A stretch of 62,390 nt of DNA from NCBI GenBank assembly GCA_023248635.1, contig JAHFED010000034.1:1-62390 (forward strand), in the 5' to 3' direction. The stretch comes from Myxococcales bacterium (GTDB lineage: Bacteria; Myxococcota; UBA727; VGSZ01). This document shows, in pieces, positions 1 through 62,390 of the stretch. Position numbers and translations under genes: made by a program. The stretch's first letter is position 1. Every line of letters begins with the position of its first letter. A model generated the notes under the pieces. That model saw only the letters and a list, made by a program, of their open reading frames with translations. It was not told where the DNA came from and did no database searches.

Positions 1-112
1 CGTGACCCAGACCCTGCGCCGCCAAGGGGCTCGCCTGCTGGGCTTCCTCGTCGACAGCCTTCAAGCTTGCCTCGTGCCTTCAGCAGCGCCGCGACTTCTT
101 CCAAGCCGCTGA
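1..112 (+). CDS. C-terminal fragment of IS66-family transposase (partial)
   Basis: The frame starting at base 2 is open from the window edge to the TGA at 110-112 and encodes about 36 residues. It reads VTQTLRRQGARLLGFLVDSL and ends in a short proline/leucine tail (RLLPSR). This resembles the extreme C-terminus of IS66-type DDE transposases, which have a conserved RQQG-x2-xL-x-FL segment followed by a short P-S-L-L-P-like end. The stop codon runs straight into what looks like the IS terminal repeat. Only the tail is visible, so the family call rests on that motif and the adjacent end sequence. It could be an intact element continuing to the left, or a remnant. Confidence 0.5.
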   Translation, partial: VTQTLRRQGARLLGFLVDSLQACLVPSAAPRLLPSR

Positions 113-120
113 ACGGTTAC
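1..120 (+). mobile_element. Right end of an IS66-like insertion sequence
   Basis: The transposase tail is followed directly by TGAACGGTTAC at 110-120. Its reverse complement, GTAACCGTTCA, resembles the GTAAGCG-type terminal inverted repeat known for IS66 elements. The left end lies outside the window, so the repeat pair and the 8-bp target duplication cannot be checked. The boundary near base 120 is an inference. Confidence 0.45.
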
Positions 121-1313
121 CCAGAATTCCCGGGCGGGGTCTCCACTGTCACTTTGGTCGATGGAGGGGCGACAGGCCCGTGAGCCCCGAGCGCAGGTCC
201 CTGCGCACCCATAGTCTTCTTCGTGGTCTTGGCCTTCTGTGGCTGCGCTGGGAAAGCGGCGGCAAGGGCGACCTGGAGACCGTCAAGGTGCTGGCGCACA
301 GCGTCGGGCGCTTCTTTGAGCTTCGGCGTCCAGCCGTCGATGGCCGTCTTGAAACGGCGCAAAGAGGTCATTTGGTCTATTTGGGCGGCGGGCTTCACCT
401 CTGGGCGGGCGGCACGTCGAAAGCGCTTGATTTGGCTTTCCGAGTATCTGAACAATTTCGCGAAGAACGGGATCGCAGGTTCGGTGCCCTTCTTTTGACG
501 ACCCCGCTTCGGCACGAGACCGGCGCCGATCATCTGCTCCATGATCTTCTTGACGTCAGCCGGTTTCATCTCATGTCGTCCACGGCAGTCGGCTATGGCG
601 TCTGAAAAGGCGCGCAACGGATCTTCGGCAGCGTTGTAGGGGCGGCGGGTGATCCAAAGGCCCTGGGGAAACTGGCGCTGCAGAAGAGCGGCGTCTGTGG
701 CGTGAAGTCTGCGACAGGCCTCCTGTTGATCGGATTGGCCGAGGACGGTCGTGCCTACGGCGTCGGTGACCAGGGGCGTGAGGAGCATGCGCTCTGGCAG
801 GTCCATGAAGTAGGCGACGATGCCCTCGTCGATCAGTGGATCAGTGAACAGCGGCTTGAGTCGGAGGACGGCGTCGATCGGCATGTACTCGGACAAATCT
901 GTTGGCGCCGAGTTGGCCATGGGCTCCACTGTGTCTTTGCTAGCACCTGCTGACACGGTGGCCGTGCCGTCATTGGGAGCGCTGGTCGCCTGTTTGGTTG
1001 GACCGCCAAGCTGTGCGTCACGGCCGGCTCCTTGGCCAGCATCGCGGTCGATGTGTTGTTCCTGTGCCAGCGCACCAGCGAAGTCCTCGCAGGCCGTCTT
1101 GGCCTTCAACTGGGGTGCGCCATCGTCATCGTCACCGCCAGGATCGGATCCACTATCGTTGTGGCGGGAGCGGTCGAAATCTAGCGCGCGACCGTTGGTT
1201 TCTTCGCTTTCCTTGAGTCTATCGTCGACGTCTGCGCCCGCTTCCTGGCCTGCGCCTCCTCGACGCGAAGATTTTACTTCCGGTTCTTTATGCGCACTTA
1301 GATTGCTACTCAT
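117..1313 (-). CDS. Hypothetical accessory protein, possibly truncated by IS insertion
   Basis: I do not recognise this protein. The ATG at 1313 gives about 398 aa; an in-frame GTG at 1367 would add 18. The first ~135 residues are low-complexity, rich in Asp, Gly, Ala and Gln, and probably disordered. Residues ~140-330 look folded (PFFAKLFRYSESQIKRFRRA suggests a basic helical segment), and the C-terminus is Pro/Ala/Lys-rich. The TAA stop (bases 117-119) lies inside the putative IS66 terminal repeat, so the natural C-terminus may have been cut off. It follows the HTH gene on the same strand with a ~130-bp gap, and both probably belong to the integrated element. The basic tail hints at nucleic-acid binding, but no function can be assigned. 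Confidence 0.55.
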   Translation of the reverse strand: MSSNLSAHKEPEVKSSRRGGAGQEAGADVDDRLKESEETNGRALDFDRSRHNDSGSDPGGDDDDGAPQLKAKTACEDFAGALAQEQHIDRDAGQGAGRDAQLGGPTKQATSAPNDGTATVSAGASKDTVEPMANSAPTDLSEYMPIDAVLRLKPLFTDPLIDEGIVAYFMDLPERMLLTPLVTDAVGTTVLGQSDQQEACRRLHATDAALLQRQFPQGLWITRRPYNAAEDPLRAFSDAIADCRGRHEMKPADVKKIMEQMIGAGLVPKRGRQKKGTEPAIPFFAKLFRYSESQIKRFRRAARPEVKPAAQIDQMTSLRRFKTAIDGWTPKLKEAPDAVRQHLDGLQVALAAAFPAQPQKAKTTKKTMGAQGPALGAHGPVAPPSTKVTVETPPGNSG

Positions 1314-1443
1314 GGCTGATTGTAACCTCACGGATATTCCTAATTGGTTGATTGAATTGCCCGGCACTGACAGTGTTATTGCGGTGCATCGTGCGGCTGT
1401 GCTCGTTTTTTTGCCATCTATTACATCTGCCGCTTCAGCGGTC

Positions 1444-1917
1444 TCATTTCAAAGCTCGGATCGACGCTGCCCGGTCGGCAGCCGTTGCCGTCGACGGTGG
1501 CTTTGGCGGCCGCTGTCGACGCGCCCTTGTGGAGGTGGCGCCCGCCAGGAACGCGTCGACGCTGCTCGCCAGAACGAGCGTTTGTTTGCCGGCCGCTTGT
1601 GCTTGTTCGATCGTGCCGACCTTGATGAGGCCGAAAAGCGCTGTGCGTCCGCAGCGAAGGACCGCGCAGGCCTCTTCGATGGTCAACGCCGCTTGATGCC
1701 CAGGCGTCGGCGTACTTGGACCGGCCGGCAGAATTGTAGCCATCAGCCTCGTCAAGCAGGCCAGCTGGGCCTTCAGCGTGACGATCTCAGCAAGGCCCTG
1801 AGCAATTCTCGGGTCGAGTTGTGCAGCGTCGGTGATGCCCGTGCCGCTTCCTTCTTGAGGTGCGAATTCGGCGCAAGCAGACTGATTGAGTTTGGTGGGG
1901 AGACCCGTGGAACGCAC
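1444..1917 (-). CDS. Excisionase/MerR-type helix-turn-helix protein
   Basis: A 157-aa protein. Residues ~77-125 form an excisionase-like HTH_17 domain: LTIEEACAVLRCGRTALFGL, then a short wing and a VLASSVDAFLA end. This is the usual layout for element-encoded helix-turn-helix proteins that bind att or promoter DNA. The N-terminal 75 residues are variable with a possible short coiled coil (LAEIVTLKAQLACLTRLM); the C-terminus is basic and Ala/Pro-rich. It lies on the same strand as the integrase, separated by ~256 bp in which I see no gene. Its likely role is recombination directionality factor or regulator of the island. The HTH is clear, the role is inferred. Confidence 0.6.
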   Translation of the reverse strand: MRSTGLPTKLNQSACAEFAPQEGSGTGITDAAQLDPRIAQGLAEIVTLKAQLACLTRLMATILPAGPSTPTPGHQAALTIEEACAVLRCGRTALFGLIKVGTIEQAQAAGKQTLVLASSVDAFLAGATSTRARRQRPPKPPSTATAADRAASIRALK

Positions 1918-2173
1918 GCCAACATCCAGCGCCGGCCATTGGCCAGCCTCGTCTGATGTTAGCGGCCCGCACGGCTATCGCCGCCGACCGGTGCAATTCT
2001 AGCCACTCCCCCTTGGGGTTGTGAGTTCGTCCCACACGGAGATGGTGCTGTCAAGCCTGCGACACTGCGACAAGGGGTTCATGAGATCCGCTGCCGGCGA
2101 CGACACAAAGACTGCACGTGTCGGATGCGAGGCCCCAACCCAAGAGGGCTTAGGCTGCGGTCGGCGGAGCGAC

Positions 2174-3250
2174 CTAAAATATCATGGGGAGCTTGATCAG
2201 CTGTGGGACCTCGGTGCCGTCGTAGAAGCGTTTCGTGGTTCGCTGGTCCTTGTGCCCGATCGTTTCGGACACCGTTTTCAAGGACACGCCGCCTTCGAGC
2301 GGCTTCACGACGGTGCCCCGGTTCTTCGCCCATTCAACGAAGCTGTGCCGTAGTTCACCCAGTCGAATGGTCTCTTCACCGACAGCTCTGGCGGCCTTGT
2401 CCAAGGCGGTGTTGATCTGTTTGTCGTGGGGAATTTTCCCGTGGGCCACCAACCGCATCAGGGCATCAAGGGTTTCGGCGTCGACGCTCTGAATGTGCGT
2501 GTCACCGCTCTTGTGCAGCACCGTCAGGGTCCCTGCGATCTCGGTGTGACCGTCGACAGGAGCGACGCGGCCACGCCCGGCAACCAGGCGGCGCAACTCA
2601 CTCCCATGCAACCCGGTCTTGGCACGCACCACGAGGACATCCCGGATGACCTTGTCGCCGAGCCCACCGAAGAGCCGCTGCACGTGTTCCATGCTGTAGC
2701 CCTTCTTTCTAAAATTCTTCTCGGGCTTCGACTGGGGGACCTTCAAGTCCAGCGTGGCGTCCTCAGCCCGCTTGAGAACGCCCTCCTCCTCGCGGAGGAA
2801 GGAACAGAAGCTCTTGATGGCGGCAATGCGCTGTTGGCGAGCCCCGGCCATGGCCTTGAGGGCACTCTGGAAGTCCTTCAGCTCCTGCCGGCGTAAATCC
2901 TTGTCGCCCAGCGCCTCGGCCCATGAGGCCAGGTACCGCTTGGTGTCATCGATGTACTTCTCGCTGCACTCGGCGCTCCGCAGGTGCTTCAAGAACCGGC
3001 CGACAAGCTTGTCGTCGATGAGAAGCTTGTTGTGCTCAACCTCGGCCCTGACCGCTGACTTCGTCTGGTAGGAGCTGGGGTCTCGGAGGAAGAGAGCAAG
3101 CTCAGCGTCGGCGTCGCGCTCGCTTGTCACGTCCATGGAGATTGTGTACCGCTGCCCCGCCACCATGCGTTCGAGGACGTAGACGGGCTCACCGCCGACG
3201 CCGATGGCCACGCGGCCGCCCTTCCATTTCCTCGACCACTTGGTTCGCAT
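2174..3250 (-). CDS. Tyrosine recombinase / phage-type integrase
   Basis: The ATG at 3250 follows AAGAGG three bases upstream and gives 358 aa; the frame stays open to 3367, inside the tRNA gene, so the longer form is less likely. The N-terminal half has a core-binding SAM-like region (LVGRFLKHLRSAECSEKYID). The catalytic half shows the box I region as TGLHGSELRRL, the beta-hairpin Lys (VLHKSGD), box II GELRHSF, the late IGHKDQRTT segment and the nucleophile Tyr in KRFYDG. Two canonical positions differ: the box I Arg reads His, and the first His of HxLRH reads Gly. The reading frame is intact and the gene sits beside a tRNA, the classic place for an integrase. It probably catalyses integration and excision of the segment to its left. 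Confidence 0.85.
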   Translation of the reverse strand: MRTKWSRKWKGGRVAIGVGGEPVYVLERMVAGQRYTISMDVTSERDADAELALFLRDPSSYQTKSAVRAEVEHNKLLIDDKLVGRFLKHLRSAECSEKYIDDTKRYLASWAEALGDKDLRRQELKDFQSALKAMAGARQQRIAAIKSFCSFLREEEGVLKRAEDATLDLKVPQSKPEKNFRKKGYSMEHVQRLFGGLGDKVIRDVLVVRAKTGLHGSELRRLVAGRGRVAPVDGHTEIAGTLTVLHKSGDTHIQSVDAETLDALMRLVAHGKIPHDKQINTALDKAARAVGEETIRLGELRHSFVEWAKNRGTVVKPLEGGVSLKTVSETIGHKDQRTTKRFYDGTEVPQLIKLPMIF

Positions 3251-3264
3251 GTGCCTCTTGACCG

Positions 3265-3283
3265 TTACGTACCAATTACGTAC
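3265..3283. promoter_or_regulatory. Direct repeat TTACGTAC upstream of the integrase
   Basis: TTACGTAC occurs at 3265-3272 and again at 3276-3283, a repeat spacing of 11 bp, which is one helical turn. Each copy contains the palindrome TACGTA. The pair lies 15-33 bp upstream of the integrase ATG, where an operator or recombinase arm site would be expected. The function is inferred from position only. Confidence 0.4.
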
Positions 3284-3359
3284 AAAGAGGCTACTCCCGC
3301 GATGAACGCCGAGGCAACCCGGCAGAAATCGTGAGTGTAAACGGGTGGTTACCGGAGAC

Positions 3360-3435
3360 GCCGACATAGCTCAGTTGGTAGAGCAGCTGATTCGTAATCA
3401 GCAGGTCCGCGGTTCAAGTCCGCGTGTCGGCTCCA
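3360..3435 (+). tRNA. tRNA-Thr (anticodon CGT)
   Basis: A complete 76-nt cloverleaf with encoded CCA. The acceptor stem GCCGACA pairs with TGTCGGC, the D stem is GCTC/GAGC, the anticodon stem GCTGA/TCAGC carries the loop TTCGTAA (anticodon CGT, reading ACG), the variable loop has 5 nt, and the T stem CGCGG/CCGCG has loop TTCAAGT. The integrase lies on the 5' side of this gene, with its extended frame overlapping the first bases of the tRNA. Most tRNA-targeting islands sit on the 3' side, so the attachment arrangement is unusual or the tRNA is not the att site. Confidence 0.95.
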
Positions 3436-3479
3436 AAAAAATCAAGAGGTAATAGCCGATCGCAAGACGGACTTTCCCT

Positions 3480-3503
3480 CGTGATTCAGCAAGAATAATC
3501 ACG
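3480..3503. terminator. Stem-loop downstream of tRNA-Thr
   Basis: CGTGATT at 3480-3486 pairs perfectly with AATCACG at 3497-3503 around a 10-nt loop, 45 bp after the tRNA. No T-run follows, so it could be a processing or termination hairpin or chance. Confidence 0.3.
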
Positions 3504-3585
3504 GCGGGGACGCGACGCGGGGCGCACCCGTCGGATGAGTCGACGGAGATTGGATCTCGCCAAGCGAAGCGGCAAAGCTCGCCTG

Positions 3586-6500
3586 ATGAAGTCGCGGAGC
3601 GCTGTCGTCGTCGTCCTTTTCAGCATGTTTGGTGGGTGCCCGAGCACAAACATCGCCGCAGGGGAGGGAGAGGGGGAGGGAGAAGGAGAGCTGGATTCGG
3701 ATCAAGACGGGCTGGCAGACGCCCTGGAGGATCGCGACGGCGACGGGGTCGTCGACGCTGGCGAGACCGATCCCTTCGACGCCGACTCCGACGACGACGG
3801 CATCGACGACGGGGTCGAAGACGCCGACCACGACGGCATCGTCGACGCGGGCGAGACCGATCCGCGCGACGTCGACTCGGATGACGACGGCATTGGTGAC
3901 GGTGACGAGCCCGGAGAAGGAGAAGGAGAAGGAGAAGGCGAGGGAGAAGGCGAGGGAGAAGGCAAGGGAGAAGGCGAGGGAGAGGGCGAAGGAGAAGGGG
4001 AAGGGGAAGGGGAAGGGGAAGGGGAAGGGGAAGGGGAAGGCGAAGCGGATCCCTGCGCTGACCTCGACGCCACCGGCGCGTGCACCTCAGAGACCACCGG
4101 CCACTTTTGCGATGAAGAGGGCCTGCACGAGTTTGACTGCGCCACCGACCTCGACGTGACTGCGGTGTGCGCCGAGGTCAACCCGACTATTGGCGTCGGC
4201 TGCGCGCTTCCCCCTGGGGGCAGCTGTTTCAACGGCGGAGAGCCGCTTCTTTGCGCGGGGCGCGAACCGGCCTGCCAATTGACGGGGACAACGGCGGGCA
4301 TCTGTCAGGAGAACCAGGGCACCTGCGCCGCCGTCGACGTTGGCACCTGCACGGGTACGGTTTTCATGCTCGACTGCGTCGGCATCGTCGGCGGCGAGCA
4401 GAGCGACGGTCAGCCGGTGGTGATCGACTGCGGGGGTTTTGCGGGCTCGACCTGCCTGGCGGCCGCTGCGGATCGGGCGGGTGGCTGCCTCCACGCACCG
4501 GGAACCCCATGCACCGCTGGAATCACTTTGTGCGGCACCTCAGCCGACAACGCCAGCGTCTGCGCTGATGCCACGTGCCCGATCGTGTGCGGCGACGGCA
4601 CCGCCGATGGCGACGAAGAGTGCGACGGCGCCGATCTCGACGGCCGGGGCTGCAGCGACGTCGCCTTCGATACCGGTACCCTCACCTGCACCGAAGGCTG
4701 CTTCTTCGATACGAGCGCGTGCGCCTCCTGCGGCGACAACGAGACCGGACCCGGCGAGACCTGCGACGGCACCAACACTGGCGCCGCCACGTGTGCGGAC
4801 TTCGGCTTCTCGGGCACGCTCGGGTGCCTCGGTGATTGCTCCGACTTCGACGCGAGCACCTGCGCCCAGGATTTCTTCCTGGCCGGCGACCTCGTCAGCA
4901 ACCCGGCAGGGACTTTCACGAACGTGGCCAGCGGGGACCTCAACGGCGACGGCCGGGCCGACCTCGCGGTCGTGAACCAGCCCGCCGCCGCCGTCGCGAT
5001 TTTCGTCAACACCAGCGCGCCCGGGGCCACGCGAGCGACCTTTCGAACCGTGGCCGGTTTGTCCACCGCGACCCAGCCCAATTCGGTCGCCATCGGCGAC
5101 CTGAACGGCGACGGCAAACTCGACCTCGTCGTGACGACCGCCGACGGCTCGGTCAACGTCTCCGTCTTCATCAACACCACCGAGCCGGGCGCTGCGGAAC
5201 CGACTTTCGTGCCCACCGTCGGCTTTCTGCCAGCTGGAGGTGCGGGGTTTGTCACCATCGCCGATCTGAACGGGGACCGCAGGCCCGACCTCCTGGTGAC
5301 AACCGCCGTGAAAACCGTCTCGATCTTTGCGAACACCACCGCGCCGGGCTCGCTCATTCCGACCTTCGCGAGGGCCGACGTCGCCACGGACCCGCGTCCT
5401 GTTGGACCCGTGGTGGTCGGCGACCTCAACGGCGACGGCAAGCCTGATCTGGCGTTCGCGCTTTTCGCAAACTTCGTCTCGGTCCTCTTCAACACGACCG
5501 AGCCCGGGGGGAGCCCGACCTTTGGTCCCAACACTTTCTTCGGAACCGGAACGGCCTCTACTGCCGTTGCGATCGGCGACCTCAACGGGGACGGCAAGCC
5601 CGACCTGGCGGCGCGAAACGGCTTGGGGGGGACTTTCTCCGTGCTCATCAACGAGACTGCGCCAGGCGCTGCGACCGCAAGCTTCGCGGCCAAGGTCGAT
5701 GTGGCATCGAATTCCGGGTTCCCCGCCATCGATGACCTCAACGGCGATGGCAAGCCGGACCTGGCGCTCGCCAACGGAAACAACGTCTCGGTGCACTTCA
5801 ACACCACGGTACCCGGCGCCCCGACCCCAACTTTCCTGGCCGGGGTCGAGCATCCGGCGCTCGGGGTTGTCGTTGTCGTCGACGATTTCAACGGCGACGG
5901 CAAGCCCGACCTCGCTACTCCAGTGTCGACGCTGATCAACGCCACGCTTCGCAACAGCGGGCCACCGCGTCTCGAAGCTGAGCTGCAGTTCGAGACCGGG
6001 GTCGCAACCGAAGCACAATCCGTCGCCGTCTCCGACCTCAACGGCGACGGCCGGGCCGACCTGGCGGTGGCGAATGGCTCAAGCCTTTCGGTGCTCTTCA
6101 ACACCAAAGCCCCGGGAGTTGGCCCGCTGACCTTTGCGACGGCGGTGCAGTTCCCGACGGGAGAAAGGTCGGATTCCGTCGCCAATGCCGACCTCAACGG
6201 CGATGGCAGGCCGGACCTGGCGGTCGTCGACGGAAACTCGAACCTCGTTTTCGTCCTCATCAACAGCACCGCGGCGGGTGCGGCGTCGCCGACCTTTGAA
6301 CCGGCCGTCGAATTCTCCACCGCGGGCGGCCCGCGGAAGGTCGCGATCGGCGACTTCAACGGAGATGGTCGGCCCGACCTCGCCGTTGCCAGCTTCATCG
6401 ACGGGGCGGTCTCGGTGCTGTTCAACACGACGGAGGCGGGTGCTGGGACCCCGACCTTCGCGGATCGGGTCGACTTCCCCGCGGGTGCTGGCGCCAAGTT

Positions 6501-7089
6501 CGTCGCCGTCGGCGACCTGAACCGCGACGGCCAGCTCGACCTCGCCGTGGCGAACTTTGCCGCCGCCAGCGTCTCGGTGCTCCTCAACACCGCAGCGATC
6601 GGAGCTGCGATCGCGGAGTTCGCGCCCGCGGTCGCGTTCGCGACGGCGGGCCACGAGGGCGCACTGGAAGTCGCCATCAGTGACCTCAACGGCGATGGGG
6701 CCCCAGATCTCGCGCTAGCGGCGGATCCGGTTTGCATCCTGTTCAACACCAGTGCCCCAGGGGCGCCGACGCCGACCTTTGTGACGAGCACGTTCTCGAC
6801 GGGAGATAGCCCGATCTCGCTCGCCCTCGCTGACCTCAACGGCGACGGCCGCTCAGACTTGGCGGTGATGAACTTCAACGGCACCGGCCCCTTCTTCCTC
6901 ACGAACCTGACGCCACCGGGAGCGACAACCCCGATCTTCGCCGGCCAGCTCGCTGTCGTGCTGGAGTCGGCCCCCAATGCCGTGCAGGTCGGCGACGTCG
7001 ACGGCGATGGTCTGCCCGACCTGGTGGTGGCGAGCCGACTCCCCACCAACCGCGTCTCCGTCTTTCTGACTGCCTCCGACGGCTTTTGA
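3586..7089 (+). CDS. Giant FG-GAP/VCBS-repeat surface lipoprotein with TSP3 and (Gly-Glu)n stalk
   Basis: Starting at the ATG at 3586, the 1167-aa product has a lipoprotein signal (MKSRSAVVVVLFSMFGGC, Cys18 as lipid anchor). The frame is open from 3535, but that adds a basic extension before the signal. Next come a short Gly-Glu run, Asp-rich thrombospondin type 3-like calcium repeats (DSDQDGL, DSDDDGI), a long (GE)n stalk and a Cys-rich region to about residue 430. Fourteen FG-GAP/VCBS repeats follow, each with a core such as GDLNGDGKPDL. FG-GAP repeats fold into beta-propellers that bind Ca2+ and often act in adhesion. The protein is therefore probably outer-membrane anchored and exposed at the surface. 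It stands alone; a strong hairpin and a repeat element follow it. Confidence 0.85.
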   Translation: MKSRSAVVVVLFSMFGGCPSTNIAAGEGEGEGEGELDSDQDGLADALEDRDGDGVVDAGETDPFDADSDDDGIDDGVEDADHDGIVDAGETDPRDVDSDDDGIGDGDEPGEGEGEGEGEGEGEGEGKGEGEGEGEGEGEGEGEGEGEGEGEGEADPCADLDATGACTSETTGHFCDEEGLHEFDCATDLDVTAVCAEVNPTIGVGCALPPGGSCFNGGEPLLCAGREPACQLTGTTAGICQENQGTCAAVDVGTCTGTVFMLDCVGIVGGEQSDGQPVVIDCGGFAGSTCLAAAADRAGGCLHAPGTPCTAGITLCGTSADNASVCADATCPIVCGDGTADGDEECDGADLDGRGCSDVAFDTGTLTCTEGCFFDTSACASCGDNETGPGETCDGTNTGAATCADFGFSGTLGCLGDCSDFDASTCAQDFFLAGDLVSNPAGTFTNVASGDLNGDGRADLAVVNQPAAAVAIFVNTSAPGATRATFRTVAGLSTATQPNSVAIGDLNGDGKLDLVVTTADGSVNVSVFINTTEPGAAEPTFVPTVGFLPAGGAGFVTIADLNGDRRPDLLVTTAVKTVSIFANTTAPGSLIPTFARADVATDPRPVGPVVVGDLNGDGKPDLAFALFANFVSVLFNTTEPGGSPTFGPNTFFGTGTASTAVAIGDLNGDGKPDLAARNGLGGTFSVLINETAPGAATASFAAKVDVASNSGFPAIDDLNGDGKPDLALANGNNVSVHFNTTVPGAPTPTFLAGVEHPALGVVVVVDDFNGDGKPDLATPVSTLINATLRNSGPPRLEAELQFETGVATEAQSVAVSDLNGDGRADLAVANGSSLSVLFNTKAPGVGPLTFATAVQFPTGERSDSVANADLNGDGRPDLAVVDGNSNLVFVLINSTAAGAASPTFEPAVEFSTAGGPRKVAIGDFNGDGRPDLAVASFIDGAVSVLFNTTEAGAGTPTFADRVDFPAGAGAKFVAVGDLNRDGQLDLAVANFAAASVSVLLNTAAIGAAIAEFAPAVAFATAGHEGALEVAISDLNGDGAPDLALAADPVCILFNTSAPGAPTPTFVTSTFSTGDSPISLALADLNGDGRSDLAVMNFNGTGPFFLTNLTPPGATTPIFAGQLAVVLESAPNAVQVGDVDGDGLPDLVVASRLPTNRVSVFLTASDGF

Positions 7090-7135
7090 GTTCACCACGA
7101 TCCACCCGCCTCCTCACCGCCCTGTCGATCATTGC

Positions 7136-7154
7136 GCGCGCTCAAGGAGCGCGC
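7136..7154. terminator. GC-rich hairpin after the FG-GAP gene
   Basis: GCGCGCTC (7136-7143) and GAGCGCGC (7147-7154) form a perfect 8-bp stem with a 3-nt loop, 47 bp past the stop codon. There is no T tract. It may stabilise or terminate the FG-GAP transcript. Confidence 0.35.
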
Positions 7155-7160
7155 AGCGCT

Positions 7161-7375
7161 CATCCCGCGTCCGCTTGATGTTCGACCGCGTTCCGAGATG
7201 GGAAGACGCGGGATGATGCGCGTGAAGCGCGCCCGCGGAACGCGGAGTTGGTGGGGGGCCCCGCGTCCGGCTCCGCCGGCGCGGGGGGAGGTACTGCACC
7301 AGACCTCCCAGAAGGGCATCCCCGACGGAGATGAACGAGACCGGTCCGCGGTCGAAGTCCAACGAGATCGGGGAT
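7161..7375 (-). repeat. Multi-hairpin element, copy 1 (~215 bp)
   Basis: This block is nearly identical, in reverse complement, to 24861-25070. Read on the minus strand it begins ATCCCCGA and ends GACGCGGGATG. It contains nested inverted repeats in series: ATCCCCGA/TCGGGGAT enclosing GACCG/CGGTC; an interrupted palindrome of GGAGGT and ACCTCC arms; CCCCGCG-type arms around CCGGC/GCCGG; and CATCCCGCGTC/GACGCGGGATG. The two copies differ by a few substitutions and 1-3-nt indels, so the element is not conserved as protein. It fills most of the 7090-7405 gap and begins 30 bp after the stop of the TPR gene, on that gene's transcribed strand. Confidence 0.8.
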
Positions 7376-7405
7376 CAGTGGATTCACCGACAGCGCTGCG
7401 GCTGT

Positions 7406-8233
7406 CTACTCGAACTCGCCCTTCTTCAGCTTCTCGAACACCGCATTGCCATGGAGGTTTTTCATGTCGCTGTCATTGCTGAGCGTGTTGAGATCGATGT
7501 ATCCATTCATCACGGCAAGCTTGAGATACTCCAAAGCATCATCGATCTTGTTCTGCACGGCATAGATGCAAGCCATGTTGTAGTAGACGTCTCGATTGGA
7601 GGGGTCGGCCTCGAGCGCTAGCTTGTATTGTTCGAATGTCTCATCATATCGATCACGCAAGAAAAAGCTGATGCCGATGCAAGTATAGCCCTGAGAAAAT
7701 CCCGGATCGATCTTGACAGCCTCCTGACATTTTTTACGCGCTTCTTCGGCCTCGCCGGCGTTGAGCAGCGGTTGGGCCTCTTTGGCCAGTGCTTCGGCCC
7801 TGCCGCGATCTCGAACCGGCGGCGGCGGCGGCGGCGGCTTGAGACCCGCCTTGCGCAGTGTGACGGCGTCGCCGGTGATGGGCGTCTTGCAGCCTTTGCT
7901 GTCGAGGTGGACAGTGCCCGACATCAGCGCCCCGCCCTTGGTGACCAACAAGATGGTGTCGCCGTCGAGGGTGCCGGCGAAGCAGGAGCCGCTGATCAGC
8001 CGACAAGCCTTGAAGGTGCCGGCGACGCTCTCATCGAGGCGCGCACCGCTGAGCACCGTGGTGCCCTTGGGAAAGCTGCACACATTCTTGGGATCGGTGA
8101 TGGTGCCGGTGACGGTGCCGTCGGCGGTCTCTTTCACATTGAGCATGCCGAGCGGTGAGCTGAAGGAGCCAGACAGAGGAGCGGCGGCGACTGCGGGGGA
8201 GAGCAGAGCACACACGACAAAGGCCCGGAGCAT
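7406..8233 (-). CDS. Secreted TPR-repeat protein
   Basis: The ATG at 8233 has GAGGTG just upstream and gives 275 aa (a GTG at 8239 is also in frame). MLRAFVVCALLSPAVAA is a clear Sec signal peptide. Residues ~20-130 form a small beta-rich domain that mentions no known motif (CSFPKGTTVLSGARLDESVA). After a proline-rich linker there are at least three TPR units, including AKKCQ-like and LEADPSNRDVYYNMACIYA helices, ending in a TPR end-of-group segment. It is probably a periplasmic scaffold or binding protein. Much of the 3' half (7440-7760) uses AT-ending codons, unlike its neighbours. It is divergent from zapA and is followed by the multi-hairpin element. Confidence 0.75.
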   Translation of the reverse strand: MLRAFVVCALLSPAVAAAPLSGSFSSPLGMLNVKETADGTVTGTITDPKNVCSFPKGTTVLSGARLDESVAGTFKACRLISGSCFAGTLDGDTILLVTKGGALMSGTVHLDSKGCKTPITGDAVTLRKAGLKPPPPPPPVRDRGRAEALAKEAQPLLNAGEAEEARKKCQEAVKIDPGFSQGYTCIGISFFLRDRYDETFEQYKLALEADPSNRDVYYNMACIYAVQNKIDDALEYLKLAVMNGYIDLNTLSNDSDMKNLHGNAVFEKLKKGEFE

Positions 8234-8424
8234 GAGCACCTCGAAGAGCAGACGGCGTCGGTGCGCCTTGTGTTCACGAAAACGCGGCGAGAATTCGATT
8301 GCAAGATCAGGCTAGCGCGTCTCGATACCACCCGCCGACATCGCTTGTTCGACGTCGCCAGTCTGGACTACGGTGGCCTCCCTCGTCGAGGTTCGGCAAC
8401 CGCCCGGGGAGGGCAAGAAGCACA

Positions 8425-8754
8425 GTGGTGAAGCGGCGCGTCGATGTCACCGTCATGGGCTTGCCGCTCTCGGTCCGCACCGAGCGCGACGACGCCTGGG
8501 TGCATGGACTGGCAGCCCAAGTGGGGCGCCGCCTCGAAGAGCTGCGCCGCGGCGCGAAAAACGCCACCACCCAGCAGCTCGCGGTCTTGGTCGCCCTCAA
8601 CCTCGCCGAAGAGCTGGCCGAGGAGCGCGAAAAGACCGCCGAGCTCACCGAGGTCGCCCAAGCCACGCTCGTGCGGGTGCGTGCGGCTCTCGAAGCCCTG
8701 AGCGCCGAAGACGTCGACGAGGCCGAGGAAGATGTCGTCGTCGCCGAGGCCTGA
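8425..8754 (+). CDS. zapA: Cell division protein ZapA
   Basis: The start is one of two adjacent GTG codons (8425 or 8428), with GGGGAGGG 12-19 bases upstream; this gives 108-109 aa, normal for ZapA. The N-terminus RRVDVTVMGLPLSVRTERDD is the ZapA beta strand/turn, followed by helix 1 (VHGLAAQVGRRLEEL), the conserved LAVLVALNLAEEL segment and a C-terminal coiled coil. ZapA tetramers crosslink FtsZ filaments at the cytokinetic ring. The acidic tail (DEAEEDVVVAEA) is an extra. It converges on addA with six bases between stops, and no ssrS-like gap is present. Confidence 0.85.
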   Translation: MVKRRVDVTVMGLPLSVRTERDDAWVHGLAAQVGRRLEELRRGAKNATTQQLAVLVALNLAEELAEEREKTAELTEVAQATLVRVRAALEALSAEDVDEAEEDVVVAEA

Positions 8755-8760
8755 GGGGGC

Positions 8761-11700
8761 TCAAGCGTCGGGCGTCAGCAGCACTTCGACGACCTCGCCC
8801 AGCAGCGGCAGGTGGATCCAAGTAGCGCTCACCGTCTTGCCAGTCCCGGCGCTGACGGCGGCGGCGTAGGCCCGCAACTGACCGGCATAGCCCTCGACGG
8901 CGGCGTCCAAGGTCGTCTTGTGGTCGACGATGACGAAGGCGTCGTTGTGTCCAATCAGCAGATCGATTTGGCCCCGCACCAGGCTCCCCGAGGTCAAGGC
9001 ATGCAGCAGGGGTACCTCCGTGCGCCGCCGGTGTCCGGGCAGCTTGTCGTCGAGAAAAGTCCACAACCGTCGGCCCATCTCGACCAGTCCGGCGTTGTTG
9101 AGCAGGGCCTCGACCTCGAAACGCTGGCGCACGCGGGCTCCCAGACCGTGGCGGTGAGCGTCGTTGTCGGCGTCGCTGAAGGCGTCGACGGCGAGGAAGG
9201 CGTGCACGGCTTGTCCGAGGTGGTTCAGCTCTTCGTAACGCAGCGCCGTCGTCGAGATGGGAGCCCCGAGCGGGTGGCGCGATCCCGCGCGGCCCGTGCC
9301 TGCTTGGGCCGAGGGCTGCTGGAACATGGGGGCGCGGGTCGGCTGCGGGCGGTCGTCGACCGGAGGCAGCATCGAGCTCACCGTGCTCAGCCGCGCCCGG
9401 GCATGGGTCGAGGGAGCATGCACCGCGACGTCGACGTCGACGCCGGCCCAGCGTGCACTGCCTTGCTGACCGGGGGGATCGCAGCACAAGACTCGGTCGT
9501 CGACGACGAGGGCGCTCATCATGCCCCGGGACCAGACGGCGCTGTCGCCGACGACGACGATCCTGTCCTTGGCCCGCGTGAAGCCCACGTAGAGCAAGCG
9601 CAGCGACTCCTGCGTGGCCCCGCGTTTTTGGCGCACCATCTGCGGGGAGTCCTTGAGGTGATCGACCAAGCCGCCGCGGGCCCCGTCGCTGTAGGGCGAC
9701 GGCCACACCCTCAGTCGTCGCCCCAGCAGCGGGTGATCGAGACGGCCGGCCAGCGAGAGGGTGTTTTCGACGACGACGTCGAAAGGCCGCACCCACGGCG
9801 ATCGCCACAGTCCCGTGAGCACGACCACGGGCCACTCGCGCCCCTTGGACTTGTGCCAGGTGAGCACGCTGACCGCGTCGATGCCAGCGACGTCGCCGCG
9901 TTCGTCGTCGGGGTCGTCGTCGTCGTCGCGCAGTCCGCGCAGCTCGGCCAGACGCGCGAGCACACCGGCCACCGTCGGTCCTCGCCCCCCGGCCACGGCG
10001 TCGTCGACGAAACGTACGCACAGGGCCCGGAGCGCAGAGAGATCGGCGAGGCGTTGGGCCCCATCTCCGCTCTTGCCCACCGTGTTGCCCAGGAGGGGGA
10101 GACGATCGCGCAAGCGCAAAACGTCGACGATGCGATCGAAAGCAGCGATAACGCCGGCATGGCGATCAAGAGCGGCGGCATCGACGACAGCGACCACCAG
10201 CGGGTGATCGAGAAAGGCGCGGTGGGGCTCGGCGGCCACGATGCGCGCCAGGAACTCAGCCCCCTCTTTGTCGTCGTCGTCGCTGGCTGAGAGCATGCGC
10301 ACCAACGAGGACGCCGCCAAGGAATCACGACCGTCGAGCCAGAGCGCCAAGGCGGCGGCCACCACCCGAGCCTCGAAGGTTTCGCCAAGACCTCGGCGAC
10401 GCAGCAAGGCGGGCACGCCCCGCGCAGCCAGTGCGGCCGCGATCTGCCGACACGCGAGGTTGGTGCGGCAGAGAATGGCGATGTCTTTGGCTTGGGCCGG
10501 GCGCACGCCCGAGGGAGAGGCGCGCACCAGCGCTTCGCGCGTCGAGAGCATCTCGGCGACACCGGCCGCCGCGAGGTCTGTGTCTTCGCGCTTATCGTCG
10601 TTCAGGCCCTGGGGCTCTTGCCCCCACCTTTCGACGAGCACACCGAGCAGCTTGTCGTTGCCCTCGTCGTCGTCGGCGGGAACCAGCTTGACCGTCTCTT
10701 CGTCGAGCCCGGCTTTTGCGAAGGCCTTGGCGAACACCGCAGACACCGCGCGCACCAGACCAGGCCGGGAGCGATAAGAGGTTCCCAAGCGGTCCGTCGA
10801 CGACGCCCGCTCGGCGAAGCGCGCAAAGAGCTGCGGACTGGCGTCGCGGAAGCCGAAGATCGATTGCTTCTCGTCGCCGACGACGATGGTGCGCTGGGCC
10901 ACGCTCGAGAGCGCGTCGAACAAGGCGAACTGCAGCGGGCTCGTGTCTTGGAATTCATCGACGAGCAGCAACTGCACGCTTTGCTGCAGCTGGGCTCGGG
11001 TCTCATCTCTGGCCAGCAATGAGAGCGCGAGCTTTTCTTGATCGATGAAGTCGACGACGCCGGCTTGGCGCTTGTCTTCGGCGAAGCGGGCCATGGCGCG
11101 TCGCGCGGTGCCAAAGACGAGGTCGATGAGGGCGCAGAGGTCGGCGCGCAGCCGGGGGTGCTGCACGTGGGTCTGAGCGAGCTTCTTCACCCGGCTGTCC
11201 TCGAGGCCGAGCCAGGCGCTCCACGACAAGGGCTCGCCGCGCATGAGGGTGTCTCGGGCCCGGCTCAAGCGGGCGTGTTCGTCGCGGGCGTGGGCCGAGG
11301 CATGGTCGCGGAGCGAAAAGCGTTGCAGCACGTCGTCGAGCCCCACGCGCAAAGCGAGCTCGAGCTCGCCTTCGTTGGCTGCCGGCGGCAGGTTGGCGAC
11401 CAGGGCGTCGCGGCTCTCACAGCGGCTGCGTTCCAGGGCGTCGTCGTCGAGGTCGTTGCTGCGGGCGCGATCGGCCACTTCTTTGCAGAGCTGCTCAAAA
11501 GGCACGCTGCAGCGTTGCTCCAGAGCATCGAGCTGCAGGCGTTCGTCGTTGGTGATGACGGCCTGCAGAGCGTCGTCGAAGAGGGAGGCTGCCGCTCGTT
11601 CGCCGACGGTGCGGATCTCGGGGGGCATGCCGAGGGCGAAGGCGTGTTCCTCGACGAGACGCGCACACACGCTGTGCACGGTGCCGATGCGCGCAGCGGC

Positions 11701-11919
11701 AAGGCGTTGGGCCAAGGAAAGGTGGCCGCGCTCGATCAGGGCTTGGCGCACGCGCGCTTCGAGCTCCGCCGCCGCCGCTCGGGTGTAGGTGACGGCGACG
11801 ACGCCCTCGGGTTCGATCTCTTCACCAGGCTTGTGGTTCAAGAGCGCGCTCACCAGCTCCTCGGCGAGGCGGTGGGTTTTGCCGGTGCCGGCGCCCGCGG
11901 AGATGACGCGAATGTCGCT
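8761..11919 (-). CDS. addA: AddA-type helicase-nuclease (RecB-like)
   Basis: The ATG at 11919 overlaps the TGA of addB (ATGA), giving 1052 aa. UvrD-type motifs appear in order: Walker A SAGAGTGKT, Ia TYTRAAAAEL, Walker B LLVDEFQDTSPLQ, motif III GDEKQSIFGFRDASP, V TWHKSKGREWPVVVL and VI LLYVGFTRAKDR. The C-terminus carries a PD-(D/E)xK nuclease (RGQIDLLIG, then VIVDHKT), as in AddA. With AddB it resects double-strand ends for RecA loading and can degrade foreign DNA. Length and architecture fit the AddA family, and the neighbouring gene is an AddB-type protein, which supports an AddAB assignment over RecBCD. Confidence 0.88.
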   Translation of the reverse strand, partial: SDIRVISAGAGTGKTHRLAEELVSALLNHKPGEEIEPEGVVAVTYTRAAAAELEARVRQALIERGHLSLAQRLAAARIGTVHSVCARLVEEHAFALGMPPEIRTVGERAAASLFDDALQAVITNDERLQLDALEQRCSVPFEQLCKEVADRARSNDLDDDALERSRCESRDALVANLPPAANEGELELALRVGLDDVLQRFSLRDHASAHARDEHARLSRARDTLMRGEPLSWSAWLGLEDSRVKKLAQTHVQHPRLRADLCALIDLVFGTARRAMARFAEDKRQAGVVDFIDQEKLALSLLARDETRAQLQQSVQLLLVDEFQDTSPLQFALFDALSSVAQRTIVVGDEKQSIFGFRDASPQLFARFAERASSTDRLGTSYRSRPGLVRAVSAVFAKAFAKAGLDEETVKLVPADDDEGNDKLLGVLVERWGQEPQGLNDDKREDTDLAAAGVAEMLSTREALVRASPSGVRPAQAKDIAILCRTNLACRQIAAALAARGVPALLRRRGLGETFEARVVAAALALWLDGRDSLAASSLVRMLSASDDDDKEGAEFLARIVAAEPHRAFLDHPLVVAVVDAAALDRHAGVIAAFDRIVDVLRLRDRLPLLGNTVGKSGDGAQRLADLSALRALCVRFVDDAVAGGRGPTVAGVLARLAELRGLRDDDDDPDDERGDVAGIDAVSVLTWHKSKGREWPVVVLTGLWRSPWVRPFDVVVENTLSLAGRLDHPLLGRRLRVWPSPYSDGARGGLVDHLKDSPQMVRQKRGATQESLRLLYVGFTRAKDRIVVVGDSAVWSRGMMSALVVDDRVLCCDPPGQQGSARWAGVDVDVAVHAPSTHARARLSTVSSMLPPVDDRPQPTRAPMFQQPSAQAGTGRAGSRHPLGAPISTTALRYEELNHLGQAVHAFLAVDAFSDADNDAHRHGLGARVRQRFEVEALLNNAGLVEMGRRLWTFLDDKLPGHRRRTEVPLLHALTSGSLVRGQIDLLIGHNDAFVIVDHKTTLDAAVEGYAGQLRAYAAAVSAGTGKTVSATWIHLPLLGEVVEVLLTPDA

Positions 11920-14684
11920 CATGACGCCGAACCCCCGCGCGAGAAAGGCGTGCGCCCACACAACACGTCGGCGGGGCAGCGGGCACAGGGCGGAGCCAGA
12001 CGCAGCCGACCCTGTTCGACGACGGCGACGGCCCCCGGGGCGCTGCCGTCTGCGCCCGGTGCTTCGATCTCGCCAGCTGCCAGGGCGGCGAAGGCGCGGG
12101 TGCGAGCGGCGTCGATGAGCTCCCAGGCGTCCTTCTGGCGGGGACCGACGACGACCTCGGCGCCCACGATGCGGGCATCGGTGGTGATCAGGCGGCGTGA
12201 GCGCAGTTGGAAATACGCCGCCTGGGGCCAGGCCTTGCCCTTGTCACCCGCCATGACCGTGTAGTCGACGAGCTGCACTGCTCCACCCGTGGCGAGCAGC
12301 TCCCGCCGTCCCCGATCGTTGCCGGTCTTGTGATCGATGATGAGGCGGCCCAACGGTCCGTCGACGACGATGTCGGGGGTGCCTCGCAGCTTGCGCGTGG
12401 CTCCGGGCCCGGCGGGAAGCTCGCGCTCGATCTCGGCTTCGACGGCGCTGATGACGTAGGCGTTGTCGCCAAGGATCTGCACCAGGGCCGCTGCTGCCCG
12501 CGCCGCCCTTTCGCGCACGCGCAGCCGCGTCTGCTCCCGCCCCGGCCGAAACCAGGCCCCGGCGCTCTCGAGCGTGACCTCGTCAAAGCAGGCCCGGACC
12601 AGGGCCGCGGCGTCGTCGGCGCCCGCTTTCTCGCCCCTCGCCTGCACCGCCGCGATCTGGGTCAACACCCGGGCGAGCACGGCATGCACGACCTGACCCT
12701 CGAGCTGGCTGCCGCGCGGCAGATGCAAGGGCCGCGGCCGCACCCCGCGCTCGAAGAGCACCGCCCGAAAAGAGCACGAGAGCAGCCGCTCCTCCGACGA
12801 CGGCGACGTCACCTCGCTGGGCCGCACGCTACCGGCGGGGATGCGCCAAGACGCGCGGTGCTGGGGCAACGACGTCGAGGCTGCGCTGGTGGGCGTCACC
12901 CGGGGCACCAGCCCGCGGCGACCTTCTTCGGGGCGCGTCAGCGCGCGCGCGGCACTCTTGCGCTCGGCCTTGGGCAAGCGGGCCATCAACTCGTCCCACA
13001 GGGGATGGGGGTGCAGCTCGCGACCATCATCGGCGCGGCGCGGACAACAGAGGATCAAGCGCACAGCGGTATGATCGAGCGGACGGCGTTGGCTGCGCGC
13101 GTGTTCCGCCGCCCGCAGCGACGTCGACGGCGACACAAATCCCGCCCCGGCCAGCGCCCGCGTCTCATCGGGAGCAAAGGGGCTGCGGGGCAAGCGCGCG
13201 CTTTCGCTGTCAAAGCCCCACCAGACGACGACGTCGGCGGGGCCGCACAGGCTCTGGGGTCGGTCGAGCTTGCGGTGGCCCGCTTGGGCGTCGCGCCGGG
13301 GCAGGGGACGCGTGCCCTCGGTGGCGCTTTGCAAGAGGCGCAGCAGCTGGGGCGGCGTCAACGCCGGCACGTCGAGGGCGATCAAGAGCCGTCGACCGAG
13401 GGTCACTTGGCGGATGGCTGCGCGGTAGGGTGTGCGCTCCTCGTCCTGCCACTCGCGGCTCTGCCGTGCCTGCAACCAGCCCAAGAGCGCCGCCAAGCGA
13501 TCGAGCAACACCGACGTCGACAGCGCCGACGTCGACGCCCCCACGGCCGCGCACTCCGCGTTCCAAGCGGGCACCAACTCGATGAGGCGTGTGCGCAAGC
13601 TCTGCACCCGCGCGGCCGCAGCGACGTCGCCGACCTCGGCGGTGATGCGGCCGAGCAAGCGCTCCAGCCCGGCCTGAAAGCCTCCGCGCACGACTTGGGC
13701 CCGCGCGCTCGGCGCTTTCAGCAGCGTGCGTCGCACCAGCAGGGCGACGTCGCGCGGCACAGGGCTCAAGGGCAGGGCGCACAGCTCGAAGAGGCGCTCG
13801 GGATCGGGATGCTCCGCACCCACGGCGATGATCAAGGGGAGCAGGGCCAGCAGCGCGTCGTCGCCGGCGTCCCCCGCGATGCCCAGGGTGCCGGCCCCCC
13901 GACGGTGCAGCGCTTCGTCGAGGCCGGCGTCGGCGCCGATCACCAGCGCACGTTGTCCGACCAAGAAGGCCGCCACCTCGTCGGCAGCATCGACGGCGGC
14001 GTCGGGCCTCAGCAGCAGCAGGGAACCGTCGCCGGTGAAGGCTCCCCCGAGTCCCTGCCCGGCCTCAGGCGAGAGAAGCCCTCGTCGGGCCCGCGACAAA
14101 TCGCTGTCGTCGTCCTCCACCCCGCGGGGCACCCAGGGGCACTGGGCCGCGCCGCCCTGCTCGAGCGCCCTCAACAGACGCCGCGTCAGGGGCGAGAAAG
14201 TGGCTTGGTCGCCGACCACAGCGACGACGTCGATGCGGGATTGGGCTCCGCCTTCGAGGGCGTCGATCACCGCGCGGGTGCGATCGAGATTGCCGGCCAG
14301 CGATTCGCGCGTGGCTGCATGCACGGCCGCGAGCCGCGGGGGCAGCCGAGCGGGTGCTGTGCCGTCGTCGACGCCGAGGTCCAAGAGGGCATCGCGGGTC
14401 CGCAACAACGATCGCGCAGTGGCCAGTGGATCGACGGTGAGCGAGCGCGCCCAAGGAGCGTTGTCGTCGCCGCCAAGGCGCAAGCGGCGCGCAAGATCGG
14501 CGGCGCGCTCGGCTGCCCGCGGTGGGTCGAGAGACAAGAGACCCAGCCGCACCTCGAGAACATCGGTGAGCCCGCGCGCCCCGACCCAGACCTCATCGAG
14601 CACAGCCGCCCGGCCCGCGCCGACGTCGCCCAGGGGCCCCGGCCACGCTCCCTCGTCAAAGGCCTCACCGAACACGACGCGCAC
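11919..14684 (-). CDS. addB: AddB-type PD-(D/E)xK nuclease with Fe-S cysteines
   Basis: I favour the GTG at 14684, preceded by ACAGG (921 aa); a TTG at 14735 is also open. The long N-terminal part is divergent and lacks a Walker A motif, which fits a helicase-dead AddB-like subunit. The C-terminus has the RecB-family nuclease motif (GTPDIVVDG, then LIIDHKTG). Flanking it are a single Cys in LLSCSFRAVLF and three more in CARCPADVLC; that 1+3 pattern is the [4Fe-4S] staple of AddB nucleases. It is translationally coupled to addA by a 4-bp overlap. The start region is divergent from the OleA-like gene. Confidence 0.82.
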   Translation of the reverse strand: MRVVFGEAFDEGAWPGPLGDVGAGRAAVLDEVWVGARGLTDVLEVRLGLLSLDPPRAAERAADLARRLRLGGDDNAPWARSLTVDPLATARSLLRTRDALLDLGVDDGTAPARLPPRLAAVHAATRESLAGNLDRTRAVIDALEGGAQSRIDVVAVVGDQATFSPLTRRLLRALEQGGAAQCPWVPRGVEDDDSDLSRARRGLLSPEAGQGLGGAFTGDGSLLLLRPDAAVDAADEVAAFLVGQRALVIGADAGLDEALHRRGAGTLGIAGDAGDDALLALLPLIIAVGAEHPDPERLFELCALPLSPVPRDVALLVRRTLLKAPSARAQVVRGGFQAGLERLLGRITAEVGDVAAAARVQSLRTRLIELVPAWNAECAAVGASTSALSTSVLLDRLAALLGWLQARQSREWQDEERTPYRAAIRQVTLGRRLLIALDVPALTPPQLLRLLQSATEGTRPLPRRDAQAGHRKLDRPQSLCGPADVVVWWGFDSESARLPRSPFAPDETRALAGAGFVSPSTSLRAAEHARSQRRPLDHTAVRLILCCPRRADDGRELHPHPLWDELMARLPKAERKSAARALTRPEEGRRGLVPRVTPTSAASTSLPQHRASWRIPAGSVRPSEVTSPSSEERLLSCSFRAVLFERGVRPRPLHLPRGSQLEGQVVHAVLARVLTQIAAVQARGEKAGADDAAALVRACFDEVTLESAGAWFRPGREQTRLRVRERAARAAAALVQILGDNAYVISAVEAEIERELPAGPGATRKLRGTPDIVVDGPLGRLIIDHKTGNDRGRRELLATGGAVQLVDYTVMAGDKGKAWPQAAYFQLRSRRLITTDARIVGAEVVVGPRQKDAWELIDAARTRAFAALAAGEIEAPGADGSAPGAVAVVEQGRLRLAPPCARCPADVLCGRTPFSRGGSAS

Positions 14685-14749
14685 GCTGCGCCTGTAGCAG
14701 CCGATGCTCGCAACGAGAACCGCGGCGAGGTCCAACTGATGACCAGACC

Positions 14750-15823
14750 ATGACCGAAGATCGCGTTGACGACGTCGCCGGGAGCGGCGATGTCAGGCTC
14801 GTGTATCGCCACGTCCGCATCGAAGCGCTCGCGCACACCGTTCCCCCGCATCGGGTGGGATCCGCCGCTCTCGAAGCCGAGCTCCAAGAGACCTACGCCC
14901 GCATCGGCATCCCTCCCACCTATCTCGAGACCCTGGTGGGCGTGAAGGCGCGTCGTTTTTGGGACGAGGGGGCAGCCATCGACGTCCTCGCCGCCGACGT
15001 CGCCCGCAAGGTGGTGGCCCAGCGTCCCGATCTGAGCATCGGCATGTGTGTGTCGGCGTCGGTGTGCAAGGACTACATCGAGCCCTCCGTCGCCGCGCTG
15101 GTGGCGGGCCACCTCGGGCTCAGCCCCGAATGCCAGACCTTCGACGTCGCCAACGCTTGCTTGGGCTTTCTCACCGCCATGGACCTGTGCGCGCGTCGCA
15201 TCGAGAGCGGCGAGATCGATGCCGCCGTCGTCGTCGCCGCCGAGAGCTCGCGGCACGTCGTCACCAACACGGTGAACCGGCTCAAGCAGCCCGACATCAC
15301 GCTGGAGGACTTCCGCGAGTCGCTCCCCACGCTCACGCTGGGGTCGGCGTCGGTGGCCCTGCTGCTGGTGAACGAAAAGGTGGCGACGACGACGCACCGC
15401 CTCAACGGTGTGGTGACCCGCGCCGATCCCGCCAGCAGCCGCATCTGCATCGGCACGGCCGAGTGGATGAAGACCGACGGCCAAGCGCTGCTGAAAAACG
15501 GCATCGAGTTGGCGGCGCGCACCTGGGCCGTGGCCAGCGAGCGCTTCTCGTGGACAGTGCCCACCATCGCGCAGTTTCTCTGCCACCAGGTCGGCGCGCG
15601 CCACCTCGCGTCCTTGTGCAAGAGGCTCGAACTTCCCGTCGACAAAGCCTTCCTCACCTACCCCGAGCTGGGCAACACGGGATCGGCGGCGGTGCCGATG
15701 GCGTTGTCGTTGGCCGTGTCTGGTTGGGAGCACGCGCCGGCGGCCGTGAAAGAGGGCGATCGCCTCGCGCTCATGGGCATCGGCTCGGGCCTGGCGGTCT
15801 CGATGATGGATGTGAGCTGGTAG
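14750..15823 (+). CDS. OleA/FabH-like thiolase-fold ketosynthase III
   Basis: A 357-aa protein of the 3-oxoacyl-ACP synthase III family. The catalytic triad is visible: Cys in NACLGFL, His in LCHQVGARH and Asn in LGNTGSAAVP. The segment SASVCKDYIEPSVAALVAGH is closer to OleA, which condenses two acyl-CoAs head-to-head, than to FabH. The extended N-terminus is also OleA-like. OleB, C and D homologues are not in this window, so an olefin or beta-lactone pathway is not established here. It could also act as a KASIII priming enzyme. It is the first gene to the right of the addAB promoter region and converges with preT. Confidence 0.75.
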   Translation: MTEDRVDDVAGSGDVRLVYRHVRIEALAHTVPPHRVGSAALEAELQETYARIGIPPTYLETLVGVKARRFWDEGAAIDVLAADVARKVVAQRPDLSIGMCVSASVCKDYIEPSVAALVAGHLGLSPECQTFDVANACLGFLTAMDLCARRIESGEIDAAVVVAAESSRHVVTNTVNRLKQPDITLEDFRESLPTLTLGSASVALLLVNEKVATTTHRLNGVVTRADPASSRICIGTAEWMKTDGQALLKNGIELAARTWAVASERFSWTVPTIAQFLCHQVGARHLASLCKRLELPVDKAFLTYPELGNTGSAAVPMALSLAVSGWEHAPAAVKEGDRLALMGIGSGLAVSMMDVSW

Positions 15824-15824
15824 A

Positions 15825-15889
15825 GTTCTGGATGCGCTCTAGAACGCCGAACAGGTTGAATCGAGCATCACGCCGCCACCGTTCGATTC
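15825..15889. terminator. Two stem-loops between convergent genes
   Basis: GTTCT (15825-15829) pairs with AGAAC (15841-15845). A second stem of GAATCGA (15858-15864) pairs with TCGATTC (15883-15889). They occupy the 73-bp convergent gap and could terminate both transcripts. Neither has a clear T-run. Confidence 0.35.
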
Positions 15890-15896
15890 TGATTGC

Positions 15897-17264
15897 TCAG
15901 GTGCTGAAGGCCGCGTGCATGGAACGCGCAGCGCGAACGCCGTCGGCCGCAGCGTTCACGATCTCTTTGCCGCCGTTGACGCAGTCGCCGCCGGCCCAGA
16001 CTTTTTCCCTGGAGGTTTTGCGGTTCTCGTCGACCACCAGGCGGCCTTTGTCGTCGACGTCGAGGCCGAAGCCCTTCAGCGCTGCGCTGCGCTTTTCCTG
16101 ACCGATGGCCTTGATGATGAGCCCCGCAGGCAGATGGGTCGCGTTGCCGTCGTCGTCTTTCACCAGCAGCCCAGTCGCTGCGCCGCTGCCGGTGACCTCG
16201 ATGGGCGAGGACCAAAACACGAAGGAGCAGCCGTCGTTGCGCGCCAGCTCCATCTCGTAGGCGTAGGCCGACACGTCCTCGGGACCGCGGCGGTAGACGA
16301 AGGTGACCTCGCGGGCCCCCAAGCGGCGGGCCTGGGTTGCGGCGTCGACGGCGGTGTTGCCCGCGCCGATGACCAGCACCTGATCGGGCACATTGAATTG
16401 CCCGTAGGGTTTCTCTTTCAAGTGCTCAATGAAAGTCAGAGCATCGACGACGCCGGCGTTGTCCTCCCCCTTGATGCCCAGGCGGTTGGTGCCGCCGAGG
16501 CCGAAGCCGACGAATACGCCATCGTAGCCCTGGACGACGTCGTCGAATGAGATGTCTTTTCCGATGACAATATTGGTCTTCAATGTGACACCAAGCTTGA
16601 GGATGGTGTCGGCTTCGGCGAGGGCGGTCCGGGGCGTCAGCTTGTATTGGGCGATGCCGTAGGTGTTGAGACCGCCGGGCTTGGGCTTGGCCTCGAAGAC
16701 AACGACGTCGTGGCCGTAGCGGCGCAGCTCTTGGGCACAAGAGAGCCCCGCGGGTCCTGCACCCAGCACGGCGACTTTCTTCCCCGTCGACGGCGGCGGT
16801 GTGAAGAGGAGGAAGGAGTGGTCGAGCAAAGCATCGGTGGCGTGGCGCTGCAGGCGGGCGATTTGAATCGGCTTGCTGCCCTGGCCGTGCATCACGCAGG
16901 AGCCCTCGCACAGCACTTCGACCGGACAAGCGCGAGCGCAGGAGTGGCCCATGGGGTTGGCGTCGAGGATCACCCGCGCCGAGCCGCGCAGGTTGTCGCT
17001 TTGGATCTTCTTGATGAAGCCCGGCACGTCGATGTGCGTGGGGCAGGCGATGGTACAGGGCGCGTCGTAGCAAAAGAGGCAGCGACCGCTCTCGGCGAAG
17101 GCTTCGGCCTTGGTCATCGCTGGATCGAGATCGGCGAAGTTGGCGGCGACGTCGTCGGCGTCGAGCCTGAGGTGGGGAGGGGCCACGCGGATGCCGCTCT
17201 TGGGCCGGGCCGATGGCTCAGACATCGGAACTGTGGGTTTGTCGGTGCCGTGCGCGTGCGTCAT
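15897..17264 (-). CDS. preT: PreT/GltD-type FAD-NAD(P) oxidoreductase with Fe-S domain
   Basis: The ATG at 17264 follows GGGAG and gives 455 aa; the open frame extends to 17348. The N-terminal domain has the cysteine array of PreT and glutamate synthase small subunit: CLFCYDAPCTIACPTHIDVP, then CARACPVEVLCEGSC. This binds two [4Fe-4S] clusters. An FAD-binding GAGPAGLS motif and an NAD(P) motif GAGNTAVDAA follow, with a final GGDCVNGG FAD contact. PreT pairs with PreA to reduce pyrimidines in E. coli. No preA is adjacent here, so it may serve another electron-transfer partner. Confidence 0.78.
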   Translation of the reverse strand: MTHAHGTDKPTVPMSEPSARPKSGIRVAPPHLRLDADDVAANFADLDPAMTKAEAFAESGRCLFCYDAPCTIACPTHIDVPGFIKKIQSDNLRGSARVILDANPMGHSCARACPVEVLCEGSCVMHGQGSKPIQIARLQRHATDALLDHSFLLFTPPPSTGKKVAVLGAGPAGLSCAQELRRYGHDVVVFEAKPKPGGLNTYGIAQYKLTPRTALAEADTILKLGVTLKTNIVIGKDISFDDVVQGYDGVFVGFGLGGTNRLGIKGEDNAGVVDALTFIEHLKEKPYGQFNVPDQVLVIGAGNTAVDAATQARRLGAREVTFVYRRGPEDVSAYAYEMELARNDGCSFVFWSSPIEVTGSGAATGLLVKDDDGNATHLPAGLIIKAIGQEKRSAALKGFGLDVDDKGRLVVDENRKTSREKVWAGGDCVNGGKEIVNAAADGVRAARSMHAAFST

Positions 17265-17448
17265 GGCTGCTTTCTCCCTGGCTCGGTCTGACGTGGGAAG
17301 GGCTGAAGCGTGATGGCACGCCGCATGACCACAGTCGCCGGGGCGCACGGGCGGGTGGAGGGTCGTCGACGAGAGCCGCTCAGGTCAACCCCCGACCGAC
17401 TGGCCGGCGGATTGGCACTCGGCGCTCTGCTTGTGGTTGAATCGGCCC

Positions 17449-19616
17449 GTGAGCAGCGGCGACGTCGAATCCACCACGGACCCCGGGAGCACCGGCTATG
17501 TCCTTGTGCACCATGTCCCCGCTTCCGACGGCGAAGGGGGTGGTGAGCTCTTTGCGCCGTTGAGGATCATGAATCCCGTCACCTACCTGGGCCGGCTCCC
17601 GGGCAACGACGTCGTCCTGGCCAGCACCAACGTCTCCCGGCGCCACGCCAAGCTGATCGTCACCGACCTCGGCGTCACCGTGCACGACCTCGACTCCCAC
17701 AACGGCGTCTTCCTCAACGGCAAAAAGGTGCGCAGCACGCCCGTGGCGCCCGGCGACCTCCTCTACATCGGCGACGTCTGCGTCGAGCTCCGGCGCAGCG
17801 GCGACAGCGCAGCCTACGACGGCGGCTCGCTCACCGCCGTGGTGCACGACGACATCTCCGACGAAGACGACCCCCGGGCCCGGGGCTTCGCTGCCCTCTT
17901 GCGGGTGAGCGAGCTCTGCTCTTTGGGCGGCGAAGAGAGTTGGAGCCGCGAGGTTCTGCAGATCTGCCGCGAGCTCGTCGACGCCACCGTCGCTGTCCTC
18001 GTCGAAGTCCACCACGATGGCGACCTGGCGACGCCCGTGGTCTTGCAGCCCGAGGCCAGCCGCAACGGACCAACGCCGGTGGTGTGGGAGGTGGTGCAAA
18101 AGGCCATCAGCACCCTGCAGCCCCAGTTCGCCCGCGACTTGGCCGAGGCCAACCTGGTCGACGCGGTGAAGGAAGGGGATGCGCGGGCGGTGATGGCGGT
18201 CCCCATCATGGTCAGCGACGTCGACGTCGGCGCCGTCGTTTTCTTGTCGCGGCCCCAAGCCGGCATGCAGTTTTCGTCGTTCGGGCTCGACGCCATGATG
18301 GGCATCGCGCGCTTGATGGGTTTGAGGCTCGAGCGCAGCGCGCGACCGGCGGAGATCACCAGCGTCGGCGACGAAAACGACGAGCTCGCCGCCGCCCACG
18401 CCCGCCTGATGGGTGCCGAGGAGCAGCTCGCAGCGGAGCAGGCCGAGGTCGAGCGCCTCACGACGCGCAGCCACGCCCTCGAGGGCGAGAACCTGAAGCT
18501 GCGCCAACAGTCCGACCTGGACCGACAGGCACTGCAGAAGCAGCAGACCGAGAAAGAGCGCGAGCTGGTGGCTGCCCACGCCGAGCAGAAGAAGCAGGCG
18601 CAAAAAGAGCACGCGGCTCTGCAAAAGGAGGTCGAGCGTCAGAAGCTCGAGGTCGAAAAACACCGTGAGGCCGCGCGGGCCGCCGAAGAACACCGACGCA
18701 ACCGCGCCAACGACGTCGAGTTTCTGGCCTTGCAGGCGGCCCAACAACAGCAAGCCCAGCGCGCCGCCGCCGCCGAACGGGCTTTGGGCGAGGCCCAGGC
18801 AGCCCAGGACAACACCGAGGCCCGGCTGGCCGAAGTCGAGACCTCGCTGGTGGTCGCCCGTGGGTTGCTGGACGCCGCCCGCGACCACGAGGCCGTGCAG
18901 GCCCAAAACGCCGTCGCCGCCGAACAATCCGATCAGGCCGCGACCCTGCTGCGGACGGCGCTGCGAGCCAGCGTGCTGCCGATGCTGGTCGATCACGTCG
19001 AAGCGGTGGCGGCCGGCGAAGCGGTGACGACGTCGGCCCAAGCGCGACAGCTCACCGTGCTCTACCTGGCCCTCGCGGACTTCGACGGATTTTGCGAAAA
19101 GGCAAGCGTCGACGACGTCAAACAGCGCCTCGATCGCTTTTGCGCTGCGATCTCGGCCCGGGGTCCCGCCAACGGGGGCCGCATCGATCAGGTGATCGGC
19201 CACGGTCACTTGCTGGTGTTCGCCGCCGATCCCGCCAGCGTGCTTGCCGCCGTGCGCTGCGCCATCGAAGTCAGCGCCCTCGTCGACGCTGACGCTCCGC
19301 CGGCTGCGGGCCTCCCCAATCCCGCCGTGGTCGCTGGGGTCCACACGGGCCTGGCCATCGCGGGCTTCTTCGGCGGCGACGACGGCGTCTCTTACGTCGA
19401 GGCCGGGCTGCCCTTGGTCGTAGCCCGCGCGGCGGTGGAGCAGGCCCCCCCGGGCAAAGACGGGGCCGCTCGCGGCGTCGTCGTCAGCGAGACGGTGCGG
19501 CTCATCGTCGCCACCGACCCGCGCTTTCGGGTGACCCGCTTGGGTCCGGCCTGGGTCAAGGGCGTGAACGCGCCGGTGCCCCTGGCTCTGGTCGAGTTCG
19601 ACGATGAGAACGCTCG

Positions 19617-19620
<4 letters not shown>
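17449..19620 (+). CDS. FHA-GAF-coiled-coil protein with degenerate nucleotide-cyclase domain
   Basis: A GTG at 17449 gives 723 aa (an upstream frame opens at 17431). Residues ~20-115 are an FHA domain (YLGRLPGND, then SRRHAKL and DSHNGVFLNG), which binds phosphothreonine. A GAF-like region runs to about 310, then a ~190-residue Glu/Gln/Arg coiled coil, then a class III cyclase fold starting TVLYLALADFDGF. The first metal Asp is kept, but the GD of the second metal site reads GH, and the Asn/Arg transition-state residues are not recognisable. It is therefore probably a pseudocyclase used for sensing or dimerisation. Its stop overlaps the next kinase start by 4 bp, so the two are co-translated and likely partners. 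Confidence 0.75.
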
Positions 19621-21830
<2,210 letters not shown>

Positions 21831-21933
21831 GCGGGCGACGCCCTGGCCAACGCGCAGCGAGCGGGCAACGCCCAGGGACGACGCCGACGGGCACTGCCTT
21901 GCGTCTGAGCGCCCGCCGACACATGCCCCCGGT

Positions 21934-24030
21934 ATGAAGTACCGAGATCCAGCCTCCGTCGTCACGAGCGCGCTCTGTTCCTTGCTCATCGTGGGGTGCT
22001 CCGCCGCGAAGCCCGTCGCCCCAGCGCCGCCGCCGCCGCCGCCGCCCTCGCCTGCGGTGTCCAGTGCCCCCCTGCCGGCCGGCCTCGAAGAGACGGCGCT
22101 CGATCGCAAAGCCAACCCCTGCGACGACTTCTACCGCTACGCCTGTGGCAACTGGATGGACACCACCGAGATCCCCGCGGACCGATCGTCGACGTCGCGG
22201 GGCTTTGTGTCCATCGCCGATCGCAACGAGCTGGTGCTGCGCGAGATCCTCGAACGCGCCGCGGCGGGCAAGGTCGCCGGCGAGAACGGCAAGAAGCTCG
22301 GGCACCACTGGTCGACGTGCATGGACGAGCCCAAGCTCGAAGCCAGCCTCCCCCTCGTGCAGAAAGAGGCCAAGGCCTTCGCCGCCGTCAAAGATGGCAA
22401 GGCGCTGGCCAAGGTCACCGCCGCTCTGCACGCCAAAGGGGTCAACGCCCTCTTCGACTTCAGCTCCATGCAGGATCTCAAGGACTCCACCCTCGTGGTC
22501 GGCGGCTTGTCCGAGGCAGGCCTTGGGTTGCCGGACCGCGACTACTACCTGCTCGACGACGACAAGACGAAGCAGGTGCGCGACGCCTATCTCGAGCACG
22601 TGGAAAAAATGTTGGTGCTCGCTGGCGACAAGCCCGAAGCAGCCAAGACCAAGCGCGACGCGATCTTTGCTCTTGAGAAGCGTCTGGCGACGGCGACGCG
22701 CACCAAGGTCGAGAAGCGGGACATCGAAAAGACCTATCATCGGCTCGAGCGGGTCGGCGTGAAGAAGACGACGCCGGCCTTTGACTGGGATGGCTATTTT
22801 AAGATTCTTGGTGCCGATAAGCTGACGACGATCAACGTCTCTCATCCGAGCTTCTTCGAGGAGCTGAACAATGTTGTGAAAGAGACCAAACCCGAGGTGT
22901 GGAACGCCTATCTCGGCTGGGCGTTGCTGCGGGCCAATGTGCCAGCCCTGCCCAAAGCGATGCAAGACGAGCGCTTCCGCTACGAGTCCGCGGCGCTGAC
23001 GGGAGCCAAAGAAGATCGCCCGCGCTGGAAGAAGTGCGTCGCCCTCGCCGACGGCCAATTGGGTGAAGCGCTCGGGCAGGTCTTCGTCGACGAACAGTTC
23101 GGCAAAGATGGCAAGGCCCGCACCCTGGCCATGGTGGTCGCCGTCGAAGCCGCCTTCGATAAGAACCTGGATTCGCTGTCGTGGATGGACGAGCCCACCC
23201 GCGCCGAGGCCCGGGCCAAGGCCATGAAGATGACGAACAAGATCGGCTTCCCCGACCTGTGGCGCGACTACTCCGTCTACACGACGACGCCGGATTCATT
23301 CTTGGTGAATTATCAGAATGGCGTCCAATTTCTTGTAAAGCGAGATCTTGCGAAGATTGGCAAGCCAGTCGACAAGAATGAGTGGTACATGTCTCCACCA
23401 ACCGTCAATGCTTACAATGACGGACAAATGAACGAGATCGTGTTCCCGGCGGGCATTCTGCAGCCACCCTTCTTCAACAAGGATGCCCCCGACGCCGTCA
23501 ACTTCGGCGCCATGGGGATGGTGGTGGGCCACGAGATCACGCACGGCTTCGACGACGAGGGCCGCAAGCTCGACAAGAACGGCAACCTGAAGGATTGGTG
23601 GAGCCCCGACGCCGGCAAGCTCTTCGAAGAAAAGACCGGCTGCGTCGTCAAGCAGTTCGACGACAGCGTCGCCCTCGAAGACATCCACGTGAACGGCAAG
23701 CTCACGCTCGGCGAGAACACCGCCGACCTCGGCGGCCTCAAGGTGTCGCTCCAGGCCTTGAAGGCATGGCAGAACGCGCATGCAGCCGAAGGTGTGGCGC
23801 CGACGTCGTCGCCGTACACGCCCGAGCAGCTCTTCTTTTTGGGCTACGGGCAGTCGTGGTGCAGCAAATACCGCCCCGAGCAGGCGCGTCTGCGAGCCGC
23901 TACCGATCCCCACGCCCCGCCCTTTCTGCGCGTGAACAACCCCCTGCAAAACCTGCCCGAGTTCGCTGCCGCCTTTGGCTGCAAGGCCGGCGACAAGATG
24001 GTGCGCGCCGCGCGCTGCGAGGTGTGGTGA
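21934..24030 (+). CDS. M13-family zinc metallopeptidase lipoprotein (neprilysin/PepO-like)
   Basis: A 698-aa protein. The N-terminus ends in a lipobox (LLIVGC) followed by a proline-rich spacer, so it is probably lipid-anchored in the envelope. The M13 N-terminal domain starts at PCDDFYRYACGNW. The catalytic zinc motif is VVGHEITHGFDDEG (HExxH), with the third ligand Glu in ENTADLGG. The C-terminus CRAARCEVW-like end is typical of the family (ARCEVW). It is a full-length endopeptidase that cleaves oligopeptides. Two patches (22690-22870 and 23285-23440) use AT-rich synonymous codons. The stop overlaps the start of the next lipoprotein gene. Confidence 0.88.
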   Translation: MKYRDPASVVTSALCSLLIVGCSAAKPVAPAPPPPPPPSPAVSSAPLPAGLEETALDRKANPCDDFYRYACGNWMDTTEIPADRSSTSRGFVSIADRNELVLREILERAAAGKVAGENGKKLGHHWSTCMDEPKLEASLPLVQKEAKAFAAVKDGKALAKVTAALHAKGVNALFDFSSMQDLKDSTLVVGGLSEAGLGLPDRDYYLLDDDKTKQVRDAYLEHVEKMLVLAGDKPEAAKTKRDAIFALEKRLATATRTKVEKRDIEKTYHRLERVGVKKTTPAFDWDGYFKILGADKLTTINVSHPSFFEELNNVVKETKPEVWNAYLGWALLRANVPALPKAMQDERFRYESAALTGAKEDRPRWKKCVALADGQLGEALGQVFVDEQFGKDGKARTLAMVVAVEAAFDKNLDSLSWMDEPTRAEARAKAMKMTNKIGFPDLWRDYSVYTTTPDSFLVNYQNGVQFLVKRDLAKIGKPVDKNEWYMSPPTVNAYNDGQMNEIVFPAGILQPPFFNKDAPDAVNFGAMGMVVGHEITHGFDDEGRKLDKNGNLKDWWSPDAGKLFEEKTGCVVKQFDDSVALEDIHVNGKLTLGENTADLGGLKVSLQALKAWQNAHAAEGVAPTSSPYTPEQLFFLGYGQSWCSKYRPEQARLRAATDPHAPPFLRVNNPLQNLPEFAAAFGCKAGDKMVRAARCEVW

Positions 24031-24860
24031 AGCTCGTCGTCGTCGTCGTCGCTGCCGTTCTTGGCCTCGCGGCTTGCCCCGTCTCGCCAGTCCAAGGGGA
24101 AGGCGAAGGTGAGGAAGGCGAAGAAGGCGAAGGCGAAGGCGAAGGCGAAGCAGCGGCCGTCGACTTCGGCTTCGTCTTCGTCGTCAGCGAGCCCGATCTC
24201 GGCTTTGCGCAGGCCGGCGCGGTCTTCCGACGTGAGCTGCCGCGGGCCTTCGACTGCGCAGAGACTGAAATCGCCGGCTGCGTCGTGCTCGAGTGCGGGG
24301 CCGTTCCCCTGGCCTTCGATGCGCTGAGCGCGGGTGCCATCGACGTCGACGGCGCCCTCGATCCCATCTCCCTGGCCTTCGACAACGGCTACCCCAGCCT
24401 GAGCCCAGACGCTGGCGCTCCGCTCTTTGGCGGCGGCGAGACACTGACTGCCAGCGCCGCTGGCGACGTCGTCCCCGCGTTTTCGCTGCAGGTCACCGCC
24501 CCCGAGGTGGTCACCATCGATGTTCCGGTGTGGCCGGCGGAGCAAGACGATCTGGCAGTGACCCGATCCGCCGGCTTGCACCTGGAATGGAGCGGAGCCA
24601 GCGCCGGCGACGTCGTCGTCATCTTCAACACGCAGGACCAAGCCACCGAAGTGAGTTGCGCCTTTCCCGCCGCCGCCGGCACAGCCGATGTCCCCGCGGC
24701 TGCGCTGCAAGCGCTGCCCGTGGGCGCGGTCTTTCTCGACGTCGAGCAGCGCGGCGCCGCCTTCGCGCGCATCGACACCTGGGACATTCGCCTGCAGGCC
24801 GCTACCCACGCCCTCGGTGGTGACCAGGGGCCCGCCATCGCCTCGGTGGAGCTCGACTGA
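24027..24860 (+). CDS. Hypothetical (Gly-Glu)-stalk lipoprotein
   Basis: The GTG at 24027 overlaps the TGA of the M13 gene (GTGA) and gives 277 aa. The signal peptide ends LGLAAC, a good lipobox, followed by an acidic GEGEGEEGEEG-type stalk. The folded part (~45-277) is beta-rich with Cys in DCAETEIAGCVVLEC and a hydrophobic core, and no family is recognised. Translational coupling with a metallopeptidase suggests a shared envelope function. The stop codon is immediately followed by the second copy of the multi-hairpin element. Confidence 0.65.
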   Translation: MKLVVVVVAAVLGLAACPVSPVQGEGEGEEGEEGEGEGEGEAAAVDFGFVFVVSEPDLGFAQAGAVFRRELPRAFDCAETEIAGCVVLECGAVPLAFDALSAGAIDVDGALDPISLAFDNGYPSLSPDAGAPLFGGGETLTASAAGDVVPAFSLQVTAPEVVTIDVPVWPAEQDDLAVTRSAGLHLEWSGASAGDVVVIFNTQDQATEVSCAFPAAAGTADVPAAALQALPVGAVFLDVEQRGAAFARIDTWDIRLQAATHALGGDQGPAIASVELD

Positions 24861-25070
24861 ATCCCCGATCTCGCTGAACTTCGACCGCGGAGCGGTCTCG
24901 TTCATCGCCGTCGGGGATGCTCTTCTGGGAGGTCTGGTGCAGACCTCCCCCCGCCCCGGCGGAGCCGGACGCGGGGCCCCCCACCAACTCCGCGTTCCGC
25001 GGGCGCTTCACGCGCATCCCGCGTCTTTCCCATCTCGGAACGCGGTCGAACATCAAGCGGACGCGGGATG
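24861..25070 (+). repeat. Multi-hairpin element, copy 2 (~210 bp)
   Basis: This is a near-identical inverted copy of 7161-7375. It starts at the base after the lipoprotein stop codon with ATCCCCGA. Its second hairpin is a perfect 9-bp stem, GGAGGTCTG/CAGACCTCC, with a 3-nt loop; copy 1 has a one-base bulge there. The terminal stem CATCCCGCGTC/GACGCGGGATG is conserved. As with copy 1, the ATCCCCGA end faces the 3' end of a gene on the same strand. It accounts for most of the 304-bp gap before the exonuclease gene; the remaining ~90 bp shows nothing I can name. Confidence 0.8.
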
Positions 25071-25164
25071 AATCATCGGTCGCTTCGGGTCGCTCTTGGT
25101 GAGACGGAAGCGGGCAGTCACAGAGAAGCGAGCCTGCGACTGATCGCTCGTGCTAGCCCGGCCC

Positions 25165-25746
25165 ATGGCGCGCGAGGTTTATGTCTCCACCGACATCGAA
25201 AGCGACGGACCCATCCCCGGTCCCCACTCGATGCTCTCCTTTGGATCGGTGGCCTTCGACGACGAGGGGACCGAGCTCGACACCTTCTCGCGCAACCTGA
25301 CCACCCTCGAAGGGGCACAGGGCCATCCCGAGACGATGAAGTGGTGGGCGACGCAGCCGGCGGCATGGGAGGCCTGTCGCACCAATCCCGAAGCCCCCGA
25401 GACCGCGCTCCCGGCCTACGTCACCTGGGTGAACGGGTTGCCCGGCAAGCCCGTCTTCGTCGGCTACCCCGTCGTCTTCGATTTTCTCTTTGTGCATTGG
25501 TACCTGCACCGTTTCACGGGCGGCAGCCCCTTCTCCCACTCGGCTCTCGACATGAAAACGTTGGCAATGGCACTGCTCGGTGAGCCTTTCCGCTACCGGG
25601 ACGCGACCAAGCGCAACATGCCGCGCCGCTGGTTTCCGAGTTCGAGCCACAACCACGTCGCCGTCGACGACGCCCGGGAGCAGGGCTTGTTGTTCGTGGC
25701 CATGCTCCAGCAGCTGCGCGCCTCGAAGGCGCCTCCGGCTACTTGA
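25165..25746 (+). CDS. DEDD-type 3'-5' exonuclease family protein
   Basis: The ATG at 25165 gives 193 aa. The N-terminus [11 protein letters not shown] supplies the first Asp/Glu pair of an RNase T/DnaQ-like fold. Later acidic residues fall in [10 protein letters not shown] and, with a His, in [12 protein letters not shown], which fits a DEDDh active site. [18 protein letters not shown] is typical of small exonuclease-like proteins in which a Trp-rich helix covers the site. It could be an oligoribonuclease or nucleic-acid proofreading-type enzyme, but the substrate is unknown. It converges with the PilZ gene, overlapping its 3' end by 8 bp. Confidence 0.65.
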
Positions 25747-26485
25747 TCTTGTCGCAGTTGTCGGTGAGGCGGGCGATGGCCACCCAGGCGACCTCCGCGT
25801 CGCGGCGGATGTCGGCCAGCAAATCGGCCTCGACGACCATGGTCCCGCTTGCCCGCGCTTTGAGGCGCTCGATCTCCATCTGCAGGCGACCCACCAGGCG
25901 CTGGGCGTCGGCGGCGGCTTCGACCTCGTTGCGGAGGCGATCGTTTTCAGCGTTGAGCAGGCCGATGCGACGACGCAACTCGTCGAGCTCGCGATCGCGG
26001 CCGCTCAGCGCGGGGCGCATGGCGCGGGTGGGTTCGACGTCGCCGTCGACGTCGGGGTCGAGCTCGAGCACCAAGCGACGCAGGGCCAGATTCGTGCGGG
26101 GGCTGATGCCCTCGAAGCGCACCGCGATGCCCGCACGCTTGTTGGCGTCGACGACGACGCCGGTGACACGCAGCTCTTCGTTGTCGGGGCGCAGCAGGCC
26201 CATTTCGACGAAGGCGCCGACGGGAATGGGGTTCTCGGTGCGCGCGAACAGCCCGCCGACCGAAATGTCTTCGACCTTGGCCACGAGCAGGCCGTTGCCG
26301 ACGCGCACGCGCACCAGCAGCTGATCGGCTTTGGCGCGCTTGTGCTGGCGGTGGCCGGGGCGCGCGGGGGAGCTCGCCTCGATGGCGCGGCTGGTGAGGT
26401 GCAGCGCGACCAGAGCCATGGAGGAGACCTCCGCCGGCTTCTCGCGCGACAGTGCTTTTTCCTGGTCGATCATCAAATCCTGCAT
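25739..26485 (-). CDS. PilZ-domain protein with C-terminal coiled coil
   Basis: The ATG at 26485 has GAGGG four bases upstream and gives 248 aa; a TTG at 26515 is possible. [17 protein letters not shown], then [20 protein letters not shown], is a PilZ-like domain. The D-x-S-x-GG motif is present. The usual RxxxR is only loosely matched (RQHKR), so c-di-GMP binding is plausible but not certain. Residues ~165-248 form a coiled coil ([21 protein letters not shown]). Such proteins couple c-di-GMP to motility or envelope functions. A perfect 12-bp palindrome sits just upstream of its RBS. Confidence 0.7.
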
Positions 26486-26796
26486 CTTTCCCTCGAACGA
26501 TCGTTCTTTTGCCAACGCCCCGGCGGCAGGTCAACAAAACGCACGGTGCCCAACTCACGCCGCATGCCAGGTCGACTTCGGCCTTGGCTCCTGCTGGACG
26601 GCATCGCTGCGGCGCCAATCTGCTGGCGGCTGGGTGGGCCCGACATCCATTTGACGGAACCGGCTTCCTCGCTCCCGCGGAAAACACACGACACGGAAGT
26701 CACAGTCTGGGCGTGAGCCCGGCCAATTGTGGGGCCACCCGACCGATGCCAGCGCGCGGTGTGCGCACTATGGTGCTGTGTTGTCGTGGAGGCCGC
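26486..26796. other. Divergent intergenic region (no gene seen)
   Basis: This 311-bp region separates the PilZ gene and the haem-motif protein gene. Apart from the palindrome at 26495-26506 and the GTGGAGG RBS at its right end (26785-26792), I see no hairpin, repeat or coding signal in it. It should hold both promoters. Confidence 0.5.
26495..26506. promoter_or_regulatory. Perfect 12-bp palindrome upstream of the PilZ gene
   Basis: GAACGATCGTTC is a perfect palindrome starting 10 bp upstream of the PilZ ATG and abutting its RBS. This is a position where a dimeric repressor could bind. No matching second site was noticed. Confidence 0.3.
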
Positions 26797-28191
26797 ATGC
26801 GCCTGCTCTCCGTCCTCGTCGTCGTGACAGCGACGGGTGTTCTGCCCTCCGCGTTGTTTGCACCGGCCGCGCTCGCCAAGCCTGTGGGGCCCCGGCTGGC
26901 CTGCGCGCACTATCCCGATGCCCCCATGTGTCGCGGCGCCGTCGTCGCTTGCACCCAATGCCACACCGCGCCCCCTGAGCTGAATTCCTACGGCTCCGAC
27001 GTGTTCGCCGCCCTCGAAGCCGGCAACCTCGTGTACGAAGATGACCTCGGCACGGCGCTGCTGAACGTCGAGGGCGACGACAGCGACGGCGACGGCCTCA
27101 CCAATCTCGAGGAGATCTTGCTCGGCACCCGGCCCGGGGATGCCTCGAGCTTCTTTTCGGCTCCCGCACCCCCCAGCGGCGCGCCCAACCCCGGCTTCGA
27201 CGTCGGCACCTACGACGAGGCCTTCGCCTTCCGCCGCCTGTTGATCGACTATTGCGGTCGATCTCCCACCTTCGAAGAGCGCGAGGCCTTCGCCGCCGCC
27301 ATCGACCAACGAGCCTTGCGCCACGCCGCCCTCGATGCTTGTTTGACGTCGTCGTATTGGACCGGCGAAGGGCTGCCGCGCCTCGCTGACAAGCGCATCC
27401 GCCCCCTGCAGGCCATCAACATCGACGGCGTGATTCCGCTGGCGGACTACGGCTGGGATTACCGCTTGTTCGTGCACGCCCTCACCGGCGATCGCGATGC
27501 GCGGGACCTGCTGCTGGCGACCTACCACATCGATGCCGCGGGTCTGGTCGTCGAAGGCGTGATCACCGGCGATGGCGACGACCAGGTGGGTGGACAGCCA
27601 GCGCTGGTGGACAAACGGGCCGGCATGATTACGACACAGTGGTTCCTCATGGTTCACACCATGTTCAGTGAGTTGCCGCGCACCACGGCCGCCCAGGCCT
27701 ACCGGGCGTATCTGGGCCAGGACATCGCGCGCTCCGAAGGCCTGCTTCCCGTCGAGGGGGAGCCCAAGGACATCGACGACAAAGGCGTCGACGACCAAGA
27801 GACCTGCATCTACTGCCACGCCACGCTCGACCCCCTCAGCTACGCATTTGCCCACTACAATGGCATCGGCGACTCGGGGGGAATTGGTGCATACAACGCC
27901 AACCGACCGTCGTGGCAACCCTCCGAGGTCGAGGCCGTGTTGCTGGATGTGCCGCTGGGCGACACCGCGGCCGCCGGAGTGACGCAGTGGGCGCAGATCG
28001 CCGCCAACTCTCCGCAGTTCCGCCAGAACTTGGCATCGATGTTTCTGACCCACGCCTTGGGCCGCGCGCCCCTCCCCGACGAGCTCGACGACCTGCAGGC
28101 CTTGGCCGAGGGCTTCGACGACGTCGACGACCACCGGGCTGTGCGCCTGCTGCACCGCTTGATCGACACCAATGCCTTCGGGGTGCCCTGA
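26797..28191 (+). CDS. Exported haem-motif protein (DUF1588/DUF1592-like)
   Basis: The ATG at 26797 is preceded by GTGGAGG with ideal spacing, giving 464 aa with a Sec signal peptide (cut near PAALAK). CTQCH (residues 52-56) and CIYCH (337-341) are c-type haem motifs. The second sits in CHATLDPLSYAFAHYNG, the pattern of DUF1588 proteins that carry a Cys-x2-Cys-His ahead of a DPLG/F-like stretch. A calcium-like DSDGDGLTNLEE segment lies between. Such proteins are usually paired with a DUF1501 or DUF1552 partner, which is found two genes downstream. Its stop overlaps the start of the next lipoprotein (TGATG). The role is probably periplasmic electron transfer or polymer oxidation, inferred from the family. 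Confidence 0.7.
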   Translation: MRLLSVLVVVTATGVLPSALFAPAALAKPVGPRLACAHYPDAPMCRGAVVACTQCHTAPPELNSYGSDVFAALEAGNLVYEDDLGTALLNVEGDDSDGDGLTNLEEILLGTRPGDASSFFSAPAPPSGAPNPGFDVGTYDEAFAFRRLLIDYCGRSPTFEEREAFAAAIDQRALRHAALDACLTSSYWTGEGLPRLADKRIRPLQAINIDGVIPLADYGWDYRLFVHALTGDRDARDLLLATYHIDAAGLVVEGVITGDGDDQVGGQPALVDKRAGMITTQWFLMVHTMFSELPRTTAAQAYRAYLGQDIARSEGLLPVEGEPKDIDDKGVDDQETCIYCHATLDPLSYAFAHYNGIGDSGGIGAYNANRPSWQPSEVEAVLLDVPLGDTAAAGVTQWAQIAANSPQFRQNLASMFLTHALGRAPLPDELDDLQALAEGFDDVDDHRAVRLLHRLIDTNAFGVP

Positions 28192-28862
28192 TGAGCGCGC
28201 GCAGGATCTCGGTGCTGGTTGTGGCGCTGGCTGCGGCGGGCTGCCCGGAGCTGAGCCCCGCGGGCGACGTCGACAGCGGCGTACCCGATGACGTCATCGA
28301 CAGCGGGGTCGCCGACGAGGTTGATGCTGGCCCTCCTCCGCCGCCTTTTGCCATCAGCACCCGCAACCGCCTCGCTTGGAAGAGGCAACGGGCCCTGGAG
28401 AACGATCTGCTGATCGCTTTGGCCTTGGAGAAGGCCGACCTGTGCAACGAGCTAGGCCTCTACTCCTGCATCGACTTCGTGCACCTGGTGCCCCTCGGCG
28501 GCAACGAGCCCTTCTCGCGTTCCCAATACGAGCCGCTGCCCTCGCCGACGGTGACCACGCCCATCGCCCTTGATCGCGTGGCCCTCTCGGCCTGTCGCGC
28601 ACGCGTCGATCAGGACGTCGCTGGCGTGCCCGTGGTCTTTGCTTCCCTCGATTTCGATGCTGCCGCCGTCGACGCCGAAGCCGCCGCCGCTGCCATCGAC
28701 GGCCTCGGCAAGCGCCTGCTGGGCCGCGCGCTGACCCCCGGCGAGGTGGAAGAATTCGCGGCCCTCACCATCGACGACGACGGCGCTGCGGTGTCGCCCC
28801 GCGATTTCGCTGTGCTCTCATGCTTTGCCATCGCCACCATGAGTGAGACGATTTTCTACTGA
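28191..28862 (+). CDS. Hypothetical lipoprotein in the haem-motif/DUF1501 operon
   Basis: A 223-aa protein whose start overlaps the upstream stop. A short lipoprotein signal ends ALAAAGC, followed by an Asp/Pro-rich linker (VDAGPPPPPFA). The rest is helical with a few Cys residues, and no family is recognised. The position between the haem protein and the Tat-exported protein suggests it is a small third component of the same envelope system. The AT-rich tail of this gene and the following 55-bp gap have markedly lower GC than the rest. Confidence 0.55.
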   Translation: MSARRISVLVVALAAAGCPELSPAGDVDSGVPDDVIDSGVADEVDAGPPPPPFAISTRNRLAWKRQRALENDLLIALALEKADLCNELGLYSCIDFVHLVPLGGNEPFSRSQYEPLPSPTVTTPIALDRVALSACRARVDQDVAGVPVVFASLDFDAAAVDAEAAAAAIDGLGKRLLGRALTPGEVEEFAALTIDDDGAAVSPRDFAVLSCFAIATMSETIFY

Positions 28863-28917
28863 TCTTTCACTGCCGATACGCAAGGCATTGCAACGTATTG
28901 AATGTTGAAGGGCGACA

Positions 28918-30402
28918 ATGAAGCGAATTCTAAAAAGCTCCCGGCGTTCGCTGCTGCAGGGTATGGGCTCGGCCCTGGCTGTGGCTGGGGCGTCGTCGTT
29001 GATCTCAACGCGTGCGGCCCGCGCCCAAGTTCCGGTCGATCGGAAATTTCTCTTTGTGATTGCGGCCACCGGCGGCGGATCCATCATCGATTCCTTCCTG
29101 CCCATCGTCGACAGCGAATCGCCCAATGGGGCCACCATTGTGGCCTTTCCCAACCAACTGGTCGCCCAGCCCAACGGCTCGAACCTGCGCTGCGTGCACT
29201 CGCCTTTTCCCATCGAGCTGGGGGGCTTCAACATCGTCGGACACCTGCTGCCCTTCTTGCAGCGTCACGGCAGCGACGTCGCCGTGATGACCCAGGAATG
29301 CACGAGCGTGAACCATCTGATCGCCCAGAAGCGATCCCTCACCGGTGCCGGCATCAACGGCGGCCGCACCTTGCTCGAGGCGGCGGCCATGGCGCACGGC
29401 AATGGCCTGCTGATGCCCGCCGTCAACATGTGCGAGTCCGGCTACCTGGAGCCCGGTGACGACGTCAGCGTGCCCGACAGCGCCAGGGCGGTCGCCGTCG
29501 CCGATGCCTTGCTCTTTGCCTTCGCCACCGATGGCGTGCGCGGATTGCAGAACCTGCCCCAGCGATCGCTGATCGATCGCGCCCGGCGGATCCGCAACCG
29601 CGTCGACGACGACAGCGTCTTCGGCATCACCTTTCGCGATGCGCCCTTGCGCCGCAGCTTCATCGACGCCCGCACGCGCCTCGCGCCCACCATGGAGGCC
29701 AACGATCTGATCACCAAGCTCACCATGGTCGCCAACGTGCCCGGGTCCATCCCTCTCGACGACTTCGATTTGTCGTCCTCACCCGACGGCGAAAAAGTGC
29801 GGGCGGCCTTTCCTTCGCTCACCAGCGATCCCTTCGAAGCCCAGGGAGCGCTGGCCTTCCTGCTGGCGCGCCATGGCGTGTCCTGTGCGGTGGCCTTGTC
29901 GCCCTCGTTCAATCCCCTCCTCGACGACGGCCTGAAGAACACCCCGCTGGCCTTCGACTTCAGCCACACCAACCACACCCTGACGCAGTACGCGATGTGG
30001 AGCCGCGTGCTCCGCTGCGCCGACGGCCTCATCACCCTGCTCAAGGGCCAAGACGTCGACGACGACGATCCCGCGCAAGGCAAGATGTGGAACCGCAGCC
30101 TCGTGTACATCGCGACCGACTTCGGACGGGACAAGACGCGTCCGGCCAACTCCTTCGAATTTGGATCGGGCCATCACCTCAACAATGGCAATATCCTGAT
30201 TTCACCACTGCTGAACGGAAATCGTGTCTACGGCGGCGTCGATGTCAACACGGCCCTCACCTTCGGATTCGATCCGGTCACGGGCATCGCAGCGCCGGGG
30301 AGCTTGATGCGCGAAGGCGAGGTCTACTCCGCCGTGGCTCACGCCCTCGGGATCGACTTCGACGGCCGCGTCGACATGCCTTGTATGGTAAAGAACGCCT
30401 GA
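28918..30402 (+). CDS. Tat-exported DUF1501/DUF1552-like protein
   Basis: A 494-aa protein. The N-terminus SRRSLLQGMGSALAVAGASS is a twin-arginine signal (RR followed by a hydrophobic stretch), so the protein probably folds before export. The mature part opens RKFLFVIAATGGGSIIDSF. Toward the C-terminus YIATDFGRDKTRP, then a GSGHHLNNGN and GNRVYGGVD segment, matches the DUF1501 layout (SEFGR, then DHG, then G-G-x-V-x-G), an alkaline-phosphatase-like fold. No enzymatic activity is established for these families; they co-occur with the haem-motif proteins found upstream. A good RBS (AAGGG) precedes the ATG. Confidence 0.7.
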   Translation: MKRILKSSRRSLLQGMGSALAVAGASSLISTRAARAQVPVDRKFLFVIAATGGGSIIDSFLPIVDSESPNGATIVAFPNQLVAQPNGSNLRCVHSPFPIELGGFNIVGHLLPFLQRHGSDVAVMTQECTSVNHLIAQKRSLTGAGINGGRTLLEAAAMAHGNGLLMPAVNMCESGYLEPGDDVSVPDSARAVAVADALLFAFATDGVRGLQNLPQRSLIDRARRIRNRVDDDSVFGITFRDAPLRRSFIDARTRLAPTMEANDLITKLTMVANVPGSIPLDDFDLSSSPDGEKVRAAFPSLTSDPFEAQGALAFLLARHGVSCAVALSPSFNPLLDDGLKNTPLAFDFSHTNHTLTQYAMWSRVLRCADGLITLLKGQDVDDDDPAQGKMWNRSLVYIATDFGRDKTRPANSFEFGSGHHLNNGNILISPLLNGNRVYGGVDVNTALTFGFDPVTGIAAPGSLMREGEVYSAVAHALGIDFDGRVDMPCMVKNA

Positions 30403-30546
30403 TCTTGCTCGATTCGATCGTCTTTATTTAGACTGTTGTCCGGCCTCACCTGAGGGCAGTGGCGGGGAGATCAGGGTTGACTCAGATGCGCGCTTCACAG
30501 CCGGCCAGACAGATGCCGGCGCAGCGAACTCGGGGTACTCTCAGCC

Positions 30547-32199
30547 ATGCGCTTGGTGATTGCTCATGTCGTCGTCGTCTTGGCGTTGAGCGGCTGCAAA
30601 CCAGCAGAGCCCGAGAAAGACCGCACTGCGCCCCGCGTCATCGCCGTCGAACCCAGCGATCCCGTGGTGCCCGTCGACGTCGCCTTCGTCATCACGGTGA
30701 GCGAGGATCTGCTGGCCACCACGGTGGACGCCGATCCCACCTCGCAGACGGTGACCGTCGTGCTGGTGCCGCGGGCGGCCACGCTCGATGCGCTCATCAC
30801 CGACTTCAACTCTCCACCACTGGCCGACAGCCGCCAGGACGAGCCCGTGCCGGTCGACGTCGACGCCGACGGCGCCGCCCTCGTGATCACGCCCCTCGCT
30901 CCTTTGGAGCCGCGCACGGCGTATGTGCTGCTCCTGGGCAGTGACATCACCGACGCCGCCAGCAATCCCCTCGTCGACGGCAGCGGGCTCAAGGCCTTGT
31001 TTCGCTACGACTTCGAGACCGATGGCGGCCAGCCGACGGTCACCGATGTCGACGTCGATGGTCCCGGTTTGGTTGCCCCAAACCGCCGCCGGCTCGTCAT
31101 CACCTTCAACCAGCCCGTGCAAAATGTCGGCAACGACACGCTCACGCTGACGCCGGCAGCACCCATCGACGCCATCCTCGCCAACGAAGCGCGCACCGAG
31201 GTCACGGTGCTCATCGGGGCCGGTGAGGGCTGCAATCGCCTCGCGCCGTCGACGACGTACACGCTGGCCGTCAGCGCTGCTGTGGTGGGCGATACCGGGC
31301 AGGCTCTTGCTCCTTTCAGCGCGGACTTCACGACGGGTGCGGCCTGCGACGCGGCCCCGAACCTGATCGTCGACGGGCCTGATGCCATCCCCGGCGAGGT
31401 GGCGGCGTCGGTGCGCTTCGAAACGACGAAGGCGTCGACGACGGAAGTGCGTTTTGGTCTGAGCGGCGGCCCCCTGGATTGCCTGGGTGCAGCCTGTCCG
31501 GTGTTGGGCACGCCAGCCCGCGCGGCCATCGCGGGGTCGAGCCCGCCGCGCTTTTTGCACAGCGTGGAGCTGGCGGGGCTCGCCCTCGATTCCTCCTACG
31601 ACGTCGTCGTCAGCGCCGAAGACGACGTCGGCAACACCGCCACCGCGCCGGTCTCCTTCATCACTGCTCCGCTGCCCAAGGTCGCCATCAACGAGGTGAT
31701 GGCCAATCCATCGACGTCGTCGGAGGCCACGGGCGAATACGTCGAGCTGGTGAACTTCGGGGACGTCGTCGTCGACATCTCGGGTTGGCTCCTGCTGGTC
31801 GACGGGGGCGATGAGGGCGGCGGGTGCACGGCCGAGCTGCCCGAGGCCATTGGCCTGGCTCCGGGCGCCTTCCTCGTCGTTGCTGGAGTCAATTTCGACG
31901 AGGAGCACTACGCCCTGGGCGGCGACGTGGCGGTGGTGCAGCTGGCATCGCAATCGGGGGCCAACGCCATGTGCGGGCTGGTGAACGATCCCAAGCCCTT
32001 TCTGCTCGCCGACAGCGACGGGAGGCCGGTGTCGACGGTTTCGAGCCACGCGAGCACCGATCCCAAGGAAAACGGCCTGTCGGTGGAGCGCATCGCGCCA
32101 GACGCCGCCGACGTCGACGAGAGCTTCTGCCTCTGCAAGGCCTCCATCGGCCCCACCCCCGGGCGCGCCAACAGCGTCACCATCGGTGGCTGCGACTGA
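30547..32199 (+). CDS. Lipoprotein with SbsA-like Ig domains and a lamin-tail domain
   Basis: A 550-aa protein with a lipobox in VVLALSGC. Residues ~25-380 form beta domains of the SbsA/Ig-like type (TAPRVIAVEPSDPVV; LVITPLAPLEPRTAYVLLLG), found in surface proteins. The C-terminal third starts VAINEVMANPSTSSEATGEY and continues WLLLVDGG, the signature of a lamin-tail domain, common in secreted bacterial proteins with roles in surface attachment. The protein is probably outer-membrane anchored. A TGGC-loop hairpin array lies between it and the next gene. Confidence 0.72.
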   Translation: MRLVIAHVVVVLALSGCKPAEPEKDRTAPRVIAVEPSDPVVPVDVAFVITVSEDLLATTVDADPTSQTVTVVLVPRAATLDALITDFNSPPLADSRQDEPVPVDVDADGAALVITPLAPLEPRTAYVLLLGSDITDAASNPLVDGSGLKALFRYDFETDGGQPTVTDVDVDGPGLVAPNRRRLVITFNQPVQNVGNDTLTLTPAAPIDAILANEARTEVTVLIGAGEGCNRLAPSTTYTLAVSAAVVGDTGQALAPFSADFTTGAACDAAPNLIVDGPDAIPGEVAASVRFETTKASTTEVRFGLSGGPLDCLGAACPVLGTPARAAIAGSSPPRFLHSVELAGLALDSSYDVVVSAEDDVGNTATAPVSFITAPLPKVAINEVMANPSTSSEATGEYVELVNFGDVVVDISGWLLLVDGGDEGGGCTAELPEAIGLAPGAFLVVAGVNFDEEHYALGGDVAVVQLASQSGANAMCGLVNDPKPFLLADSDGRPVSTVSSHASTDPKENGLSVERIAPDAADVDESFCLCKASIGPTPGRANSVTIGGCD

Positions 32200-32332
32200 C
32201 AGGCAGCTGCTCAAGAAAATGGCGCGGGATTTCTGAGGACTTTCTGCTCCCTGGCCTTGGGCTGCGCCCCTCGAGGCCGGCACGGGTCGTGGACAGGAGG
32301 TCGTGAGCGTCGACGTCTCGAGGTTCTGAGGG

Positions 32333-32424
32333 TTCAAGACGCTGGCGCGTCTTGAAGTTCTGAGGGTTCAAGACACTGGCGCGTCTTGAAGTTCGGTCGG
32401 TTCAAGACGCTGGCGCGTCTCGAA
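32333..32424 (+). repeat. TGGC-loop hairpin repeats, three 34-bp units
   Basis: Three copies start at 32333, 32367 and 32401, exactly 34 bp apart. Each has a 10-bp arm TTCAAGACGC, loop TGGC and a complementary arm, then a ~10-bp linker (GTTCTGAGGG or similar). Copy 2 has A for G in the left arm and copy 3 a C for T in the right arm. They lie 23 bp before the ATG at 32447 and in the leader of that gene. Confidence 0.85.
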
Positions 32425-32446
32425 TATGGCCCCAACCGGAGTCCCC

Positions 32447-33196
32447 ATGAAGAGCTTTGCTTGCGCCCCCCTCTTTCTCGCGGCCCTCGTCGTCGTCCCG
32501 GCGTCGGCGGCCGTCGCCGAGTCTGAAGCCCTGGCGCGTGCCCAGGGCTTTGTCCCTGCCATCCCGGCCAGCGGCGCCGTCGACGTGCCGACCAACGCGC
32601 TCATCTTCGTGCGGGACGAGTTCTTTACCGAGCTGAGGCTCGTCGACGACGGCGGCGCCATCGCTGAGGTCACCATCTCGACGGCCGTGGGTCACTTCTC
32701 GTCGTTGCTGCGGCTGAGCTTGAACGAGCCCCTGCGGCCCCGCACCACCTACCGCCTCATCGACGTCGTCGGCAACGAAGAAGCCAGCGAGCTCACCTCC
32801 TTCACCACCGGCGACGGCGGCGACGACGACCCACCCACTGCGCCGCTGCTCGAGGATCGGGGCGCCATCGGCGGCGGTGGCTCGCTGGGCATCGTGAGCA
32901 ACGAGCCCGTCGAAGTCGTGAGCGTGAGCCGCGGTGGCACCACCTACTTCGACGTCGTCGACACCGGCGGCGTCATTGTCGAAGGTCAGGGCGAGACGGT
33001 GGTCTCGATCATCGCCTTCGATCGCGCGGGCAACCCCTCGGAGCCCGTGAGCATCGACCTCCTGCTGGGTTTGCCCGACGGCTTGTCGACCCTGTGCTGC
33101 TTCGGGTCGCCGACGAGCTCGCCGACGGCTGCGGCTCCCTTCGGTCTGGCGCTGGTCGCGCTGCGTCGTCGACAGAGGACCCGGGCTCGACGCTGA
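32447..33196 (+). CDS. Exported Ig-like protein with MYXO-CTERM-like tail
   Basis: The ATG at 32447 follows CCGGAG and gives 249 aa; a frame open from 32426 is less likely. A Sec signal (KSFACAPLFLAALVVVPASA) is followed by SbsA-type Ig strands (AIPASGAVDVPTNALIFV). The C-terminus CCFGSPTSSPTAAAPFGLAL ends in an Arg-rich cluster (RRRQRTRARR): a Cys/Gly motif, hydrophobic stretch and basic tail as in MYXO-CTERM sorting signals. The leader contains the three hairpin repeats. The function is unknown. Confidence 0.65.
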   Translation: MKSFACAPLFLAALVVVPASAAVAESEALARAQGFVPAIPASGAVDVPTNALIFVRDEFFTELRLVDDGGAIAEVTISTAVGHFSSLLRLSLNEPLRPRTTYRLIDVVGNEEASELTSFTTGDGGDDDPPTAPLLEDRGAIGGGGSLGIVSNEPVEVVSVSRGGTTYFDVVDTGGVIVEGQGETVVSIIAFDRAGNPSEPVSIDLLLGLPDGLSTLCCFGSPTSSPTAAAPFGLALVALRRRQRTRARR

Positions 33197-33212
33197 GCTA
33201 CACCGACCTTCC

Positions 33213-34142
33213 ATGAAGGTCTGGGTCGGTCCTCGCGGAACGCGCGATTTTTTGCGCGACGCCGTCAGCGCCGGTGGCGGGGTCGTCGTCGACGGAGCCG
33301 ATGACGTCGTCGCTGCTGAGGCGGTGGTCTGGACGGCGCCCCGCGATCCCGAGGGGTTGCGGGCGGTGTTGGGCAAGCACCCCCAGGTTCCGTGGGTGCA
33401 GCTGCCCTGGGCTGGCATCGAGCACTACCGACCCGTGCTCGACCACCAGCGCCTCTGGACGGCAGGGCAGGGGATCTACGCCAAAGACGTCGCCGAACAC
33501 GTCCTCGCGCTCACGCTGGCCGGGCTGCGGGACCTCAAGCGCCGAGCACAGGCGACGTCGTGGCAACCCCCCTCGGGCCTTTCGCTGCACGGCGCGTCGG
33601 TCACCATCTTGGGGGCCGGCGGCATCGCCTGCGAGCTGGTCAAGCTCTTAAAACCCTTCGACGTGAAGCTCTGCATCGTGCGTCGGCGCGTCGACGATGC
33701 CCTTGATCACAGCCTGGCGGGCGCGCGCGTCGTCGCCTTCGAAGGGCGCATCGAGGCCCTGCGCGAGGCCGACGTCGTCGTCGTCGCCCTGGCCCTCACG
33801 CCTGTGACCACCGGGTGCGTGGGTGTGCCCGAGCTGGCGGCGATGAAAAAGACCGCCTGGCTCATCAACGTCGCCCGCGGTGCCCACGTCGACACCAACG
33901 CCTTGGTCGCTGCGCTGCAGGCCAAGAGCATCGGCGGTGCCGCCGTCGACGTCACCGATCCCGAGCCCCTGCCCGCGGGCCATGCACTCTTCACCCTCGA
34001 CAACGCCATCGTCACACCCCACTGCGCCAACACCCCTGAGATGGCGGTGCCGGTGCTGAGCGAACGCGTGCGGGAGAACGTGCGGCGTCGGATCGCTGGC
34101 GAGCCGTTGCTGGGCGTCGTCGACGTCGACCACGGCTACTGA
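33213..34142 (+). CDS. D-2-hydroxyacid dehydrogenase family protein
   Basis: A 309-aa protein, slightly short for the family. The NAD-binding motif is GAGGIACELVKLL. Active-site residues are visible: Arg in NVARGAHVD, Glu in DVTDPEPLP and His in TPHCANTPE. The N-terminal substrate lobe has the WVQLPWAGIEHY segment. It reduces 2-oxo acids to D-2-hydroxy acids or acts on a related phosphorylated substrate. The preceding gene encodes an unrelated exported protein, so no pathway is implied. Confidence 0.82.
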   Translation: MKVWVGPRGTRDFLRDAVSAGGGVVVDGADDVVAAEAVVWTAPRDPEGLRAVLGKHPQVPWVQLPWAGIEHYRPVLDHQRLWTAGQGIYAKDVAEHVLALTLAGLRDLKRRAQATSWQPPSGLSLHGASVTILGAGGIACELVKLLKPFDVKLCIVRRRVDDALDHSLAGARVVAFEGRIEALREADVVVVALALTPVTTGCVGVPELAAMKKTAWLINVARGAHVDTNALVAALQAKSIGGAAVDVTDPEPLPAGHALFTLDNAIVTPHCANTPEMAVPVLSERVRENVRRRIAGEPLLGVVDVDHGY

Positions 34143-34203
34143 TTCAGCTCGCGGATGGTGCCCAGCGGTCTCCTCGGCCAAGACGCCTGCGCGACCGGAG
34201 CGG

Positions 34204-35697
34204 CTACTTCGCAACGCGGGCGGCGGCCCGTGCCCAGCAAGAGAGGGGGTGCTGGCTGGCTTCGACGTAGAGTGGTCGTGCCCAGGTCTCGTCGACGATC
34301 TCGGGCAGGTCTTCGGTGCACGCGCCCGCCGCGATCTTCGTGAGGGCGGCGCGTGCCTTGGCGCCGTGAACGCGCGACAGGCCCAAGAGGGCGTGGGTGT
34401 GCATGTGGATGCAGGCCGACTCGCAGGCACCGGCGCAGGGTGTGGGGTCGGTTGCGGCGCGCACCAAGGCGTTCTCCGCGGCCGGCGAGGCAACCCCGCC
34501 TTGTTGCACCAGGCGCATCAGCGCCCAGGCGAGGTCGCCGCGTCCGTCGTCCCCTGCACCGCAGGTGGGGTCGCCGAGGCGTTTGAGGAGCGCCGCCGCC
34601 ACTGCATCTTCGGCCGAAGCGAGGGGGCCCGGTCCGAGCTCGGCCAGGGCGTTGGCGGCGTCTTCCCACACCATGCGGCAGTCCCGTCCTTCGCCGGTGC
34701 AGGCATCGGCGGTGAGGATGGCCGTGAGCATCGTTTGCGTCTTGGCCGAGGCGTTGTGTCGAGCCGTCGTCACGGCCAGCAGCTCATCGGAGACCTCGCT
34801 CAACACGTTGAGGTTGCCGTGATCTGGCTTGTTCACCAGCGCCATCTCGTTGGCCAAGATCTCGGCCAGCGCCTCGTGAGAGTTGAGGTCGCGCTGCGCA
34901 CCCAAGACCTTCGCTGCCCACTTGAGCTGCGAGACCCGATCGCGTCCGCTTCCATTGGCCAGCGCAGCGTCGATGAGCGCTTGCTGCACGGCGGGGTCGC
35001 TCTTCACCTCCTCCTGCAAGCAAGCGACGTCGGGGACGATGGGCCAAGGGGCGCCCGAGCGGGCCAGGCGCGCCATGGCAAGGACAAGCGCCCGATCGGT
35101 GCGATGAGCGCAGGCGTAGTCAAGGGCCGCCGACAGCTCGTTGTTCGTCACCGACAGCTCACTGCCGTGGTGCGACGTCGGCGACAGCGGCGGATCGCCG
35201 CCGGCGAGGATGTCGACCAGCAGATCGTGGGTCGTCGGCGCCTGGGCCCAGGGATCGCCATCGACGCTCGCCCCACCGAAGCTCCAATGGGGACAGTGCA
35301 GCGAGGCGGTCCCCGGCGCGTCGACGTCGAGGCCGACGTAGCGAAAGCCGGTGCCGCCAGCGGGAAAAAGCGCGAGGGCGTGGCCATCGGGGGCAAAGCG
35401 CAGCGTGTACGTCGTGTCGTCGGCGCCCTCGAGATCGAAGGTCGTGTCCTGGGTGCCGTCGTTGAGGACCAAGACGATCGACGTCGACGTGCGCGTGCCG
35501 AAGTTCCGGCCACCGTAGGCACTTTCGTGCGTGACCCTCTCGATGTGCGCGCGCGTCCACTTCCCGCCCGGCGCCGGCTCGTCGGGGCTCAAGCGTGGCG
35601 ACTCTTCGACGATGGAGCCGCCGCCGAAGCACCAGCAGGCCCCTCCTCCCGCGCCCACGAGGAGGAAAAGCGCAGCAAGCAAGAAAGACCAGCGCAT
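34204..35697 (-). CDS. Exported HEAT-like repeat protein, unknown function
   Basis: The ATG at 35697 has GAGAGG six bases upstream and gives 497 aa; the open frame is longer. A hydrophobic N-terminus (FLLAALFLLVGAGGGACWC) is followed by a beta-rich region, then a series of alpha-helical pairs from about residue 180 on (ALVLAMARLARSG; AAALLKRLGDPTCG; ALLGLSRVHGAKARAALTKI), resembling HEAT or armadillo repeats. A run of Cys residues (CAGACESACIHMH) may form disulphides or bind metal. No family name can be given. It is the last gene of a three-gene operon. Confidence 0.55.
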   Translation of the reverse strand: MRWSFLLAALFLLVGAGGGACWCFGGGSIVEESPRLSPDEPAPGGKWTRAHIERVTHESAYGGRNFGTRTSTSIVLVLNDGTQDTTFDLEGADDTTYTLRFAPDGHALALFPAGGTGFRYVGLDVDAPGTASLHCPHWSFGGASVDGDPWAQAPTTHDLLVDILAGGDPPLSPTSHHGSELSVTNNELSAALDYACAHRTDRALVLAMARLARSGAPWPIVPDVACLQEEVKSDPAVQQALIDAALANGSGRDRVSQLKWAAKVLGAQRDLNSHEALAEILANEMALVNKPDHGNLNVLSEVSDELLAVTTARHNASAKTQTMLTAILTADACTGEGRDCRMVWEDAANALAELGPGPLASAEDAVAAALLKRLGDPTCGAGDDGRGDLAWALMRLVQQGGVASPAAENALVRAATDPTPCAGACESACIHMHTHALLGLSRVHGAKARAALTKIAAGACTEDLPEIVDETWARPLYVEASQHPLSCWARAAARVAK

Positions 35698-35771
35698 GGG
35701 CATCCTCTCACCCCGAAGCACGGCTGTCTGCGGACGGCGGAACGGCTGGTGGGTCGTCGGCCCCTCCGACC

Positions 35772-36707
35772 TCAGTCGCAAGCAAGGCCGCCGACAAAGG
35801 TCGCAAGCTTTTGAGCATAGGCCTCGGCTCCGAGCACTGCCGGGACGTCGGGGATGTCGCCCTCTTTGCCGAGGAAATTGCCGTGGTCGGCGCCATCGAC
35901 GCGGACGAGTTCTTTTTCGCTGCTGCCGGCGCCGTCGAACAGCTCTTCGCCGAGCTCGATGCGCACCGTTTGATCCTCGGTTCCGTGCAGGTGGAGGTAG
36001 GGCTTGGTGTAGGAGCGCATCTTGGTGATGTTGTCCCACGCACCCGTCGTCACGAAGGAGCCTGGGACGCCGATGAAGGTGCTGTCGTCGGCGAAGGCCT
36101 GCACGCTGGGCCAGGGGGCTTCGAGCACCATTGCGCACGAGGAGTCCGTCACGCCCATCTCGACTGCCGACAACGCCCCCGCCGAATAGCCCATCAGGAC
36201 GACGGCCGACGACGACACGCCATGCTCTTGCAGGATCGCCGGCAGCCCTGCGCGCGCCCGCGAGGTGTCGCTGAGGAACTGGGCCTCGGTGGGCTCCGCC
36301 GTCGTCGAGGATTGGCCAAAGCCGCGGTAGTCGACGGCGTAGATGTTGGCGCCGGTCTCAAAGAGCAGGCCCACCCGGTTCAAATAGTGCTCGAGCCCAC
36401 CGAAGTTGCCGTGGCTGAAGACGATGGTCACGTCGCTCAGCGCACCGCCGGCGGAGGCGACGAACCACGAATCATTGGTCTCGCCGTCCTCGAGCGCGAT
36501 GGGGTGGCGGGTGACCTTTTCGACGGGAATGCCCACCTTCTCGAAGGGCAAGGGTTCGCCGCAGGGCGTGCACACGTTTTTTTCCGCGCACAGCTCATCA
36601 CTGGGTGCGGAGCAGTGGCGCGGATTCCACACGAAGGAATCGAGATCGAAGCAGCCCGCCAGCGGCAGGACGACGACGACGACGGCGCCGAAGCAGCTGG
36701 ACTTCAT
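35772..36707 (-). CDS. Alpha/beta-hydrolase lipoprotein
   Basis: A 311-aa protein with a lipobox (LPLAGC). The alpha/beta hydrolase fold shows VFSHGNFGG (oxyanion-hole strand), nucleophile Ser in GYSAGA, Asp in HGTEDQTVR and His in DGADHGNFLG. Cysteines near the N-terminus (HCSAPSDELCAEKNVCTPCG) suggest disulphides. It is an esterase or thioesterase-like enzyme in the envelope; the substrate is unknown. Its ATG overlaps the stop of the upstream gene by 4 bp, and the HEAT-like gene lies 74 bp downstream. Confidence 0.72.
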   Translation of the reverse strand: MKSSCFGAVVVVVLPLAGCFDLDSFVWNPRHCSAPSDELCAEKNVCTPCGEPLPFEKVGIPVEKVTRHPIALEDGETNDSWFVASAGGALSDVTIVFSHGNFGGLEHYLNRVGLLFETGANIYAVDYRGFGQSSTTAEPTEAQFLSDTSRARAGLPAILQEHGVSSSAVVLMGYSAGALSAVEMGVTDSSCAMVLEAPWPSVQAFADDSTFIGVPGSFVTTGAWDNITKMRSYTKPYLHLHGTEDQTVRIELGEELFDGAGSSEKELVRVDGADHGNFLGKEGDIPDVPAVLGAEAYAQKLATFVGGLACD

Positions 36708-37417
36708 GGCTTCACCTTGTCGGCATCGCTGCCCAACAGGTCGATCAAGTCCGAGATCACCACGGCCACGCCAAGGTTGACGGCGACGCCCCCCTGATCA
36801 GCCGGGGCGATCCAATCGACGACGGCGAAGCGTTGGTTGACGTCGGGGGCGAGCCAGCGGGTCTCGAGCTGGATCCGCAGCCAATCGATGCCCGGGTGCA
36901 CCTCGAGACCAAGAAAGGGCGCGAGGCGCAACGAGCGCGCGCCTTCGTCGAGGGGGAGGTAGGCAGTGGCGCCGGCGTAGAGCAGCTGCTGGTGGATTTT
37001 CCAGCTCGCTGTGAGGTCGGTCTGCGACATCGCGAAGGCGTCTTTGTGTCCTTTGCGACCGTCGAGCAGGTTGGTGAAGAAGAAGAAGCGCTGGCCCAGG
37101 GAGAGGGCGGGCGCGAGATCGCTTGGTTGTTCGAAGAGCAAAGCACTCGCACCCAGATGACCGCCAGCGACACCAAAGACCAGCGGCAGCACGTGCAGGC
37201 CGTAGTTGACGTCGAGGTGGTGGCCGACGCCGTGCCGCCCTTCGATGGTGAGGTTGGGCAGCGGGATGGGGCCCACCCCCGGCACATTGGTCAGCGGACC
37301 ACCGAGGGTAACGCTGGCGGCGTGCTGTCCGAGCTCCAGCGGCCGCGCGTTGTTGAAGGTGGTGCAGGCCCCGCAGACGGCGGCGACGACGACGACGAAG
37401 CACTTTCTGGCGAGCAC
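36704..37417 (-). CDS. Hypothetical outer-membrane-like lipoprotein
   Basis: The GTG at 37417 gives 237 aa; the frame is open further upstream. The signal ends VVAAVCGAC, a lipobox-like site. The mature part has alternating hydrophobic strands (LLYAGATAYLPLDEGARS; LRIQLETRWLAPDVNQ) and may be a small beta-barrel or beta-sandwich. No family is recognised. The stop overlaps the start of the hydrolase gene. It is divergent from the histidine kinase gene across 150 bp, which could be a shared regulatory region. Confidence 0.5.
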   Translation of the reverse strand: MLARKCFVVVVAAVCGACTTFNNARPLELGQHAASVTLGGPLTNVPGVGPIPLPNLTIEGRHGVGHHLDVNYGLHVLPLVFGVAGGHLGASALLFEQPSDLAPALSLGQRFFFFTNLLDGRKGHKDAFAMSQTDLTASWKIHQQLLYAGATAYLPLDEGARSLRLAPFLGLEVHPGIDWLRIQLETRWLAPDVNQRFAVVDWIAPADQGGVAVNLGVAVVISDLIDLLGSDADKVKP

Positions 37418-37567
37418 GATGCACGCTGGCGTGTCCGAGGGGCTTGCGCAAGCCCACCGGGGTCTCGCGCGCTGCCGTCGTCGCTGACGTCGCAAGAAAG
37501 CATCGCAGTGGCGATGCAGCAGTGAAGCTCCCCAGGCGGGCTGTTCCGTGGGACGCTGCGAGGATCG

Positions 37568-39637
37568 ATGCGACAGTCCATTTGCGTGCTGTGGGTCGTG
37601 CTGGGTTTGGGAGCGGGCTGCGGCCCAGGGCCCGCGCCCCAGGTCATCGACGGCGTCGCCGACTTGCGCTCGTGGGACTTCGATCGCAACGGCCCCATTG
37701 CTGTGGCGGGCAGCTGGGAGCTCGCCTACGGGCAGCTGCTGGTGGATGACGGCCACCCGCTGGCGCCAACGCCCGACCGGTTGGAGGTCCCCGGGAATTG
37801 GGGAGGGGAAACGAGCTCTGGCCCAGCGTCGGCGATGGGCTTTGGCACCCTTCGCGTGCGCGTGCTGCTCCCCAGCAGCGGACCCTTCTCGGTCTACCTG
37901 ACCCATGCCGACACCGCCTACACGCTGCATGCTCTCGACGCGCGCAGCAGCGTTCCCTTGCGGCTGATGTCTGCCGGCGTGGTGGCGCGCGACGCAGCCC
38001 ACAGCGTGCCCAGCGCGGTCCCAGCCATGGTCCAGCTGCCGACGTCGACGGAGCTAACGCTGTTGTTGCAGATCAGCAATTTCGAATACCCAAAGGGCGG
38101 CGCCGGCGGGACCTTGCGCCTGGGGCGATCCCCCCAGATGCAGCGCGAGCGCAACGAGGCCCGCCAACGGGAGTTCGCCATCATCGGGGCGCTGGTGATT
38201 GTGGGGCTCTACCACTTGGCCTTGTTCCTCTTGCGCCCCTCCGATCGCGCGCCCCTGTGGTTCGCCGTCTTTTGTTTTTCGATCGCGCTGCGCAACACCG
38301 AGCGGGGCTTTTTTCTGCCCGAGCTGTTGCCCGAGTGGGATTGGTGGCTGAGTGCAAAGCGCATCGAATTTGCCACTCTTGATCTCGCCGTACCAATGTT
38401 CTGTCTCTACAGTAAAAATGTGCTTCCTCGCTTCATCCAAGACGCTTTTATTCGCGGCATCGTGATGATAAATGTGTGCTTTGCGATCGTGGTCGTTGTA
38501 ACGCCAGCCGCGGTTTTTGCCTGGACAGCAGTTCCACTGGAGATTACCAGTCTCGGCGGCATTGCATGGCTGCTTTTGATGTTTGTCAGGGCCAGTATCA
38601 TACCTAAGGCATGGGATGCACGCGTAATTCTTCTCGGCATGATAATCATTGCGATCGGGGCCGTAAATGATACCCTGGTAAGTTACTTCGTGCTGTCGAC
38701 GCCCTTTCTGTTGGGCGCGGCACTGGCCTGCTTCGTCTTGTGCCAGGCGGTGGTGCTGGCGATGGGTGCTGCCCGCGCCCGCCACACCGCCGAGGAGCTG
38801 GCAGTACGACTGCTCCACCTCGACAAGCTGAAAAACGAGTTCCTCGCCAACACTTCTCATGAGCTGCGAACGCCCCTGAACGCCATCATCAACATTCCCC
38901 ACGCCTTGCTCGCGGAGATCGAGGAGCGATCGGTGCTCGTCTGCCAGAGCTGCGGTGCGTTGTACGAGGTCGACGACGACAGCGATCCCAAAATGGCCTG
39001 CGGCGAATGCCAGCGAACCACCCTGGTCGTCGAGCGCCGGCGCTTCCCTCCCGACGACGCTGACGCCATGGCCCGTCACCTGGGGTCGATCATCGGCTCG
39101 GGCCAGCACCTGTTGGGGCTGGTCAACGACATCCTGGATCACAGCAAGCTCGCGGCGGGGCGCTTCCAGATCACGCGCGTTCCGACGGCGGTCGACGACG
39201 TTGTCACCCAGGCGGTGCAAAGCATGGCTGCCCTCGCCCGCGTGGGCGGAGTCGAGCTGATCTCGACGGTTGCGCCGGCGCTGCGGGTCGATGGTGATCA
39301 GCAGCGCATGGTGCAGGTGCTCGTCAACTTGATCGCCAACGCCGTGAAGTTCTCTCCGCGCGGCGGCACCGTCGAGGTCGTCGCCGCCGTCGATGGTGCC
39401 TTTGTGTTGCTGCAGGTGATCGATCACGGCATCGGCATTTCCCCCGAGCACCACGAGATGATTTTCGATTCGTTTCAGCAGGTCGAGGGCGGCCATACCC
39501 GTTCCCACGGGGGGACCGGCCTCGGGCTGGCCATCGTTCGCCAGCTCGTCGAGCTGCACGATGGGACCGTCGGGGTCCGCAGCGCCCTCGGCGCCGGCGC
39601 CACCTTTGAGGTTCGCTTGCCCGCCCTCCTCCCTTGA
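37568..39637 (+). CDS. Hybrid-free 7TM-DISM sensor histidine kinase with inserted zinc ribbon
   Basis: A 689-aa protein. The N-terminal lipoprotein-like signal (GLGAGC) precedes a 7TMR-DISM extracellular domain, seven membrane segments (about residues 205-410) and the kinase core. The H box is NTSHELRTP (His431). Between the two DHp helices there is an extra Cys4 motif: C459-x2-C462, then C478-x2-C481 (SCGALYEVDDDS, then ACGEC), a zinc-ribbon-like insertion. The second DHp helix continues GQHLLGLVNDILDHSKLAAG. The ATPase domain has NAVKFSPRGG, DHGIGISPE and GTGLGLAIV. No response regulator is adjacent. An AT-rich-codon patch covers the transmembrane region (38365-38700). Confidence 0.85.
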   Translation: MRQSICVLWVVLGLGAGCGPGPAPQVIDGVADLRSWDFDRNGPIAVAGSWELAYGQLLVDDGHPLAPTPDRLEVPGNWGGETSSGPASAMGFGTLRVRVLLPSSGPFSVYLTHADTAYTLHALDARSSVPLRLMSAGVVARDAAHSVPSAVPAMVQLPTSTELTLLLQISNFEYPKGGAGGTLRLGRSPQMQRERNEARQREFAIIGALVIVGLYHLALFLLRPSDRAPLWFAVFCFSIALRNTERGFFLPELLPEWDWWLSAKRIEFATLDLAVPMFCLYSKNVLPRFIQDAFIRGIVMINVCFAIVVVVTPAAVFAWTAVPLEITSLGGIAWLLLMFVRASIIPKAWDARVILLGMIIIAIGAVNDTLVSYFVLSTPFLLGAALACFVLCQAVVLAMGAARARHTAEELAVRLLHLDKLKNEFLANTSHELRTPLNAIINIPHALLAEIEERSVLVCQSCGALYEVDDDSDPKMACGECQRTTLVVERRRFPPDDADAMARHLGSIIGSGQHLLGLVNDILDHSKLAAGRFQITRVPTAVDDVVTQAVQSMAALARVGGVELISTVAPALRVDGDQQRMVQVLVNLIANAVKFSPRGGTVEVVAAVDGAFVLLQVIDHGIGISPEHHEMIFDSFQQVEGGHTRSHGGTGLGLAIVRQLVELHDGTVGVRSALGAGATFEVRLPALLP

Positions 39638-39739
39638 ACCCGTGAGCCGGCCGCGACGAGGTGGGGTCCTCGCCCGGACTTCGGGCGCGCCAGCGCCTCC
39701 AGCTTGAGAGCCGTCGTCGTCGTGTGCGACGGTGGGAAC

Positions 39740-41905
39740 ATGTGCTGGGTCATCGTTGTCGTCGCTGCCGCCGTCGCTGCCGACGCGAGCCCGGGCATGC
39801 CCGGGTTCGACGCAGCACTCGAGCAGGTGGTGTTCGACGGGCACGCCGCCGACGCCGCCCACCAAGCGGAAAGCACCGTGGGTGTGCGCGGTGACTTCGC
39901 CATCGTCGACGCTGGTGTTGCAGGCGCTGGTCCGGGGCTCGTCGTGCGCGCGCCCTCGGCGTGGGGCGAGACGTCCTTGCTCTTCAATGCTCCCTTTGGC
40001 GACGGCCTGGTGCGCGCGCGCTTTCGCGTGGGCGACAACCTCGATCACGCCCTGGTCTTTCGCGCGCGCCTCGAATCAGCCGCCGACGCCAGCGCCGAAG
40101 TCGACGGCGGCTACGGCTTGACCCTCGAGCACGGCCTCGCGCGCCTGGTACGTTGGGAGCACCGCATCCCCCGCTTCTTGGGGAGCGAACAGAAGCTCGA
40201 GCCCGTACCCAAAGCCGGTGACGTCGTCGAGGTCGTCGTCACCGCCGGGGGTCCCTGGTTGCAGGCCACGGTGTTCGCCGGCGCCACCATGACGCGGCTG
40301 GCCCATCTCGCCGTCGTCGACCGCGGCTTCGACGCCGGCCAAGTCGGCTGGCGCGTGGGACGCAACGATCGCGGGTCGTCTTTGCTCTTTTTGTCCGTGG
40401 CCAACACCAGCCCGCCCGCTGTTCCCAGCGTCCGCGATCTCACCTGGGACGGCGAGGTCAGCGGCGCCGGCGTCGATCGTTTGCTCACCCTCCACGACGT
40501 CGACGTCGACCGCTTGCCCTTGGACCTGCAGAAAAAAGTCACCGTGCGCGAAGGGGGGCTGGCCTTCGTCGCCACCGATCCCATCGGTGTGGAGCGTGTG
40601 CGACGCGCGGGCATCGAGATCGTGGCCCACAAGACGCAGATGCCCTGGCGCCACGTCGACGCCATCTTGCGCACGCGGCTGGGCAAGCCGCCGACCAAGA
40701 CCTCCGCTGGGTTCCGCGTCGACGAGAGCTACAAAGACGAGACCATGGTCGCCGATCTGCTGACGGCCTACGCCGAACGCTTTCCGAAGATCACGCGCCT
40801 GGTGGAGCTGGGTCGCTCCGGAGAGGGACGCCGCATCCTCGCGCTGGTGATCTCGAAGAATGCCAACGAAGCGCCGATCCCCGGTGTGCGCGACACGGTC
40901 GTCCACCGTCCCGCGGTGCTGCTGGATGCCGCCCACCACGGTGGCGAGCTGCTCTCACCGGAGTTCGTGCTCGACGCGATCCAGCAGCTGACCGAGCGCT
41001 ACGGCCGCGACAAAGACATCACCCACTTTGTCGACGGTGCCGCCATCTGGTGCGTGCCTATGGTCAACGTCGACGGCAACCACCGCTACATCTGGGAGAC
41101 CCGCGACTACGACCGAAAGAACGCCCGCGACGTCGACGGCAACGGCCGCGTCGATGGCTGGGACGGCGTCGACCTCTATCGCAACTACCTGAGCGGCTGG
41201 GGGGGGCTGGGCGAGATCGGCTCGCGCAGTTGGCCCTACCACTACCGCTACCGCGGTCCCGAACCGGGCTCGGAGCCCGAGATCCAGGCCATGATCAGCT
41301 TGGCGGCGCGCGAGCATTTCGTCGCATCCATTGACTATCATACGAACGCCACGAAAATTCTTGTGCCATACACAGATCCATCAATGGAGAATCCGGATGT
41401 CAACGAAGGCTGGGTGATTGCCGAGGAGATTGCGGCGACGTTGCCGATTCAGGTTAACAAAAAAATGTATGAAGTCGCGCGAAATTTATACCCAGTAGAT
41501 GGCACGGCTCAGGATTATTTCCGCTCCACCTTCGGCACCGTGGCCTTGCTGGTCGAGGGCCCGCAGAACAACCCCTTGCCCTACGATCGCACGCGCAACG
41601 CCAACGTCATCCCGGGCCGCGGCATCTGGCAGGGCTTGTTGCGCCGCGTGATCGAGGGACCCTCGATCCGCGGGACCGTCGTCGACGCCGCCGGCAGCCC
41701 CATCGAAGCCAACGTCATCGTGTCCGAGCAGGCTCCCAAGCGCGGTGAGCAGTGGACGGCCCGGCCCCGCGATGGCTTTTTCCAACGGCTGGTGCCCGCG
41801 CCCGGCCGCTACACGCTGATCGTGAAATCAGCGGGCAACAAAGACGTGATCAAGAACGTCGACGTCGGCGCCGGCCCCCTGCGCGTGGATGTGGTGATCC
41901 GCTGA
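39740..41905 (+). CDS. M14-family zinc carboxypeptidase with N-terminal domain
   Basis: The ATG at 39740 follows GGTGGGA and gives 721 aa; a frame open from 39704 is less likely. A Sec signal (VIVVVAAAVAADAS) is followed by a ~200-residue beta domain like carbohydrate- or lectin-type sandwiches. The M14 catalytic domain has the zinc motif HHGGELLSPE (H-x2-E), the third ligand His in SIDYHTNATK and the general-base Glu in ALLVEGPQN. A small C-terminal beta domain resembling a carboxypeptidase regulatory domain (IRGTVVDAAGSPIEANVIV) ends it. It is an exported carboxypeptidase; an AT-rich-codon patch lies at 41325-41520. Confidence 0.85.
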   Translation: MCWVIVVVAAAVAADASPGMPGFDAALEQVVFDGHAADAAHQAESTVGVRGDFAIVDAGVAGAGPGLVVRAPSAWGETSLLFNAPFGDGLVRARFRVGDNLDHALVFRARLESAADASAEVDGGYGLTLEHGLARLVRWEHRIPRFLGSEQKLEPVPKAGDVVEVVVTAGGPWLQATVFAGATMTRLAHLAVVDRGFDAGQVGWRVGRNDRGSSLLFLSVANTSPPAVPSVRDLTWDGEVSGAGVDRLLTLHDVDVDRLPLDLQKKVTVREGGLAFVATDPIGVERVRRAGIEIVAHKTQMPWRHVDAILRTRLGKPPTKTSAGFRVDESYKDETMVADLLTAYAERFPKITRLVELGRSGEGRRILALVISKNANEAPIPGVRDTVVHRPAVLLDAAHHGGELLSPEFVLDAIQQLTERYGRDKDITHFVDGAAIWCVPMVNVDGNHRYIWETRDYDRKNARDVDGNGRVDGWDGVDLYRNYLSGWGGLGEIGSRSWPYHYRYRGPEPGSEPEIQAMISLAAREHFVASIDYHTNATKILVPYTDPSMENPDVNEGWVIAEEIAATLPIQVNKKMYEVARNLYPVDGTAQDYFRSTFGTVALLVEGPQNNPLPYDRTRNANVIPGRGIWQGLLRRVIEGPSIRGTVVDAAGSPIEANVIVSEQAPKRGEQWTARPRDGFFQRLVPAPGRYTLIVKSAGNKDVIKNVDVGAGPLRVDVVIR

Positions 41906-41930
41906 GCCACCCACCCCCACCCGCGCGTGG

Positions 41931-41946
41931 TCCCCTCTCGAGGGGA
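41931..41946. terminator. Convergent terminator hairpin
   Basis: TCCCCT (41931-41936) pairs with AGGGGA (41941-41946) around a CTCG loop, between two convergent genes. There is no T tract, but the position fits a bidirectional terminator. Confidence 0.4.
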
Positions 41947-41965
41947 TCGTGGACAACGCGATTCG

Positions 41966-43258
41966 TCACAGCGGTGTGAAGGTGCAGGCCTCGCGGAGCA
42001 AACGTCCCAGGCCGTGCAGCATCGCCACGCCGTCGGCGGTCAGGGGCGGAGCGAAGGCGTCGCGCTGGGTCCGCAGCAGCTCTTCGACGGTCAGCGACAG
42101 ACTCTTGCGCCCGTTGCCGCGGATGCCTTCGACGACGCCGAGCAAGACATGGCGGACCGGACCCTGGCGGGCCATGGCTTCGTCGAGCGAAGTCTTCGTC
42201 ATCGGCAAGGGCCGGGCGCCGAGGTGCGCGAGCACGAACAAGACCGGGCCCTGGTGCCGCCACAGGTCCATGAGGGAGCGCAGGCTGCGCTTGGTGCCGC
42301 GCATCTGCTCGAATGCCCCGGCGAGCACCGACAAAGCCACCAACAACGAGGGCAAGGCCCGCCGCGCCGGCATGAGCCCATCGCTGCCGCAAGGTGTGAG
42401 CCGGAGGGTGCCGGTCAGCGCAACCAGCTCGCGCACGCCCTCCGGCGACAAGGACTCAGTGACGGCGAGAAAGCGGCGGATGTCGTGTTCCATGACCGCC
42501 ATGGCTGAGGGGCGGCTTTCGGCGCCGCTCAACGCGCAGGTGAGCTGGTGCTGGAGATCGGCGAAGGCCCCATACCCTGGTTCGCCGGGCGGGCGGGATG
42601 GGTCGGTTGGCACCGACGACGCCAGCATCTCGGCGGCTTCGTCGACGATGTGACGTTCCAGGGGCACGGCCTCATCCCAGGGCAGGTCGGGGGGAGCTGG
42701 CAAGGTGGGATGCCCGGCGCGCGGTACCTGCGTCTCTTTGAGCTCCCAGGTCAGCGCATCGTGGGAAGAAAGCTCCGACGACGACGACGTCAGCGTGACC
42801 GGGCACAGGAAATCGGGCAAGACCGCCAGCGCTTCGCCGACGCTGACGATGGTGGAGAAGGGAAAGAGGCGGCAGCCGCTGGGTTTGGCATCGCGCCCGA
42901 GCACGTGCTCGAGCCGACACCGCTGCTTGCGATCGAGGAACCAGCACTTGTCGCGGGGCGGCAGGAGCGAGAGCAGAGGACCACCGCGAAACCCAGGGCT
43001 GGCAAACAGGGTCGCCCGCGGTTGGGCCTGCTGAATGGTGACGAGCTCTCGCGAGCGCCCGATGCCGAGGGGCTGTCCTTTGCAGCAGGGGGCGTCGCAG
43101 GTCGCGCATTCGTAGGTCAGGGACCCCGAAACAAAGGGGAAGAACACGGGCCGGCCTTGCACCAGGTGCACGAGGGCTCGGGTGCTCACGACCCCCTCAC
43201 TGGCGCGGTTCAGCCTGGGGCCGACCGGCGGCCATTGCAGTTTGTCGTCGTGGATCAT
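41966..43258 (-). CDS. Cys-cluster (YkgJ-like) protein coupled to sigma-54 activator
   Basis: A 430-aa protein. The N-terminus has the CxxCxxxCC pattern ([13 protein letters not shown]) and a downstream [14 protein letters not shown], then GCRLFPF, as in YkgJ/FliB-type Fe-S or zinc-cluster proteins. The C-terminal ~220 residues are helical and not recognised. Its ATG overlaps the stop of the upstream sigma-54 activator (ATGA), so the two are one operon. It may be a metal-cluster modifier enzyme, or a sensor for the activator. The enzymatic role is unknown. Confidence 0.6.
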
Positions 43259-44793
43259 GGGTCTTTGGCGTCGGGCCGGCCCTTGAGATCGAGGTGGTGC
43301 TTCTTCGCCAAGGTGTAGAGGTGCTTGCGATCGATGCCGGCGGCGCGGGCCATCGCTGAGGCATTGCCATCGGAATGGGCCACCAGCCGTCGAAAGTAGG
43401 CGGCTTCGAAGCGCTCGAGCAGCTGCTCTTTGGCTTCCTTGAACGGCAGGGTGCAGTCGGCCTCGAGGGGGACCCGGCTGTCGTTGGCGCCGCCGGCACC
43501 GCGGAAGGACAGCGGCTGCGTCGGCGTGTCTGGCGGCAGCGCGAGTGAGGGCAGAGTTGGTGTTGGCGAAGCGCTCGTCGGCGGAAAGGACGGCGTCGCG
43601 GGGAACAACGACGACGTCAGCATCTCGTTGGGATCGCTGTCGAGGGTCACCGCCCGTTCGACGACGTTGCGCAGCTCGCGCACATTGCCGGGGAAGGGGT
43701 GGTTCATCAGCCTGTCGAACACCGCGGGGCCAAAGCGGGCGAGCAGACGGTCGCCGCCGCCGGCCACCAGGGTGGGTGAACGGGCGAAGGCGGTGGCGAG
43801 CAGGGGGATGTCCTCTTTGCGCTCGCGCAGGGAGGGCAGGGGCAGGGTGAAGACCGCCAGCCGAAAGTAGAGGTCTTCGCGGAAGCGCTTCTCCTGTACC
43901 TCTCGCCAGAGATCGAAGCGCGAGGCGGCGATGATGCGCACGTCGAGCTTGAGGGCCGCGTTGCCGCCGACGCGTCTCACCTCGCGCTCTTCCAACACGC
44001 GCAAGAGGCGGGGTTGCAGATCGAGCCGCAGGTCGACGAGCTCGTCGACGAAGAGTGTGCCGCCCTGGGCGCGCTCGAGGGCACCTTGCCGCATGCGATC
44101 GGCGCCGGTGAACGCCCCCTTCTCGTGTCCAAAGAGCTCGCTTTCGATCAAGTTCTCGGCGATGGCGCCACAGTCGACGGTGACGAAAGGACCGTTCTTT
44201 CGCGACGATGACTCGTGGATGGCCTGGGCCACGGCGCTCTTGCCGGTGCCGGTCTCGCCAAAGATGACGACGGTGGCTTCGGTCTTGGCCACCCTTTCGA
44301 GCAGGGTGAAGATCTGGCGCATGCGCACGCTGCGGCCTACCAGCGAGCCAAAGCGCTCCGTCGTCGCCGGCGCCAGATCGAGGGGCTTGAACACCGGCTC
44401 GAAGCGCAGTTGGGCCTGGCCGGCGCGCAACACGGTGCCCGGGCGCAGCCAGGCCTCCTTGATGCGAAATTCTGTGCCTTGCAGGCGGCCGGACGAGTGA
44501 TCGATCCAGGTGCCGTTGGTGCTGCCCAGGTCGCGGATGACGACGGCGCCGTCGTCGCTCTCGATGCTGAAATGGGTGCGGCTGACGGTGGGCTCGCTCA
44601 GCACCAGATCGCATTCCTCACCCTTGCCGACGACGAAGGGGAGCTTGGCGACGTCGACGACGCGGCCCACCTCGGGCCCGCTCAGCACGACCAGCTGCGA
44701 GCGGCGCTCGGTAAAGCCCAGATCGCGCACCACCGAGATGAGGTCGGGGTGAACCTGGGTCTTGGGCTGGGCAGAAAAGGGCTCCGAGGGCAC
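43255..44793 (-). CDS. FHA-domain sigma-54-dependent transcriptional activator
   Basis: The first plausible in-frame start is the GTG at 44793 (512 aa); the frame stays open through the upstream repeat array, but I reject that as coding. Residues ~40-130 are an FHA domain ([20 protein letters not shown]). The AAA+ domain has Walker A GETGTGKS, the sigma-54 contact GAFTGA, Walker B GTLFVDEL and the R finger region in FREDLYFRL. The C-terminus has a Fis-type HTH ([20 protein letters not shown]). It activates sigma-54 promoters when its FHA domain binds a phosphothreonine partner, as in the known myxobacterial activators. The next gene is co-translated. Confidence 0.88.
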
Positions 44794-44900
44794 GGAGCAA
44801 GCTACCCACTTTCCGCCTGGCAGGCGACGCGAGGGGGGCTTCTCTGTGACTGCCCGCTTCCGCGTCAGCGAGGAGGCACCCGCAGCGACCAGGGAACGGC

Positions 44901-45247
44901 ATCCAAGGGCGCTGCGGCCTCCGGCCCCCAAGCTGCATCCTCCGGCCTGCGCGCCGAATCCACTGGCGCTCCGGCCTCCGCCCCCAAGCTGCATCCTCCA
45001 GCCTGAGCGCGCCGAATCCACTGGCGCTCCGGCCTCCGGCCCCAAGCTGCATCCTGCGGCCTGAGCGCCGGATCCACTGGCGCTGCGGCCTCCGGCCCCC
45101 AAGCTGCATCCTGCGGCCTGCGCGCCGAATCCACTGGCGCTCCGGCCTCCGCCCCCCAAGCTGCATCTTGCGGCCTGCGCGCCGAATCCACTGGCGCTCC
45201 GGCCTCCGCCCCCAAGCTGCATCTTGCGGCTGCGCGCCGAGTCCATC
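44901..45247 (-). repeat. 56-58-bp tandem direct-repeat array (six units)
   Basis: The anchor AGCTGCAT occurs at 44931, 44987, 45045, 45102, 45159 and 45215, spacings of 56-58 bp. Each unit carries GAATCCACTGGCGCTCCGG, then a GGCC-rich stretch and the anchor. The spacing is not constant and not always a multiple of three, which argues against coding, although one minus-strand frame stays open. The array fills much of the 44794-45329 gap between the activator and the lipoprotein gene, a position typical of enhancer or operator arrays. The remainder of the gap shows only the RBS region of the lipoprotein. Confidence 0.8.
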
Positions 45248-45329
45248 CGGTCATCGACGTCGTCGGGCGACGGGCCCAGCTTTCGGCTACGGTGCGCACG
45301 CGGCCCGTGTGGCCCGGAGGAATCACATC

Positions 45330-46490
45330 ATGACGTGGAAATCTCAGGTGCTCGGACTCTTGTTGTTGCCCCTCGCTCTCCCTCTGGGGGCCGCGAATTG
45401 CCTCACCATCCAGGCCGAAGGCGAAGGCGAAGAGGGCGAAGGAGAAGAGGGCGAAGGAGAAGAGGGCGAAGGAGAAGAAGGCGAGGGCGAAGGCGATCCC
45501 AGCGCCGCGGAATTGGCCGACGCCTTCTCGACCTTCCTGAGCGAGTGCGACGACGCCAACCCCTTCAGCGCCCTCTTGCGCATCGAGCCGGCCCTCTTTG
45601 CCAACAACTTCGACACCGAGGAGATCCGCGACCACCTCGACCAACTCTTCGCCAACCCAGAGATCACGGTGAACGAAGAGGCCTATGCCGCCTGCCTCAC
45701 GGACCTCGAGAGTTGCGCCTCGTCCGCGTTTGATCAGGACTCGGTGTGCAACCGGGTCTTTGAAGGCACCCGCGCCGTCGACGACGGCTGCGCCGACAAG
45801 AACGTGTGCCAGCCCGGTCTGCAGTGCACGTCCAGCACCCTGGAGTGCGGAACCTGCGTGGCGAACCCCGCGCTCGGAGGGAGCTGTCAAGCCGACAACG
45901 GCGCCGAGCTCGACTGCGGCGACAACGTTTGTGATCAGGGGGTGGAGGACACCTGCGTCGCTCGCGACCTCGCCCCGGGCGTGGTGTGTGACTTCGACCC
46001 CGACCGGTGTGCCGAGGGCACCCATTGCAACTTCGCCAACAACGACGACGTGGATCCGACCTGCGTTGCCGAGGCCCCCGCCCCCGAGGTCGACGACCCC
46101 TGCACCGACGACTGCGGCGGCACCTTCAGCGGTCTGGCTTGCGTGGCCGAGCGCTGCGTGCTGGTCACCCCGGTTCAGCCCGACGGGGGCGCGTGCGACT
46201 CAGCGGCTGCCGTCCAAGTCGTGCTCTACTGCGTCAACCAGATCGCCGGGCTGAACGCCTGCATCGACGCCGACGGCGACGGCGACGGCGTTTGCACCGC
46301 CCTCCCCACCAGCGGCCCTTGTGCCGACGGCCGCTGCGCTTCAGGCAACGTTTGCAACGAAGCGGACAATTGCGTGGCGCTGCCCGGGGCTGGCCAGCCC
46401 TGCATTGAGGGCGATTGCGCCGAGGATCTCCAGTGCAACGACCAGGATCGCTGCGAGGATCTGTTCCCCGACCTTGTCTGCCCGGCTTGA
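45330..46490 (+). CDS. Cys-rich (Gly-Glu)-stalk surface protein
   Basis: The ATG at 45330 has CGGAGG nine bases upstream and gives 386 aa. The signal peptide ends LPLGAANC, possibly a lipoprotein site although Asn at -1 is unusual. An acidic EGEGEEGEGEEG stalk follows, then a helical region and a C-terminal half with repeated Cys pairs (CQPGLQCTSSTLECGTC; CAEGTHCNF; CADGRCASGNVC), like other myxobacterial Cys-rich surface proteins. Function unknown. A strong terminator follows the stop. Confidence 0.7.
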   Translation: MTWKSQVLGLLLLPLALPLGAANCLTIQAEGEGEEGEGEEGEGEEGEGEEGEGEGDPSAAELADAFSTFLSECDDANPFSALLRIEPALFANNFDTEEIRDHLDQLFANPEITVNEEAYAACLTDLESCASSAFDQDSVCNRVFEGTRAVDDGCADKNVCQPGLQCTSSTLECGTCVANPALGGSCQADNGAELDCGDNVCDQGVEDTCVARDLAPGVVCDFDPDRCAEGTHCNFANNDDVDPTCVAEAPAPEVDDPCTDDCGGTFSGLACVAERCVLVTPVQPDGGACDSAAAVQVVLYCVNQIAGLNACIDADGDGDGVCTALPTSGPCADGRCASGNVCNEADNCVALPGAGQPCIEGDCAEDLQCNDQDRCEDLFPDLVCPA

Positions 46491-46502
46491 TTTCACCGAC
46501 GC

Positions 46503-46531
46503 CGCCGAAGCGCCCTGTGGGTGCTTCGGCG
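46503..46531 (+). terminator. Rho-independent-like terminator
   Basis: CGCCGAAGC (46503-46511) and GCTTCGGCG (46523-46531) form a perfect 9-bp stem with an 11-nt loop, starting 12 bp after the stop codon of the Cys-rich protein gene and followed by TTTC. Confidence 0.6.
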
Positions 46532-46548
46532 TTTCAGGCGGTGCGCGA

Positions 46549-46984
46549 CTTGAGGTTCAAGACATGCCAGCCAACGCTCAAAGTACTTCCTGCTTTGCGC
46601 CGTTGGCACGGCTCAAAGTGCCGATGTTTGAGCCGTTGGCACGGCTCAAAGTGCCGATGTTTGAGCCGTTGGCACGGCTCAAAGTGCCGATGTTTGAGCC
46701 GTTGGCACGGCTCAAAGTGCTTCCTGCTTTGCGCCGTTGGCACGGCGCAAAGTGCTTCGTTGGCACGGCTCAACGTGCTTCCTGGTTTGCGCCGTTGGCA
46801 CGGCGCAAAGTGCTTCCTGGTTTGCGCCGTTGGCACGGCGCAAAGTGCTTCCTGGTTTGCGCCGTTGGCACGGCGCAAAGTGCTTCCTGGTTTGCGCCGT
46901 TGGCACGGCGCAAAGTGTCGATGGTTTGAGCGGTTGGCACGGCTCAAAGTGCTTCCGGTGTTGCGCCGTTGGCACGCGCAACGG
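46549..46984 (+). repeat. TGGC-loop hairpin array with two interchangeable stem types
   Basis: About a dozen hairpins with loop TGGC. Two stem types alternate: TTTGAGCCGT with its complement, and TTTGCGCCGT with its complement, with linkers GTGCCGATG or GTGCTTCCTGG (units 33-35 bp). The second and third stem bases change together on both arms, so pairing is kept. The first full hairpin is a hybrid with one arm of each type, one unit is a half-copy (near 46759-46775), and the last copies are degenerate. A half-unit of the other repeat family (TTGAGGTTCAAGAC) flanks the left end at 46549. The array fills most of the 46491-47064 gap; 46985-47064 holds only the hyfB leader. Confidence 0.85.
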
Positions 46985-47064
46985 CGGCAGCTGGTTGTTT
47001 TCCGATCGACGTTGACAGCAGCGATGCGGGGTGATGTTGCGGTCCTTGGAAGTAGGGCCGACGC

Positions 47065-49038
47065 GTGTCCACGTTGCTTCTCAGCATCCCCGTGTTGCTC
47101 GTCGGCGCTGCGCTCTCCATCGCGCTGCGGTCGAACCGGGGCAGCGCGCTGGTGGCTCTGCTCAGCCAGGCGATAGCCACCGTGTTGGTGCTGGTCGCCG
47201 TGGTGCCGCTGCTGCGGGGGGGCAGGGCCCTGTCGGCGTCGTGGGCGTGGTCGGCGCCGGTCGATTCCATCACCTTTCGCGTCGACGGACTGAGCGCCTT
47301 TTTTCTGGCCTGGTCGCTGCCCATGACGCTGCTCGGCACCGGGTACGCCGCAGGCTACCTGCGCTCCTACTTCGATGCTGGCCGCCGCGGCGGTTCGCAT
47401 TTCGCGCTGCTGAACCTGGTCTCGTTGTCCTTCGTCCTCATCTACACAGTGCAAAACGCGCTGGTGTTCTTGCTCGGCTGGGAGATCGCCGCCGTCGCTG
47501 CCTGGCTGCTGGTCATCTGGGACTATCCGAACCAGAAGATCCGCTTCGCGGGCTTCAACTATCTGGTCTCGACCCACGTCGGGCTCTTTGTCCTCGTCGC
47601 TGCGTTCATGCTCTTGCACAGCCGCACCGACTCGATGGACTTCGGCGCCTTCGGGGCGTTCTTGGGCAAAGCAGGTTCCACGCGGGCCACGGTCTTTCTC
47701 TTGCTCGGCCTCTCCTTCGCGCTCAAGTCGGCGTTTTTCCCCTTCCACACCTGGCTGCCCAGAGCCCACGCCGCCGCACCCGCGCATGTCTCGGCCCTGA
47801 TGTCGGGCGTCATCCACAAGGCGGGGCTGTTTGGGCTGCTGCGCTTCCTCCTGCTCATGGGCCGTCCCGACGAATGGATGGGCTGGACCATCCTCTGTTT
47901 TGGCGCGCTCTCGGCCTTCTTCGGCGTCATGTACACGTCGACGCAGCGGGATCTGAAACGGCTGCTCGGCTATTCGTCGACGGAGAACGTCGGCATCGTG
48001 GCCATGGGCTTCGGCGTCGGCTGCTTGGGCTGGACTTGGAACCTCCCCGTCTTGTCGGCCTGCGGATTTTCAGCGGGCCTGCTGCACCTCTTCAACCACG
48101 CTCTGTTCAAGTGTCTGCTCTTTTACGCCGCCGGTTCTGTGTACCGCGCCACCCACAGCGTCGACGTCGAACGGCTGGGTGGATTGGCCAAGCGCTTGCC
48201 GGCGACGGCCTTCTTCTTCTTGGTGGGGGGCCTCGCGATCTCGGCGCTGCCACCCCTCAATGGCTTCGTAAGCGAGCTCCTGCTCTACGCGGGCCTGCTC
48301 TCGGGGAACGCACCCTCGAGCCAGGAAAACGTCGTGCTGGTGACGGCGGCGGCGCTGTTGGCCTTCGTCGGCGGCGTCAGCGCGCTGGCCATGACGCGAG
48401 CCTTCGGCCTGACGTTCTTGGGCAACGCTCGCGAACCCCACCGGCCCGTGGGCCCCGAAGCCCCGGTATCGATGATGGTGCCTATGGTCCTGCACGTCGT
48501 CGGCGTCGTCGTCGTCGGCCTCGCGCCCCAGGTTGGCCTGGGGCTCTCCCGCGCCGCGCTCCAGCTCTTTCCGGTGGCAGCCGGCTCCGTCGACGACGTT
48601 CTGCTGCCCCTGGGGCCGGTGTTTTTGGCCAGCCGGGTGCTCGCGCTGGGGCTCTTGATGACGGGTCTTCTGGCGTGGTGGCGAGGTCGGCACGCGCGCC
48701 GGAGTGTGACCTGGGGCTGCGGCTACACGGCTGCGACCCCGCGCATGCAGTACACGGGCAGCTCGTTTTCGGCTCCCTTCGCTCTCCTCTTTGCGTCGGT
48801 GTTGCCGGCTCTTCGCCGTGAGAGCTTGCCCAGCGAGCTCTTGCCCCGCGCTCCGGGACACCTCGCGACCCACCACCCCGACGCCGTCGAAAAGCGCATG
48901 TTCGAAGTGCTTGGCCAGGGCGAAGACTTCGTGGTGCAAGCCTCGGAGCGCATCCCGGAGCAACCGCGGGTCGCCTTCGCCGCCGGCCTGGTGGCCCTGG
49001 TGATCATCGGCGCGCTCCTGCTCGGAGCCGGGCGATGA
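47065..49038 (+). CDS. hyfB: HyfB/NuoL-like antiporter subunit of Ehr-type complex
   Basis: The GTG start gives 657 aa with many membrane helices. The segment FALKSAFFPFHTWLPRAHAA, then HVSALMSGVIHKAG, is the conserved proton-channel region of NuoL/HyfB/Mrp-type subunits, including the key Lys and His residues. The C-terminus contains WGCGYTAATPRMQYTGSSF, typical of HyfB. As first gene of a six-gene operon with 4-bp overlaps it forms the ion-pumping arm of a membrane redox complex. A TGGC hairpin array lies directly upstream. Confidence 0.85.
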   Translation: MSTLLLSIPVLLVGAALSIALRSNRGSALVALLSQAIATVLVLVAVVPLLRGGRALSASWAWSAPVDSITFRVDGLSAFFLAWSLPMTLLGTGYAAGYLRSYFDAGRRGGSHFALLNLVSLSFVLIYTVQNALVFLLGWEIAAVAAWLLVIWDYPNQKIRFAGFNYLVSTHVGLFVLVAAFMLLHSRTDSMDFGAFGAFLGKAGSTRATVFLLLGLSFALKSAFFPFHTWLPRAHAAAPAHVSALMSGVIHKAGLFGLLRFLLLMGRPDEWMGWTILCFGALSAFFGVMYTSTQRDLKRLLGYSSTENVGIVAMGFGVGCLGWTWNLPVLSACGFSAGLLHLFNHALFKCLLFYAAGSVYRATHSVDVERLGGLAKRLPATAFFFLVGGLAISALPPLNGFVSELLLYAGLLSGNAPSSQENVVLVTAAALLAFVGGVSALAMTRAFGLTFLGNAREPHRPVGPEAPVSMMVPMVLHVVGVVVVGLAPQVGLGLSRAALQLFPVAAGSVDDVLLPLGPVFLASRVLALGLLMTGLLAWWRGRHARRSVTWGCGYTAATPRMQYTGSSFSAPFALLFASVLPALRRESLPSELLPRAPGHLATHHPDAVEKRMFEVLGQGEDFVVQASERIPEQPRVAFAAGLVALVIIGALLLGAGR

Positions 49039-49961
49039 TCACGATGATCAAGGTCGCCGACGTCGTCGTTCTGCTCGTGATGCCCTTCGTGCTCACGGGC
49101 GTGATCAACCGCGTGAAGGCCTTGTGGTCGGGCCGCAAAGGGCCCCCGATCTTGCAGTCGGCCTTCGACGTCGTGCGCCTGCTACGCAAGTCGTCGGTCT
49201 ACAGCACGACGACGACGCCGCTCTTTCGCATGGCACCTTGGGTGCTCCTGGTGACATCCCTGGCATCTGCCGTCGTCGCTCCGCTGCTGGGATCGGAACC
49301 CCTGGCCTCCTTCGCCTTCGATTTCGTCTGGTTCGCCTACGTCTGGGGCCTGGGCCGCGTGTTCATCATGTTGGCGGCCCTCGACACCGGCAGCTCCTTC
49401 GAGGGCATGGGCGCTGCGCGCGAGGCGACCTTTTCCACGCTACTCGAGCCCAGCTGGTTCCTCGTCGCCGGCGCTCTCTCTCTGATCACGCACACCCCCA
49501 CCCTGCACGAAGCCCTGGCGCTGCGCGTCGACAGCGCTGCCGCCGCCTTCGTCTGGACTGCGGCTGTGGCTGCGCTCTTGATCGTCTTGCAGGTCGAGAC
49601 GGCGCGCATGCCCATCGACGATCCGACCACCCACCTCGAGCTCACCATGGTTCACGAGGTCATGGTGCTCGATCACAGCGGCCCCGATCTCGCTGCCATC
49701 CAAGTGGGTTCAGCGCTCAAGCTCTTGGTGGGCTCCTCCCTCATCGCCACCCTGCTCAATCCCTGGGCCGGCGAGAGCAGCCTGCGGGCGGCGTCGTCGA
49801 ACCTCGCTTTGGTCGTCGTCGTCGCCGTCGTCGTCGGCACCTTCGAGTCGCTGATGGCCCGCTTCAAGCTGAAAGTCGTTCCCCTCTACATCTTCGTGGC
49901 CCTGGGCGCGGGCGCCCTGGCACTGCTGGCCACCACCGGCCAGATGGGATCGGGGCGATGA
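49035..49961 (+). CDS. hyfC: HyfC/NuoH-like membrane subunit
   Basis: A 308-aa protein with about eight membrane helices. It has the NuoH/HycD signature: GRKGPPILQSAFDVVRLLRK near the N-terminus, then SSFEGMGAAREATFSTLLEP, and QVETARMPIDDPTTHLEL with the charged residues of the quinone/ion coupling region. NuoH-type subunits connect the hydrophilic arm to the antiporter subunits. The start overlaps the hyfB stop and the stop overlaps the hyfE start. Confidence 0.88.
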   Translation: MITMIKVADVVVLLVMPFVLTGVINRVKALWSGRKGPPILQSAFDVVRLLRKSSVYSTTTTPLFRMAPWVLLVTSLASAVVAPLLGSEPLASFAFDFVWFAYVWGLGRVFIMLAALDTGSSFEGMGAAREATFSTLLEPSWFLVAGALSLITHTPTLHEALALRVDSAAAAFVWTAAVAALLIVLQVETARMPIDDPTTHLELTMVHEVMVLDHSGPDLAAIQVGSALKLLVGSSLIATLLNPWAGESSLRAASSNLALVVVVAVVVGTFESLMARFKLKVVPLYIFVALGAGALALLATTGQMGSGR

Positions 49962-50695
49962 GCCCGCTGCTGATCGCCTTGCTCGGCGTGATGTTGGTGC
50001 CGCTGTTCGTGGCGACGTGGCGCACGAGCTTGCTCGGGCTTGCTTGCCAAGGGCTGCTGCTGGCCTGGCTCGCGTATGACGTGTTGATGTTCAAGCCGCT
50101 GGCGGGGCTTGAAGTTTGGATGTTCAAGACGCTGGCGCGTCTTGAAACGATGCCGGACCTCGCCACAGCCAGCCAGGCCGGTGCCTGGCTGACCCTCTTC
50201 GACCTCGCGGTGATCCGCGGCCTCGTGGCGCCGGCCGCTCTGTACGCGGTGCTGCGGGCGCGCGCCCAGCCCTCCCGCGACGACGTGCTGCCCCCCAACC
50301 TGCTCACCTGGACGCTGGCCCTCGGCATCGTGTTGGTCGCCTTCACGGTGTCGGAGTCGTTGGTGGCCGCGGCCGGCCAGCAGCAGACCCTCGTCTTCGT
50401 CGCCGTCGCAGGCCTGCTCTTGGGCTTCTTGGTGCTCTCAACCCAATCGAGCCCGCTGAGCCAGATGATCGGCCTGCTGCGAATCGAAAACGCCATCGCC
50501 CTCTTCGAGCTCGGTGGCGAGCCCGAGCCCGCCCTGGGCATCCAACTCGCCCAGGTCGCCGTCGTCGTCGCCACCATCGCTTTGTTTCGCTGGTACTTGA
50601 AGAGCGTGAGCAGTGCTTCAGGCATCTCGGCGGCTGAGGCAGTCGCTGACGGTGCTGGCGCTGGCGACGCGCTGGTCGAAGGTCCAACGCTGTGA
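49958..50695 (+). CDS. hyfE: HyfE/NuoK-like membrane subunit with in-frame repeat insertion
   Basis: A 245-aa membrane protein similar in layout to HyfE (NuoK-like first helices plus additional C-terminal ones). The helix pair LACQGLLLAWLAYDVL and WLTLFDLAVIRGLVAPAALY should be joined by a short loop. Here residues ~43-64 instead read MFKPLAGLEVW MFKTLARLET, which is two 33-bp TGGC-hairpin repeat units translated in frame. The rest, including LSQMIGLLRIENAIALFELG, is normal HyfE. The insertion adds about 22 residues to one loop. The complex probably tolerates it because the unit length is a multiple of three. Confidence 0.82.
   Translation: MSPLLIALLGVMLVPLFVATWRTSLLGLACQGLLLAWLAYDVLMFKPLAGLEVWMFKTLARLETMPDLATASQAGAWLTLFDLAVIRGLVAPAALYAVLRARAQPSRDDVLPPNLLTWTLALGIVLVAFTVSESLVAAAGQQQTLVFVAVAGLLLGFLVLSTQSSPLSQMIGLLRIENAIALFELGGEPEPALGIQLAQVAVVVATIALFRWYLKSVSSASGISAAEAVADGAGAGDALVEGPTL
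50090..50146 (+). repeat. Two TGGC-loop hairpin units inside hyfE
   Basis: Hairpins start at 50090 (TTCAAGCCGC, loop TGGC) and 50123 (TTCAAGACGC, loop TGGC), exactly 33 bp apart. Intergenic arrays of the same family have 34-bp periods, so the coding copies have lost one base and stay in frame. The linker GAAGTTTGGATG is identical to that of the remnant at 55.05 kb. Confidence 0.88.
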
Positions 50696-52146
50696 ACCCG
50701 GCGCGCTTTCTTCCTGCCCTGCTGATGGCCTGGCCAGTGCTCGCGAGCCTCGCCCTCGCGAACCCCAAAGTGAGGGCCCGAGCCGCCCACCTGCTGGTCG
50801 TCGTCGGAGTCGTAGCCACGGTGCTGGCGATCTGGGTGGCCGTGCCGGGAGCTGCCGGGAGGACCGGCGACGAGTGGGGGCTCGCCGATCTGGTGCGCGT
50901 CGACGCCACCGCCCGCCTCTTCCTCGTCGTCATCAACCCCATTTTCTTCGGCGTGTCCGTCTATGTGTGGAACCGCGTGCAGACGACGCCAGAGCTCGAC
51001 GCGGGTCTGCCCCGGACCGTCGGCCTCGCCTCCCTCTTTCTCACCGCCGCCAACGTGGCCCTGCTCGCCAACCACCTGATGATCCTCTGGCTGGCGCTGG
51101 AGGCGACGTCGCTGCTGGCGGCGCCCTTGATCGTGCGGGCGGGGGTGCCCTCTTCGCGACGGGCGTCGTGGCGCTTCCTGCTCTTTTCCGCCGTCGCTCT
51201 CTCCTTGGTGCTGCTCGGCTTTCACTGCCTCGCCCGGGGCATGCCTGGGGCTCCGACCTTCTTCATCGACGAGTTGAGCGAGCTGGCGCCCCGCGTCGAG
51301 CACACCTGGCGCAAGGTCGGGCTCGCGCTGATCTTGCTGGGCCTCGGCACCAAGCTCGGCCTGGCTCCCATGTTCAGCTGGCTGCCCGAGGCCTACGACG
51401 AAGCCCCACCCTCGGTCACCGCCCTGCTCGCCGCTGTACAGTTCAACTGTGCATTGGTCGCGCTCTTTCGCGTCGTGCAGGTGTTCCGACCGGGGAACGA
51501 GGCCCTGTTCGCCGGGATGCTCTTGAGCATGGGTGTGTTGTCGATGGTGGTGTCGACGGTCAGCATCATCGCGACCCGCAACATGAAGAGGCTCATCGCT
51601 TACGCCTCGATGAACCACGCCGGCGTCATCGCCATCGGCATGGGGCTCTCGAAGGGTGCCTCCTTCGGTTTGCTGCTTTATGTGATCAGCAATGCCTTCA
51701 TCAAGGCGATCCTATTTTTGACGGCTGGAAAGATCAAAGCCCACTACCGGACCAAGGACACCCGACGCATCTCGAGCCTCATCCGCGACCTGCCTTACAG
51801 CGGTGTGTTCTTGATGGTCGGCACCTTCGCTCTTTTGGGCTTTCCCCCCTTCGGCAGCTTCGTCGGCGAGCTGTTGATCTTGTCGGCGCTGGTGAGCTCG
51901 GGGCAGCTGCTGGTCTTCGGAGCTTTTTGCCTGCTCATCACCATGACCTTCGTTGCGACAGGCCGCACCATCTTCCCGATGATCTGGGGAGCACCGCAGG
52001 CGCAGCACACCTGGCCTCGCCAGACCTTCGTGTCGGCGGCGCCCAAGATGACCTTCCTGGTCGCGCTGTTGGTGCTGGGCATCTACATCCCGCCCGTCGT
52101 CAGCGAGATGATCCAGCAAGTGGCGTCGTCGTTGGAGGCGCCGTGA
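50692..52146 (+). CDS. hyfF: HyfF/NuoN-like antiporter subunit
   Basis: The GTG start overlaps the hyfE stop; 484 aa with about 14 membrane helices. The NuoM/N/HyfF signature is present: LGTKLGLAPMFSWLPEAYDE, then APPSVTALLAAVQFN, ATRNMKRLIAYASMNHAGVI and FIKAILFLTAGKI. It should be the second proton-translocating subunit of the complex. The C-terminus has a further charged helix and ends one base into the next gene's start. Confidence 0.88.
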   Translation: MNPARFLPALLMAWPVLASLALANPKVRARAAHLLVVVGVVATVLAIWVAVPGAAGRTGDEWGLADLVRVDATARLFLVVINPIFFGVSVYVWNRVQTTPELDAGLPRTVGLASLFLTAANVALLANHLMILWLALEATSLLAAPLIVRAGVPSSRRASWRFLLFSAVALSLVLLGFHCLARGMPGAPTFFIDELSELAPRVEHTWRKVGLALILLGLGTKLGLAPMFSWLPEAYDEAPPSVTALLAAVQFNCALVALFRVVQVFRPGNEALFAGMLLSMGVLSMVVSTVSIIATRNMKRLIAYASMNHAGVIAIGMGLSKGASFGLLLYVISNAFIKAILFLTAGKIKAHYRTKDTRRISSLIRDLPYSGVFLMVGTFALLGFPPFGSFVGELLILSALVSSGQLLVFGAFCLLITMTFVATGRTIFPMIWGAPQAQHTWPRQTFVSAAPKMTFLVALLVLGIYIPPVVSEMIQQVASSLEAP

Positions 52147-53615
52147 GCTCGGTGGTTGTGCACCAGCAGCCCCTCGCCTTGGTACCGACCCTCGGGCCGG
52201 CAGCGTGGCGCGCTGACATCGTGGCCCATCTCGGCGCTGGCAAACGGATTCACACCCTGTACGCAAGGCGTGGCTCCGGTCAACAGGTGCTGTTGACCGC
52301 GGTGCTCGAAGACGACGGCGGCAGCTCGAGGTTTAGGCGCACCCAGCTTGGCCCCCACGACGTCTACCACGAGCTGAGCAGCCAATTCCCGGCCCTGCAT
52401 TGCTTCGAGCGGGAGATTCACGAGCAGACCGGACTGCCGATGCCCGGACATCCCTGGCTCAAACCCCTGCGATATGAGGGACAAGATCAATCGGCCATGA
52501 ATCGCCATTCCTTCTATAAGATAGAGGGAAGGGAATTGCACGAGGTCGCCGTCGGCCCGATCCACGCCGGCGTCATCGAGCCCGGATCCTTCCGCTTCAT
52601 GTGCTTGGGCGAGGAGGTCCACCACCTGGAGATTCAGCTGGGCTACCAACACCGCGGCGTCGAGCAGCGCCTGTGCCAGATCGATCCCCGGCGGGCGGGG
52701 CCCCTCGTCGAGACTGTCGCTGGCGACACCAGCGTGGCCTGGGCCTGGGCCTGGGCCGCCGCCGTCGAAGCCCTCGGAGGCTGCACCCTGCCCATCGACG
52801 TCGAGGTTGCCCGCGCTGTGGCCCTGGAGCTCGAGAGAGTGGCCATGCACCTGGCCGGCTTGGCCGGGCTGGCCGCCGACATCGGCTTTCTCCAGGGGGC
52901 ATCGAGCTACGGCCGGCTGCGCACCACGGCCATCAACACCAGCATGCGTTTGTGCGGCAGCCGCTTTGGTCGCGGCGCCGTGCGTGTGGGCGGCATCGGC
53001 ATGCAGCTGCCCGCCGACTTGCTCGCCGACGTCGTCGCCAACATCGCGCTGCTGCGCACCGATCTCGCCATCATCAACGAGCATTTCCTGACCGCACACA
53101 CCGTCGTGCACCGCTTGCAGGGGGCTGGCGTGTTGAGCACAGCCCAAGCACGCGAGCTCGGCGTCGTGGGCATGGCCGCCCGCTCTGCCGGAGTCGCCAT
53201 CGACGGGCGCCAAGGTCGCGATCAGGGCGCGTGGCACGTGTTGCCGTTGGCGGCGTCCACCCTCGTCGGCGGCGACTGCTGGGACCGCGCTCGTTTGCGC
53301 ATCCTCGAGATGGAGGCCTCGTTGGCCTGGTCCCACGACGCGCTCCAGCTCCACCCGCGCTGGGGGTCTGCGCGACAGACCGTCGGACCCCTGCAGCCTC
53401 AGACCCTCGTCACCGCCGTCGTCGAAGGCTGGCGCGGAGAGGTCGTGCATTGTCTCGAGACCGGAGCGGGGGGCGAGCTCGTGCATTGCAAAGTGCAAGA
53501 TCCCTCGCTGCGCAATTGGATGGGCCTCGCCATTGCCCTGCGCGGCAACGAGATCTCGGACTTTCCCATCTGCAACAAGAGCTTCGATCTCTCCTATTGC
53601 GGGAACGACCTATGA
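52143..53615 (+). CDS. hyfG: NuoC-NuoD fused large subunit lacking the [NiFe] ligands
   Basis: A 490-aa protein. Residues ~1-130 are a NuoC-like domain and the rest a NuoD/HycE-like domain, starting VGPIHAGVIEPGSFRFM and HHLEIQLGYQHRGVEQ. True group 4 hydrogenases have RVCGIC after this helix; here it reads ETVAGDTSVAW, with no Cys pair. The C-terminal DPCxxC is also missing: the end is NEISDFPICNKSFDLSY, then CGNDL. Two Cys remain there, spaced by eight residues, but no C-terminal peptide for maturation. This defines an Ehr-type (energy-converting hydrogenase related) large subunit, which cannot bind NiFe. Confidence 0.85.
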   Translation: MSSVVVHQQPLALVPTLGPAAWRADIVAHLGAGKRIHTLYARRGSGQQVLLTAVLEDDGGSSRFRRTQLGPHDVYHELSSQFPALHCFEREIHEQTGLPMPGHPWLKPLRYEGQDQSAMNRHSFYKIEGRELHEVAVGPIHAGVIEPGSFRFMCLGEEVHHLEIQLGYQHRGVEQRLCQIDPRRAGPLVETVAGDTSVAWAWAWAAAVEALGGCTLPIDVEVARAVALELERVAMHLAGLAGLAADIGFLQGASSYGRLRTTAINTSMRLCGSRFGRGAVRVGGIGMQLPADLLADVVANIALLRTDLAIINEHFLTAHTVVHRLQGAGVLSTAQARELGVVGMAARSAGVAIDGRQGRDQGAWHVLPLAASTLVGGDCWDRARLRILEMEASLAWSHDALQLHPRWGSARQTVGPLQPQTLVTAVVEGWRGEVVHCLETGAGGELVHCKVQDPSLRNWMGLAIALRGNEISDFPICNKSFDLSYCGNDL

Positions 53616-54367
53616 CCCTTCTGAGCGCGCTGCGGGTGCGGGCTTCGCAAGGGACGCAGTACATCGCCGACGTGCGGCGAGCTCGGCCCAAGGGCTTCGT
53701 CGGATTGCCCATCATCGCGGCCGGCAGCTGTGGTGCGTGCGGCGCCTGCAAAGACGCCTGCCCGACGACGGCCATCCGCACCGACGACGACGACGTCATC
53801 AGCCTCGATCTCGGTCGCTGCACCTTCTGCACGGCCTGCGTCGATGCCTGCCCTTCCAACAAGATCGCGTTCACAGCCGAGCCCAAGATGGCGGGCGTGC
53901 GGCGCGAAGATCTCGTGGTGCGCGCTGGAGCAGCCCAGGCCCAGATCAAGGCGTCGTCGACCTTCTCATCGATCTTCGGCCGCTCGTTGAAGATGAGGCA
54001 GGTCTCTGCTGGCGGCTGCAACGCCTGCGAACTCGAGCTCAACGCCACCGCCAACGTCAACTTCGACGTGCAACGTTTTGGCATCGAGTGGGTCGCCTCT
54101 CCCCGTCACGCCGATGCCCTCGTCGTCACCGGCCCGCTGACCCGCAACATGAAAGACGCGGTGCGCCTGGCCTGGGACGCGATGCCCGACCCTCGTTTCG
54201 TCGTCGCTGTCGGCGCCTGCGCCATCTCCGGCGGTCTCTACGAGGGCGCGGCGGGCGTCGATCGCGCTTTCTTCGACACTGTGGGGCCGGCCCTCTACGT
54301 GCCGGGCTGCCCGCCCCATCCGCTCACCTTCGTCAACGCCATCCTCGACTTGCTGGCCGTGCGCTGA
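53612..54367 (+). CDS. Fused NuoI-type ferredoxin and NuoB-type small subunit
   Basis: A 251-aa protein, start overlapping the previous stop. The first half has two [4Fe-4S] ferredoxin motifs: CGACGACKDACP and CTFCTACVDACP, as in HyfH/NuoI. The second half has the four Cys of the proximal N2-like cluster of NuoB/HyfI: GGCNACELE, GACAISGG and PGCPPHP. So three Fe-S clusters form a wire in one chain, ending near the large subunit. Fusion of these two subunits is seen in some Ehr and Mbh-like complexes. It is the last gene of the operon. Confidence 0.88.
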   Translation: MTLLSALRVRASQGTQYIADVRRARPKGFVGLPIIAAGSCGACGACKDACPTTAIRTDDDDVISLDLGRCTFCTACVDACPSNKIAFTAEPKMAGVRREDLVVRAGAAQAQIKASSTFSSIFGRSLKMRQVSAGGCNACELELNATANVNFDVQRFGIEWVASPRHADALVVTGPLTRNMKDAVRLAWDAMPDPRFVVAVGACAISGGLYEGAAGVDRAFFDTVGPALYVPGCPPHPLTFVNAILDLLAVR

Positions 54368-54370
54368 GCG

Positions 54371-55042
54371 CTACTTGACGATGCGTTCGGCGTCGCCGCT
54401 GCTCGCCGACTGCTCGTGCAAGGACCAGAAGGTCTCGGCGATGGCGGCGGGATCGAGAGCCCCGCCCCCGGGCTTGACGACGCCGTCGACGGTGACGGTG
54501 GCGACGCGGATGCCGCTCTCCTTGAGCTCTTTGTGCAGCGAGAGCGCGAGGTTCTTGATGCCGGCCTTGCCGATGGCCAACGACGCCATGGCCGGCCAAG
54601 GATCGAGGGCCAGGCCGCCGCCGGTGAACAAGATCGTGCCCTTTCGACGCGCCTTCATCGCGGGCACGACCTGCTGCGCGCACACCAGGGCGCCGCCAAC
54701 GTTGACGCGGAATTCGCGCACCAGTCGCTCTACGCCGATGTCGAAGGGCGAGCCGCGCTTTACGACAGCGGCGTTGTAGATGAGGACGTCGACGGCGCCG
54801 AGCTCGTTGTGGATGCGAGTGAGGGCGTCGACCAACGAGGGCGCGTGCTCGGCATCGGCGGGGAAGGCGTCGGCGGTGAGGCCCGTCGCCTTCATGCCCT
54901 CGACGAAGCCGTCGAGGCTCTCTTTGCGGCGCGCGATGAGACCCAGGGCATAGCCCGCGCGAGCGAAGCGCTTGGCCACCGCCTGGCCGATGCCGGGTCC
55001 GGTGCCGACGACGACGCACACGCCAGCTGGTGAAGCACTCAT
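54371..55042 (-). CDS. Short-chain dehydrogenase/reductase with atypical active site
   Basis: A 223-aa Rossmann-fold protein with GTGPGIGQAV at the cofactor site and NAAVVKRGS as the NNAG-equivalent. The usual Ser and Tyr-x3-Lys are altered: ILFTGGG occupies the Ser region and SLAIGKAG the Tyr region, keeping only the Lys. This pattern occurs in an SDR subfamily with F/LAxGK sequences, so it may not be inactive; catalysis by the classical mechanism is unlikely. It converges with the Ehr operon with four bases between stops. Confidence 0.7.
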   Translation of the reverse strand: MSASPAGVCVVVGTGPGIGQAVAKRFARAGYALGLIARRKESLDGFVEGMKATGLTADAFPADAEHAPSLVDALTRIHNELGAVDVLIYNAAVVKRGSPFDIGVERLVREFRVNVGGALVCAQQVVPAMKARRKGTILFTGGGLALDPWPAMASLAIGKAGIKNLALSLHKELKESGIRVATVTVDGVVKPGGGALDPAAIAETFWSLHEQSASSGDAERIVK

Positions 55043-55049
55043 GACGTTC

Positions 55050-55088
55050 CTTGAAGTTTGGATGTTCCAGCCGCTGGCGCGGCTTCAA
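55050..55088 (-). repeat. TGGC-loop hairpin remnant between two minus-strand genes
   Basis: A half-unit CTTGAAGTTTGGATG is followed by arms TTCCAGCCGC and GCGGCTTCAA around TGGC (two arm mismatches). The linker matches the hyfE copies exactly. It fills the gap between the methyltransferase stop and the SDR start. Confidence 0.7.
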
Positions 55089-55090
55089 GG

Positions 55091-55954
55091 CTACTTGAGG
55101 GCGACGACATAGCACAGCCACGCAGGGTCGGCGTGACCCCGGAGGGCGCGGCGGTAGTTGCCTGAAGGGTTGCCGTCTTTGTCGTCGGTCTCCCAGTAGA
55201 CATGGCGGGCCGAGAAGCCGGCTTCGTCGAGGAGCTCGAGCAACTCGGGCAGGGTCCACAGCCGCCAATCGTAGGTGAAGGCCTTCTCGATGGCCGAACC
55301 ATCTGGGAATCGAAAATGGATGTGAAAGAGGGCGTCGGCGCTGACGGGGTCGAAGGACTCTTGGTGCCAGACGTAGCGGAACGGCGGATTGTCGAGCTTG
55401 TCTTGGGCTGTGGGCCGTGCGACCTGCCGTCCCTCGACGACGTCGTCGGCATACATGGCGCCCCCCCCCATCATGTCGAAGACGAAGATGCCTTCGTCGG
55501 CCAGTGAGCGGTGCACCTGCCTGAAGTAGCGCAGCACCTCGGCCCGACGCTTGAAAATATAGAACGAATAATTCTGGGCAGCGATGATCTCCGCAGTCGT
55601 CGTCGTCGTCATCACGTCTTGCTTCAGCAGGGTCACGCGCTGCTGCTGCTCGGCGCTGAGCTTGTTCAGGTAGTGGGTGCGCCCATAAGACAGAGGTTCG
55701 TCGTCGAGGTCGACGCCAATGGCCCGGCGCTCTTTGCTGGTCTTCACCCACTCGCAGCACACCGCGAAGGCCGCGCAGAAGTCCTCGCGCAGCGACGTCG
55801 CCTCCCGTCCAAAGGCGTCCTTGTAGAAACGGCGGAACATCGAGACCTCGTGCTCGGGGTCCTGCACGCTCAGCCGGTAGAGGGCATATTTGTCAGCGCC
55901 GTCGGCGAGGGAGGGCCTGGTTTTGGTCTTTTTCGAGGAGCTGGTCTTCGCCAT
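55091..55954 (-). CDS. Class I SAM-dependent methyltransferase
   Basis: A 287-aa protein. The SAM-binding region has LREDFCAAFAVCCEW, which fits the DREDFCGT-like motif of a small methyltransferase family, then AIGVDLDDEPLSYG as the acidic loop. IFVFDMMGGGAMY closes the sheet. The N-terminus is Lys/Ser-rich and flexible. The substrate is unknown. A patch near 55540-55680 has AT-rich codons. It is upstream of the SDR gene on the same strand, separated by the repeat remnant, and may be co-transcribed. Confidence 0.78.
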   Translation of the reverse strand: MAKTSSSKKTKTRPSLADGADKYALYRLSVQDPEHEVSMFRRFYKDAFGREATSLREDFCAAFAVCCEWVKTSKERRAIGVDLDDEPLSYGRTHYLNKLSAEQQQRVTLLKQDVMTTTTTAEIIAAQNYSFYIFKRRAEVLRYFRQVHRSLADEGIFVFDMMGGGAMYADDVVEGRQVARPTAQDKLDNPPFRYVWHQESFDPVSADALFHIHFRFPDGSAIEKAFTYDWRLWTLPELLELLDEAGFSARHVYWETDDKDGNPSGNYRRALRGHADPAWLCYVVALK

Positions 55955-56181
55955 GGGCGGGCCCTCTCAAATTCACGGGGCGCCGACAACCCGTCAGCGG
56001 TCAACGCCGTCGCTCGCGGAGCGGCCTGAACCCCGTGGCCGGAGTTGGTCGCCCGGCCTGGGCAGAGCATTCTCGATGGCGGCCAGGCGCGCCCCTCTCT
56101 GGCTCCACCGACGATGCAGCAGCGCCCCCGTCGAACAGACCAAGCCAGGCGACTATCAACCTTTTCGATCACGGGGTTAGT

Positions 56182-58401
56182 GTGCCGCCCGTGACCGAGG
56201 CGAAGCAGACCACGACGACGTTTGGCCGCTACGAGCTGGTGGAGCTGCTGGCCACCGGGGGCATGGCCGAGATCTTCATGGCCCGCACCCGCATGGGGGG
56301 CATCGCCAAGACCTGCGTCATCAAGCGCATTCTCCCCGAGTTTTCGAACAACCGGCAGTTCGTGTCGATGTTCATCGACGAAGCCCGCATCACCATCAAC
56401 CTCGACCACGACAACGTCGTCAAGCTGCTGGATTTCGGCCAGGTCGATAGCGCCTATTTCATGGCCATCGATTACGTCGACGGCTTCGACCTCGTCGATC
56501 TGCTGCGAGCGGTCAAAGCCCGCGGCGAAGGCGTCCCCCCTTTGGTCGCGGCTCACATTGCCCGCTGCATGGCGCGAGGTCTGGCCGCCGCCCACGACGC
56601 CAAGGACCACAAGGGTCGTCCCATGGGCGTCGTGCACCGAGACGTGAGCCCCCAAAACGTCTTCGTCGGCTGGGACGGCTCGGTGAAGATCGGCGACTTC
56701 GGCATCGCCAGCGCCCGCAACAAGCTGACCCGCACCACGCCGGGGACGGTGAAGGGCAAGTTTGGCTACATGTCGCCGGAGCAGGCCCAGGGGGGGGCTG
56801 TCGATCACCGCACCGACGTGTGGGCAGTCGGCGTAGTGCTCTGGGAAATGCTCGTGGGCGCCCGACTCTTCGCCACCGACACCCCCATCGAGACCCTCGC
56901 CCGCGTCATGGAGATGCCCATCCCGCCGCCGTCGGAGGAGAGGCCCGCTGTGCCTCAGGAGCTCGATCGAGTGGTGCTGCGCTCTCTATGTCGCCCCTTG
57001 AGTCTGCGGCTCGAGTCCGCCGCCGCCCTCGCTGCCGCCCTCGACGCGGTCATCGCTGGCGCCTTCGGAACGGCCGATCTCGAGAGCGCGCTGCCGACGC
57101 TGGGGCTGTCGCGGGCGGGTCAGGAGTCAGACCCGGTCCCCACACCCCCGCCCCGCGAACGTACGCGCACTCTCGATCCCATCGACGAACGCCTGCGCTT
57201 CCTGCACGAAGAGCTGCGCAAGAACCAGAACCTGTGGATCCTCGTCGACATCGGCGAGCGCCACGCCACCCTCGGGCACCGTGGCGAAGCGATGTCGGCG
57301 ATCCGCACCGCCAGCGCCGTCTTCGCCCACCGCGGGTTGCTGGTGCAGGCCCTGTGCGCGGTTCACCTGCTCAAGCCCCTGATCGACGCTGCCGCCTTCG
57401 AGGGCGAGCTGCAGGCGCTGGCGCATCTGCGAGGCCACGACCGCGACCGCCTCCTGGAGGCCGTCGAGCGTCTCGAGCACAAAGACTTCTGGTCCCTCGT
57501 GCAAGAGGCGGATCCCACCGGTCTGGGTCTCGAGCAGACCGAGCTGACCCTGGTGCGCCACGCCGCACCGCTGCTGGGTTCGGTGACGCCGTCCGACTTC
57601 GTGCGCCTGGGCAAGCTCGCGCGGGTCGAGAAGAAGGCCCAGGGATCGACCGTGGTGCGCGAAGGCGACAAGGGCGACGCGCTCTATGCCGTGGGCCGGG
57701 GCCGCGTCGTCGTTCACACTGCCACCCACAACCACGAGCCCACCACCACCAACCGGGCGCGCGTGTACCTGGGGGCCCTCACCGAAGGCGACTTCTTCGG
57801 CGAGTTCTCATTCCTGACCCAATCACCGCGCAGCGCCACCGTCGAAGCCGCCGCCGACTGCTTGTTCTTGCGCCTCGATCGGGTCGCCGTCGACGAGCTG
57901 GTGGCCAGCGACGCGTCGTTTCGCGAGCCCTTGCTCGAGTTCTACAAAGAGCGGGTCGCCGAACTCATCCTCGCCAAGAACCCCATCTTGGGAGCGCTGC
58001 CCCCCGAGGCACGCCGCGGACTCATCAAGCACGCCAGCGTCGACAAATTCCTCGACGGCACCTCCATCGTCTCCGAGGGCGACGACGCCGATGAGCTCTT
58101 CTTCATCATCTCGGGCGAGGTCGAAGTCTATCGCCGCGAAGCCGGGATGTACGTGTTCATCAACAAGCTGCACGAAGGACAGTTCTTCGGCGAGATGGCA
58201 GCGCTGCAGCGCACGCCGCGGCGGGCCAGCGTGCGGGCCATGGGTGACGTCGAGGTCATGGTGGTCTCGCGCGAAGAGATCGAGCGCATTCTCGACGTCG
58301 CCGAAGATGTGCGCGTGCTCTTCGACAAGGCGATGAGCGCGCGGCAACACGAGAGCGAAGAGCGAGTCAGAGAGAGCACGCGCATCTTCGAAGGCATCTG
58401 A
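56182..58401 (+). CDS. Ser/Thr protein kinase with tandem cyclic-nucleotide-binding domains
   Basis: A GTG at 56182 (GGGGTT upstream) gives 739 aa; GTG 56191 is also possible and the frame opens at 56035. The kinase domain is residues ~14-290, with LATGGMAEIFMA, HRDVSPQN (152-159), DFGIAS (D172) and GYMSPEQAQG. After a helical linker there are two cNMP-binding domains at ~470-595 and ~599-719. Each has the phosphate-binding cassette: EGDFFGEFSFLTQSPRSATV and EGQFFGEMAALQRTPRRASV. In PKA/PKG the Arg of this cassette binds cyclic-nucleotide phosphate, and both copies keep it. A bacterial kinase with two CNB domains implies cAMP- or cGMP-gated phosphorylation. A 34-bp repeat array follows the stop. 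Confidence 0.85.
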   Translation: MPPVTEAKQTTTTFGRYELVELLATGGMAEIFMARTRMGGIAKTCVIKRILPEFSNNRQFVSMFIDEARITINLDHDNVVKLLDFGQVDSAYFMAIDYVDGFDLVDLLRAVKARGEGVPPLVAAHIARCMARGLAAAHDAKDHKGRPMGVVHRDVSPQNVFVGWDGSVKIGDFGIASARNKLTRTTPGTVKGKFGYMSPEQAQGGAVDHRTDVWAVGVVLWEMLVGARLFATDTPIETLARVMEMPIPPPSEERPAVPQELDRVVLRSLCRPLSLRLESAAALAAALDAVIAGAFGTADLESALPTLGLSRAGQESDPVPTPPPRERTRTLDPIDERLRFLHEELRKNQNLWILVDIGERHATLGHRGEAMSAIRTASAVFAHRGLLVQALCAVHLLKPLIDAAAFEGELQALAHLRGHDRDRLLEAVERLEHKDFWSLVQEADPTGLGLEQTELTLVRHAAPLLGSVTPSDFVRLGKLARVEKKAQGSTVVREGDKGDALYAVGRGRVVVHTATHNHEPTTTNRARVYLGALTEGDFFGEFSFLTQSPRSATVEAAADCLFLRLDRVAVDELVASDASFREPLLEFYKERVAELILAKNPILGALPPEARRGLIKHASVDKFLDGTSIVSEGDDADELFFIISGEVEVYRREAGMYVFINKLHEGQFFGEMAALQRTPRRASVRAMGDVEVMVVSREEIERILDVAEDVRVLFDKAMSARQHESEERVRESTRIFEGI

Positions 58402-58472
58402 CGTCGAGCGCGATGGATCGGCTTCACCTCTTGCACCGCCTGCTGAATCTCGTCTTCGGATGACGGTGGACG

Positions 58473-58776
58473 TTGAAGTGTTCATGGTTCAAGACGCTGG
58501 CGCGTCTTGAAGTGTTGATGGTTCAAGACGCTGGCGCGTCTTGAAGTGTTGATGGTTCAAGACGCTGGCGCGTCTTGAGGTTTTGATGGTTCAAGACGCT
58601 GGCGCGTCTTGAGGTTTTGATGGTTCAAGACGCTGGCGCGTCTTGAGGTTTTGATGGTTCAAGACGCTGGCGCGTCTTGAAGTGTTGATGGTTCAAGACG
58701 CTGGCGCGTCTTGAGGTTTTGATGGTTCAAGACGCTGGCGCGTCTGGACGTTTTGATGCTGGCGCGTCTTGACGTT
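58473..58776 (+). repeat. TGGC-loop hairpin array, eight 34-bp units plus half units
   Basis: Eight copies of arms TTCAAGACGC and GCGTCTTGAA around loop TGGC, with linkers GTGTTGATGG or GTTTTGATGG, periodic at 34 bp. It starts with a half-unit (TTGAAGTG at 58473) and ends with a copy mutated in its right arm and a truncated half. All arm sequences are identical apart from the last, suggesting recent expansion. It fills most of the 58402-58913 gap; the last ~140 bp before the ATG at 58914 shows no clear feature. Confidence 0.88.
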
Positions 58777-58913
58777 TCACCACGACCTCAACGGGCCTGA
58801 CCGGGCCCCTGCACCATCCCTACGACAGACCGATACATGCATTGTGCGCTCTGTCACATCGCAGGAAGCTGCCCGGCTCCAGCAGCGTCCGGATCACTCT
58901 CCCGGGACTCAAC

Positions 58914-61900
58914 ATGCACTCCCCTCATCGGACGACCCCGGTGCCCTCGACGCGGGCGGGCCGCGGCCGCAAGCGTGCCTTCACCTTGCTGGCGATCCTG
59001 ATCATCGGGATCATCGTCGCCGCCGGCGCCGCAGCGCTCGTCCTTGGTGCGCGCGAGAGCGCCCACGCTGCCGCCGATGACAGCCGCAGCGGCGAGGCCT
59101 GGGGGGTGGCGATGGCGGGCTTGACGTGGGCCCAGCTCAACCTCAGCGGCGACACCGGCAAGGCCGCGTTGCGCGCCGCCGCTGGCGGGACCGCGACGAC
59201 ACTGGTGACGCCGAGTACGCCGACGGGGATCGCCATCCATCCCTTCGATGCCAACGACGCCTTCGCCGGTGTCGGCGTCGCCCCGCCGGCCCGCGGCCTC
59301 GACACCCTGGACTGGAGACACTTCGAAAACGGTCACTTCGCCCTGGTCGGCGCGCACGATCCCTTGTCCAGCTCTGCGCTCGTGGTTCGAGCGGTCGGGC
59401 GGGTGGGGGACACCCAGGTCGTACTCGAGACCAACTTGGTCGTCAGCGTTTTCACCGGCTTGCCAGCAGCGTTCACCGGCTGTTTTACCGGTCAACAACA
59501 GGTTTCATTCGGTGATGAAGAATCGCCCTATGATTATTACGGTAATATGCGCTTCGACGGCAACGGCGGTGTGCCCATCGGGATGAACTCTGATCACAAT
59601 CGCATCAATGGCTTGACCAGGCTTCAATACCTGCCCTCTCCGAGCGCGCCGCCGCCGGACATCGGCCGGCTCGACCCCATCGACCAATATCCAACGAACC
59701 TGCACTGGCGCGGCACCCAGAGCTTGCGACCGCTGGGTGTGGTGTCGGCGGCGGCAGGCGGCGAACCGCTGGCGCTCGCCATCGCAGGCGTCTGTGCCGC
59801 CGTCAGCAACCCCGTGGGAGGCACGCCGGAGTTGAACATGAACGCCGCCGACGTCGCGGGGCTCGCTGGCTGGTCGGCCAATCCCTACCTGGGCAATGAC
59901 CCGCGCCTCGTCTATTTCATGGACACGTCCAACGGACCCGACGTGGACAAAACCATGGGGCTGGGTCTCAACGCCGGCGGCTACGTCGACGGGGTCCAGC
60001 TGCGGAATGGGTGCCCAGCCGGCGTCGGCTGCGGGGACGCGAGGGTGCAGCGGGGTCTCCCCATCATCGCCTACCGAGGCACACCGAACATCGTCGACGA
60101 CGCCTCCGGGGGCTTCCTGGGCGAAGAGGACTGGGTGCCGGCCGAGGCCGAGACCGGCAACTCGAGCTACGACAAGTTCGCCCGCCAAGCCTTCTACGCC
60201 TGCCCGAACATGGGTGGCGAGGACAGCACGTTCAACCGGGCGACGCGGTCCTGCGGCGCCGGCCAAGGCGACCTGTCCCGCAAGAACTCGTCGTGGACGA
60301 ACTACGGCGTCAGGCACAGCGGGCGGGCCTGGGGTTTCGTCGAGTCGATCCTCCGTCATTGCTCGGGCAGCGGCGACTCCATCGATCCCAACAACGGGTC
60401 GCCGTGGCAGAGCGCGAGCAACCCCAATGGCATCAAGTGCGCATCGGCCTTCGCCTACCTTGAAAACGTCGCCGCTTGCCTGATCGTCCCCCGCAGCCTG
60501 ACCCGCAACCCTGGGTTTCCGACGACGATTCGAGGCCGCAGCGCCTTGCGCCCCTCGGGAGAGCCAGGTCCAACCCCCCCCCGCGAAGCTGCGGGTGGGG
60601 ACGGCTTGCAGAACGACTTCGCCGGTTGCCACCCGGGCTGTTTGATCGCCGCCAGCTTCGACAGCACCTTTCCCACGGCCGAGACGCCCTATCGCTCCAC
60701 CTGCATCAACCTCGATGCCGAGCGCGTGAGCTCCTATGGGCCGGACATCCAAAAAGCCATGCGAACAGCGGCAACCAGCGGTCCCAACGCTTGGGATCCC
60801 CTGCTCCCCGCCGTCGCCGACACAGCGCCGATGGGGAATCTGGTGCCCACCTACGCGCTGAATTGGATGACCTACGCGGCGGGCACCCCGCGGGCGACGA
60901 CTGAGTTTCCGGGCCTGGATCTCGCTGACGGGCTCGACTTTGGCGCTCCGCCCACATTTTTCAGCAGCGACACCGATGCCATGGTGGGGACCACCACCGG
61001 CGTCGACAAAGCGATGGACCGCTTCGGCAACGTCATCAACCAGCCCGGGTTGGTGAGTGAGCGAGGCAACCCCAGCCTGATCACGCGCTTGGACATGACC
61101 GACCGCGGACCGCTGGGCACCTGCCAACAGAATTGCCTCGGTTACGGCTTCGGCGAGGATCGCACCTACGGCGCCCACCGCGGCACATCCCAAGGGACCT
61201 TGGGTTCGACGGCGCGGCCCGACGCCTGTGTTGCGAGGGTGCCCAAGGAACCCAACGGCACCTTCGCCACGGTCCACTGCAACCTCGACTACGATCGCGA
61301 CGGCATTTTCGACCGCAAGAGCTATGCGATCGCCTCGTCGTACCGCGAGGAGTGCGCTGACCCGCACGACGGCATCGCCTGGGCCCCCGCCTTCAACATC
61401 TCGTCGTCCAACACAGCGCTCCGCGGCGACGGGTGCGCAAATGCGCTGCCCAACGATGCATCCAGCGCGCCGACGGTGACGCTGACAGCCTTTTGCGATC
61501 AAAGTGCGCTCCAGACCGCGGTGCCTCGTCTCGGGGTGGGCGCGACGCCGCTGTCGAGGACGAATCTCGGGGTCAGGGGCGTTCTCAGAGACGGCCGCAA
61601 CTGGTTTGGCGGCGCCAAGTGCCACATGGGCTCCAGCGTCACCAGCTTCCAGGACGCGGCCGGCGTCGCCGTCGCCTCCCCCGTCCACCCTCATACCGGC
61701 GCGTTGGCCAGCATCCCCAACACCGACCTCGATGCCTTTGGACATCCGGACTATTGGATCGAGGACGAGTGCCCCAACCCGGTGGTGGTCTCGCTGGGCC
61801 CCGAAGTACGACTCGACGTGGGCCACATCTGCGGCTGCGGTGTGCTTGTCCTCAAGGACACGGCCCTTTCTTTCGCTGCCGACAGCCACCTGCTCTGGCG

Positions 61901-62183
61901 CGGCCTCGTGACCTGGCAAAACGAAAACGACCCGCCTGGCGAGGACGAGCTGTCGGTCCTCGAAGACGGCGCGGCCACCTTCGTCATTGAAGGCGGCGTC
62001 CTTCTCACCGGCGACCGGGTGTTCCGCATGCACGTCAACGACAAGGGCGACCTCGACGGTGAGGACGTCACCAACAACGAAGGCCGCTTCTTCAAGCAGT
62101 CGTGGCGCCAGAACTCCGCGGCCCTGGGCGAGGTGTTCGCCAACCAGACGCGTGCATTGAAAGCGGTCCGGCGGGTGCGCTGA
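58914..62183 (+). CDS. Very large pilin/PilX-like exported protein
   Basis: The ATG at 58914 gives 1089 aa. The N-terminus is a basic segment and a single hydrophobic helix (KRAFTLLAILIIGIIVAA), then a helix with acidic/Arg residues (GARESAHAAADDSRSGEAWG), like PilX or minor pilins. The canonical cleavage Gly is replaced by Arg and the fifth-position Glu by Ala, so it is not a typical type IV pilin. The remaining ~1000 residues form a large, Gly/Asp/Asn-rich beta domain with Cys pairs and no recognised family. It may be the tip or an adhesin of a pilus-like system, or a membrane-anchored surface protein. Confidence 0.6.
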   Translation: MHSPHRTTPVPSTRAGRGRKRAFTLLAILIIGIIVAAGAAALVLGARESAHAAADDSRSGEAWGVAMAGLTWAQLNLSGDTGKAALRAAAGGTATTLVTPSTPTGIAIHPFDANDAFAGVGVAPPARGLDTLDWRHFENGHFALVGAHDPLSSSALVVRAVGRVGDTQVVLETNLVVSVFTGLPAAFTGCFTGQQQVSFGDEESPYDYYGNMRFDGNGGVPIGMNSDHNRINGLTRLQYLPSPSAPPPDIGRLDPIDQYPTNLHWRGTQSLRPLGVVSAAAGGEPLALAIAGVCAAVSNPVGGTPELNMNAADVAGLAGWSANPYLGNDPRLVYFMDTSNGPDVDKTMGLGLNAGGYVDGVQLRNGCPAGVGCGDARVQRGLPIIAYRGTPNIVDDASGGFLGEEDWVPAEAETGNSSYDKFARQAFYACPNMGGEDSTFNRATRSCGAGQGDLSRKNSSWTNYGVRHSGRAWGFVESILRHCSGSGDSIDPNNGSPWQSASNPNGIKCASAFAYLENVAACLIVPRSLTRNPGFPTTIRGRSALRPSGEPGPTPPREAAGGDGLQNDFAGCHPGCLIAASFDSTFPTAETPYRSTCINLDAERVSSYGPDIQKAMRTAATSGPNAWDPLLPAVADTAPMGNLVPTYALNWMTYAAGTPRATTEFPGLDLADGLDFGAPPTFFSSDTDAMVGTTTGVDKAMDRFGNVINQPGLVSERGNPSLITRLDMTDRGPLGTCQQNCLGYGFGEDRTYGAHRGTSQGTLGSTARPDACVARVPKEPNGTFATVHCNLDYDRDGIFDRKSYAIASSYREECADPHDGIAWAPAFNISSSNTALRGDGCANALPNDASSAPTVTLTAFCDQSALQTAVPRLGVGATPLSRTNLGVRGVLRDGRNWFGGAKCHMGSSVTSFQDAAGVAVASPVHPHTGALASIPNTDLDAFGHPDYWIEDECPNPVVVSLGPEVRLDVGHICGCGVLVLKDTALSFAADSHLLWRGLVTWQNENDPPGEDELSVLEDGAATFVIEGGVLLTGDRVFRMHVNDKGDLDGEDVTNNEGRFFKQSWRQNSAALGEVFANQTRALKAVRRVR

Positions 62184-62212
62184 CTGCTGCGAACAGTCGT
62201 GTGGGAACGCCT

Positions 62213-62390
62213 CAAAGCAGAGCATGCGCTACGCAGTCTTCGTGGGCTTTTGATAGAGAATTCATCGCCGCTAGTGCTGCGAGGCTGAAGTAACGACGCT
62301 TTTCTTCTGCGAACGCTTGGATCATGCCTCGGGGATGCCGCGCCATTCTCCGGTTATTGTTCTCCTGCCTCGTCAGCGGTCGATCCTCGA
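62213..62390 (-). CDS. C-terminal end of an unidentified gene (partial)
   Basis: A minus-strand frame is open from the window's right edge to a TGA at 62213-62215. The visible ~58 residues end GMIQAFAEEKRRYF, then SLAALAAMNSLSKAHEDC and VAHALL. Codons such as AAT, TCT, CTA, TCA and AAA are unlike the GC-rich genes nearby, so it may be part of an acquired segment. No family is recognised. It converges with the pilin-like gene. Confidence 0.4.

Follow-up and report, generated by a model that had tools for sequence, protein, structure and literature searches.

TGGC-loop hairpin repeats of a Myxococcales bacterium form a species-specific, REP-like family

TGGC hairpins and their arrays in the window

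The window (the whole stretch of 62,390 nucleotides that we analysed) is one contig of a 6.53-Mb assembly that is 96.7% complete. The nearest relatives of its proteins belong to Myxococcota. Scanning it for hairpins with a TGGC loop, we found 24 on the + strand with at least 8 of 10 stem pairs, 13 of which form all 10 pairs. Their positions are given in Table 1. An earlier note on this DNA had counted about 26 such hairpins, and we reach about the same number when decayed copies are included. Each unit is made up of a 9-11-nt linker, which usually starts with GT and ends with TG, TGG or TGC, and, after it, a 24-nt hairpin with a stem of 9-10 bp. The loop differs by strand, reading TGGC on one and GCCA on the opposite one. 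Folding computations predict that each unit forms this hairpin as single-stranded DNA, at about -10 to -11 kcal/mol.

Table 1. Positions of the TGGC hairpins and of the gene that carries two units, in window coordinates
Feature	Position	Strand	Description
3-hairpin A-type array	32333..32424	+	34-nt period; flanking genes 30547-32199 and 32447-33196
B/C-type TGGC array	46594..46976	+	10 good copies at 46594-46948
Hybrid hairpin opening the 46.6-kb array	46594..46617	+	left arm C-type TTTGCGCCGT, right arm B-type ACGGCTCAAA
Gene carrying two-unit insertion	49958..50695	+	NADH dehydrogenase/hydrogenase-like membrane cluster; no Pfam match
Pair of A-type hairpins	50090..50146	+	33-nt period; in frame within coding gene 49958-50695
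Solo A-type hairpin, partly decayed, with 5' linker	55065..55088	+	divergent/tandem gap, genes 54371-55021 and 55091-55954
8-hairpin A-type array	58488..58749	+	34-nt period; flanking genes 56191-58401 and 58941-62183

The units of the window are spaced at 33-35 nt, the sole exception being a 23-nt truncated unit near 46755-46777 in the B/C array. The near-constant loop and unit length described earlier thus hold, and so does the hybrid nature of the first hairpin of that array. Decayed copies flank the stretch of good copies on either side, one of them forming the array end. A separate 57-nt tandem repeat lies at 44901-45245 in six copies (ATCCACTGGCGCTCCGGCCTCC...); it has CACTGGCGC and no hairpin unit.

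Copy number, species specificity and stem families

The 24-mer pattern of family A, TTCAAGNCGCTGGCGCGNCTTGAA, has 231 exact matches in the genome (104 forward and 127 reverse), and the reversed control of the pattern has none. Allowing up to two mismatches, we count 398 copies of family A in this genome; a further 194 genomes of the phylum, of which two belong to the same genus, contain none. The preference for the loop is equally sharp. Of the 213 perfect 4-nt-loop hairpins in 1.25 Mb of the genome, 156 have TGGC or GCCA as their loop. Perfect 10-pair stems in this sample number 128 for TGGC, one for CGGC and none for TCGC, yet the CGGC tetramer is about twice as common as TGGC; other tetramers amount to merely a slight admixture of TTGC and TAGC. 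Arrays occur every ~10-13 kb in the sampled pieces of the genome (1.25 Mb, later 1.61 Mb), which were partly picked around known copies, so that densities per Mb are not unbiased. We conclude that the TGGC hairpins are genuine, their number far exceeding what chance would give.

No loop is enriched in samples of ~0.2 Mb each from the relatives G002 and G003. A covariance-model search of 57 relatives, in which the best candidates per genome were scored, returned one marginal match (E 0.005). The hairpin family is species-specific and, as far as our searches reach, undescribed. A phage origin was rejected, as family A has no exact match among viral contigs.

Four stem families share the TGGC loop: A (TTCAAGACGC), B (TTTGAGCCGT), C (TTTGCGCCGT) and D (GTTCATCGCC). 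The window has no copy of family D, GTTCATCGCC-TGGC-GGCGATGAAT, whose stem is unrelated to the others while its loop is identical. A second hairpin, GAATTCACCGACAGCGCTTCGCGTGTCGGTGAATT, usually precedes the D hairpin, giving a composite of ~63 nt. Single arrays mix families, for example as D-A-A-A or A-C-C-A, and of 8 hybrid B/C hairpins 7 are terminal in their array, compared with 35 of the 90 B/C hairpins in arrays. These hybrids and mixed arrays show the mixing between families that the earlier note had read as recombination.

The earlier note had also argued that both arms change together and took this as evidence of selection on hairpin structure. The first part holds between families: in the window set, 5 of 10 pairs are changed on both sides, more than in slid partners and, when cells changed on both sides are counted, more than in shuffles. 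It fails within family A, where 116 changed pairs in 176 copies are one-sided and three are two-sided, two of these being compensated; in family D, 20 changed pairs are one-sided and one is two-sided. The covariation signal of the window thus reflects fixed differences between families and rests on few independent events. The sequence shows no selection that restores pairing copy by copy. The argument for selection on structure is weakened accordingly; constraint is visible instead in the arms and loop, which are better conserved than the linkers. Stem changes are commoner in the right (3') than in the left arm (79 versus 37 in A, 18 versus 2 in D), an excess that may be informative on how units are copied.

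Hairpin repeats with 3-nt loops, unrelated to the TGGC units, also occur genome-wide, for instance near 24936 of the window. They comprise GGGAGGTCTG-CAC-CAGACCTCCC with variants (loops CAC, GGA and ATG) and a TCGAGGC-GAA-GCCTCGA type.

Insertion, array growth and genomic context

Four coding genes allow the insertion of units to be viewed against homologues. A single 33-nt unit lies in frame in a fused 2-oxoacid dehydrogenase E1 gene (C134:100175-102316), the product of which matches the Pfam models E1_dh, Transket_pyr and Transketolase_C. The homologue in G003, a genome of the same family, is exactly 11 codons shorter at the insert; the insert peptide is missing from the genomes of the same genus too, but the loop at that place is variable in them. 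Six aligned homologues of the window gene with two units are ~25 residues shorter at the insertion. An EPSP synthase gene (L179:3079-4446) carries the D composite in frame, translated as EFTDSASRVGELSTGSSPGGD. This translation matches ~137 other places of the genome, many of them in long open frames, and the D composite apparently decorates many proteins of the organism. Finally, a glyoxalase-like protein carries an A unit where PDB entry 4z04 is ~20 residues shorter, which supports insertion and gives no exact length. Boundaries are inexact in three of the four cases. Single units are shown to lie in frame, at precise places, within genes that relatives have in unit-free form.

Linkers are 94-95% identical within arrays and 74-83% identical between arrays, while hairpins are 94-98% identical between arrays. 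Because linkers are near-identical within an array and differ from one array to another, units appear to have been duplicated locally, head to tail, and this mode of array growth is shown indirectly. Arrays run head-to-tail, with both orientations present in 10 of 97. At the left end of family-A arrays, TGAAG plus 8-9 nt precedes the first hairpin in 41 of 70 cases, compared with 0.3% at random positions; 31 of the 70 have the TTGAAG version, and 29 lack TGAA, including the best-mapped insertion. At the 3' side the unit ends with the hairpin, ...CTTGAA, and unrelated sequence follows. The 3' end of a family-A unit thus recreates the unit's own left flank, which would make tandem stacking possible. 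A CRISPR was rejected, since the linkers, at 9-11 nt, are too short for spacers and recur from unit to unit of an array.

Calling genes with a codon-usage script, which gives approximate boundaries, we find 134 of 152 arrays (88%) to be intergenic in sequence that is 13.5% intergenic and 86.5% coding. The arrays lie in 70 tandem, 35 divergent and 22 convergent contexts, matching the background; for divergent gaps the figures are 35 of 127 arrays and 187 of 749 background gaps. Orientation agrees with the flanking tandem genes in 39 of 63 cases (p 0.08).

The intergenic location raises the question of whether the arrays are gene-end elements at the RNA level (terminators, processing sites or 3' stabilisers) that spread through a benefit to the host. 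In tandem gaps their distance to the upstream 3' end is somewhat smaller (61 nt) than that to the downstream start (103 nt, p 0.07), and the array is stable as an RNA fold (z -5.1), as such a role would have it. The orientation preference is not significant, however, divergent gaps are occupied at the background level, and arrays have no T tract; no terminator-like site was found at 46400-47100. A role in termination or transcript processing, which the earlier note had listed among the possibilities, is therefore unsupported. Units within coding genes and the lack of the repeats in same-genus species also speak against gene-end elements, and we consider such a role improbable.

In E. coli, BIMEs bind gyrase and IHF. 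The TGGC arrays are BIME-like, widely dispersed and constant in their core, as would suit binding sites of a chromosome-organising or DNA-repair protein. Against this, the repeats are species-specific, the same protein would need to bind four different stems, and array orientation is unrelated to local GC skew. We regard such binding sites as more improbable still. A replication-strand bias was likewise rejected, orientation being without relation to local GC skew.

Mobilisation and comparison with known palindromic repeats

Taking these observations together, we moderately favour a family of mobile palindromes that is specific to this species, REP-like and non-autonomous. A unit would insert singly, as 33-35 nt, and would then expand locally in tandem. 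For family A, insertion may prefer sites ending in (T)TGAA, and the 3' end of the inserted unit would recreate the site for stacking. We infer the movement from relatives that differ by at least 20% in protein sequence. Effects on genes nearby, if there are any, are probably incidental.

The earlier note had pointed to a RAYT-type transposase as a gene to look for. In our search Y1_Tnp (PF01797; RAYT/IS200) was not found in the genome, which is 96.7% complete, and matched 5 of 14 control genomes. The IS110 Transposase_20 and TnpB zinc-ribbon domains also gave no match in the genome and are present in control genomes. Some relatives have Y1 matches, weak or strong. As the assembly is without a few percent of the genome, an enzyme gene may have been missed. 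The units could then be classical REPs with an unrecognised tag, mobilised by a Y1 enzyme that has been lost or is encoded in the unassembled part. They match REPs in size, in palindromic form, in how many copies there are and in being mainly intergenic with some copies inside genes (PMC3733652), and relatives with Y1 genes would fit. Such an origin is nevertheless rather unlikely, given that the genome has no Y1_Tnp match, that GTAG or its complement adjoins none of 422 hairpins and that the arrays are head-to-tail instead of inverted pairs.

The genome has a single reverse transcriptase, a type XIII retron RT, and ~50 nt 5' of the first msr of this retron there is an A-type hairpin. The retron locus (L177:520-3070, - strand; C11:74.5-77.1 kb) comprises three msr-msd cassettes that are nearly identical, of which one precedes the RT and two follow it; their msr parts match, and their msd tip stems are completely different in sequence, each perfectly paired. 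Dispersal through hairpin DNA reverse-transcribed by this RT can be imagined. We rejected it as very improbable, because the three msd hairpins have no sequence in common with the repeats and an array near the RT is unremarkable at the spacing of arrays given above. The A-type hairpin near the msr is accordingly taken as an ordinary insertion.

Within the mobile-palindrome reading, the mobile form would be a folded single strand that is recognised via its loop. Of all features, this loop alone is constant among the four stem families; being asymmetric, it marks the strand, and loops are read by known REP/IS200 enzymes. TnpA-REP enzymes read the loop and stem irregularities strand-specifically (PMC8266576), and by analogy a model of loop recognition is reasonable. 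Tentatively, an enzyme outside the Y1/RAYT, IS110 and TnpB types might read the TGGC (GCCA) loop of folded DNA whatever the stem and insert units of 33-35 nt, though we would put no great weight on it. If this were true, stems could diverge freely provided that their two arms match, and hairpin repeats of several kinds, all with one loop, would exist side by side. REP families described so far are classified by the tag that adjoins the stem, and an enzyme is known for one super-family (GTAG). The present genome has at least four stem families united by the loop alone, a short constant unit, arrays that run head-to-tail and coding genes with in-frame insertions, and no enzyme can be recognised in it. 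The repeats may serve as a test case for recognition by loop or tag, for array growth and for the mobilisation of REPs without a RAYT, which has been left open for CGTC REPs (PMC3733652).

Among described repeats, the Rfam 15 covariance models at gathering score gave one tRNA as the sole match in the window, and neither Rfam 15 nor the REP literature yielded a family with matching features, in line with the earlier note. In the broad sense of a REP (a palindrome of 20-40 nt in many, mainly extragenic copies) the TGGC repeats are REP-like, as that note had proposed together with a probably non-autonomous nature. They lie outside both published super-families, which are GTAG-tagged and CGTC-tagged (PMC3733652).

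With the GTAG REPs that have a RAYT (REPINs, BIMEs) the TGGC repeats share palindromes of 20-40 nt, hundreds of copies, a mostly intergenic location with some intragenic copies, several families per genome and a strand-asymmetric loop (PMC3733652, PMC3116915, PMC8266576). They differ in having no adjoining GTAG and no Y1/RAYT gene found in the genome. REPINs are inverted REP pairs, although tandem REP arrays also occur (PMC3116915); inverted (HH/TT) pairs do not predominate among the TGGC units, which are head-to-tail and present at the expected rate between divergent genes.

The CGTC REPs (dRS3, RPE-4/RPE-6) resemble them in stems of 8-9 bp with A-T pairs at the foot, loops of 4-5 nt, no known dedicated transposase and some copies in coding genes (PMC3733652). 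In contrast, counting both sides and both strands, few of the 422 hairpins have an adjoining CGTC, TGTC or CCTC tag. Head-to-tail pairs are described as negligible and clusters as rare in CGTC REPs (PMC3733652), whereas they dominate in this genome.

Rickettsia palindromic elements are translated as in-frame insertions in unrelated protein genes (PMC10969869), and such in-frame decoration is known for some REPs too (PMC3733652). Similar insertions that homologues lack are found here in the E1 gene and in gene 49958-50695 and, less exactly, in the EPSP synthase gene, where the D composite bears the likeness. Compared by their published description, the Rickettsia elements are ~150 nt long (PMC10969869) and differ in this from the TGGC units and from the D composite; the TGGC units further differ from them in being mostly intergenic, in tandem arrays.
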